Shown one piece after another: positions 1 to 33,688 of a stretch of 33,688 bases of DNA (position 1 is the stretch's first letter; each line of letters begins with the position of its first letter). This DNA is from Lachnospiraceae bacterium (GTDB lineage: Bacteria > Bacillota > Clostridia > Lachnospirales > Lachnospiraceae). The stretch is taken from assembly GCA_017483735.1 (NCBI GenBank), contig JAFUVF010000015.1, positions 1 through 33,688 on the forward strand, read 5' to 3'. The position numbers were made by a program, and so were the translations under genes. The notes under the pieces are model-generated. The model was not told the DNA's origin. It saw only the letters and a program-made list of their open reading frames with translations, and did not search any database.

Positions 1-4
1 GAAT

Positions 5-94
5 ATGGCGGACAAAATCAGAATCGGCTTGGATTTGGTACAGATTGCACTTTCAATCTTCACGATAGTGTATATCGTACATAAGCTGAAATAA
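5..94 (+). CDS. Small membrane peptide, possibly the end of a longer gene
   Basis: A 29-residue reading frame opens four bases from the window edge and ends in TAA. Its second half, from about LVQIALS to YIVHKLK, is hydrophobic with a positively charged end, which fits a single membrane-spanning helix. The frame is open to the left edge, so the ATG could be internal to a longer protein and no ribosome-binding site can be seen. I do not recognise a family. It sits directly upstream of a Cro-like gene in the early region. Confidence 0.35.
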   Translation: MADKIRIGLDLVQIALSIFTIVYIVHKLK

Positions 95-141
95 GGGAGA
101 AGCTGACCTAACGGCTTGACGGGGAGAAAAGAGGTGGAAAA

Positions 142-348
142 GTGGATTTTAAATATTCAAAGCTCCGAGGACGTATTGTGGAGAAATACGGAGGGCAAGG
201 GGAGTTTGCCAAGGCAGCAGGGCTTTCAGAAACCGCAATGTCAATGAAATTAAAGGGCAAGAGAGGATTTTCGCAAAAAGACATAGTAAAATGGTGTACG
301 CTTCTGGACGTCGATATGAAGGACGTAGGAGATTATTTTTATACCTAA
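142..348 (+). CDS. Cro/XRE-like helix-turn-helix protein (DUF739-like)
   Basis: A 68-residue DNA-binding protein. The core runs KLRGRIVEKYGGQGEFAKAAGLSETAMS and then MKLKGKRGFSQKDIVKWCTLLDV, the five-helix XRE/Cro arrangement with the recognition helix around residues 28-38. The start is GTG, supported by an AGAGGTGG Shine-Dalgarno-like stretch just upstream. Proteins of this size and shape in clostridial phages are usually Cro-type switch proteins or accessory repressors (family knowledge). It is followed by two palindromes, one of which is a likely terminator, and both are candidate operators. Which promoters it controls cannot be read here. Confidence 0.8.
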   Translation: MDFKYSKLRGRIVEKYGGQGEFAKAAGLSETAMSMKLKGKRGFSQKDIVKWCTLLDVDMKDVGDYFYT

Positions 349-370
349 AAAGTTAAACTAGGTCAAACTC

Positions 371-393
371 AGTGATATGCTACACATATCACT
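371..393. repeat. 9-bp inverted repeat (operator or RNA hairpin)
   Basis: AGTGATATG (371-379) and CATATCACT (385-393) form a perfect 9-bp inverted repeat around a CTACA spacer. No T-run follows, so it is not a convincing terminator. Its position directly after a Cro-like gene makes an operator plausible (inference). Confidence 0.5.
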
Positions 394-395
394 AA

Positions 396-421
396 AAAAG
401 AGTACTTGACAGTACTCTTTT
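396..421 (+). terminator. Likely intrinsic (bidirectional) terminator after the HTH gene
   Basis: AAAAGAGTACT (396-406), loop TGAC and AGTACTCTTTT (411-421) make an 11-bp perfect stem with A-tract and T-tract flanks, so it could terminate from either side. The inner part AGTACT-TGAC-AGTACT could also serve as an operator. It separates the HTH gene from the next operon. Confidence 0.6.
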
Positions 422-469
422 GAAACAATCCTAGCCAACAGAAAGGAACAGAGAAAGGAGGCGGAATGT

Positions 470-679
470 ATGGAATACCCAAAGGCAGTAATGCGGATGA
501 GCGAACTTAAGAAAATGGGAATGCCGGAAAAGTGGCTTTTACGCATCTATAGGATGCGCAATCAAAAGATCGCCTGGAAGGCAAGCGAAGCAGCAAACAG
601 CCCGATCCTCTTCGATACGGAGAAGCTTGAAAAGTATAGGCAGGCTTCCTGTGCCGGAGGACGTGGCGAAGATGTATAA
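470..679 (+). CDS. Small excisionase-like DNA-binding protein
   Basis: A 69-residue protein with a good AAAGGAGG ribosome-binding site. The segment MSELKKMGMPEKWLLRIYRMRNQKIAWKAS followed by SPILFDTEKLEKYRQ looks like the winged-helix, MerR/excisionase-like small proteins of Firmicutes phages: a helix that picks a partner, a basic recognition part, and a short strand with a Phe-Asp-Thr turn. Role is unproven; it could be an excisionase or a small regulator. Its stop codon directly abuts the first copy of the 16-bp palindrome. Confidence 0.55.
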   Translation: MEYPKAVMRMSELKKMGMPEKWLLRIYRMRNQKIAWKASEAANSPILFDTEKLEKYRQASCAGGRGEDV

Positions 680-695
680 GTTGCACCGGTGCAAC
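680..695. repeat. 16-bp perfect palindrome, copy 1
   Basis: GTTGCACCGGTGCAAC lies between the TAA of the upstream gene and the AGAAAGGA ribosome-binding region of the next. Copy 4 (27818-27833) shares the TAA before it and the AGAAAGGA after it, a 27-nt identity. Two further copies lie inside coding regions at 6324 and 14993. Confidence 0.9.
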
Positions 696-710
696 AGAAA
701 GGAGCACGGA

Positions 711-881
711 ATGAGCAGGATTGAGAAAGTTATCGCAGTATCAGGATTTTTACTTTTTTGCATAGGGGCAAGCTGTATTGACAGCCCAAATATGCTCCCG
801 CCGGTTCTGATAACCATATCGGGGCTTGCAATAATGGCATACGCCGGAAAGGAGTACATAGAGCATGAAAAAGAGGAATAG
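711..881 (+). CDS. Small two-helix membrane protein
   Basis: A 56-residue protein. I chose the ATG at 711 because it follows the AGAAAGGA ribosome-binding site and because the upstream in-frame extension runs backwards through the palindrome. It has two hydrophobic helices, VIAVSGFLLFCIGASCI and PPVLITISGLAIMAYAG, and a charged C-terminus EYIEHEKEE. It overlaps the following exported-protein gene by 17 nt, suggesting co-translation. Family not recognised; small phage membrane proteins of this kind can be superinfection-exclusion factors, but nothing in the sequence proves that. Confidence 0.55.
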   Translation: MSRIEKVIAVSGFLLFCIGASCIDSPNMLPPVLITISGLAIMAYAGKEYIEHEKEE

Positions 882-1257
882 TCTGCTCATCACAGCGCTT
901 CTCATATCATTACTACTCTGCACCACCGCACAGGCAAAGACTACGGGGCCGGAGCTTCAGCTTGTCCGATGTACCTGCTACATAGCCACGGGAAACGTGA
1001 CCGCCTCGGGTGTATATCCCTATGAGGGAATAGTAGCCAGCACGGGGGAGCACCTTGCAAATGGAGATATCGTAGCGCTCTACACAAGGGATATGGACTT
1101 TATCGGATACTTCGAGTGCCGGGATACGGGGGGCGACGAGAGGATACAGGACGGAACAAGGATAGATATATACAGGGATTCCATAGAACAAGCCTACGAG
1201 TGGGTAGGAGAATATGGAGATTTCGTATATGTGGAATGGGTGGAGGCTAAAGGATGA
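865..1257 (+). CDS. Exported 3D-domain (RlpA/DPBB-like) protein
   Basis: A 130-residue protein with a typical signal peptide: MKKR, hydrophobic residues 6-19, and an AQA cleavage site at about residue 24. The mature part carries the 3D signature of double-psi beta-barrel proteins: a CTCY..TGNVTASG start, YPYEGIVAST, a DTGG turn at 87-90 and RIDIY at 99-103 with Asp101. Proteins with this domain bind or cleave peptidoglycan (family knowledge), so it probably acts outside the membrane on the cell wall. Its place in the early operon, away from the lysis cassette, suggests a host-surface or entry-related accessory function. Its stop overlaps the next start (ATGA). Confidence 0.75.
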   Translation: MKKRNSLLITALLISLLLCTTAQAKTTGPELQLVRCTCYIATGNVTASGVYPYEGIVASTGEHLANGDIVALYTRDMDFIGYFECRDTGGDERIQDGTRIDIYRDSIEQAYEWVGEYGDFVYVEWVEAKG

Positions 1258-1562
1258 GCACAATAAAGGGCATATACAGAGACAAAGGTACGGGTACGCC
1301 TTGGATAATGGTGGACTATAACGGGAAATGGCTCACGGACGGGAGACACACCATCCACGAGAAAAGCTATCACTATTCCACCTGGGAATGGGAGAGCTTC
1401 GTAAAGAAAAAGTTCTACCCCATAAGACAGATGGAGGATTACGAGGTAGAGAAGATGATAGAAGATTCCTTTTATTTCCTAAAAGACCATATGAATGGGC
1501 GCTCTCTGTCCTCCCGGATGATAAGGGAGGCAAACAAAACAGGAGCCCTGCAAAGCTCCTGA
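1254..1562 (+). CDS. Hypothetical phage protein
   Basis: A 102-residue soluble protein translationally coupled to the previous gene through an ATGA overlap. It is rich in Trp and Tyr in the first half (GTPWIMVDYNGKW, HYSTWEWESF) and ends in a basic, polar stretch. No domain recognised. It is the last gene before the inverted-repeat region upstream of the Rep gene. Confidence 0.5.
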   Translation: MSTIKGIYRDKGTGTPWIMVDYNGKWLTDGRHTIHEKSYHYSTWEWESFVKKKFYPIRQMEDYEVEKMIEDSFYFLKDHMNGRSLSSRMIREANKTGALQSS

Positions 1563-1569
1563 ATTGAAA

Positions 1570-1615
1570 AGTAAATATGCTGTCTAAACCGTAAATAAAT
1601 GATAGCATATTTACT
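1570..1615. repeat. 12-bp inverted repeat upstream of rep, candidate replication origin
   Basis: AGTAAATATGCT (1570-1581) and AGCATATTTACT (1604-1615) form a perfect 12-bp inverted repeat with a 22-nt AT-rich spacer that contains a degenerate third GTAAATA. It lies 85 nt upstream of a gene for an HUH-type replication initiator. HUH initiators generally nick at or beside hairpins near their own gene (established), so this is the best origin candidate. The same 12-mer recurs at 10207. Confidence 0.5.
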
Positions 1616-1699
1616 CCGAAAAATCAAGCATTTTCAACGAATTTCGGGCATTTTTTTTAGCTCGATTAAGAATATTAAACATAGACGGAGTAAAGATAT

Positions 1700-2584
1700 A
1701 TGAGCTATGTCATATCGGAATATGAAAACCCAAGAACCGGAGTGAAAGAGGTACACAAGTACTACAACGCCAATTATGGAGCTCCGGGACAGAGGAGGGA
1801 GGCAAGAAGTAAGCCCACCTACAATGCACAGAAAAGACAAAATGCCTGGAATAAGCAGGAGAAGGTAAGAAGGTATATCCAATCCAACTTCGACCCTTAT
1901 GATTACCACTACACTATGACCTTTAAAAAGGAGCTCCGCCCCGAGAGTGATGAGGAGCTTAAGAGGATTAAGAAGAGCTTCCTTGAAGCCATGAGGGAGG
2001 CATACAGAAAAGAGGGCTGGGAGTTTAAATGGCTCATGGTAATAGAACAGGGCAAAAGAGGAGCCGTACATTGGCACATGGTAGTCAATAACTGCCATAA
2101 CGACCACACGGACACGGCAAAGCTCATTGCTATGTACTGGAAGAGAGGGCGCCCCTATGGAGTACCGCTGGATGAGGACACGGACAGCTATGGTAATCTT
2201 GCGAAGTATCTTCTTAAGGACCAGGAAAAGGAGATAAACGACTACCGACTAAGGGATGTTCGGTATTATCGAAGTAAAAACCTCATAGTACCGGAGGAAA
2301 AGAAAAGAGTCGTAAAGGAAGCCTCATCATGGCGGAGGATCCCGAGAGCACCCGAAGGATACTACGTGGCGCAGGTACTCAACGGAAGAAATCGTTTTAC
2401 AGGTCTCCCATACCAGAGATACATATTGAAGCCTGCTCCCAAGCCCAAAGGCTTCGAGACGGAAATAATAGACCCCGCTACATGGTGGAACTTAGAGCCG
2501 GATGATGAGATGTATACAGACGAGAAAAGAAAGGAGGAAACGGATGCAGGCGGATCTATACGTCGAAACCAATATGAACTTTAA
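1700..2584 (+). CDS. rep: HUH-family replication initiator (rolling-circle Rep)
   Basis: A 294-residue protein with the three HUH endonuclease motifs in order: motif 1 YTMTFKK (71-77), motif 2 HWHMVV with the metal-binding His124-Trp-His126, and motif 3 NLAKYLLK, in which Tyr170 and Lys173 fit the YxxK nucleophile pattern. Such enzymes nick one strand at the origin and stay covalently attached to the 5' end (established for the superfamily). Here it would start DNA replication of the phage or element, as P2 gpA does. The organisation resembles Rep proteins of small single-stranded phages and plasmids more than P2 gpA, being much shorter. A 12-bp inverted repeat lies just upstream. The 3' end overlaps the RNase H gene by 41 nt. 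Start ATG 1700 has only a weak CGGAGT site. Confidence 0.8.
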   Translation: MSYVISEYENPRTGVKEVHKYYNANYGAPGQRREARSKPTYNAQKRQNAWNKQEKVRRYIQSNFDPYDYHYTMTFKKELRPESDEELKRIKKSFLEAMREAYRKEGWEFKWLMVIEQGKRGAVHWHMVVNNCHNDHTDTAKLIAMYWKRGRPYGVPLDEDTDSYGNLAKYLLKDQEKEINDYRLRDVRYYRSKNLIVPEEKKRVVKEASSWRRIPRAPEGYYVAQVLNGRNRFTGLPYQRYILKPAPKPKGFETEIIDPATWWNLEPDDEMYTDEKRKEETDAGGSIRRNQYEL

Positions 2585-2957
2585 CAGTCATTCCGGAATG
2601 GTGGGCTACATACTGGTGCTTACCAAGGACAACGGACAGACGGAAGAATTGAGACGAAAGAAAAGCTACGAGGATACCACTACCACAAGAGCAATGATTC
2701 AAGCCATCAATATGGCATTAGGACACCTAAGACCCTGCAAAGTAAGGCTGTGGATTGATAACAGCACCATTATAAACGCCATGACAAAGGGCTGGATCGA
2801 GGAATGGGAGCAAAATGGATGGAAGAATAAGAGGGGTAAACCCGTAGGGGAAGAGTGGGCGTCGCTCGTAGTCAATATGCGCCTTTTCGATATTGAGGTA
2901 TACGCAAAGATGCATAATCCCTACAAAGTTCAAATACAGAGTGCGCTCAAAGCGTAG
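2544..2957 (+). CDS. RNase H-like protein, divergent active site
   Basis: A 137-residue protein starting at the ATG behind a perfect AAAGGAGG (2529-2536). The fold order matches RNase HI: LYVETNMNFNSHSGMVGYILVL (strands 1-2), TTTTRAMIQAINMALGHL (helix A), CKVRLWIDNSTIINAM (strand 4 and helix B) and a C-terminal EVYAKMHNPYKVQIQSAL. The central WIDN Asp is kept. The usual first Asp is Glu in VET, the helix-A Glu is not evident and the last Asp is missing. It may be a non-catalytic or unusual RNase H. Coupled to rep, it could handle RNA-DNA hybrids during replication, or merely bind them. Confidence 0.65.
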   Translation: MQADLYVETNMNFNSHSGMVGYILVLTKDNGQTEELRRKKSYEDTTTTRAMIQAINMALGHLRPCKVRLWIDNSTIINAMTKGWIEEWEQNGWKNKRGKPVGEEWASLVVNMRLFDIEVYAKMHNPYKVQIQSALKA

Positions 2958-2991
2958 TCAAAATCACAAAAACGCAGAAAGGAGATTTATC

Positions 2992-3495
2992 ATGTTCGAG
3001 AAATTCGGAGAGTTCGACAGCTATGAGGAGCTGAACACGGCAGCAGCCGCACAAAAAGAAGAGGGAGACTTTCAGGCAATATATGACATTGCCGAGGAAA
3101 ACGGCCTTGACCGTAATGATGCCGAGGATTTCATAAACGGGGATGTGCCGCAGTTCTGCAACCCTCTTATGGCGGCATACGGAAAGCTTGCCATTGAGGA
3201 AAAGGATTTAAAGGCTCCCCAGAACATCATGCAGGACTGGATCAACTACATCCGGGTAGTCTGTGATGAGGAGATAACAGCGGGCAAGGAGGATTTCTGC
3301 CTTGCAGTAAGGAGCAAGAGTAAGAGCCTGAAAGGCTGCCTTGCAGTACTCCTTAAATGGAGCTTCGATAAGCAATGGACTGTAGATAAGGACATCATAA
3401 AGGCAGCAGACATAGATGCAAGCAAGGTAACTCTGGGAATCCCCGATATGACTACGGCCAAAAGGCTTATAAGAGAATATTACGGAGGGAAATAA
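2992..3495 (+). CDS. PcfK / AcrIIA9-family-like protein
   Basis: A 167-residue acidic protein; start chosen behind AAAGGAGA. It begins MFEKFGEFDSYEELN, then an alpha-helical AAAQKEEGDFQAIYDIAEENGLDRNDAEDFINGD, and ends VTLGIPDMTTAKRLIREYYGGK. From memory this pattern belongs to the PcfK-like proteins of clostridial mobile elements, some members of which were shown to inhibit Cas9 (AcrIIA9). The immediate downstream gene is PcfJ-like, the same pairing as pcfK-pcfJ on conjugative plasmids such as pCF10. The sequence alone cannot decide between an anti-CRISPR and a DNA-processing role. Its stop overlaps the next start (TAATG). Confidence 0.5.
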   Translation: MFEKFGEFDSYEELNTAAAAQKEEGDFQAIYDIAEENGLDRNDAEDFINGDVPQFCNPLMAAYGKLAIEEKDLKAPQNIMQDWINYIRVVCDEEITAGKEDFCLAVRSKSKSLKGCLAVLLKWSFDKQWTVDKDIIKAADIDASKVTLGIPDMTTAKRLIREYYGGK

Positions 3496-5510
3496 TGGAT
3501 AGACGGAAAATAAAGAAAATTCCTCTTTCTCCCGTCCCCGAAACGCCGGAAGGATATTTCTTCAATGTGACCTCCCGTGTAGTCAATATGGGCTCTCGCA
3601 TACTTTTGATGGATGTCCATTACGACGACGGCGGATATATGAGGATAGCCTTCGACAAGAAAAATAAGGACTGGGGGGATTATTCGTCGGATAACCCGAA
3701 ATGGCGCAAAAGGTACACCGAGGAATATTATTACGCCTACAGAGCCAAAAGATATACGTGGGAGCAGAGGCGGCTGACCGGTGCTACATTCATAAGCGAA
3801 GCGGATAAAAAGAGAATATCCCGATACTTCAATGGCAGGCTTGAATGGGATGATGAGATTTTTAATTTCCAACAGGAGATAAGGGGTTCAGAAGCCAGGG
3901 AAAGGGCCAAAAAGAAGACGCTGCTCACAGAGGAAAGACACAGACTCCTTCCCGCCCTCCCCGAAAACTTCATAAAGTGGGCCAAAGCCAAGATGGGTAT
4001 GGAGTACATCTACTATAAGAGGGACAGAAAGTATATGGAATGCACCTGCTCCGCCTGCGGAAATACCTACACCATAAACACTAAAGGGGTATACAGGAAG
4101 ATAGACAGGGAATTACCGTATAAAGAGCGGTTCGTAAGAGGGGATAAGGTCAAATGTGTAAAATGCGGAACCTTATGCACTGCAAAGCCCGAAAGTACCT
4201 GTAAATACGGCTATACACTTACACAGTATTTCAATATCGGGCAGAAATACGGCGAAAAAGGCTTCGTATTTAGACAGATTGAGCTAAGCAAAAACTTCTA
4301 TACGGACCGAAAGAACGATTTCTGTCTTAGCGAAAGGACAAGGCTCTACTCCGACGGATACTGGGAATACAGACACATCGGATTTTTCGAGGAATATTGG
4401 AACCAAAAACCGCCGACAATGTATTACAACGTATGGATGCCGAGGGATTGCCCGACATATCCCGAGACCTTTGAAAATATAAAGGGGACAGAGTGGCAGT
4501 ATTCACAGCTTGAAAAGGTAGACGAAATGTTAGGAGAGCTGAACGGGTTAGAGCGAACAAAAATGACCCTGTGGGATTATCTGGATGTATACCGGGAGGA
4601 TAAATGGCTTGAAGCTATGATAAAGCTCAATCTTGGCTGGATAGTGTACGACAGATGTGCATATTACAGCACATGCAGATCATACGAAATAGCCGCCAAG
4701 ACCCCCTATGAGTATTTAAGGGTGTATAAGCACCGCATCAAAGATTTGCAGGCTGTAAGCGAGTTTGGATTCCCAAAGCTGAAGAGCGGAAATAAATTGC
4801 TTAAGACATTCAGGGCAGAATGTGAACTAAAAGCAGATTTCACGCTCGAACAATGCAGATACATAGCCACTGCCACTATAGACGTAACCCAATTAAGGAC
4901 ACTCCTTACATATACAAGTCTGGAAAAGGCAGCAAACTACGTAAGAAAGCAGCTGTGCCACTACGGCACCACAGCCAACGCAATGAGCCACTATGTAGAT
5001 TATCTAAGCCTTAGAGACCAGATGGGGTATGATATGACAGATTCAATCATACTTTTCCCACGCAATCTCGAAACGGCGCATGATAACCTCATAGAACAGT
5101 CCCAAAAAGCAGAGACGGACAAGCGGAAACGGGAAAAGGAAAAGACCTTTAAAAGAATCCGTGACAGGTTCAAAAAAGCGCTCAAAGCCTACGAGTACGA
5201 AAACGAGGGGCTGATTATACGTCCGGCCAAGAGCGCAAGCGAAATCATAGATGAGGGAAGAAAGCTCCACCACTGTGTAGGCGGCGATAACTATCTTTCA
5301 CGTCACAGCAAGGGGACAAGCACAATCCTGCTTTTGCGGAGCACGGAGCACATAAGAACACCGTATGTGACCGTAGAGATAACGCCCGACAGAAAGATAG
5401 CCCAGTGGTACGGAGCTTATGACAAGAAACCTGATAAGGAACATCTCGACAAATGGCTTAAAGACTACGTGGGACAGCTAAAACCCAAAGCCGTAAAGGA
5501 AGCAGTATAG
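3495..5510 (+). CDS. PcfJ-like protein
   Basis: A 671-residue protein. The C-terminal domain contains GRKLHHCVGG..Y from about residue 588 followed by TSTILLLRS and TPYVTVEI, the hallmark of the PcfJ family. A zinc-ribbon-like part lies nearer the N-terminus (CTCSACG and CVKCGTLC, roughly residues 183-235). A strongly basic helix KRKREKEKTFKRIRDRFKKALK precedes the PcfJ motif. PcfJ proteins occur on conjugative plasmids and in phages of Firmicutes; their biochemical role is not established. Here it follows the PcfK/AcrIIA9-like gene and precedes the ParB/KfrA-like gene in one operon. Confidence 0.75.
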   Translation: MDRRKIKKIPLSPVPETPEGYFFNVTSRVVNMGSRILLMDVHYDDGGYMRIAFDKKNKDWGDYSSDNPKWRKRYTEEYYYAYRAKRYTWEQRRLTGATFISEADKKRISRYFNGRLEWDDEIFNFQQEIRGSEARERAKKKTLLTEERHRLLPALPENFIKWAKAKMGMEYIYYKRDRKYMECTCSACGNTYTINTKGVYRKIDRELPYKERFVRGDKVKCVKCGTLCTAKPESTCKYGYTLTQYFNIGQKYGEKGFVFRQIELSKNFYTDRKNDFCLSERTRLYSDGYWEYRHIGFFEEYWNQKPPTMYYNVWMPRDCPTYPETFENIKGTEWQYSQLEKVDEMLGELNGLERTKMTLWDYLDVYREDKWLEAMIKLNLGWIVYDRCAYYSTCRSYEIAAKTPYEYLRVYKHRIKDLQAVSEFGFPKLKSGNKLLKTFRAECELKADFTLEQCRYIATATIDVTQLRTLLTYTSLEKAANYVRKQLCHYGTTANAMSHYVDYLSLRDQMGYDMTDSIILFPRNLETAHDNLIEQSQKAETDKRKREKEKTFKRIRDRFKKALKAYEYENEGLIIRPAKSASEIIDEGRKLHHCVGGDNYLSRHSKGTSTILLLRSTEHIRTPYVTVEITPDRKIAQWYGAYDKKPDKEHLDKWLKDYVGQLKPKAVKEAV

Positions 5511-5519
5511 GAGGTATAT

Positions 5520-6707
5520 ATGAATCAATTAACACAGTATGCAGATTATGAACAGTACAAAGCAGCTCTGGATTCAGAGCTGCAGAAAACCGCAGAGGGA
5601 TTTGTCCGGATAGGATACCTTCTAAAGGTTGCAAGGGATACGGATATCCTTAAGGAGTCGGGATATAAGACCGTCACGGAGTTTGCACAGGCGGAATATA
5701 ACATCGACAAGACGCAGGTTTCAAGGTTTATCCATATCAATGACAAATTTGCCGAGGGAGGATATTCAGACCATCTTCTCCCGGAGTATCAGGGCTATGG
5801 ATATGCAAAGCTGACCTTGATGCTTGCGCTCCCGGATGAAATGAACGAGGAGTTGTCCCAGGACTTCTCAAAATCCGAGATACAGACCTTAAAGCAGGAG
5901 TATGAGAAAGAGCAGGAGATATCGGAAATTGAGGTAATGCTCGAGGAAAAGACCCCGGACATGAGCAGTATGAGCGCACTCGAAAAGCTGGTATACCAGT
6001 TGTTCAAGGAAAATGCAGACCTCTTTAAGGAGGTATGGATAGAGCTTGCCGAGGCAGATGAGAACGCAGAGGGTATAATATGCCCGACAGATAAGAAAAT
6101 CTATGTGGTGCGCATCCCCGGAGAGGGAAGATATAACCTGACCTTTAATGAAAACGGAGAGCACTCATATCTCAATCAGAGAGACTTATCCAGAAACTCC
6201 TTTAACTGGGATGATTTTTGGAAGGCATTTGAGATGCTGCAGAACACCGGCGCAGGCTTAGACTATATGGGAGCATATGAAAATATTTACGGCATAACTT
6301 ACCCGGAGGCATTCAAGGACGAAGTTGCACCGGTGCAACCAAGGAAAGAGACAAAGGTGCAGCCCTCAAAACCTGCAAAGGAAGCTCCCAAAGAAGCTCC
6401 CAAAGAGGCAAAGCCCGAAGAATCCAAGGAATCCGAAGAACTTGAAGAAGCCGAGGAACCGGACAAGGCAGCAGTCGTAACCACTGCGGAGCTTATATCG
6501 GAGGAGGCTGTACAAGGAGAAACCAAAGAAGGAAAGACGATACGGGAGAGAATACTCGATACGCTTATAGATATAGAGGCGGTATTCAACGCATCCGACG
6601 AAGCAATCTCTCCGGAGGAGGTAGATAAAGCAGCCACAAAGATAGCAGATGTTTTGAAAGACATAGGCAGATATAGAGAAATTCACAATATGGAGGTATC
6701 AGAATGA
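5520..6707 (+). CDS. ParB/KfrA-like HTH protein with long charged linker
   Basis: A 395-residue protein behind AGGAGG. Residues 1-110 are helical and include GYKTVTEFAQAEYNIDKTQVSRFIHINDKF, an HTH of the type seen in ParB/KfrA-like phage proteins, so DNA binding is likely. A middle domain (about 150-270) contains KKIYVVRIPGEGRYNLTFNENG. A linker (about 270-330) is built of Pro/Glu/Lys repeats (KEAPKEAPKEAK, EESKESEELEEAEEPDKAAV). A last helical part contains IRERILDTLIDIEAVF. The linker begins EVAPVQP, encoded by the second copy of the 16-bp palindrome. The 14-nt string for DKAAV also occurs in the DGR target at 8092. Function not established. Confidence 0.6.
   Translation: MNQLTQYADYEQYKAALDSELQKTAEGFVRIGYLLKVARDTDILKESGYKTVTEFAQAEYNIDKTQVSRFIHINDKFAEGGYSDHLLPEYQGYGYAKLTLMLALPDEMNEELSQDFSKSEIQTLKQEYEKEQEISEIEVMLEEKTPDMSSMSALEKLVYQLFKENADLFKEVWIELAEADENAEGIICPTDKKIYVVRIPGEGRYNLTFNENGEHSYLNQRDLSRNSFNWDDFWKAFEMLQNTGAGLDYMGAYENIYGITYPEAFKDEVAPVQPRKETKVQPSKPAKEAPKEAPKEAKPEESKESEELEEAEEPDKAAVVTTAELISEEAVQGETKEGKTIRERILDTLIDIEAVFNASDEAISPEEVDKAATKIADVLKDIGRYREIHNMEVSE
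6324..6339. repeat. 16-bp perfect palindrome, copy 2 (in coding sequence)
   Basis: GTTGCACCGGTGCAAC inside the linker-coding part of the ParB/KfrA-like gene, read as V-A-P-V-Q. It shares the flanks GAA before and C after with copy 3 at 14993. Confidence 0.9.
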
Positions 6708-7039
6708 AGGGAGTAATCACGATCCAGTTTGAGAGCATGGAAGAGCTTAAGGAGATATTAAGCCTTTCCAAAAAGACGGGCTGCACGGTAGCAGAGGGCA
6801 AAACAGCCTTGAATGCTCCGGAAATCACAAAAGAGGAGCAGATTATCACGGACAAGACCATCAAAAAGGCAAAACCCGTGGAAAAAAAGATAGACACAGG
6901 AAAAATCGGAGCCCTTTATAAGGCAGGATGGAACACTGCAGACATAGCAGGAGAAATGAGGCTTAGCTTGGAAACCGTAAGAGCCTGCTTAAGAGCACAG
7001 GGCTTTAAGCTAAAGCCGGGAAAGAGGGGGACAGAATGA
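6704..7039 (+). CDS. Small HTH-domain protein
   Basis: A 111-residue basic protein coupled by ATGA overlaps to both neighbours. The N-terminal part (MKGVITIQFESMEELKEILSL) looks like a beta strand plus helix. The C-terminal part GKIGALYKAGWNTADIAGEMRLSLETVRACLRAQG is a clear helix-turn-helix of the resolvase/sigma-4 type. It probably binds DNA. No specific family is recognised. Confidence 0.6.
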   Translation: MKGVITIQFESMEELKEILSLSKKTGCTVAEGKTALNAPEITKEEQIITDKTIKKAKPVEKKIDTGKIGALYKAGWNTADIAGEMRLSLETVRACLRAQGFKLKPGKRGTE

Positions 7040-7374
7040 CAAAGAAGATTAGAAGCATCATTCCGGGGGATTCAAAGTATAAATGCTTTTTCTGTAATCG
7101 ATATTTTAACGATTACTTTAAGGGCGAGGCACACCACATCTTCGGAGGAGCAAACCGCCCTCTCTCGGATGAGGACGGGCTGGTAATCCACTTGTGCTAT
7201 GAATGCCACAGAGGAGAGAAGGGCATCCACGGGAGAGACGGACTGCCGCTTAAGGTTAAAGCCCAGAGGATAGGACAACAGGAATGGGAAGATAACCGTA
7301 TGAAGCTCTTTGACCTCACAAGAGAGGAAGCAACAAAACAGTTCATTTTGCGGTACGGGAAATCATACCAGTAA
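7036..7374 (+). CDS. HNH-like zinc-binding protein (NinG/DUF968-like)
   Basis: A 112-residue protein with a treble-clef/HNH layout: CFFC (Cys pair near residues 14-17), a central AHHIFGGANRPLSDEDGL with the paired His, and LCYECHRGEKGIHG with the second Cys pair and further His residues. Such proteins in phage early regions are recombination-associated nucleases of the NinG/Rap or DUF968 kind (family knowledge). The second-half sequence RMKLFDLTREEATKQFILRYGKSY is a conserved-looking tail. Catalytic activity cannot be inferred with certainty. Confidence 0.6.
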   Translation: MTKKIRSIIPGDSKYKCFFCNRYFNDYFKGEAHHIFGGANRPLSDEDGLVIHLCYECHRGEKGIHGRDGLPLKVKAQRIGQQEWEDNRMKLFDLTREEATKQFILRYGKSYQ

Positions 7375-7383
7375 GGAGGTGCT

Positions 7384-7998
7384 ATGTTTTACAAAATATC
7401 GATATTAAAGAAAATGATGAAAGAAGCCTATAAGGGGATGGGGCTTCATGTAGGACAGACCGTAACAGGGTGGCTTGTAATACGTACAGGACATTGGGAA
7501 TTGTGCCAGGACTTTGAGACGGTTCCCAAAGAAGTAAAAGGAGCCATAATGGAGCTGACAGGAGAGATCCCCCTGAAAGGCACATTCTATAAAGCTGTGG
7601 ATAAGGAATGTAACCAGTATGAGTTAGAGGCCGATGTGCGTATGTTACCACTCAGATACCCTGAAATTGACAAAGGAGAGGAGGGAGAGATAACAAGAAT
7701 CCTTATGGTGGGTGTATTCGACATATATGCGGTGGCAACGGTATATGATAAAGGAGAAGGTTACACAGTTTTACTTAAGCAAAATCAGGCGCAGCTTGTA
7801 ACCCCGGAAGGTATTGAAGTTGAAGCAGGAGAGACACCAATATATGGTCCATATATAGGAGGCAGGAGGGAGATAATCTGGCATAACAGTGATACATGGT
7901 ATTGTACCGCCCCTGTAATACCCGAGAAAGACAGGACAGATACTTTAAAACTATATAACGATATTGCAAAGATGTGCGGAAATACTGCACTTAAATAA
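7384..7998 (+). CDS. Hypothetical phage protein
   Basis: A 204-residue soluble protein with a strong TAAGGAGG site. I do not recognise a family. The first half (VGQTVTGWLVIRTGHWELCQDFETVP) and the second half (GGRREIIWHNSDTWYCTAPVIPEKDRTDTLKLYNDIAKMCGN) both look alpha/beta. No signal peptide, membrane segment or catalytic motif is evident. It is the last gene before the leader of the variable protein at 8092. Confidence 0.5.
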   Translation: MFYKISILKKMMKEAYKGMGLHVGQTVTGWLVIRTGHWELCQDFETVPKEVKGAIMELTGEIPLKGTFYKAVDKECNQYELEADVRMLPLRYPEIDKGEEGEITRILMVGVFDIYAVATVYDKGEGYTVLLKQNQAQLVTPEGIEVEAGETPIYGPYIGGRREIIWHNSDTWYCTAPVIPEKDRTDTLKLYNDIAKMCGNTALK

Positions 7999-8004
7999 AC
8001 CTCT

Positions 8005-8020
8005 AAACGCTTCGGCGTTT
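8005..8020. repeat. UUCG-loop hairpin in the leader of the variable protein
   Basis: AAACGC, loop TTCG, GCGTTT: a 6-bp stem with the very stable UUCG tetraloop. No T-run follows, so it is more likely an mRNA-stabilising or end-forming structure than a true terminator. Confidence 0.5.
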
Positions 8021-8047
8021 GTCATATCGCAAAACCATGTCAGTACA

Positions 8048-8075
8048 GGGGACGCTCCCGAGACGGAACGTCCCC
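8048..8075. repeat. 7-bp inverted repeat just before the variable protein RBS
   Basis: GGGGACG (8048-8054) pairs with CGTCCCC (8069-8075), with an inner TCC/GGA pairing. The arm ends a few bases before the GGAGG of the 8092 gene, so it could affect ribosome access or protect the 5' end of a processed transcript (inference). Confidence 0.4.
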
Positions 8076-8091
8076 GGGAAGGAGGAAAAGG

Positions 8092-8934
8092 ATGAACATT
8101 GATGAACAGGTAAGATTTTTAAAGCACATTGCGGAGGTACATGAAAAGGTGGCGCCATTGGAGAGCCTTAAGTATTTAAGCTGTGCAAATACTATATTGG
8201 AGCTGCAGGCAAAGCATGAGCACGTAAGAAAGGAAATTCTGTCTCTGATAGAAAAATACAGCGAATCAGAGCAGGAAACGCCCGATAAGGCAGCAGTCAA
8301 GGAATCAGACAAGGCAGCAGTAGAGGAGCCAAACGAGGCAGCAGGACAGCAGAACGACCTTACGATGGAAGTGAGTTTAAAAGTATCAAGGATGCAGGAT
8401 ATGGAGATTAGTCCTGCAGAAATCAAAAAAGATGATATCGTCACGCTTAAAGTAAGCGGAGAATCTGTAAATTGGATTGTAGTAGACGAGGAAAAGAACA
8501 GTATTCTATTATTGGCCAATGAATTGATAAATGATGGTATGGAGATGTATAAAGAATACGAACTTAATAAAAATCTGACTTATGATAATTCAGACATCCG
8601 CAAATTTTTAAAAGAGTGGATACAGGGCATGGATGATGCGATGTTGAATTTATTAGAACCCGTATATAAGGATGATCTAGCAACGCTTCCAACAGAGCGA
8701 CAGATGATAGGGAAAAATATATACGGAGAAGCAGAGAACGACACCCCCTTTGATCCCAAACACAGGATAGTGACAGACAAGGATGGATACGGCCAATGGT
8801 ACTGGATGCGAACGAAGGTAGAAGATAGCCCCGCTGATTTCGCCCATGTGATCGGCGACGGCGATGCGGACTACGACGACGCATCCGATGCCAACTTCGG
8901 CGTGCGCCCGCTAATCCGTATGCGAAAGCAGTAA
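8092..8934 (+). CDS. DUF6273 / C-type-lectin-like variable protein, second DGR target
   Basis: A 280-residue protein without a signal peptide. Residues 1-60 are helical (likely coiled coil). Residues 62-86 are an acidic linker of three eight-residue repeats, PDKAAVKE, SDKAAVEE and PNEAAGQQ. From about 110 it resembles DUF6273: VNWIVVDEEKNSILLLANELI, NSDIRKFLKEWI, WYWMRT and a terminal FGVRP. This is the lectin-like fold used by DGR targets. Residues 246-273 are VR2, whose 13 differences from the template are all at template adenines; seven Asn codons have become Asp. It lies in the early region between unrelated genes, 22.8 kb from the RT, so its role is open: a second receptor binder, a decoration, or an intracellular recognition protein. 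Confidence 0.85.
   Translation: MNIDEQVRFLKHIAEVHEKVAPLESLKYLSCANTILELQAKHEHVRKEILSLIEKYSESEQETPDKAAVKESDKAAVEEPNEAAGQQNDLTMEVSLKVSRMQDMEISPAEIKKDDIVTLKVSGESVNWIVVDEEKNSILLLANELINDGMEMYKEYELNKNLTYDNSDIRKFLKEWIQGMDDAMLNLLEPVYKDDLATLPTERQMIGKNIYGEAENDTPFDPKHRIVTDKDGYGQWYWMRTKVEDSPADFAHVIGDGDADYDDASDANFGVRPLIRMRKQ
8827..8910 (+). repeat. DGR variable repeat VR2
   Basis: This 84-nt stretch aligns without gaps to the template at 31693-31776. There are 13 substitutions, all where the template has A, and the other 57 template positions are unchanged. The last 14 nt (TCGGCGTGCGCCCG) are identical in VR1, VR2 and TR and are the likely initiation-of-homing (IMH) end. In frame it encodes the last variable residues of the protein at 8092. 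Confidence 0.95.
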
Positions 8935-8942
8935 TCTACAAT

Positions 8943-8963
8943 CCCCGCCCCGTGTGGGCGGGG
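8943..8963. repeat. Post-VR2 hairpin with CGTGT loop
   Basis: CCCCGCCC, loop CGTGT, GGGCGGGG: an 8-bp perfect stem (nine with the flanking T-A pair) starting 32 nt after the end of VR2. The loop is identical to that of the hairpin after VR1, although the stems differ. In the BPP-1 DGR a hairpin/cruciform after the IMH is needed for efficient homing (established). No T-run follows, so a terminator is unlikely. Confidence 0.85.
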
Positions 8964-8979
8964 AAATCAGGAGGATAAA

Positions 8980-9489
8980 ATGAAAAAGGGAAAGACTTTG
9001 ATGGATTATGACGAGAAACTTTCAGAGGATGCAGAACTCTTAAGCCGATACCTTTATCAATATAAAGATTGTATCGGCAAAAAGCACGCTTTAGAGCATC
9101 GTATGGAGCAGATTAAATACGAACTGAAACACCCTGTAAGTGCTATAAGATATGACAAGGATAAAGCAAAGCCATCAGAACCAAATGAGGGCTCTGTGGC
9201 TATAGTATATCGTTTGGATGAAATCCATATACGCATAAACCAGCAGATAGGCAAAGCTGAAAAAATTTTAGTTGAAATTATGAATATAATTGACTTTCTA
9301 CCAGAGAATTCTTTTGAAAGAACCATTATCGAAAATAAATATATAGACAGGATGAATTGGGAAAAGATATGTAACGAGAATCATTCAAGCAAATCCAGAA
9401 CGTCAAGATATTGGAAAAAGGGACTATATAAATTACTGGAATACGAAAAAGTAAGAAAAACACTGGATGAGTATAAAAAGAGTATGTAG
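8980..9489 (+). CDS. ArpU/DUF1492-like late transcription regulator
   Basis: A 169-residue mostly helical protein behind AGGAGG. The central MEQIKYELKHPVSAIRYDKDKAKPSE..GSVAIVYRLDEIHIRINQQI matches the spacing of ArpU/LtrC-like phage proteins. The C-terminal part ENSFERTIIENKYIDRMNWEKICNENHSSKSRTSRYWKKGLYKL is a sigma-region-4-like HTH. In Firmicutes phages such proteins sit at the end of the early region and switch on late genes (family knowledge), which matches its place before the terminase genes. The likely target is the leader at 10230-10338. Confidence 0.75.
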   Translation: MKKGKTLMDYDEKLSEDAELLSRYLYQYKDCIGKKHALEHRMEQIKYELKHPVSAIRYDKDKAKPSEPNEGSVAIVYRLDEIHIRINQQIGKAEKILVEIMNIIDFLPENSFERTIIENKYIDRMNWEKICNENHSSKSRTSRYWKKGLYKLLEYEKVRKTLDEYKKSM

Positions 9490-9529
9490 AAGGGTTGACA
9501 TACTGTTAATAGTATGATATTATAATATC
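9481..9529 (+). promoter_or_regulatory. Operator-rich sigma-A promoter for the micro-membrane genes
   Basis: TTGACA (9495-9500) and TATTAT (9518-9523) are 17 nt apart, a near-consensus promoter. The spacer is occupied by the inverted repeat CATACT..AGTATG (9499-9504 and 9511-9516), with a further AGTATG upstream at 9481-9486. The -10 region is embedded in the perfect palindrome GATATTATAATATC (9516-9529). At least one repressor or activator probably binds here; the downstream RHH protein and the upstream ArpU-like protein are candidates. Confidence 0.75.
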
Positions 9530-9547
9530 AGAAAGGAGGTAAACAGG

Positions 9548-9661
9548 ATGAGAAAACTTACTGAAGAAACAAAAAAGTCCATCAAAGAAAGCTTAACCGG
9601 CGCTTTGATAGACTTGATTGTTGGCTTGATTCTTCTCTTCGTCTCGAAGCTTCTTGAATAG
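9548..9661 (+). CDS. Micro-membrane protein (37 residues)
   Basis: Thirty-seven residues: a charged amphipathic start MRKLTEETKKSIKES followed by one hydrophobic helix from about LTGALIDLIV to LLFVSKLLE. It has a perfect AAAGGAGG ribosome-binding site and lies directly behind a strong promoter, which supports expression. The family is unknown. Phages encode such peptides as toxins, antiholins or exclusion factors, but none of these can be chosen from sequence. Confidence 0.6.
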   Translation: MRKLTEETKKSIKESLTGALIDLIVGLILLFVSKLLE

Positions 9662-9665
9662 CCAC

Positions 9666-9687
9666 AGGGAGGGCGAAAGCCCTCTCT
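9666..9687. repeat. GNRA-loop hairpin after the micro-membrane gene
   Basis: AGGGAGGGC, loop GAAA, GCCCTCTCT: a 9-bp stem with one G-T wobble and a stable GAAA tetraloop. It is followed by GATAAAAAG, not a T-run, so it is likelier an RNA-stability element or partial terminator. Confidence 0.45.
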
Positions 9688-9727
9688 GATAAAAAGAGTA
9701 TAGCACATTCTCATTCTGAAAATCAAT

Positions 9728-9829
9728 ATGAAAGGGGCAATAACATTTTTAGCGGTTTTTTTCCTGGCAATCGGTGGGGTAAAACTGATAATGGCGCTTA
9801 TAGCGATAAGGAGGGATGGCGATGCCTAA
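9728..9829 (+). CDS. Second micro-membrane protein (33 residues)
   Basis: MKGAITFLAVFFLAIGGVK followed by LIMALIAIRRDGDA: almost entirely hydrophobic, one long or two short helices, with a positively charged C-terminus. Its last codons overlap the start of the RHH gene by 8 nt, suggesting translational coupling. There is no strong ribosome-binding site, so expression is less certain than for the preceding peptide. Confidence 0.4.
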   Translation: MKGAITFLAVFFLAIGGVKLIMALIAIRRDGDA

Positions 9830-10016
9830 AGGAGAACCGCTAAAACGAACCGTCACGAAAGACCGCTGGAATAAGAAAGCTGGCTATAAGACCAAAGGTT
9901 TTAATTTGAGGGGCGATATAGCCGATAGATTTGCGAATGTATGCGAAAAAACAGGACGATCACAGGCATCCGTTATTATGGAGCTCATGGAGCGTTATAT
10001 CAGCGAGAATGAATGA
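9822..10016 (+). CDS. Ribbon-helix-helix DNA-binding protein
   Basis: I prefer the ATG at 9822 over that at 9816 because it is 7 nt from AAGGAGG, giving 64 residues. A basic N-terminus (KRTVTKDRWNKKAGYKTK) leads into GFNLRGDIADRFANVCEKTGRSQASVIMELMERYISENE, an Arc/CopG-type strand-helix-helix pattern. Such dimeric proteins bind short palindromes. Its operators may be the palindromes at 9499-9529, which would make the little operon autoregulated (inference). Confidence 0.7.
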   Translation: MPKGEPLKRTVTKDRWNKKAGYKTKGFNLRGDIADRFANVCEKTGRSQASVIMELMERYISENE

Positions 10017-10022
10017 CAGAAT

Positions 10023-10050
10023 AAAAGAGGAGGCAAGGCCTCCTCTTTTT
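10023..10050 (+). terminator. Strong intrinsic terminator closing the early region
   Basis: AAAAGAGGAGGC (10023-10034), loop AAG, GCCTCCTCTTTT (10038-10049) plus one more T: a 12-bp stem ending in a T-run. It starts 6 nt after the RHH stop codon and separates early genes from the packaging leader. Confidence 0.9.
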
Positions 10051-10098
10051 GTGTGTAAAGCCGAAACGTGCAAAACAGTGTCAATAGGTACTACCAAA

Positions 10099-10130
10099 CG
10101 GGGCGGCGCTATGCGGGTCGACGAAGCCCC
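10099..10130. other. Candidate cos (packaging) site
   Basis: GGGCGGCG at 10101-10108 followed by CTATGCGGG resembles the lambda cosN core, GGGCGGCG-ACCT-CGCGGG. CGGGGC (10099-10104) and GCCCCG (10126-10131) flank it as an inverted repeat. It lies in the non-coding gap about 240 nt upstream of the small terminase, where lambda-like and HK97-like phages carry cos, and the terminase is of the GpA family. A-tracts follow at 10144-10165 and could bend the DNA as in lambda cosB. This is similarity by eye, not proof. Confidence 0.5.
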
Positions 10131-10206
10131 GATATTTTGCCCGAAAAAAATCAAAAAAAATTTTGGGTTTCGTTTCGCTTTTCCCCTCAAAAGTACCTCT
10201 AAGCCC

Positions 10207-10218
10207 AGTAAATATGCT
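10207..10218 (+). repeat. Third copy of the rep-origin 12-mer
   Basis: AGTAAATATGCT here is identical to both arms of the inverted repeat upstream of rep (1570 and 1604). It is a single, unpaired copy in the leader between the cos candidate and the terminase genes. Confidence 0.7.
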
Positions 10219-10231
10219 GAATTGCAGCGAA

Positions 10232-10274
10232 TTAAAAAAAAGGAACAAAAAGGAACACTCTTATGTGCTAAGAT
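10232..10274 (+). promoter_or_regulatory. Candidate late promoter with activator repeats
   Basis: Two AGGAACA repeats (10241-10247 and 10251-10257) are spaced exactly 10 bp apart, one helical turn. They precede an extended -10 element TGC-TAAGAT (10266-10274) that lacks a good -35 box. That arrangement fits an activator-dependent late promoter served by the ArpU-like protein (inference). Confidence 0.4.
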
Positions 10275-10294
10275 GATATCGTGGAAATTCAAGG

Positions 10295-10323
10295 GAGCGG
10301 AGCCGACAGGGCGCCGCTCTTTT
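10295..10323 (+). terminator. Weak terminator or attenuator before terS
   Basis: GAGCGG (10295-10300) pairs with CCGCTC (10314-10319), with an inner GCC/GGC pair, and TTTT follows. It ends 15 nt before the terminase start. It may be a leaky terminator or just part of the packaging leader. Confidence 0.35.
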
Positions 10324-10338
10324 AGATAGGCGGATACG

Positions 10339-10926
10339 ATGGCAGAGCAGAAAAGCGAGCTTAAAAAATATATCAGCAAGGAAACCGTAGCAACTCTGTT
10401 TAATCTGTCCAGCAGGCGGATCGAACAACTGACGAAAGACGGAATAATAGAAAGAACTCTTATTAAGCGGCGTGCGCAGTATGAAACTGCTCCGACTATA
10501 CAGAGATACATAACCTATTTGTCCGACAAAGCATACAACAGAGAGATTACGGGTATGGAGAAAACCCTAAAAGAGCAAAAACTCCGGGCTGAGATAGAAC
10601 TAAAGAAATCCCAGGGAGAGCTGCACAGGCTCCGCACTGAGATAGCCATAGGCAATTATATATCCGTGGATGAAATAAAAATGGACTACAGCAGATTCTT
10701 TGTTATATTTAAGAATTTTGCATTATCAATTCCCGGGAAAGTGGCCGGTAAGGTATCCGGCGCATTAGATCCGGTAGAAGTGCGGAGGATAGAGGGAGAG
10801 CTTCAGAACGATATCACAGCACTTCTCAATGGTTTCGTATCCAGAGCAGTCACGGAAAAGCCGGAGCCAAAGGATACTGAAAAGCCAAAACGAAAGGGAA
10901 GACCGACAAAAAATGCCAAGAAATAA
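10339..10926 (+). CDS. terS: Terminase small subunit (Nu1-like)
   Basis: A 195-residue protein. The N-terminal KYISKETVATLFNLSSRRIEQLTKDGII is the winged-HTH that recognises packaging DNA in the Nu1 family. A long helix (NREITGMEKTLKEQKLRAEIELKKSQGELHRLRTEIA) serves oligomerisation, and the C-terminus ends in a basic tail (PKRKGRPTKNAKK) that would contact DNA or the large subunit. It binds the pac/cos region and recruits the large terminase. It overlaps the large subunit gene by 14 nt and opens the late operon. Confidence 0.85.
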   Translation: MAEQKSELKKYISKETVATLFNLSSRRIEQLTKDGIIERTLIKRRAQYETAPTIQRYITYLSDKAYNREITGMEKTLKEQKLRAEIELKKSQGELHRLRTEIAIGNYISVDEIKMDYSRFFVIFKNFALSIPGKVAGKVSGALDPVEVRRIEGELQNDITALLNGFVSRAVTEKPEPKDTEKPKRKGRPTKNAKK

Positions 10927-12730
10927 GTTCAAGGCAAAAAAGTATCAGTTGGAGGCGCTTGAAAATCTCCGTGTACCTGAAAAGCTGACAGTATCAGAAT
11001 GGGCAGAGAAATACAGGATACTTGATTCAAAATACGCCGCAATGCCCGGTAAATGGCAGAATAGAACCACGCCGTATCTGATAGGCATTATGGATGAATT
11101 TAATAATTATGAGACCGAGGAAATCATATTCTGTAAGCCCACACAGGTGGGCGGCACGGAAGCTCTTCAAAATATGATTGGATACATAATAATGCAGGAT
11201 CCGGCTCCCACAATGATAGTATATCCGACGGATGTGCTCGCGAAATCGGTGTCAGAGAACAGATTGCAGCCGATGTTAATCTCTACTCCGGAGATTAGAA
11301 AAAAGTACGATGCAAACTCATCCGCCATGGAACTGCAGTTTGATGGAATGTACCTCTCACTTGTGGGAAGTAATTCCCCATCATCGCTCGCAAGTAAGCC
11401 CATAAGGTTTTTGATGATGGATGAGGTTGACAAATATCCGGGAGCCAGCAACAGGGAAGCAGACCCGATTAAGCTTGCAAGGGAGAGAACCAAGACCTTC
11501 CATAACAAGAAAATATACATGACAAGCACTCCTACCGTTAAAGGCGGTCATATATGGAAAGCAAAGGAAAATGCAGACATAGAGAAACATTATTTTGTGC
11601 CCTGCCCCCATTGCGGGGAATACATAGAGCTTAAATTTCAGAATATCCGGTTTCCGGATCAGGAAGGGATGAGCTACGTAGACAGGGCAGAGCTGGCAAC
11701 ATATGTATGTCAGGAATGCGGATGCATTATAACGGACAATGACAAGCATAACATATTGCCGCTGGGAGAATGGAAGGAAGTACGGCAAAGCACGAAGTAT
11801 GCAAGAACAGTTGCCTTCTGGATAAATACCTTATACAGCCCGTTTGTGAGGTGGGCGGACATAGCAAAGGAATTCCTTACATCTAAGGATGATTCGGAGG
11901 AACTACAGAATTTTGTGAACTCGTGGCTTGCAGAGCCGTGGGAAGACACAAAGCTAAAGACCGATGCGGACACGGTAATGGAAAGACAAACGGAGCTTCC
12001 GGCGTTTACCGTGCCGAATTGGGCAAAGCTCTTAACAGGCGGCGTGGATGTACAGGAAAGCTCCTTGTATTGGACTATAAGAGCGTGGGGCGATTTCCTC
12101 ACAAGCCAGAACATAGCGCACGGACAGGCACTCTCATTTGATGAGATAGACAATGTAATGAACCTTGAATATTTAAAAGAGGATGGCGCTCCGATGGTAG
12201 TAAACCTGTGTTTGGTGGATTCGGGAGATCAGACGGATATGGTATACGATTTTTGTATATATCATTCGGAATACGCATTACCCGTAAAGGGCGCAAGCCA
12301 TACACAATACGGCAACTATAAGCTTTCAAAGATAAATAAAGAGGGCAGCAACGCATACGGGATGACACTTGCGATAGTGGACGGCGGAAAGTACAAGGAT
12401 ATGATAGCCGGAAGAATGCGCAAACCGAACGGTAAAGGAAGCTGGATGGTGTACAACGGATGCGATTATGAGTATGCAAACCAGGTAACGGCAGAGCACA
12501 AGGTAACCGTAAGGAACAGAGGCATCACACAGGAAGTATGGCAACTAAAGCACAGTCACGGAGATAACCATTATCTGGATACAGAAGTGTACGCAATGGC
12601 AGCAGCCGACATCCTCGGCGTGAGATCACTCTACCTGAATAATACCGAAGAGGTAAAAGGCAGGGAGAATCCGGAAACCAAAGAAACGGATGAAGAACGC
12701 TGGATAAGGGTAAATGAGAATTGGATTTAA
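10913..12730 (+). CDS. terL: Terminase large subunit (GpA family)
   Basis: A 605-residue ATPase-nuclease. The start at MPRNKFK is chosen because homologues begin near the KLTVSEWAEKYRIL segment; the upstream in-frame extension lies entirely within terS. An ATPase Walker-A-like loop KPTQVGGTE (75-83), Walker B FLMMDEVD (166-173) and motif III MTSTPT (203-208) are visible. A zinc-finger insertion follows, CPHC (231-234) and CQEC (266-269), typical of lambda gpA-like enzymes. The nuclease domain begins at GGVDVQESSLYW, with further Asp residues in LVDSGDQTD and YLDTEVYAMAAADIL. It cuts and translocates DNA into proheads. Confidence 0.95.
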   Translation: MPRNKFKAKKYQLEALENLRVPEKLTVSEWAEKYRILDSKYAAMPGKWQNRTTPYLIGIMDEFNNYETEEIIFCKPTQVGGTEALQNMIGYIIMQDPAPTMIVYPTDVLAKSVSENRLQPMLISTPEIRKKYDANSSAMELQFDGMYLSLVGSNSPSSLASKPIRFLMMDEVDKYPGASNREADPIKLARERTKTFHNKKIYMTSTPTVKGGHIWKAKENADIEKHYFVPCPHCGEYIELKFQNIRFPDQEGMSYVDRAELATYVCQECGCIITDNDKHNILPLGEWKEVRQSTKYARTVAFWINTLYSPFVRWADIAKEFLTSKDDSEELQNFVNSWLAEPWEDTKLKTDADTVMERQTELPAFTVPNWAKLLTGGVDVQESSLYWTIRAWGDFLTSQNIAHGQALSFDEIDNVMNLEYLKEDGAPMVVNLCLVDSGDQTDMVYDFCIYHSEYALPVKGASHTQYGNYKLSKINKEGSNAYGMTLAIVDGGKYKDMIAGRMRKPNGKGSWMVYNGCDYEYANQVTAEHKVTVRNRGITQEVWQLKHSHGDNHYLDTEVYAMAAADILGVRSLYLNNTEEVKGRENPETKETDEERWIRVNENWI

Positions 12731-12738
12731 GGAGAAAT

Positions 12739-12963
12739 ATGAGCGATACATACAGCACAGCGGAAATGCTTAAAAATGTAAATGCCGCAATAATGGCCAT
12801 AACAGTAGGCGGTCAGTCATACAAGATAGGTTCAAGAAGCCTTACCAGAGCAGACCTTAAACAACTCTATGCGCTCCGCAACGACCTTATGGCACAGGAA
12901 GCGGCAGAGAACAGCACCGGATTATTTGATGATTGCTATGTGGCAATCTTTGACAAGAGGTAG
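12739..12963 (+). CDS. gpW-like head-tail joining protein
   Basis: A 74-residue protein; the ATG at 12739 follows AAGGAG (12729-12734), so the in-frame ATG 18 nt earlier is rejected. The pattern ML..VNAAIMAITVGGQSYKIGSRSLTRADLKQLYALRNDLM matches the small alpha/beta gpW/DUF6148 family that sits between terminase and portal in lambda-like phages. gpW closes the portal after packaging and provides a platform for tail joining (known for lambda). Confidence 0.75.
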   Translation: MSDTYSTAEMLKNVNAAIMAITVGGQSYKIGSRSLTRADLKQLYALRNDLMAQEAAENSTGLFDDCYVAIFDKR

Positions 12964-12966
12964 CAT

Positions 12967-14469
12967 ATGGGATTTTTGGATAATGTTGTAGCTGCAATAT
13001 CCCCTGAAAGAGCATACAGAAGGGAAGCGTACAGACAGGCTTACGATATGCTTCGCAACTATGATGCAGGCGATTATGACCGACCTAACCAGAATTGGCG
13101 TGTAAGCAATCAGTCAGCCGAACTGACTGACAGATACAGCAGGGATAATGTGAAGGCAAGAGCCAGAGACCTTGAACGCAATTCCGACATAATGAACTCC
13201 ATAATAGGCGCATTCGAAAGAAATGTAGTGGGCGGAGGATACACCATACAGGCAAAGACAGAGGATTCAGACCTCAATAAGACTATAGAGCGCACATGGA
13301 AAAGGTGGTGTAAAAAACAGAATTGTGATGTAACGGGTACGCAGAGCCTTAATCAGATAATACGTATGGCCGTAAAGCGTAAAAAGATAGATGGTGGGAT
13401 ACTGATTTTAAAGAAGTACACCAAAGAGGGCTTTATCCCGTTCAAATTACAGATGATAGAAGTGGATGAGCTGGATATATCGGTAGTGCAGCCTAAGAAC
13501 AGCGGAAATAAGGTAATAGGCGGAATAGAAGTCAATTCCTATAACCGCCCTGTAGGATATTTTATAAAGCAGTATGACCCATCGGGATTCAGCCAGACAG
13601 ACGCAGTATGGGCGGATGCAAAGGATGTTATTTACTACTTTACCAAAAACCGACCGTCACAGATTCGTGAAATATCGGATATGGCACCTACTATCCCAAG
13701 AATAAGGGATATCAATGAGTTTATGATGGCTGTATCCGTAAAGGAAAGGATAGAAGCCTGCCTTTCAATATTTATAAAGAAGAGTCTGCCCACCACGGGT
13801 ATAGGCAGAACGGGTGCGGCCGAAGCGGACAGGGTAAGCTATGACGGAAAGTTGTTAAGCCCCGGAATGATTAAGGAACTCAATGCAGGGGATGAGATAC
13901 AGGTGGTAAATCCTGCAGGACAGGCTTCCGATGCTACGAGCTTCACTAAGCTTCAACAAGGACTTGTTGGAGCAGGACAGGGAGTAAGCTATGAGGCAAC
14001 GAGCCGTGATATGTCAAAAAGTACATATTCATCGGCAAGACAGGGAATGATTGAGGATGAGCTTACCTATAAGAAAGAAAAGGAGCTTCTCTGCGAAGTA
14101 TTGGACGAGATATATGAAACCTTTGTGATATCAGCCGTTCTTTGCGGGGAGATAGATATACAGGATTTCTGGACGAACAAGGAAAGATATCTGAACCATG
14201 AATGGGTCCAGGAACCGAAAGCCTGGATAGATCCGCAGAAGGAAGCCAATGCAAACAGGATTGCGATTGAAACAGGTCAGAAAACATACAAACAGATAGC
14301 CGCAGAAAGTGGAAGAGACTGGCGGGATCAGATAGACGATATGGCGGAAGTCATTGAATACGCAAACGACAAAGGCATTGATATGGGAGAGATATTATAT
14401 GGCATCAAGAAGGAGGAAACAAAAGTCTATGAAGATGAAGAGAATGGAGAGAGCCATGGAGCTTCTTGA
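12967..14469 (+). CDS. Portal protein (lambda gpB-like)
   Basis: A 500-residue protein whose first part (RDLERNSDIMNSIIGAFERNVVGGGYTIQAKT, then WKRWCKKQNCDVTG) is the standard start of lambda-family portals. It continues with GGILILKKY, GYFIKQYDPSG and the late ATSRDMSKSTYSSARQGMIEDE, all recognisable portal blocks. Twelve copies form the DNA entry ring at one capsid vertex. The C-terminus is an acidic tail whose coding sequence overlaps the protease gene by 41 nt. Confidence 0.9.
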   Translation: MGFLDNVVAAISPERAYRREAYRQAYDMLRNYDAGDYDRPNQNWRVSNQSAELTDRYSRDNVKARARDLERNSDIMNSIIGAFERNVVGGGYTIQAKTEDSDLNKTIERTWKRWCKKQNCDVTGTQSLNQIIRMAVKRKKIDGGILILKKYTKEGFIPFKLQMIEVDELDISVVQPKNSGNKVIGGIEVNSYNRPVGYFIKQYDPSGFSQTDAVWADAKDVIYYFTKNRPSQIREISDMAPTIPRIRDINEFMMAVSVKERIEACLSIFIKKSLPTTGIGRTGAAEADRVSYDGKLLSPGMIKELNAGDEIQVVNPAGQASDATSFTKLQQGLVGAGQGVSYEATSRDMSKSTYSSARQGMIEDELTYKKEKELLCEVLDEIYETFVISAVLCGEIDIQDFWTNKERYLNHEWVQEPKAWIDPQKEANANRIAIETGQKTYKQIAAESGRDWRDQIDDMAEVIEYANDKGIDMGEILYGIKKEETKVYEDEENGESHGAS

Positions 14470-15091
14470 AAAAGCGGAAGACGCAAAGTATGGTGTCCAG
14501 TACCGGGATATAGAGATGGATTCCATAAGGTCAGTTGAAGGAGAAGGCAATGAAAGAAAGTTCGAGGTCTCATTCTCCTCGGAAGTTCCTTATAGAAGGT
14601 ATTTCGGCGATGAGATTCTGTGCCATGATGACGGAGCGGTGGATATGTCAAGGCTCAACACGATAGGATGTGTGCTTTTCAACCATAACCGTGACCGCAT
14701 TATGGGGAAGATAATAAAGGCGTCCATAAAGGACAAGAGGGGCATTGCAACGATAGAATTCGACAAAGACCCCGATGCGGAGATGATTTACCAAAAGGTT
14801 TTAAACGGAACCCTCAAAGGAATATCCGTAGGATATCAGGTACAGATATATGAGGATGTTAAAAAGGGCGCAAAATCCAGTAACGGGAGATTTAAAGGTC
14901 CCTGTTATGTGGCAACCAAATGGATGCCATACGAGATATCCATAGTGAGTGTACCGGCAGACGGCACCGTCGGAGTAGGACGTGAGGTCGAAGTTGCACC
15001 GGTGCAACCGAAAACGGGAGTAAGCAGCTTTTACTATGATGAAAAGCAGCTCCAGATAAACCAAAATTTCATAGGAGGTAAAAAAGTATGA
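14429..15091 (+). CDS. Prohead protease
   Basis: A 220-residue protein of the HK97-type prohead protease fold: REIEM-like start, FEVSFSSEVPYRRYFGDEIL, then the catalytic His in GCVLFNHNRDRIMGKI and the later Ser in GTLKGISVGYQV, the two residues expected of the S78-type site. I chose ATG 14429, about 12 nt after AGGAGG. It matures the capsid by cleaving scaffold or major capsid. Its tail carries EVAPVQP, encoded by the third copy of the palindrome, in what looks like a disordered region. It overlaps the capsid gene by 4 nt (ATGA). Confidence 0.8.
   Translation: MKMKRMERAMELLEKAEDAKYGVQYRDIEMDSIRSVEGEGNERKFEVSFSSEVPYRRYFGDEILCHDDGAVDMSRLNTIGCVLFNHNRDRIMGKIIKASIKDKRGIATIEFDKDPDAEMIYQKVLNGTLKGISVGYQVQIYEDVKKGAKSSNGRFKGPCYVATKWMPYEISIVSVPADGTVGVGREVEVAPVQPKTGVSSFYYDEKQLQINQNFIGGKKV
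14993..15008. repeat. 16-bp perfect palindrome, copy 3 (in coding sequence)
   Basis: GTTGCACCGGTGCAAC in the 3' end of the protease gene, 80 nt before the capsid start, read as V-A-P-V-Q as in copy 2, with the same flanking GAA and C. Confidence 0.9.
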
Positions 15092-16596
15092 ATTTGGAAC
15101 AGATGATTCAGAGACAGCAGGAGCTCATCAATACGGCAAGAGCTGCACAGAGAGAGCTTACTGCGGAGGAACAGACTGAATTCGACAGCCTGCAGCGTTC
15201 GATAGACGCAGCAAGGGCTGTACAGGCTGCTCCTACTGCACAGGCTGAACAGCCCGTACAGGACAACACAAACGCTATCCGTGAGCAGGAGAGAAACCGT
15301 ATTCGTGAGATTGGCGCAATGTGTGAACATTTTGGCGTTGAGGCAAGGGAGTTTATCGACAACGGCACATCCGTTGAGGATGCAAGACGTTCCATAATGG
15401 AGAAGCTTATGCAGACTTCCGCACCTACAAGCCAGAGAGGCAGCGCAGAGGTAGTTACGGATGAGCAGGATAAATTCCGCAATGCAGCATCCGACGCACT
15501 TTTACTCAGGGCAGGCATTGAGCTTGAAAATCCTGCGGAGGGAGCAAATGAGCTCCGTGCAATGTCCTTAAGGGATATGGCTATCGAGAGCTTGGAGAGG
15601 GAAGGCGAGAGCGGACTCAACAGAAAGAGTTCCGATGAGCTGTTCAATACTTTGCAGAGACAGTTCTACAATCCTACGGCAGCATTCCCCTCAATCCTTG
15701 ACAATGCAATCAACAAGGCATATGTAGAGGGACACAAGACCGCAGCGGTAACCTTCGACCAGTTTACCAAGAAGGGAAGCTTAAAGGACTTCAAGACCGT
15801 TGACAACAACTATATTGCAGGTCCTGTCGGAGAGTTCCTTGAAGTTCCCGAGGGAGGAGAGCTTAAGCATGATGTTCCCAGAGACGAGAAGCGTCCGACA
15901 AGAAAATTAAAGACATACGGGAGACAGTTTACCCTGTCACGTCAGGCTTTTATCAATGACGACATCGACCTTGTGACAAGGATTCCTGCAAGATATGCAG
16001 CCGCCGCAAGAAAGACCATCAATAAGCAGGTATATCAGATCCTTGTCAATAACTCTGCAATATATGACGGAACACCGCTTTTCTCTGCAGCGCATAAAAA
16101 CCTCATGACAAGCGGAAGCGGTATTACACAGGCAGCTATGCAGGCTATGATTACGGCTTTACAGACTCAACATGATGAGTTCGGGCAGGCTATTATCGTA
16201 CGCCCCGCAAGCATCGTCGTTCCTGCCGGAATGGGCTTTGACATCTATACGTTGTTCAACAGTCCTACTATCAACACCAGCGGAAACACCCAGGCGGTAA
16301 ATCCTCTGTACCGCTATGCAAATCAGATACAGGTTATAGAGGATCCTACAATCAATGTATTAAGCGGAGGCTTCGGCAATGTGATGCCGTGGTTCCTGCT
16401 TGGAGCAAAGGATGATACGGATTTCATAGAGGTTGATTATCTGAACGGGCAGGAGGTGCCTACAATAAGAAGAATGGAGACTCCCGGACAGCTTGGGTAT
16501 GTATGGGACATCTATCTTGACTGGGGCATCTCGGTAATGGATTTCCGTGGAGCAATCAAGAATCCGGGCGTTGCTATAAATGACCCGCTCGCATAA
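15088..16596 (+). CDS. Major capsid protein (Mu gpT-like fold)
   Basis: A 502-residue protein. Residues 1-130 are helical, rich in Gln, Ala and Glu (RQQELINTARAAQRELTAEEQTEFDSLQRSIDAARA), which looks like a delta/scaffold domain removed by the neighbouring protease. The rest contains KAYVEGHKTAAVTFDQFTKKGSLKDFKTVDN, RKLKTYGRQFTLSRQAFINDDIDLVTRIPARYAAAARKTINK and the late TPLFSAAHKN, typical of Mu gpT-like HK97-fold capsids. It forms the icosahedral shell. The strong AGGAGG and location after the protease agree with high expression. Confidence 0.9.
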   Translation: MNLEQMIQRQQELINTARAAQRELTAEEQTEFDSLQRSIDAARAVQAAPTAQAEQPVQDNTNAIREQERNRIREIGAMCEHFGVEAREFIDNGTSVEDARRSIMEKLMQTSAPTSQRGSAEVVTDEQDKFRNAASDALLLRAGIELENPAEGANELRAMSLRDMAIESLEREGESGLNRKSSDELFNTLQRQFYNPTAAFPSILDNAINKAYVEGHKTAAVTFDQFTKKGSLKDFKTVDNNYIAGPVGEFLEVPEGGELKHDVPRDEKRPTRKLKTYGRQFTLSRQAFINDDIDLVTRIPARYAAAARKTINKQVYQILVNNSAIYDGTPLFSAAHKNLMTSGSGITQAAMQAMITALQTQHDEFGQAIIVRPASIVVPAGMGFDIYTLFNSPTINTSGNTQAVNPLYRYANQIQVIEDPTINVLSGGFGNVMPWFLLGAKDDTDFIEVDYLNGQEVPTIRRMETPGQLGYVWDIYLDWGISVMDFRGAIKNPGVAINDPLA

Positions 16597-16613
16597 GAAG
16601 GAGGTAAATGAAA

Positions 16614-16943
16614 ATGGCTAAGGCTACATATTATCAGAGGGGCGAAACCCTCGATTACAAGAATAGCGGGAACACAGTGATAGAGGCAAATACTATCATT
16701 GATCTTGGTACCAGAATCGGAGTGGCAGGCACCAGCATTAACCCCGACGAGCTGGGAGATATCCATGTGACCGGAGTTTTCAAGATTGCCAAGACCGGAA
16801 CTGATGCGATAGCGCAGGGAGCGGCGGTGTATTTCGACGGTACCGGTATCACTAACGATAACTCTTCAACTACTCCCGCCGGATATGCTGCATATGCGGC
16901 GGAGGCAGCCGACACAGAGATATATGTAAAGCTTCTGGGATAA
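16614..16943 (+). CDS. Capsid decoration/stabilising protein (DUF2190)
   Basis: A 109-residue protein; ATG 16614 is 9 nt from AAGGAGG whereas ATG 16608 is only 3 nt away. The sequence ATYYQRGETLDYKNSGNTVIEANTIIDLGTRIGVAGTSINPDELGDIHVTGVFKIAKTGTDAIAQGAAVYFD is a beta-rich DUF2190 pattern. These proteins follow the major capsid gene in many phages and probably bind the shell surface, like lambda gpD (family knowledge). Confidence 0.8.
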   Translation: MAKATYYQRGETLDYKNSGNTVIEANTIIDLGTRIGVAGTSINPDELGDIHVTGVFKIAKTGTDAIAQGAAVYFDGTGITNDNSSTTPAGYAAYAAEAADTEIYVKLLG

Positions 16944-16953
16944 GGAGGTATCT

Positions 16954-17247
16954 ATGGCTAATTCGGGAAACATGGCGATAGGCAAGAACCTCGTCGCAAC
17001 TTATCCGATACTGTATCTCTCAAAGCAGTATAATCCCGGAGATATACTGCCGGCCAATGATGAGAGCATGGTCAAAGCATGGCTCGAAGCAAAGACCGCA
17101 GTATGGATGGAAGAGAAGACGGAGACAGCAAAGGCAGTCCCTGTAACCGCCGAAGGCGGACTTCCCGGTGAGGCTGTAAGCTCGGAGAGTACGGAAAATC
17201 TTGTCGGAAAAGTGCCAAAGACCGCAAGCAGAAAGAAAAAGGCATAA
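16954..17247 (+). CDS. Small head-region protein, function unknown
   Basis: A 97-residue protein behind TAAGGAGG. The first half LVATYPILYLSKQYNPGDILPANDESMVKAWLEAKTAVWMEE may be a small structured domain; the rest is a low-complexity Ala/Glu/Lys tail ending RKKKA. The position between decoration protein and connector genes suggests head completion or a minor capsid component. Not recognised further. Confidence 0.5.
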   Translation: MANSGNMAIGKNLVATYPILYLSKQYNPGDILPANDESMVKAWLEAKTAVWMEEKTETAKAVPVTAEGGLPGEAVSSESTENLVGKVPKTASRKKKA

Positions 17248-17250
17248 GGC

Positions 17251-17589
17251 ATGACTTTCAAAGAGCAGGTGCAACTGGATAACGCAAAGGTTTTTTTGAA
17301 CTTTGATGAATTTGCCATCAAGGAAACCATCAACGGCAAAGAGATGCTGTGCATTGTGGATAACAATGAGATGATAGAAAGGGAAACCCGCTATAACCAT
17401 AAAGGGGAATATTCTGACGGCGTTTTTGCCAAACAGCTTCTCATATATGTCCTTTCCGAAGAGTTCGGTGCTCTGCCTGCCATAGGCAGAGTGCTGACAT
17501 TCGGTAAAAAGCAGTACAGAATCACGGATGCCATAGATGAGGATGGTATATATTCACTCAGCTTGGAGGCTAACAAGACCACGGTATGA
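17251..17589 (+). CDS. Head-tail connector protein (candidate)
   Basis: A 112-residue beta-rich protein. FEEFAIKETINGKEM-like opening, then a middle loop (KGEYSDGVFAKQLLIYVLSEEFGALPAIGRVLTFGKKQYRITDAIDEDGIYSLSLEANKT) resembling the barrel-type stopper proteins (lambda FII / SPP1 gp16 class). Assignment rests on size, fold pattern and gene order. ATGA overlap with the next gene. Confidence 0.5.
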   Translation: MTFKEQVQLDNAKVFLNFDEFAIKETINGKEMLCIVDNNEMIERETRYNHKGEYSDGVFAKQLLIYVLSEEFGALPAIGRVLTFGKKQYRITDAIDEDGIYSLSLEANKTTV

Positions 17590-18200
17590 TACATTATGCA
17601 GTCGATATGGACGATCTGACAAGGATTGAATCAGCGTTGGGAATGCTTAAGGATAAAACCCCGATGTCACTCCGTACAGCTATAAACAGGACGGCCACAG
17701 AGACACAAAAACTCCTGTTGGATGAAGCTTCGGGAAGATATTACTTCAAACGCAGCGAAGCCAAAAAGACCATGAGTATCAAAAAAGCCACAACAAGGAA
17801 CCTTGAAGCAATCGTGTACTCACAGGGTGCTCCTCTCGAACTGTACGGAGCCAAAGTGCTGCCAAAGGCATATAATCCCAAAAACCGTCCCAAGGCAGGA
17901 CACAAGGGTAATGTCAAGAAATCGAACAGCGCAAAGTATCTGTATCTAAAGTCCTCCGGCAAAGACAGGTACAAGGCATTCGTAGTGAAGTATAAAAACG
18001 GACACATCAGCATAGCACAGAGACGCCCCGGCACTTCAATGAGAGGAAATATCCATAAGGAAGCGATAAAGAATCTCTACACTACTTCAATTCCGGCAAT
18101 GCTCGGATACGAGCAGGGAATATACGGAATCGTGAAGCCCCAAATAGAGAGTATGCTCATTAAGAACATACAGGCGCAGGCATCAAGGTATCTGAGTTAA
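17586..18200 (+). CDS. Minor tail protein Z-like / neck protein
   Basis: A 204-residue basic protein. MSLRTAINRTATETQKLLLDEASGRYYFKRSEAKKTMSIKKAT is the recognisable start of the gpZ/HK97 gp10-like tail completion family, followed by a Gly/Lys-rich middle and a helical C-terminus. It should form part of the neck that joins tail to head. It is translationally coupled to the preceding connector gene. Confidence 0.65.
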   Translation: MIHYAVDMDDLTRIESALGMLKDKTPMSLRTAINRTATETQKLLLDEASGRYYFKRSEAKKTMSIKKATTRNLEAIVYSQGAPLELYGAKVLPKAYNPKNRPKAGHKGNVKKSNSAKYLYLKSSGKDRYKAFVVKYKNGHISIAQRRPGTSMRGNIHKEAIKNLYTTSIPAMLGYEQGIYGIVKPQIESMLIKNIQAQASRYLS

Positions 18201-18211
18201 AGGAGGACATG

Positions 18212-18682
18212 ATGACACCAAACGAGCTGCAGGATGCACTTGTAGAAGAACTAAAAGAAATGTTGTCGGATTATACCATGCGTACTCCGTACAGCACCGA
18301 AAGAAAAGCTGTGAGTGTATACAAACAGAGTCTTCCGGTACTGGAAACGGATGATGAAGAGGACCCTGTTCCTTACATCATAGTAAGGCTTCAGGGCGGT
18401 AATGAGAAAATTGAGAGAGACAGCTCATATACCGTAAAGCTCACTATCATCATAGCCACATGGGATGATTCTTTGGATATGCAGGGCTATCAAGATGTAA
18501 TGAATATCATAAACAGGATATACATTCGTTTTCACAAGAGCCCGAATTTAAAAAATATAGCGCAATATGCCGGCGAATGGAACTGGGCCATACAGGAGGA
18601 AGACTACTACCCGTATTTTTTCGGAGCCTGTTCCATGGAATTCGTGATTGCGGCTGTAAGAAGGGAGGATGAATTCGCATGA
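18212..18682 (+). CDS. Tail terminator protein (candidate)
   Basis: A 156-residue acidic protein. Of two adjacent ATG codons I prefer 18212, 5 nt from AGGAGG. The middle VPYIIVRLQGGNEKIERDSSYTVKLTIIIATWDDSLDMQGYQDVMNIINRIYIRF matches tail terminators: a beta sheet with a following helix. Terminators cap the tail tube and set its end. The placement before the sheath gene agrees. It overlaps the next gene by 4 nt. Confidence 0.65.
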   Translation: MTPNELQDALVEELKEMLSDYTMRTPYSTERKAVSVYKQSLPVLETDDEEDPVPYIIVRLQGGNEKIERDSSYTVKLTIIIATWDDSLDMQGYQDVMNIINRIYIRFHKSPNLKNIAQYAGEWNWAIQEEDYYPYFFGACSMEFVIAAVRREDEFA

Positions 18683-18978
18683 GTAAGAAAACGGAGAACA
18701 GGGAAGCGGAAGCCAAAACCGAAATCAGAGAAGCTTCCAAAAGGAAAAATACCGATGTGATGTATCTCGGTCCCACGATACCCGGAGCATTGAAAAAGGG
18801 TACCGTATACAAGGATGGAGTACTCCCTGAAAGAGCTGTAGACTGCATCACAGAATTTCCGGCAATGAAGATTCTTTTCGTCGAAGTAGATGATAAGAAG
18901 CTCGCTGAAGCAATGAACAATTTAAACAAGCGGAGCGCTCTTAGTGCAATCTATGAGCAGACCGCAAAAAAATTCTAA
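18679..18978 (+). CDS. Hypothetical protein upstream of the tail sheath
   Basis: A 99-residue protein: charged N-terminus (KKTENREAEAKTEIREASKRKN), then DVMYLGPTIPGALKKGTVYKDGVLPERAVDCITEFPAMKILFVEVDDKKLAEAMNNLNK. The central part may be a small beta barrel. Family unknown; likely a conserved companion of contractile-tail genes given its conserved position before the sheath. Confidence 0.5.
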   Translation: MSKKTENREAEAKTEIREASKRKNTDVMYLGPTIPGALKKGTVYKDGVLPERAVDCITEFPAMKILFVEVDDKKLAEAMNNLNKRSALSAIYEQTAKKF

Positions 18979-18992
18979 GGAGGTAAAATAAT

Positions 18993-20435
18993 ATGCCCAG
19001 ATATGAACACGGTGTGAGAGTATCGGAATCGCCTACCAATATCCCTACTCCCATATCATTTGACGCAGGAGTACCGGTAATATTCGGTACATCGCCTGTA
19101 AATCTTGCATCCGACCCCTCGAATGCAACGAACAAGCTCTTCCTCTGCAATACCTTTGATGAGGCAAAAGCGGCAGTGGGGTATTCAGAGGACTATGATT
19201 ACACCCTGAATCAGGCTATAGATGCTTTTTTCAAGGCGTTTGCAATCGGTCCGGTAGTACTCTGCAATGTGCTTGATCCTGCAACCAACAAGGAAACCTT
19301 CACGGAGGCGGAGGTGGAGATAAAGGACGGGCAGGCAGTAGCCGCAACCGCAGGAATACTCCTCGACAGTCTTGTGGTAAAGAACGGAGAAACGGCTCTC
19401 ACAAAGAATGAGGACTATACAGTCGCATTCGATGACGAGGGGAAGCTCGTAGTGACCATGATAAACACAACGCCTGTAAAGATAAACTTAAGCGGAAATA
19501 AGCTTAAGCCGTCAACCGTAACAAATGCGCAGGTAATCGGCGCATATGATTCCACCACAGGAGTGGAGACAGGTCTTGAACTGGTAAGAGAGGTATTCCC
19601 GAAGTTCAACCTTACGCCGTCACTCATAGTAGCTCCCGGCTTCTCAAAGAATGCCGCTGTGGGCGCTGCAATGATTAACAAGTGTACGGAGATAAGTGGG
19701 CTCTTTACCTGCGAGTGTGTAATTGACCTCGATACAACCACGGCAACCAAATATACCGATGTCGAGAACGCAAAGAAGAGTGCAGGATACACCAGCGAGC
19801 ACGCTATATTGCTTTGGCCGTGCATCAAGTACAACGACAAAGTGATGTTCTACTCCGCTATGTATGCGGCAATGGTATCATACAACGATTACGCAAACGA
19901 CAATATTCCCGGGTTGTACTCTTCGAATATCGACTGCAAAGCACAGGCAGCCGTTTTGGAGAATGGAACGGAAGTCGTTCTCGATATCAGACAGGCGGAT
20001 GACTATATTAACGCCTTCGGCGTGGTAACCGTCTTCAATATGAACGGATTCAAGGCATGGGGAAACAACACGGCAGCGTATCCCGATGTAACCGATCCCA
20101 AGGACAGATGGATTTCGTGCAGGAGATTCTTCTCATGGTGGGGCAATACATTCATTGTAACCTACTTTGAAAAGGTGGACAATCCTGCAAATTACAGACT
20201 TGTGGAGAGTATCGTGGATTCCGAAAACGTAAGGGGCAATTCACTCGTATCAATGAACAAGTGTGCAGGGCTGCGCATGGAGTTCAATATCGATGACAAC
20301 CCCGTAGAACAGATACTGAACGGAAAGATAGTCTTTAAGGAGTATCTTGCACCGTACACACCCGCCGAGGACATTCTCAATGTTCTCGAATTCGATCCCA
20401 CTATGATTGAGGCGGCTTTAGGAGGAGGTGAATAA
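18993..20435 (+). CDS. Contractile tail sheath protein
   Basis: A 480-residue protein behind TAAGGAGG. The start HGVRVSESPTNIPTPISFDAGVPVIFGTSPVN is the classic sheath opening. The end region contains DRWISCRRFFSWWGNTFIVTYFEKVDNPANYRLVESIVDSENVRGNSLV and the C-terminal GKIVFKEYLAPYTPAEDILNVLEFDP, which makes the intersubunit handshake strands. It forms the outer contractile tube and defines this phage as a myovirus. Confidence 0.95.
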   Translation: MPRYEHGVRVSESPTNIPTPISFDAGVPVIFGTSPVNLASDPSNATNKLFLCNTFDEAKAAVGYSEDYDYTLNQAIDAFFKAFAIGPVVLCNVLDPATNKETFTEAEVEIKDGQAVAATAGILLDSLVVKNGETALTKNEDYTVAFDDEGKLVVTMINTTPVKINLSGNKLKPSTVTNAQVIGAYDSTTGVETGLELVREVFPKFNLTPSLIVAPGFSKNAAVGAAMINKCTEISGLFTCECVIDLDTTTATKYTDVENAKKSAGYTSEHAILLWPCIKYNDKVMFYSAMYAAMVSYNDYANDNIPGLYSSNIDCKAQAAVLENGTEVVLDIRQADDYINAFGVVTVFNMNGFKAWGNNTAAYPDVTDPKDRWISCRRFFSWWGNTFIVTYFEKVDNPANYRLVESIVDSENVRGNSLVSMNKCAGLRMEFNIDDNPVEQILNGKIVFKEYLAPYTPAEDILNVLEFDPTMIEAALGGGE

Positions 20436-20437
20436 AG

Positions 20438-20965
20438 ATGAGTTCAATAACCAATATTCCCGAGGTTATCAATAATTTCAACGCATATCACAACGGAAAT
20501 GTACTTGTCGGAGTGACCGGACAGGTAAATATCCCAAATTTCGAAGCAATTACTGAGGAGATAAGCGGTGCCGGTATCCTTGGAAGCTATGAGACCAGTA
20601 TTCCGGGATTCTATTCATCCATCGCACAGGAGGTGCCTTTCAGAATCCTTGACAATGACATATTCAGCCTTATGAATCCCTCGGAGCCTGTAGACCTTAC
20701 CTTCAGGGCAAGCGAACAGTCCACGGTAAAAACCACAGGAGCCTTGGACTACAAGGGCATGAGAATAGTCGAGAGGGGAAGATTAAAGAGCTTTACCCCC
20801 GGAAAGCTGGAAATCGGAAAGGCTATGGAGGCAACCGTTACATTGGAGCTTCTCTATATCCTTATCGAGGTAGACTCTAAGAAAATGCTCGAGTATGACA
20901 AGCTCAACTCGGTATTCATAGTTAATGAAGTAGATCTTCTCGAGAAAGTGAGGGCATACAGCTGA
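20438..20965 (+). CDS. Tail tube protein (P2 FII-like)
   Basis: A 175-residue protein immediately downstream of the sheath, with SSITNIPEVINNFNAYHNGNVLVGVTGQVNIPNFEAITEEISGAG and the later YKGMRIVERGRLKSFTPGKLEIGKAMEATVTLELLYI. These are the standard blocks of P2-type tube proteins. It forms the inner tube through which DNA passes. The stop overlaps the next start (TGATG). Confidence 0.9.
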   Translation: MSSITNIPEVINNFNAYHNGNVLVGVTGQVNIPNFEAITEEISGAGILGSYETSIPGFYSSIAQEVPFRILDNDIFSLMNPSEPVDLTFRASEQSTVKTTGALDYKGMRIVERGRLKSFTPGKLEIGKAMEATVTLELLYILIEVDSKKMLEYDKLNSVFIVNEVDLLEKVRAYS

Positions 20966-21339
20966 TGGATGACAAGAAGAACGTATTCGACGAGAGCAAG
21001 GTGGCAGATACCGCCATTGAAACGAAAATTGAACCCGCAGAGGAGTCCGATGATGATGTCGTAGTAGTATTCAAAAAGCCCTATACCTTTGAGGGGAAGG
21101 AATACACGCAGATCAATCTCTCCGGTATGGAGGATATGGATGCAAAGGACTTTATCGCAGTCAACAAGCAGTTTGCAAGAGCAAATGAGGGCACCAGCGT
21201 TATGCCGGAGTTCTCTCCTGAGTTTGCACTTATGTTTGCGGCGAGGGCAACCAAGCTCCCGATAGAGTTCTTTTACGGCCTTCCTGTAAAGGAAGTAATC
21301 AGAATCAAAAACCGTGTTTCAAATTTTTTCTTCGCATAG
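20965..21339 (+). CDS. Tail assembly chaperone, short form (E)
   Basis: A 124-residue acidic protein: EPAEESDDDVVVVFKKPYTFEGKEYTQINLSGMEDMDAKDFIAVNKQFARAN, then SPEFALMFAARATKLPIEFFYGLPVKEVIRIKNRVSNFF. It matches the phage tail assembly chaperone family found between tube and tape measure. Near its end the heptamer TTTTTTC lets ribosomes shift -1 and extend the protein into the E' frame. Chaperones of this kind coat the tape measure during tail assembly (established for lambda and P2). Confidence 0.85.
   Translation: MDDKKNVFDESKVADTAIETKIEPAEESDDDVVVVFKKPYTFEGKEYTQINLSGMEDMDAKDFIAVNKQFARANEGTSVMPEFSPEFALMFAARATKLPIEFFYGLPVKEVIRIKNRVSNFFFA
21324..21330 (+). other. -1 programmed frameshift site (TTTTTTC)
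   Basis: The heptamer T-TTT-TTC in the reading frame of E is a classical X-XXY-YYZ slippery site. The zero frame stops 7 nt later at TAG (21337-21339); the -1 frame stays open to 21530. A small GGG/CCC pairing lies directly downstream, but I see no strong pseudoknot. E to E' frameshifting at this place is known for lambda G/GT and P2 E/E'. Confidence 0.8.
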
Positions 21340-21530
21340 GGATGTCCCCATCCGACAGTAGTAATTTGAACAGGGTAATTGTAAGGCTGGCGATGACAGT
21401 GCAGACGGGTATCGATTACCTGTCTGGGCTGCCCGTCACAGAGCTATTGGATGTGATTAAAGAGGTAGCGGAAATTGGCGACGAACGGAAAAGAGTACAA
21501 GCTGGGAATACGCATAGTAGGAAGTATTGA
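21330..21530 (+). CDS. Tail assembly chaperone extension (E'), -1 frame
   Basis: Continuing from the slippery site, the -1 frame reads LRIGMSPSDSSNLNRVIVRLAMTVQTGIDYLSGLPVTELLDVIKEVAEIGDERKRVQAGNTHSRKY. The 122 residues of E up to the shift plus 66 of E' give a fusion of about 188 residues. The E' end overlaps the tape measure start by 56 nt, as E' overlaps T in P2. An independent start at ATG 21342 has no ribosome-binding site, which supports production only by frameshift. Confidence 0.75.
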   Translation, partial: LRIGMSPSDSSNLNRVIVRLAMTVQTGIDYLSGLPVTELLDVIKEVAEIGDERKRVQAGNTHSRKY

Positions 21531-24500
21531 TAAAAGCTTCAATACAAGCTTAAGTGCGGCCAACTCCACCCTGAAAAAACAGGTGGTGGCGCTTAATTCT
21601 GCCTTTACGCAGATAGACGGCGGAGTAGATAAATTCATCCGTGGAGTTACAAGAACCGTTACAGCGGCGGCAGCAGCCGCAGGGAGCGTTACAGCGGCGG
21701 CAGTCGCCTCATCCGTAAAGCTGGGCTCGGAGTTTGAGTCACAGATGTCCACCGTATCTGCAATAAGCGGGGCAACAGGCAGAGACCTTGAAATGCTTAC
21801 CGAGACTGCAAGAAGCCTTGCGCAGGAATCGGTATTCTCGGCAAAAGAAGTCGGAAATGCAATGGAATATATGGGTATGGCCGGATGGGATACCACACAG
21901 ATTCTGGACGGCATCAGCGGGGTGCTGGCACTTGCAGCTGCCTCCGGAGAGGAATTTGCCCTTGTATCGGACATCGTGACGGATGACCTGACTGCATTCG
22001 GCATGAAGGCGGAAGAAACGCAGAGAATGGTGGATGTAATGGCGCAGACCGCCATGAACTCCAATACAACAGTCGCACAGATGGGAGAGACATTCAAATA
22101 TGCGGGTGCGGTAGCAGGAGCAATGAAGTACAACGTGGAAGACCTTGCCATAGCAACCGGTCTTATGGCAAGTGCAGGCATCAAGGATACCATGGCAGGC
22201 ACATCCCTGAGAAATATAATTACAAGGATGGCAAAGCCTACAAAGGAAAGCTCGGAAGCCATGAAAGCTCTTGGGCTCTCTCTTTCAGACGACACAGGAG
22301 AGATGTATTCATTTCTTGAAATAATGAATCAGATGCGCAAGGGCATGGCAGGCATGACGGAAACAGAGAAAGCGTATTATGCGGCTGAGCTCGGCGGACA
22401 AAGAGGCATGACAGGACTTCTTGCCATTGCAAACGCAAGTGAAGAGGAGTTTAAAAAGCTCGAAAATGCCATATACAACTCACAAGGCGCAGCTGAAGCC
22501 ATGGCAGGTGCAAGGTTAGATAATCTGGAAGGCGATGTAACCAAATTCAAAGATGCGGTATCTGATGCAGGACTGGAATTATATTATCAGTTCAATGAGG
22601 AATTCCGCTCTGCAGTACAATGGGCTACCGACATTGTAAATAATGCAAAAACAAAAATACCGGAGGCATTTTCGAAAATAAGCGCAGAGTTCCCTAAAAT
22701 CAAAAGAAAGTATGACACTTATGCAAAACCGATGCTTAACACACTTTTAAGTGTCGGAAAGTGGGCGACAAGCCACGGCGGAACCCTCTTGGGAATCATA
22801 ACCGGAATAGGCACGGCGTTAGCAACCTATAAGGTTGCAAGCGAAGTAACGCATATAGCGGCGGCAATGGCGGAATTTTCGGGACTGCTTGCAGCGGCTC
22901 CTGCCCTTGGCCCCATTCTGGGAGCAGTGGCGGCAATAGGAGCCCTCACTACAGCCATAGCCGTATACAAGGAACACGAAAAAGCGCTCATCAATCAAAA
23001 TCTCGACGACCACTTCGGAAAGCTTGCGCTATCCATGCGTGATATAGAAAAGATTGCATCCGCTCTTACATCAGGCGGAAATTTGGAAGAGGTCAGGAAG
23101 GCTTTTGATGAGTGGGCGGACGTGGAAGACATTGCCGATAAGATGGGCGATGTCGTCAAAGAATTAAATAAAACGGAATATAAAATAACCATAGGATTAG
23201 GACTTTCCGAGGACGAACAGGACAGCTATAAGACAGCAATAGAGGAATATTCGAAACAGGCGCAGGAATTCGCCACACAGACAAGATACGCTGTAAATCT
23301 TACTCTCAATGCAAATATGGCAGATGCCGACCTCATAGCAAATGTGGATAAGTTCTACGAGAATTCCTATGATGAACTCACAAGAATCGGAGATGAACTG
23401 GGCGATGCAGTCACCGAGGCTTTCGAGGACGGCTTATTAGATATAGATGAGATTGAAACTATCCAGAAGCTCCGCAAACAGATGGCAGACATTCAGAACG
23501 CCATCACAACCGGAGATTATAAGGCGGCATTATACTCCCTTGATGATAAATACAGCGATATTGATGCCGCTTCATTCAGCTCGCTTCTTGCGGAGGTAGG
23601 GGAGAAGCAGGCACAGGCAAATGAGAAATACCACGACAGTTATTTAAAAGAGCTGTCAGCGTTGTATGCTTCGGGAAACGCAACAGAAGCAAATCTTGAA
23701 GATGCACACAGAAGATATGTTATGAATTCAACTCCATCATATGAAGGCTTCGGGTATCTTACATCAAAGATATCCGGAAACTACAGTTCGGAGATAGCAA
23801 ACGCAATGAACTCATATGATGCTATTATGAAAGACTACTTCATGTCAGGAGACCACGACTGGACAAGCCAGTATGGTCAGAATGTGGATGCTCTTGCAGA
23901 CAGCATGCAGATAGATGATAAGACTACGAGAAAAGCCATTACCAAGATGCTCGACGAGATGGCACCGCAGTATGAAGACCTCCAGGAGCTTATGTCGGAG
24001 TACAGAAAAGCAGGGGAGCAGATTCCACAGGAGATATTAGACGGCGCAATGGAATACGCAAAGCTCCGTGTACTCTCAGGAAGCGGAAGCAGTGAGGACG
24101 TATGGAGCTTCATAGGCGCATACTATTCAGATAATCAGGAGCTTTTAGACGCAATAAATACATATGTAACACCCGGAGGGGAAGAGATACCCGATGCGGT
24201 TGCAACGGCAATAATGGATAATCAGGGAATCATAGATAAGGCGGTAAGGGATTCCTACAATCTGACAGGGCAGACGGTACAGGATGTATACGGGAAAGGC
24301 TTCAATGTGTCGGTTCCCATAGTAACCCAGATATCAGCTGCGGAAAGAGCCAATATGGCGCAGCAGTATTATTCGGGAGGAGCAAAGCATCATGCAACGG
24401 GCGGTATAGTCAACAATAAAGAGTTGTCATGGCTTGCCGAGAACGGTCCGGAGGCTGTAGTTCCTCTGGACGGTTCCAAGCGTGCGGTATCGCTTTGGCA

Positions 24501-24720
24501 GAGAGCAGGACAGCTTTTAGGAATGGACAGCCTGCTTGACAGATATGACCTTTCGGGAAGTTCACAGGGCGCATCCGTGGCTTACAGCCCCACACTTCAA
24601 TTTTACGGGGATGCTCCTTCAAAGGATGACATCACGGACGCACTAAGGATATCACAGGACGAATTTAACGATATGGTTGACAGATACTTTAAGGGACGTG
24701 GAAGAGTAGCGTTTGGGTAG
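21475..24720 (+). CDS. Tape measure protein
   Basis: A 1081-residue protein; the start is TTG at 21475 with AGAGGT upstream, no ATG being available nearby. The first 130 residues are Ala/Ser-rich helical (SIDKSFNTSLSAANSTLKKQ, then ITAAAAAAGSVTAAAVASS-type runs). The phage tail length block SAISGATGRDLEMLTETARSLAQESVFSAKEVGNAMEYMGMAGWDT is recognisable. A hydrophobic segment around 440-500 (YKVASEVTHIAAAMAEFSGLLAAAPALGPILGAVAAIGALT) may insert in the host membrane during DNA entry. The end has GGIVNNKELSWLAENGPEAVVPLDGSKRAVSLW, typical of tape measure C-termini. Its length sets the tail length. Confidence 0.9.
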   Translation: MATNGKEYKLGIRIVGSIDKSFNTSLSAANSTLKKQVVALNSAFTQIDGGVDKFIRGVTRTVTAAAAAAGSVTAAAVASSVKLGSEFESQMSTVSAISGATGRDLEMLTETARSLAQESVFSAKEVGNAMEYMGMAGWDTTQILDGISGVLALAAASGEEFALVSDIVTDDLTAFGMKAEETQRMVDVMAQTAMNSNTTVAQMGETFKYAGAVAGAMKYNVEDLAIATGLMASAGIKDTMAGTSLRNIITRMAKPTKESSEAMKALGLSLSDDTGEMYSFLEIMNQMRKGMAGMTETEKAYYAAELGGQRGMTGLLAIANASEEEFKKLENAIYNSQGAAEAMAGARLDNLEGDVTKFKDAVSDAGLELYYQFNEEFRSAVQWATDIVNNAKTKIPEAFSKISAEFPKIKRKYDTYAKPMLNTLLSVGKWATSHGGTLLGIITGIGTALATYKVASEVTHIAAAMAEFSGLLAAAPALGPILGAVAAIGALTTAIAVYKEHEKALINQNLDDHFGKLALSMRDIEKIASALTSGGNLEEVRKAFDEWADVEDIADKMGDVVKELNKTEYKITIGLGLSEDEQDSYKTAIEEYSKQAQEFATQTRYAVNLTLNANMADADLIANVDKFYENSYDELTRIGDELGDAVTEAFEDGLLDIDEIETIQKLRKQMADIQNAITTGDYKAALYSLDDKYSDIDAASFSSLLAEVGEKQAQANEKYHDSYLKELSALYASGNATEANLEDAHRRYVMNSTPSYEGFGYLTSKISGNYSSEIANAMNSYDAIMKDYFMSGDHDWTSQYGQNVDALADSMQIDDKTTRKAITKMLDEMAPQYEDLQELMSEYRKAGEQIPQEILDGAMEYAKLRVLSGSGSSEDVWSFIGAYYSDNQELLDAINTYVTPGGEEIPDAVATAIMDNQGIIDKAVRDSYNLTGQTVQDVYGKGFNVSVPIVTQISAAERANMAQQYYSGGAKHHATGGIVNNKELSWLAENGPEAVVPLDGSKRAVSLWQRAGQLLGMDSLLDRYDLSGSSQGASVAYSPTLQFYGDAPSKDDITDALRISQDEFNDMVDRYFKGRGRVAFG

Positions 24721-24726
24721 ATATGA

Positions 24727-24927
24727 ATGGCAAAGCTTTATAAGACAAAATCAGGAGATGTATGGGATAAAATTGCAAAGACAGTATACGGGAACGAATC
24801 GTATACATCTTTTCTGATGCAGAATAACACCAATCTGCTTGATTACTTTGTATTCCCACAGGGAATAGACGTACTTATCGAGGACAAACCGGCGAATGAA
24901 AGCTATCTGCCGGAATGGAGGAAATAA
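24727..24927 (+). CDS. Tail protein X (P2 gpX-like)
   Basis: A 66-residue protein: MAKLYKTKSGDVWDKIAKTVYGNESYTSFLMQNNTNLLDYFVFPQGIDVLIEDKP. This is the short LysM-like gpX, which sits in the baseplate near the hub and may bind peptidoglycan. It lies between tape measure and the D-like gene as in P2 relatives. Its stop overlaps the next start (TAATG). Confidence 0.85.
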   Translation: MAKLYKTKSGDVWDKIAKTVYGNESYTSFLMQNNTNLLDYFVFPQGIDVLIEDKPANESYLPEWRK

Positions 24928-26489
24928 TGGAAAAGTCACGCAGAGCAAGGGTTAAAATAAGCTATGACGGAACAATAACACAGGTTGCAAAAGGGAATAC
25001 CAACGGCACGGATGTACAGAGCACACAAAAAGAGCAGTCCGTGGGAACAATAAATTACACCGTCGTCTCAGGGGATACGCTCTGGGCGATAGCAGGCAGA
25101 TATTTGGGAGCCGGGAAAAGGTGGAAGGAGATATATAACGCCAACACAGACATAATAGAAAAAACAGCGAAGGAACACGGGCGTGAAAACTCCGATACAG
25201 GACATTGGATATATCCGGGAGAGGTTCTTACGATAAACACAGGCAATGTCACAAAGAAGACCACAACCCAGACATCCGCAAGAACCATAGGAACATCCAA
25301 TCCGGAGCTCGGCGATAAGATGACGGAGGCTCTGGAAAGCTTCTCCTATACAGATATCGCAAGCGGACAGTCAGACACCATATCTATATCTATGCATGAC
25401 ATAGATAAGGAATGGATGGGAAACTTAAAGCCGGGAAAAGGATGCACAATAGGCGCAGGCATAATAACGGAAGACTGGGAAGACGAGGGGGACGATTACA
25501 GCTTTAACTGCGGAGTGTTTACGCTGGACGAGCTTTCATTTTCGGGAAGACCGCTCTCCTGCAGCATAGGAGCCGTAAGCGTACCCATAGATGATGATTT
25601 TAAGTCTCTTCCAAAGTCCAGAACATGGGAAAAAACAACCGTAAGGGATATAGCGCAGAGGATATGTGATGATGCCGGGGTGGCACTGTACTATTCCGGG
25701 GAGGCATATCAGATAAAGGACATAGAACAGTCAAATCAGACGGATAGTGCATTTTTGTATAACCTATGTGAAAGATACGGCCTTGCAATGAAGGTGTACA
25801 GCCAGAAGATAGTCATATTTGACATGGTGGCAAGTGAGGAAGCCAAAGCCGTACATACCATAGATGAAACCGATATGACAGCATGGAGCTATACGGAATC
25901 CATAGACGGAACATATACAGGCGTAAAGCTGGGCTATACCGATCCGGATGTGGACGAAAGCATAAGTGTGATGCTGGGCGATGAAGGCAGAATGTACGAA
26001 ATGAACACGCAGGCCTATAACAAGTATGACGCAGAGCTTCAGGCAGCCGCCAAGGTAAATGCCGCAAACCGTACGGCAGAAATACTAAACATAACCATAG
26101 CAGCAAAACCCGTAATAGTGGCAAGCCAGTGCGTGGAAATATCCGGTCTTTCGGCGTTAGATGGGAAATATTACGTGGATAAGATAGTTCATTCCGTGGG
26201 AAACGGTTATACAATGAAGCTCTCGCTCCACAGGATACAAAATGCGATTAAGGTAACAAAACCGGCTGCAAGCGCAAAAAAAGGCGGATGGACTTATACG
26301 GTAGTATCGGGCGATACATTATGGGCAATCTCAAAGAAATATTACGGGAACGGCGCAAAGTACAATATCATCTATGAGGCGAATCAGGATATCATAGAGA
26401 ACACGGCAAAGCAGCACGGAAAGAAGGATTCAGGAAACGGACATTGGATATGGCCGGGCGAAGTATTGACGATACCGGCGGCGGAGTAA
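24927..26489 (+). CDS. Baseplate hub gpD-like protein with two LysM domains
   Basis: A 520-residue protein; the ATG at 24927 follows GGAGGAA and overlaps the gpX stop. It has an N-terminal LysM (about residues 42-105: INYTVVSGDTLWAIAGRYL, GHWIYPGEVLTI) and a C-terminal LysM (about 455-520: TYTVVSGDTLWAISKKYY, GHWIWPGEVLTIPA). Between them lies a gpD/late-control-like hub (DKMTEALESFSYTDIASGQSDTISISMHD, RDIAQRICDDAGVALYYSG, ENDEKYYVDKIVHSVGNGYTMKLSLHRI-like end). It forms the ring on which the spike sits; LysM domains bind cell-wall glycan. Confidence 0.85.
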   Translation: MEKSRRARVKISYDGTITQVAKGNTNGTDVQSTQKEQSVGTINYTVVSGDTLWAIAGRYLGAGKRWKEIYNANTDIIEKTAKEHGRENSDTGHWIYPGEVLTINTGNVTKKTTTQTSARTIGTSNPELGDKMTEALESFSYTDIASGQSDTISISMHDIDKEWMGNLKPGKGCTIGAGIITEDWEDEGDDYSFNCGVFTLDELSFSGRPLSCSIGAVSVPIDDDFKSLPKSRTWEKTTVRDIAQRICDDAGVALYYSGEAYQIKDIEQSNQTDSAFLYNLCERYGLAMKVYSQKIVIFDMVASEEAKAVHTIDETDMTAWSYTESIDGTYTGVKLGYTDPDVDESISVMLGDEGRMYEMNTQAYNKYDAELQAAAKVNAANRTAEILNITIAAKPVIVASQCVEISGLSALDGKYYVDKIVHSVGNGYTMKLSLHRIQNAIKVTKPAASAKKGGWTYTVVSGDTLWAISKKYYGNGAKYNIIYEANQDIIENTAKQHGKKDSGNGHWIWPGEVLTIPAAE

Positions 26490-26491
26490 AT

Positions 26492-27097
26492 ATGATACCA
26501 AGAGTGGGAAGAGTAACAAAAATATATCCGAACACAGGAAAAATACAGGTAATGTATGAAGACAATTCCAACACGTCAATCCCATTACCTATGCTCACAA
26601 TGAACGGAGAGTATTCCATGCCTGCAGTAGGCGACAAGGTAATGACTATGCACATGGAAAATGGGTCTTCCAAGGGCTTTGTACTCGGAACATATTACGG
26701 CGGAGGAATGCAGCCGAAAGCGAATAACGGATATCGCAAGGATTTTGTGAAGGGTGTATACGTCATTGCGGGGAGCGGAGCATATGACCTGACCGCTTCA
26801 AAGGAGATAAATCTGTGTGCAGAGAGTTCTTCGGCTTCTTTCGGAGTCAATGCCGGTATATATGGGACAGAGGCAACCATAGGAAGCGCTCCCGTACCAG
26901 AGGAGGGAGAGGAGATAATCCCGGACAGCTATGCGCATTTTACGGAAGAATCGGCGGAGATAAAAGGAAAAGACAAGGTATTCATAGAAGCGGAAGACAT
27001 AACCATCAAATGTTCATACGGACAGGAAAGCTTCGAGAACATATTAAAGAGAATAGAAAGGATTGAGGACGAGCTGGGACTTCCTCATACGATATAG
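26492..27097 (+). CDS. Baseplate spike protein gpV-like
   Basis: A 201-residue protein starting at MIPRVGRVTKIYPNTGKIQVMYEDNS; the in-frame ATG 48 nt earlier lies inside the preceding gene. The OB-fold start with GYVMTMHMENGSSKGFVLGTYYGGG-like loop, then beta-helical repeats (DLTASKEINLCAES, AEIKGKDKVFIEAEDITIK) are the gpV/gp5-type spike arrangement. It pierces the cell envelope at the tail tip. It begins 2 nt after the hub gene stop. Confidence 0.85.
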   Translation: MIPRVGRVTKIYPNTGKIQVMYEDNSNTSIPLPMLTMNGEYSMPAVGDKVMTMHMENGSSKGFVLGTYYGGGMQPKANNGYRKDFVKGVYVIAGSGAYDLTASKEINLCAESSSASFGVNAGIYGTEATIGSAPVPEEGEEIIPDSYAHFTEESAEIKGKDKVFIEAEDITIKCSYGQESFENILKRIERIEDELGLPHTI

Positions 27098-27100
27098 GAT

Positions 27101-27499
27101 ATGGCAAGGATAGGAAACTTAGGAAGCCTCATAACCTTTGAGGTCAGTTCGAATAAGGTACTTACCTTCGAAAAGTTGTCACAGACCGTAAGCGGACGCT
27201 GGGCAACGCATAATGTCATAGGCGGTAAGCCTAAACCCGAATATATCGGGGAAGGGCAGCGCACGATAAATCTCCCCATATTTCTTTCCGTCAACCACGG
27301 CATAAGACCTCGGACGACAATGGAACGGATCGAGGAAGCCGTGGAAGACGGAGAGACCTTTACCTTAGTAATAGGCGGAAAGAAGATAGGGAGCAGGCAG
27401 TGGATAATATCCCAGATGTCAGAGAGCTGGGGGGAGGTAATCAGAGATGGAAGATTGTGCTCAGCACATCTTACGTTGACCCTGCAGGAATACACATGA
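27101..27499 (+). CDS. Tail protein gpU-like
   Basis: A 132-residue protein: MARIGNLGSLITFEVSSNKVLTFEKLSQTVSGRWATHNVIGGKPKPEYIGEGQRTINLPIFLSVNHGIRPRTTMERI, then VIGGKKIGSRQWIISQMSESWGEV and DGRLCSAHLTLTLQEY. This is the P2 gpU family, part of baseplate or tail completion. It begins 3 nt after gpV and belongs to the same operon. Confidence 0.8.
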   Translation: MARIGNLGSLITFEVSSNKVLTFEKLSQTVSGRWATHNVIGGKPKPEYIGEGQRTINLPIFLSVNHGIRPRTTMERIEEAVEDGETFTLVIGGKKIGSRQWIISQMSESWGEVIRDGRLCSAHLTLTLQEYT

Positions 27500-27508
27500 G
27501 GAAAAGAT

Positions 27509-27817
27509 ATGGAATACATCATTGACATGGAAGGAGCCTTCGACGAGACGGAGTTCAAGGATATAAAAAGGTGTCTTGAAACCCTTCTTTCGATAAGAGC
27601 CGGGAGCCAGCCTTTAGACAGGGAACTTGGCATCGCATACGAAAATACGGTAGACAAGCCGCTCAACATAGCACAGAACGCCCTTTCGCTTGAAATTATA
27701 GAAAAAGTGGAAAGATACGAGCCGAGAGTGACAGTAAAAGAAATAACCTACGATGAAGCCGATTATAAAAACGGGCAGATAAAGCCACATATATACTTCA
27801 AAAAGACAGAAAACTAA
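27509..27817 (+). CDS. Baseplate wedge protein gpW/gp25-like
   Basis: A 102-residue protein with a TGAGGAAAAG site. EDIKRCLETLLSIRAGSQPLDRELGIAYENTVDKPLNIAQNALSLEIIEKVERYEPRVTVKEI is the recognisable gp25/gpW wedge pattern. It makes the inner baseplate wedge with J and I. Its stop directly abuts the fourth copy of the palindrome. Confidence 0.85.
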   Translation: MEYIIDMEGAFDETEFKDIKRCLETLLSIRAGSQPLDRELGIAYENTVDKPLNIAQNALSLEIIEKVERYEPRVTVKEITYDEADYKNGQIKPHIYFKKTEN

Positions 27818-27833
27818 GTTGCACCGGTGCAAC
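27818..27833. repeat. 16-bp perfect palindrome, copy 4
   Basis: GTTGCACCGGTGCAAC between the gpW TAA and the AGAAAGGA before gpJ, with the same stop and ribosome-binding flanks as copy 1. In RNA it would form a hairpin with a CCGG loop. Confidence 0.9.
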
Positions 27834-27847
27834 AGAAAGGAATCAGG

Positions 27848-28990
27848 ATGGAATACATAGCCGACAATATCCCGGACATATCATTTATAGATGATGCCAC
27901 CATAGACCAGATATTAGCACAGATGATATCTGACTATCAGAGCAAATATGAGGAAGTTACAGGAAACAAGAGAACTCTTGCACAGGCTGATCCCGACAGG
28001 CTCATATTATACGCCGCATCCATTCAGATATATCAGGCAATGCAATATGCGGATACTGCAGGTAAAATGGGACTTTTGAAATATTCGAGAGAAGATTTTC
28101 TTGATAACCTCGGAGCACTCAGAGGAGTTTCAAGAATACAGGCAGCTCCCGCAACCTGCATTCTACAATTTTCAATAGAAAATGCACTAACAAGCGCTAC
28201 GCCTATAGTTGCAGGCTGCAGAGTCACGAGCGGAAACGATGTGTTTTTTGCAACGGACGAATATGCAGAGATACCCGCCGGAGAAACCAGTATAACCGTA
28301 ACTGCAACCTGTACGGAAGCCGGAACCATAGGAAACGACCTTGTGGCCGGAGAGATTACGACACTTGTAAACACCCTGCCCGGTGTAAGCGTTGTGAATA
28401 TATCGGCTACAGAAGGCGGTTCAGACATAGAAAGCGATGATGATTTGAGAGACAGGATATATGCAGCGGCCAATTCTTATTCAGTAGCCGGCCCAACAGG
28501 AGCATATGAGTATCACACAAAGATGGCAGACTCCACAATAGGAGATGTAGTTGTGGATTCGCCGACACCCGGAGTAGTGGACGTATATTTCATAAAAGAG
28601 GATGGCGATATTCCGGATGAAGCACTATGCGAAAAAGTAACCGATTATCTGAATGACAGAAATATCAGACCACTTACGGATCAGGTAACTGCAAAGGCTC
28701 CGACAGCGGTTAATTACAATGTGACGGTAACATACTATATCGCCGCTTCAAAAAAGAGCGCCGTAGAAACCATACAGTCAAACATAAATACGGCGGTTAC
28801 CGTATATAACAACTGGCAGACAGAGAAAATAGGCAGAGACATAGTCCCCGACTATCTCATACAGAAAATGATGGAAGCCGGAGCGAAGCGTGTAGAAGTG
28901 ACAAGCCCTGTATTCACTATAATAGACGATTCGATGGTTGCAAGAGTTGAAAACGTAACAATAACATACGGAGGACTGGAAAGTGATTAG
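27848..28990 (+). CDS. Baseplate protein J
   Basis: A 380-residue protein; start at ATG 27848 behind AAAGGA (the in-frame ATG at 27827 lies within the palindrome copy). Contains KRTLAQADPDRLILYAASIQIYQAMQYADTAGKMGLLKYSREDFLDNLGALRGVSRIQA, EAGTIGNDLVAGEI, DSPTPGVVDVYFIKEDG and the C-terminal RVENVTITYGG: the baseplate_J family. It is the wedge protein that anchors the tail fibres. It overlaps gpI by 8 nt. Confidence 0.9.
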   Translation: MEYIADNIPDISFIDDATIDQILAQMISDYQSKYEEVTGNKRTLAQADPDRLILYAASIQIYQAMQYADTAGKMGLLKYSREDFLDNLGALRGVSRIQAAPATCILQFSIENALTSATPIVAGCRVTSGNDVFFATDEYAEIPAGETSITVTATCTEAGTIGNDLVAGEITTLVNTLPGVSVVNISATEGGSDIESDDDLRDRIYAAANSYSVAGPTGAYEYHTKMADSTIGDVVVDSPTPGVVDVYFIKEDGDIPDEALCEKVTDYLNDRNIRPLTDQVTAKAPTAVNYNVTVTYYIAASKKSAVETIQSNINTAVTVYNNWQTEKIGRDIVPDYLIQKMMEAGAKRVEVTSPVFTIIDDSMVARVENVTITYGGLESD

Positions 28991-29624
28991 CCTGTATGAC
29001 AGCGAAATAAAAGATATATTACCTGAATATCTGGCTTATCAGGATCATTATATAGCAGTATCTTATGCCATAAAAAAGGCGGTAAAGAGGCTGTACGAAT
29101 ACTGCCAGAGAGTCAGAATATATGCGGCAATAGACTATGCAGACGAAAATGTGCTGGATATGCTCGCATTAGACCTCAATACCCAGTATTATGAGGAGTC
29201 GCTAAATATAGACATAAAGAGATCGCTCATAAAAAGCACGCTTTTGTGGTATTCGAAAGCAGGCACACCGGCAGCAGTCGAGGAACTTGCACAGGCTGTG
29301 TTTGGAATAGGAAAAATATCTGAGTGGTATGAGTACGGCGGTCAGCCCTATATGTTCAAAATAAAGACCAATGCCCCGCTTACCCCCGAGGGGACAGGGT
29401 ACTTTATGGCAATGATAGAGAAAGTAAAAAACGCCAGAAGCCACCTGGAAGATATAGAGCTATGCAGAGAGATAGAACAGACGCTATATGCCGGTACGGC
29501 ATATAGACAGAGATACATAAAAAACTCAATAAAAGAGGGGACTACATCACGGAACAGCATCAATCAGCAGATATATGAGGGTATCGGAATGAGACCGGCA
29601 TATATCAGACAACAAATACACTAA
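28983..29624 (+). CDS. Baseplate/tail protein I
   Basis: A 213-residue protein with a GTG start overlapping the end of J. DILPEYLAYQDHYIAVSYAIKKAVKRLYEYCQ, DENVLDMLALDLNTQYYEESLNIDIKRSLIKSTLLWYSKAGTPAAVEELAQAVFG is the tail_P2_I family. With J and W it completes the wedge on which the fibre docks. Its C-terminus (RYIKNSIKEGTTSRNSINQQIYEGIGMRPAYIRQQIH) is phage-specific. Confidence 0.85.
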   Translation: MISLYDSEIKDILPEYLAYQDHYIAVSYAIKKAVKRLYEYCQRVRIYAAIDYADENVLDMLALDLNTQYYEESLNIDIKRSLIKSTLLWYSKAGTPAAVEELAQAVFGIGKISEWYEYGGQPYMFKIKTNAPLTPEGTGYFMAMIEKVKNARSHLEDIELCREIEQTLYAGTAYRQRYIKNSIKEGTTSRNSINQQIYEGIGMRPAYIRQQIH

Positions 29625-29637
29625 AGGAGGATTATCA

Positions 29638-31107
29638 ATGGGAAGCTTCAAAGCAGCAGTAATGACGGAGAGAGGCGCACAGCTCTTAAGGGATGCACTT
29701 GCAGGCACCGCAAAGATTGAGTTCACGGCAATGTTTGCAGGAGATGGAGAATATACGGAGGCGGAAGCCATACCATCTGCACTCATGGAGAGGACAGCCC
29801 TTAAACAGCAGAGACAGAGCGTGCTTTTATCAAGCATAGAGGCGGTACCGGGAACCAATGCGGTAAAGCTGACAGGAGCATTGGACAATACAAGCCTTTC
29901 AGGCGGATATTACGTGAGGGAGATAGGCATATATGCAAAGGATACGCTGCACCCTGACCTTGCAGATGTACTCTATTCAATAGTGTTGGCAGAGATTCCT
30001 GATTATATGCCGCCATATAACCATTTATCCCCCACGATAATCATGGAAGAGTATTTTGTGACTGTTGATAATACGGAGAATGTGACTATCACAGTAGGAA
30101 GCAGTGCATATGTCACTACGGAGGCGTTTGAACAGTTCAAGGAAGATGTGGAAGAAGAGTTTTCAAATATGGAGCATGTGTCAGATGATATCGCCGACAG
30201 TGAAGCCACATCTACAGCTTCTAAAGGATATAGCGAAGGAGAGTATCTTTTATTCAACGATAATCTCTACGAGGCGACAGATGACATTTCATCCGGAGAT
30301 ACTATCGAGGAGGGCGTGAATGTTGAGCGAACCCAAATAGGTAAAGTCCTGACTATCCTCAATAAAAAAAGCAAATGGGAGTATTACAACGGACTTAGAT
30401 ACTACAATCTGGGAACGGAGTTTTCTGAAGAACAGGCTCAAATGCTTGCGGCAGGAGATTTCTCGGAGCTTTGGAATGGTGACTTCTGGGAAAACGGTGG
30501 CGATACAATCCGTATAATCGATAATATGGAGCCATTTTATCAGTATGAAAAATGGACGAATCCGACAGATTTCAAACATCATGTGGTTGTGATGAATGAC
30601 AACTGCATACTTAAAGCAGATAGCTCCACCACAAGGTATATGAAGGATACTAACGATACTACGGGAGCATATGCAGGGACCAAATATCGTACAACCTATA
30701 AACAGCAGTGTGATAACTACTATAAGGCTTTCTTTGGAGCTGCCCACTTGGGAATCCATAAGGAACTTATTTCGGATGCCGTGGCAAATGGTAAGGCCTC
30801 ACATTGGATCTGGGATGACGCATCAACGGAGATTCCTTCGGAAACAAATATGATAGGACATCCATCATTTGGAGAGTCTACATATAATAACGGATTTAAT
30901 GAAGGAACTAATTTCAGACAGTTCAAATTATTTCAGTTAGACCCTAGATTTATAATGCCGAACATTGAAAAGGTATTGGAATATTTTTGGGAGAGAGATG
31001 TAGTAAGCGCCGCTTATTTCGCCTATGTGGACGGCTACGGCTTTGCGGCCTACAACGCCGCATCCTATACCTACATCGGCGTGCGCCCGTATTCCGTAAT
31101 CATCTAA
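29638..31107 (+). CDS. Tail fibre / receptor-binding protein, first DGR target
   Basis: A 489-residue protein behind AAGGAGG. Residues 1-150 are the P2 gpH-like collar-fibre N-terminus (MGSFKAAVMTERGAQLLRDALAGTAKIEFTAM, GGYYVREIGIYAKD, PPYNHLSPTIIMEEYFVTVDNTENVTI) that binds the baseplate. A short coiled part (EAFEQFKEDVEEEFSNMEH) follows, then a middle domain with many Trp and Tyr and a lectin-like C-terminus ending IGVRP. Residues 457-484 are VR1, 14 changes from the template, all at adenines, with six Asn codons turned to Tyr or Phe. This should be the receptor-binding tip, diversified to track host-surface change (as Mtd in BPP-1). Confidence 0.9.
   Translation: MGSFKAAVMTERGAQLLRDALAGTAKIEFTAMFAGDGEYTEAEAIPSALMERTALKQQRQSVLLSSIEAVPGTNAVKLTGALDNTSLSGGYYVREIGIYAKDTLHPDLADVLYSIVLAEIPDYMPPYNHLSPTIIMEEYFVTVDNTENVTITVGSSAYVTTEAFEQFKEDVEEEFSNMEHVSDDIADSEATSTASKGYSEGEYLLFNDNLYEATDDISSGDTIEEGVNVERTQIGKVLTILNKKSKWEYYNGLRYYNLGTEFSEEQAQMLAAGDFSELWNGDFWENGGDTIRIIDNMEPFYQYEKWTNPTDFKHHVVVMNDNCILKADSSTTRYMKDTNDTTGAYAGTKYRTTYKQQCDNYYKAFFGAAHLGIHKELISDAVANGKASHWIWDDASTEIPSETNMIGHPSFGESTYNNGFNEGTNFRQFKLFQLDPRFIMPNIEKVLEYFWERDVVSAAYFAYVDGYGFAAYNAASYTYIGVRPYSVII
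31006..31089 (+). repeat. DGR variable repeat VR1
   Basis: Gapless 84-nt match to the template at 31693-31776 with 14 substitutions, all at template adenines (A to T, G or C); non-A positions are identical. The 14-nt 3' end TCGGCGTGCGCCCG is shared with VR2 and TR. It ends 18 nt before the fibre stop codon. Confidence 0.97.
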
Positions 31108-31143
31108 TCCGAAATCCCACGGCCGTGTGCCGTGGTTTCGGAT
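31107..31143. repeat. Post-VR1 hairpin with CGTGT loop
   Basis: Lower stem ATCCGAAA / TTTCGGAT (8 bp), a two-base TC bulge, upper stem CCACGGC / GCCGTGG (7 bp), loop CGTGT. It starts at the fibre stop codon, 18 nt after VR1. It shares only the loop sequence with the VR2 hairpin, which suggests recognition of the loop or cruciform. No T-run, so not a terminator. Confidence 0.85.
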
Positions 31144-31173
31144 GAATAAACCCAAAAGGGAATATAAGGAAAG

Positions 31174-31896
31174 ATGGCAAGAAAGAAAAATAAAAAGTGG
31201 TGCGACACCAAATATGAGACGAAAACAACAAAATTCGGCGTGGAGGAGATGGCAAAAGCCATCTACGACACGCTCGAAGAGTATATCTTAAATGATGTCC
31301 GCAAAGACATCATCGCAAAGAAGATTCCAGAGGAAGGTAACGAAGAAGTTGGAGAGCTCCAAAGAGATTATCTGTTGCACAGATTTGAGAAAATGACTGA
31401 TATGGCGGAGCGGATAGAGCTGTATGTAAGGGATGCCAATTCCATATATGCGCTGTATGCGTGTGATTATGAGTACAGACGCAAAGTTTGGCTTGCCGCC
31501 AGAGGATGTTGTTTCAGGTTAAGATGTATGCTTGACCATATGACTGAACTAGTCGTATCCGGCACGAATATCCAGAAGTATGTGGATATAAGCGCCGATG
31601 TAGATAATCTGTCCGAGCGCATAAAAGGAGTCATAATATCAGACGACAGGCGTCGGAAAGAAAAATGCAAGGATTACGAGGGCAGTTCTTGTAACACCGC
31701 TAATTTCGCCAATGTGAACGGCAACGGCAATGCGAACTACAACAACGCATCCAATACCAACATCGGCGTGCGCCCGATTTCCAAGCAGAACGGACACAAA
31801 GAGTCGTCCGAAGAAAATGTTACGGAAAGGAAGGACTGTCCGTCCCAAAGGGACGATGTGACCGTGGATGCACCGAGTTACGACGAGGGGCTATAA
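31174..31896 (+). CDS. avd: DGR accessory variability determinant (Avd) with embedded TR
   Basis: A 240-residue protein. Residues 20-160 form four helices (FGVEEMAKAIYDTLEEYILNDVRKDI, LQRDYLLHRFEKMTDMAERIELYVRDANSIY, CDYEYRRKVWLAARGCCFRLRCMLDHMTELVV, IQKYVDISADVDNLSERIKGVI), the Avd/23S-intervening-sequence bundle that binds the RT and template RNA as a pentamer (known for BPP-1). Residues 174-201 are the translated template itself, an Asn-rich run (NTANFANVNGNGNANYNN), and about 40 polar residues follow. This tail is about 75 residues longer than a usual Avd, so the template lies in frame inside the gene. Whether the tail is needed is unknown. Confidence 0.85.
   Translation: MARKKNKKWCDTKYETKTTKFGVEEMAKAIYDTLEEYILNDVRKDIIAKKIPEEGNEEVGELQRDYLLHRFEKMTDMAERIELYVRDANSIYALYACDYEYRRKVWLAARGCCFRLRCMLDHMTELVVSGTNIQKYVDISADVDNLSERIKGVIISDDRRRKEKCKDYEGSSCNTANFANVNGNGNANYNNASNTNIGVRPISKQNGHKESSEENVTERKDCPSQRDDVTVDAPSYDEGL
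31693..31776 (+). repeat. DGR template repeat TR
   Basis: This 84-nt repeat has 27 adenines, nearly all in eleven AAC/AAT codons that line up with the variable codons of both targets. It is read in the same frame as the VRs. Because every adenine-bearing codon ends in C or T, or is GCA, no adenine substitution can create a stop codon. It is transcribed with avd and the RT, and the RNA would serve as the mutagenic cDNA template. Confidence 0.96.
31841..31855. repeat. Small hairpin in the TR-RT spacer
   Basis: CGTCCC, loop AAA, GGGACG, 64 nt after the end of TR. In BPP-1 the spacer RNA downstream of TR is required for RT priming and template choice (established); this hairpin may be part of such a structure (inference). 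Confidence 0.45.
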
Positions 31897-31905
31897 ACCA
31901 CGAAA

Positions 31906-33072
31906 ATGGGTATGGTAGAAGAAATAACCTGTAATGCCAACAATATGTACTTTGCGGGCAAAAAGACTATAAAAAGTTCCTATAAGAAAGAAAGTACCCA
32001 GCGTTTCAAAAGAAATCTTTTATGTGAAATCAAGCGAGCACAGGAAGAACTGCACGACAGAAGTTGGAAAATTACCTATACCCCGCCTTTTATCATAAAA
32101 GAAAGAGGGCACACAAGAAAGATACAGGGCAATATTCCATATGACAGGATGATAATACATAGCTATATGGATAATGTTCTTTGGAAACAGTTAGAGAGAT
32201 ACATCATATATGACAATTACGCATCACAGACGGACAAGGGCACAGGGAAAGCGAGGGAACGCTTCAAGGAGTTCCTGCACAGCGCTTATAGAGAATACGG
32301 AAACAATAAGTTTTATGTGGAACTATTGGATTTTAAGAAGTTTTATGACAATGTACAACATCAGAAACTGTATGATGAGATAATGCGCAAAGTACCATAT
32401 GATCCGTTTCACGAATATATGATATGGACGATACTCGACAGTATGAAGGTGGATGTATCTTATATGACCGACCTGGAATATGAAGATTGCCTTGATGACA
32501 TATATGTTGCACTCGACCATATATATGACGACCCGAGCTGTTTGATGGGCGAAAAGTATATGTTAAAGGGCTTAAATATTGGAAATCAAGGTTCACAGGT
32601 GTTCAGCATATTCTATCCGACACGAGTAGACAACTATTGCAAAAATGTCCGTGGAGTCAAGCGATACGGAAGATTTATGGACGATATTTCGATGATACAT
32701 AACAGCAAGGACTTTTTACTGAGCGTATCCGAAGGGATGATGCCGATATGTGAAGATATGGGACTACATATCAATACAAAGAAAACTAAAATATACAGAG
32801 CAGACGGACACATTACATACCTTGGACGAATATATCATATGACAGCAAGCGGGCATATTATCGAGAGGCTTAAACCGGACACAATACACAGAGAGATAGT
32901 AAAAATAAAGAAATTCAAGGAGATGTATGATATGGGTATCAAGACCTATGAGAGCATAGAGGAGCAGGTGCAGACCTGGATGGGATGTTATGGTAAGCTA
33001 TTGAATTTTTCACAGGATGAAAAGATAAGAACACTCTACAAAGAACTGTATGGATTAACAATAAAAATATAA
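31906..33072 (+). CDS. DGR reverse transcriptase
   Basis: A 388-residue RT with the expected blocks: an N-terminal RT0/1 region (SYKKESTQRFKRNLLCEIKRAQEELHDRSW), motif A LDFKKFYDN with catalytic Asp142, the DGR-type motif IGNQGSQ (225-231), the catalytic box FMDD (257-260), GLHINTKKTKI and TYLGRIYH. The IGxxxSQ pattern separates DGR RTs from retron and group II enzymes (family knowledge). The catalytic box has Phe in place of the usual Tyr of YxDD. It copies the TR RNA with adenine-specific errors, and the cDNA replaces the VRs. The start at 31906 has no clear ribosome-binding site and lies 9 nt after the avd stop. Confidence 0.95.
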   Translation: MGMVEEITCNANNMYFAGKKTIKSSYKKESTQRFKRNLLCEIKRAQEELHDRSWKITYTPPFIIKERGHTRKIQGNIPYDRMIIHSYMDNVLWKQLERYIIYDNYASQTDKGTGKARERFKEFLHSAYREYGNNKFYVELLDFKKFYDNVQHQKLYDEIMRKVPYDPFHEYMIWTILDSMKVDVSYMTDLEYEDCLDDIYVALDHIYDDPSCLMGEKYMLKGLNIGNQGSQVFSIFYPTRVDNYCKNVRGVKRYGRFMDDISMIHNSKDFLLSVSEGMMPICEDMGLHINTKKTKIYRADGHITYLGRIYHMTASGHIIERLKPDTIHREIVKIKKFKEMYDMGIKTYESIEEQVQTWMGCYGKLLNFSQDEKIRTLYKELYGLTIKI

Positions 33073-33083
33073 GGAGGTATATT

Positions 33084-33386
33084 ATGACACTAGTATTATC
33101 AGACGGGACACGGATTGAAGGCATTACCATGAATGGCAACAATTATGTATCCCAGGAAGAGGTAAAGGAGAGTGATCTTGCCGGAAAGCTCTCCCATGTA
33201 TCAGTAGAAGAGAATGGTGCAGTAACGCAGGAATTGGAAAATGCTGCACTGGTTCAAATCCTGCATTACAACGATGGCTGGTACATAGCTTTAAGAGAGA
33301 TGACCGAGACGGAAGTAATGCTCGCAAAGTTAAGAGCGGATACTGATTACATCGCAGCAATGTCCGATGTGGATTTGGAGGGTTAA
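33084..33386 (+). CDS. Small tail-region protein, function unknown
   Basis: A 100-residue acidic protein with a strong TAAGGAGG. MTLVLSDGTRIEGITMNGNNYVSQEEVKESDLAGKLSHVSVEENGAVTQELENAALVQILHYNDGWYIALREMTETEVMLAKLRADTDYIA looks like a small beta domain plus a C-terminal helix, a pattern common in genes between fibres and lysis genes of clostridial phages. Specific role not known. Confidence 0.6.
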   Translation: MTLVLSDGTRIEGITMNGNNYVSQEEVKESDLAGKLSHVSVEENGAVTQELENAALVQILHYNDGWYIALREMTETEVMLAKLRADTDYIAAMSDVDLEG

Positions 33387-33389
33387 GAA

Positions 33390-33584
33390 ATGGCAAAGAA
33401 AATTGCACACAGCAAGAATTTTGAAAAAGTGAAGAATTACTATGACAACGGGTTATGGAGTAAGGAAAGAGTCTACAATATGGTAACTCATCCGGCATCG
33501 GCACCTTGGATTACCGCCGAGGAGTATGAGGAGATAACAGGAGAGCCTAAAGTGCTCCCCTTGTCAAGGACATTTTTGATTTAG
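33390..33584 (+). CDS. xkdX: XkdX-like small protein
   Basis: A 64-residue protein. FEKVKNYYDNGLWSKERVYNMVTHPASAPWITAEEYEEITGE is a clear match in pattern to XkdX (PBSX), including the YYDNGLW and EYEEITG motifs; here it has an additional C-terminal VLPLSRTFLI. XkdX genes follow tail fibre genes and precede the holin in PBSX-like phages. Start behind GGAGGGTTAAG. Confidence 0.85.
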   Translation: MAKKIAHSKNFEKVKNYYDNGLWSKERVYNMVTHPASAPWITAEEYEEITGEPKVLPLSRTFLI

Positions 33585-33608
33585 TTAGGGTTAAAACTGT
33601 ACAAAGTG

Positions 33609-33617
33609 TGTTATACT
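33609..33617 (+). promoter_or_regulatory. Extended -10 promoter before the structured RNA
   Basis: TGT-TATACT is an extended -10 box; the region 15-17 nt upstream (GGTTAAAAC) is a poor -35. Transcription would begin near 33624, at the first stem of the structured element. Consistent with a separate small RNA or leader. Confidence 0.55.
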
Positions 33618-33688
33618 CTCCCTGCTCGGACGGAGGATAGGGCAACGCTGAGGAGCGACCCGAGCGCCGATCAGAGTCACGGGAGGGC
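33616..33688 (+). ncRNA. Candidate structured RNA, cut by the window edge
   Basis: The sequence is far more GC-rich than its surroundings and folds on paper into nested stems: outer CTCTCCC / GGGAGGG (33681-33687, one wobble), GCTCGG (33624-33629) with CCGAGC (33660-33665), and CGCT-GAGG-AGCG (33646-33657). An alternative GGG/CCC pairing could form a pseudoknot. I do not recognise the class. It may be a leader of the lysis genes, a small RNA, or a ribozyme-like or guide-RNA-like element continuing past the edge. Confidence 0.5.

Follow-up and report, generated by a model that had tools for sequence, protein, structure and literature searches.

A DGR with one template and two targets, a tail fibre gene and a predicted early-module gene, in a Lachnospiraceae bacterium

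DGRs of phages are usually interpreted as a means of switching receptors. The closest precedent for the locus described here is a set of distal second variable repeats (VRs) in four gut prophage species, which lie near counter-defence genes such as a methyltransferase and for which a role in conflict has already been suggested (PMC12629997, Nature 2025); a DGR with a distal second VR is thus of a kind already known. Multi-VR DGRs make up 28.6% of 948 non-redundant DGRs (PMC6642488), and phages with two targets are already in print. In the Tentaclin phages nd4 and nd12, one template repeat (TR) serves two targets of differing architecture, both with C-type lectin domains and both in the DGR cassette, target 1 having its lectin domain at the N-terminus and Ig domains after it (PMC10743442). 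The Faecalibacterium prophages Lelie and CP11 have two VRs, with DUF6273 in both targets; the function is called unclear there, and the passages concerned say nothing about which gene module the small target belongs to (PMC11792537). The largest metagenome survey would, by its own approach, miss remote targets (PMC8144416). The Bordetella phage BPP-1 DGR has the order avd-TR-RT, a tail gene with adenine-directed changes at its 3' end and a hairpin after the VR (PMC3240598; PMC12875486, the latter also the source of the terms IMH and IMH*). This hairpin is needed for efficient homing in a manner that depends on loop sequence, and the compared phage DGRs share a 4-nt GRNA loop (PMC3240598).

The locus analysed here occupies a window of 33,688 nt (the whole stretch of DNA that was analysed), which is the entire contig 71 of a 104-contig host assembly. 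Like the prophages of PMC12629997, it has a single template, one target on the tail side and a second VR at a distance, 22.8 kb upstream of the TR; the VR1 gene is 0.6 kb from the TR. Whereas the passages of that paper on the distal VR name neither a protein family nor a hairpin, here the distal target is traced as a DUF6273 family through host genomes, viral contigs and named phages, together with a hairpin and population variation. The window resembles nd4 and nd12 in having one TR and two targets of differing architecture, but its two targets do not share one cassette, and it resembles Lelie and CP11 in having two VRs and a target with DUF6273, here target 2; a Pfam search of target 1 found no DUF6273 match. 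It shares with BPP-1 the order of elements, the adenine-directed changes at a tail-gene 3' end and the hairpin after the VR; in the descriptions of BPP-1 there is one target, whereas the window has two, 22 kb apart. The present analysis adds the pentaloop and an early protein family that recurs. In the parts of the open-licence literature covered, we found neither the early protein family as such nor the CNYGT loop described, nor any matching of tail and early loops.

Table 1. Coordinates of the elements of the two-target DGR and of its target genes in the window.
Feature	Position	Strand	Description
Target 2, DUF6273 protein	8092..8934	+	280 aa; acidic; no hydrophobic segment found
Variable repeat 2 (VR2)	8827..8910	+	3' end of early-module gene (predicted module); 13 A-only differences
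Hairpin after VR2	8942..8964	+	9-bp stem; loop CGTGT 8951-8955
Regulator-like gene, ArpU-like	8980..9489	+	phrog_36; weak DUF1492; immediately follows target 2
Target 1, tail-collar fibre protein	29638..31107	+	489 aa; PF12571 N-terminal domain; phrog_7037 tail fiber
Variable repeat 1 (VR1)	31006..31089	+	3' end of tail-collar fibre gene; 14 A-only differences
Hairpin after VR1	31107..31143	+	inner 7-bp stem 31117-31135; loop CGTGT 31124-31128
Avd-like ORF	31174..31896	+	240 aa; in frame through TR plus 39 codons
Template repeat (TR)	31693..31776	+	84 nt, 27 A
Reverse transcriptase (RT)	31906..33072	+	388 aa; RVT_1; phrog_1423; IGNQGSQ and FMDD motifs

The original prediction placed the TR in gapless alignment with both VRs, and a recomputed alignment agrees with it; its counts of differences for each VR, 27 of 27 at template adenines, and of 57 non-adenine positions identical in TR, VR1 and VR2 were reproduced exactly. 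If the differences were placed at random, the chance that all of them would fall on adenines is 6e-9 for VR1 and 3e-8 for VR2, and one or both VRs differ from the template at 18 of its 27 adenines. When both strands of the window were scanned, with template adenines ignored and up to 22 mismatches allowed elsewhere, only TR, VR1 and VR2 were returned, each with 0 mismatches, and a DNA search of the host assembly (3.2 Mb, 104 contigs) found no copies beyond these three. The adenine-only differences, the RT, the Avd-like ORF and the hairpins support the reading of this pattern as a signature of DGR mutagenic retrohoming, and the window almost certainly holds a two-target DGR in which one template underlies the adenine-only rewriting of VR1 and VR2. 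The further claim that both targets have been actively diversified held in part. Past diversification is evident, and a homologue of the VR2 protein described below adds strain variation; because the window is a single snapshot, it speaks by itself for past diversification, and "actively" was too strong a word.

The [ILV]GxxxSQ motif marks DGR RTs. The RT of the window carries such a motif, matches RVT_1 at 45.9 bits (cut-off 29.6) and adjoins the TR, as a DGR-type RT does; an SQ motif is discussed in PMC3521204. A search of 61 genomes for the RT returned the window and one weaker match, a pattern scan with the window RT over viral contigs and genome contigs returned no match, an Rfam search gave none, and a tRNA search found no tRNA. 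The Avd-like ORF aligns with the Avd-position ORFs of relatives at 11-32% identity. As a Pfam search of this ORF gave no match, its assignment is one by similarity and position. The TR lies within the ORF in the frame used by the VRs, a point absent from the original prediction, and three database proteins (P0002-P0004) have a similar in-frame Avd-TR junction. We considered this fusion as the main story and set it aside as a side observation, because the Avd-position ORF ends ahead of the TR at 15 of 15 relative loci and also in L217, the contig with the nearest RT relative found (50% identity; a single VR in 37.8 kb, loop CATGT). Separately, a protein of about 100 aa encoded at 33084-33386 of the window begins with the pattern (L/S)DGT...NGNN(F/Y)(I/V)S; similar ORFs occur near the DGR in L025-L036, and the protein recurs next to these DGRs, on either side of the RT.

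The two DGR targets sit in different gene modules, which the original prediction did not mention. Upstream of target 2 lie genes for a replication initiator, an RNase H and a PcfJ protein, and the terminase small subunit gene begins at 10339, after the regulator-like gene. Based on this gene content, target 2 belongs to a predicted early module, and we infer that the VR2 gene is expressed early. A strong promoter-like site at 9495-9523 (11/12, TG before the second hexamer) stands between the regulator-like gene and the terminase genes; it may be due to chance, since 8 such sites were found and 6.1 were expected. In relatives, DNA-metabolism families and unknown families predominate among the Pfam matches next to early genes (neighbour scans covered 87 of 130 listed neighbour ORFs, and the PHROG families listed for them are 25 of 94). 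A methyltransferase lies near the early gene in relatives and in Roseburia phage Shimadzu; none was found among the window's scanned ORFs neighbouring VR2. As an observation of its own, a DUF6353-like gene starts at most 75 nt from the end of the early gene in 18 of 38 loci (for example L086 6520-7284 and L048 19224-19988). The L048 copy has two hydrophobic segments and could be a membrane partner; the gene is absent from the window.

Target 2 matches part of the DUF6273 domain (PF19789; residues 136-188, 27.2 bits, gathering cut-off 23.5). It has 34 K+R and 58 D+E residues, and a hydropathy scan detected no hydrophobic segment. The structure model of target 2 is poor in the VR (residues 243-268 at pLDDT <50), and a Foldseek search with it gave 9qa6 as the best match (E 0.006), followed by noise; a relative of the VR2 protein yields a C-type-lectin-like structure model. 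A tblastn search of the VR2 protein against phages gave no match, and a pattern scan of viral contigs with the same protein gave 6 pattern matches, none of them a relative.

A GC-rich hairpin stands 3' of each VR, at a distance of 17-28 nt for VR1 and 31 nt for VR2, and among the perfect hairpins listed for the window only these two have a CGTGT loop; the original prediction makes no mention of them. Folded as DNA, they score better than shuffled sequences (z -6.0 and -3.7). GC-rich stem-loops at gene ends are commonly terminators, and these two could be ordinary transcription terminators that share a loop by chance or ancestry. We consider that very improbable: neither hairpin is directly followed by a T run in the sequence, and a search of 7000-9600 around VR2 found no terminator-like site. 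In a survey of 1,408 plus-strand ORF ends (ORFs of at least 80 aa in 77 early-gene loci and the window), a pentaloop hairpin stood 3' of 68 of the 78 ORFs with a VR-like C-terminus and after 0 of the 1,330 other ends, the VR-like C-terminal signature being custom-written and the loci chosen by early-gene similarity. The loops of the tail and early genes within one phage are, moreover, the same or of the same class while the stems differ, which again speaks against terminators. CGTGT occurs twice in the window, CCTGT twice in L029/L054 and GAAA at both genes of Dulem virus 34. On the lack of a T run, the control ends and the terminator scan, the terminator reading was rejected.

The 5-nt CGTGT loop differs from the 4-nt GRNA consensus of the BPP-1 hairpin, so the window's hairpins are not of the BPP-1 type (PMC3240598). 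C-N-Y-G-T is the commonest loop in relatives, exact at 34 of 53 distinct VR ends (11/19 tail, 23/34 early); the other 19 have GAAA, CTTGC, CCCGC, CTATGT, 7-nt loops or imperfect stems, or no hairpin was found there. Tail and early loops are not always identical: they are CTCGT and CTTGT in L026, L032 and L033, CTTGC and CCCGC in Acutalibacter phage Fontainebleau, and CTCGT and the 6-nt CTATGT in Roseburia phage Shimadzu. We propose that the pentaloop hairpin serves as an address by which a single template can find a gene tens of kb away. In L027, L032, L033, L035 and L039, the last template adenine near the 3' end (GATTT) is a C in the VRs (GCTTT), a fixed rather than random difference, as expected for an IMH*/IMH pair.

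The layout recurs in host genomes. An RT match was found in 17 of 397 genomes of the host's family, the host itself included, and 15 of 18 relative regions (L025-L042) hold a convincing TR-VR pair, the exceptions being L034 and L041, with none, and L042, with a weak one. Seven of these 15 loci have a far VR of their own template, and L026 has two. At the other eight, no second VR was found in the stretch searched, which reached up to about 60 kb upstream and at some loci was ended by the contig end. The far VRs of the host loci lie in ORFs of 185-331 aa that can be aligned with the VR2 protein of the window, and they have 3 to 8 non-adenine differences, most of them at the 5' end, where the repeat has a later start. 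L031 and L035 each have one internal non-adenine difference, and in L029/L054 the match of the far VR is confined to the final 58 nt, preceded by 19 non-adenine differences. Some phages apparently have three targets, with a tail VR and two adjoining early genes (L026 with L047:1015 and L048:19077; G421, which is L086).

Named phages have the same layout. The far VR of Acutalibacter phage Fontainebleau (9800-9887) lies in the gene for WAK78934.1, after DNA polymerase I and one ORF before a helicase; that of Roseburia phage Shimadzu (33483-33593) lies in orf43, between a DNA methyltransferase and Erf; and that of Dulem virus 34 (36195-36304) follows a methyltransferase gene. Each of the three has 15 adenine-only differences. 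In Faecalibacterium phage Lelie, a VR at 40451-40551 in orf58, far from the RT, has 15 adenine differences and 1 non-adenine difference. On the DGR of Shimadzu, we found no paper beyond a meeting report.

Among IMG/VR contigs, 77 loci (70 + 7) encode a relative of the early protein. Records for 50 of the 77 loci were checked, and 26 of these 50 have an RT match. In 24 of the 26, the early gene matches the RT-adjoining template, 23 times with at most one non-adenine difference and once (L096) with 3; of the remaining two, L133 is ended by the contig end and L147 gave no match. The RT-carrying records include duplicates (L107/L108, L137/L138/L139 and L142/L143). In the records of L107 and L108 (G436 and G437), a stop codon interrupts the RT frame, so this DGR may be dead; the early VR still matches the template. 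The search was also run from the RT side, with the best 80 of 222 RT loci, of which 34 on contigs of at least 30 kb were tested. The early-protein profile matched somewhere in all 34, tail targets matching the profile too, and 17 of the 34 have a near-full-length early-type match, which in G450 is in two pieces. The seven of these 17 that were not among the earlier records, early-type by profile, all match their own template, with 0, 0, 0, 0, 0, 1 and 3 non-adenine differences.

Comparisons between close relatives bear on whether the early target is still being changed. For the VR2 protein of the window one close homologue was found, P0005, which differs at 15 of 280 residues; 13 of these lie in the 28-residue VR, and 12 of the 13 fall at codons with a template adenine (A251V does not). 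Four viral contigs (L106, L110, L116 and L118) have an early gene that is identical outside its last 105 nt and differs in that end at 11 to 20 positions per pair. The template used for these four was that of the relative L115, and they agree with it at every non-adenine position; all 22 of their 22 variable VR columns are adenines in that template. Only two pairs remain close across 8.4 kb, L110/L118 (16 differences) and L106/L116 (71), the other pairs diverging upstream. For L110 and L118, the 16 differences among 8,400 compared positions all fall in the VR and at template adenines, and L140 and L142 have 13 VR differences, all at adenines. Among 102 homologues of exactly 187 aa (from 120 listed of 1,279 found), the 13 VR codons with an adenine as first or second base have a mean entropy of 3.00 bits, compared with 0.36 for the remaining 15 VR codons and 0.61 for the part upstream. 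At the level of sequence, diversification of the early target in relatives is thus demonstrated.

VR2 could instead be a bystander, a decayed or occasional landing site in a template-like gene without a selected function. The window by itself offers a single copy, and the early genes of L119, L126 and L149 have stop codons or frame breaks, both of which fit such a bystander. Against it stand the recurrence in many phages, the dedicated hairpin, the variation between near-identical contigs, and dN/dS values of 0.06-0.17 outside the VR in 11 pairs (which share members and are not independent). By these values the early gene outside the VR is under purifying selection, and in each of the 11 pairs the final 105 nt have a dN above dS. 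On recurrence, dN/dS and population variation, we disfavour a bystander VR2 and hold it to be extremely improbable.

By analogy with BPP-1, we propose that the retrohoming chemistry carries over to this prophage DGR. RNA covering the TR would be copied by the RT with Avd, and errors would enter at adenines. The cDNA would then replace the 3' end of a gene that carries a TR-like stretch and a hairpin with a CGTGT loop, the hairpin being the address that would make a distant gene a target. In this way the phage would vary a binder of the cell surface, the tail fibre, and a second binder that would act inside the cell. Taken as a whole, this account, of a prophage DGR that rewrites a tail fibre gene and an early DUF6273 gene and so varies a surface binder and a putative intracellular one, is in our judgement quite probable.

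Where the second binder acts is the part of this account with the strongest competitor. C-type lectin domains of DGR targets usually bind surface ligands. The early-module protein could accordingly be a virion or released protein, such as a decoration protein or a free lectin, that binds cells, mucus or receptors, in which case both targets would serve adsorption. The VR region of the VR2 protein does show a weak match to the Hoc-like decoration family phrog_10993 (E 0.00099, residues 236-277), and one template for both VRs implies alike binding surfaces. The position of the gene argues otherwise, before the terminase and, in relatives and named phages, among replication-type genes. So does the finding that early proteins are mostly a bare domain, without an attachment domain, and that no structural Pfam family is among the 24 listed for the 87 neighbours, of which one is endolysin-like. 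We regard a virion or released protein as rather unlikely. The predicted role that we favour is that of a hypervariable binding protein which likely works inside the infected cell. The most likely such role would be in an arms race with a variable factor of the host or of a rival phage, a possibility that we rate just short of even. More tentatively, and as a generalization that may well prove too broad, phages of gut Bacillota might possess a lectin family that works inside the cell and resembles antibodies: for the most part C-type-lectin domains alone, encoded in the DNA-replication module, diversified from the tail-fibre template, tagged by the pentaloop, neutralising variable host-defence or rival-phage factors and often accompanied by a two-span membrane partner (DUF6353).

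A recurring target in the early module means that the mutator of the tail fibre diversifies a second protein as well, one whose site of action is probably intracellular. The hairpin offers a route to DGR targets on contigs that lack an RT, and with Fontainebleau, Shimadzu and Lelie there are named phages with the same layout, which makes the function testable. If the reading as an intracellular lectin is true, a single DGR would diversify entry and intracellular conflict at once.
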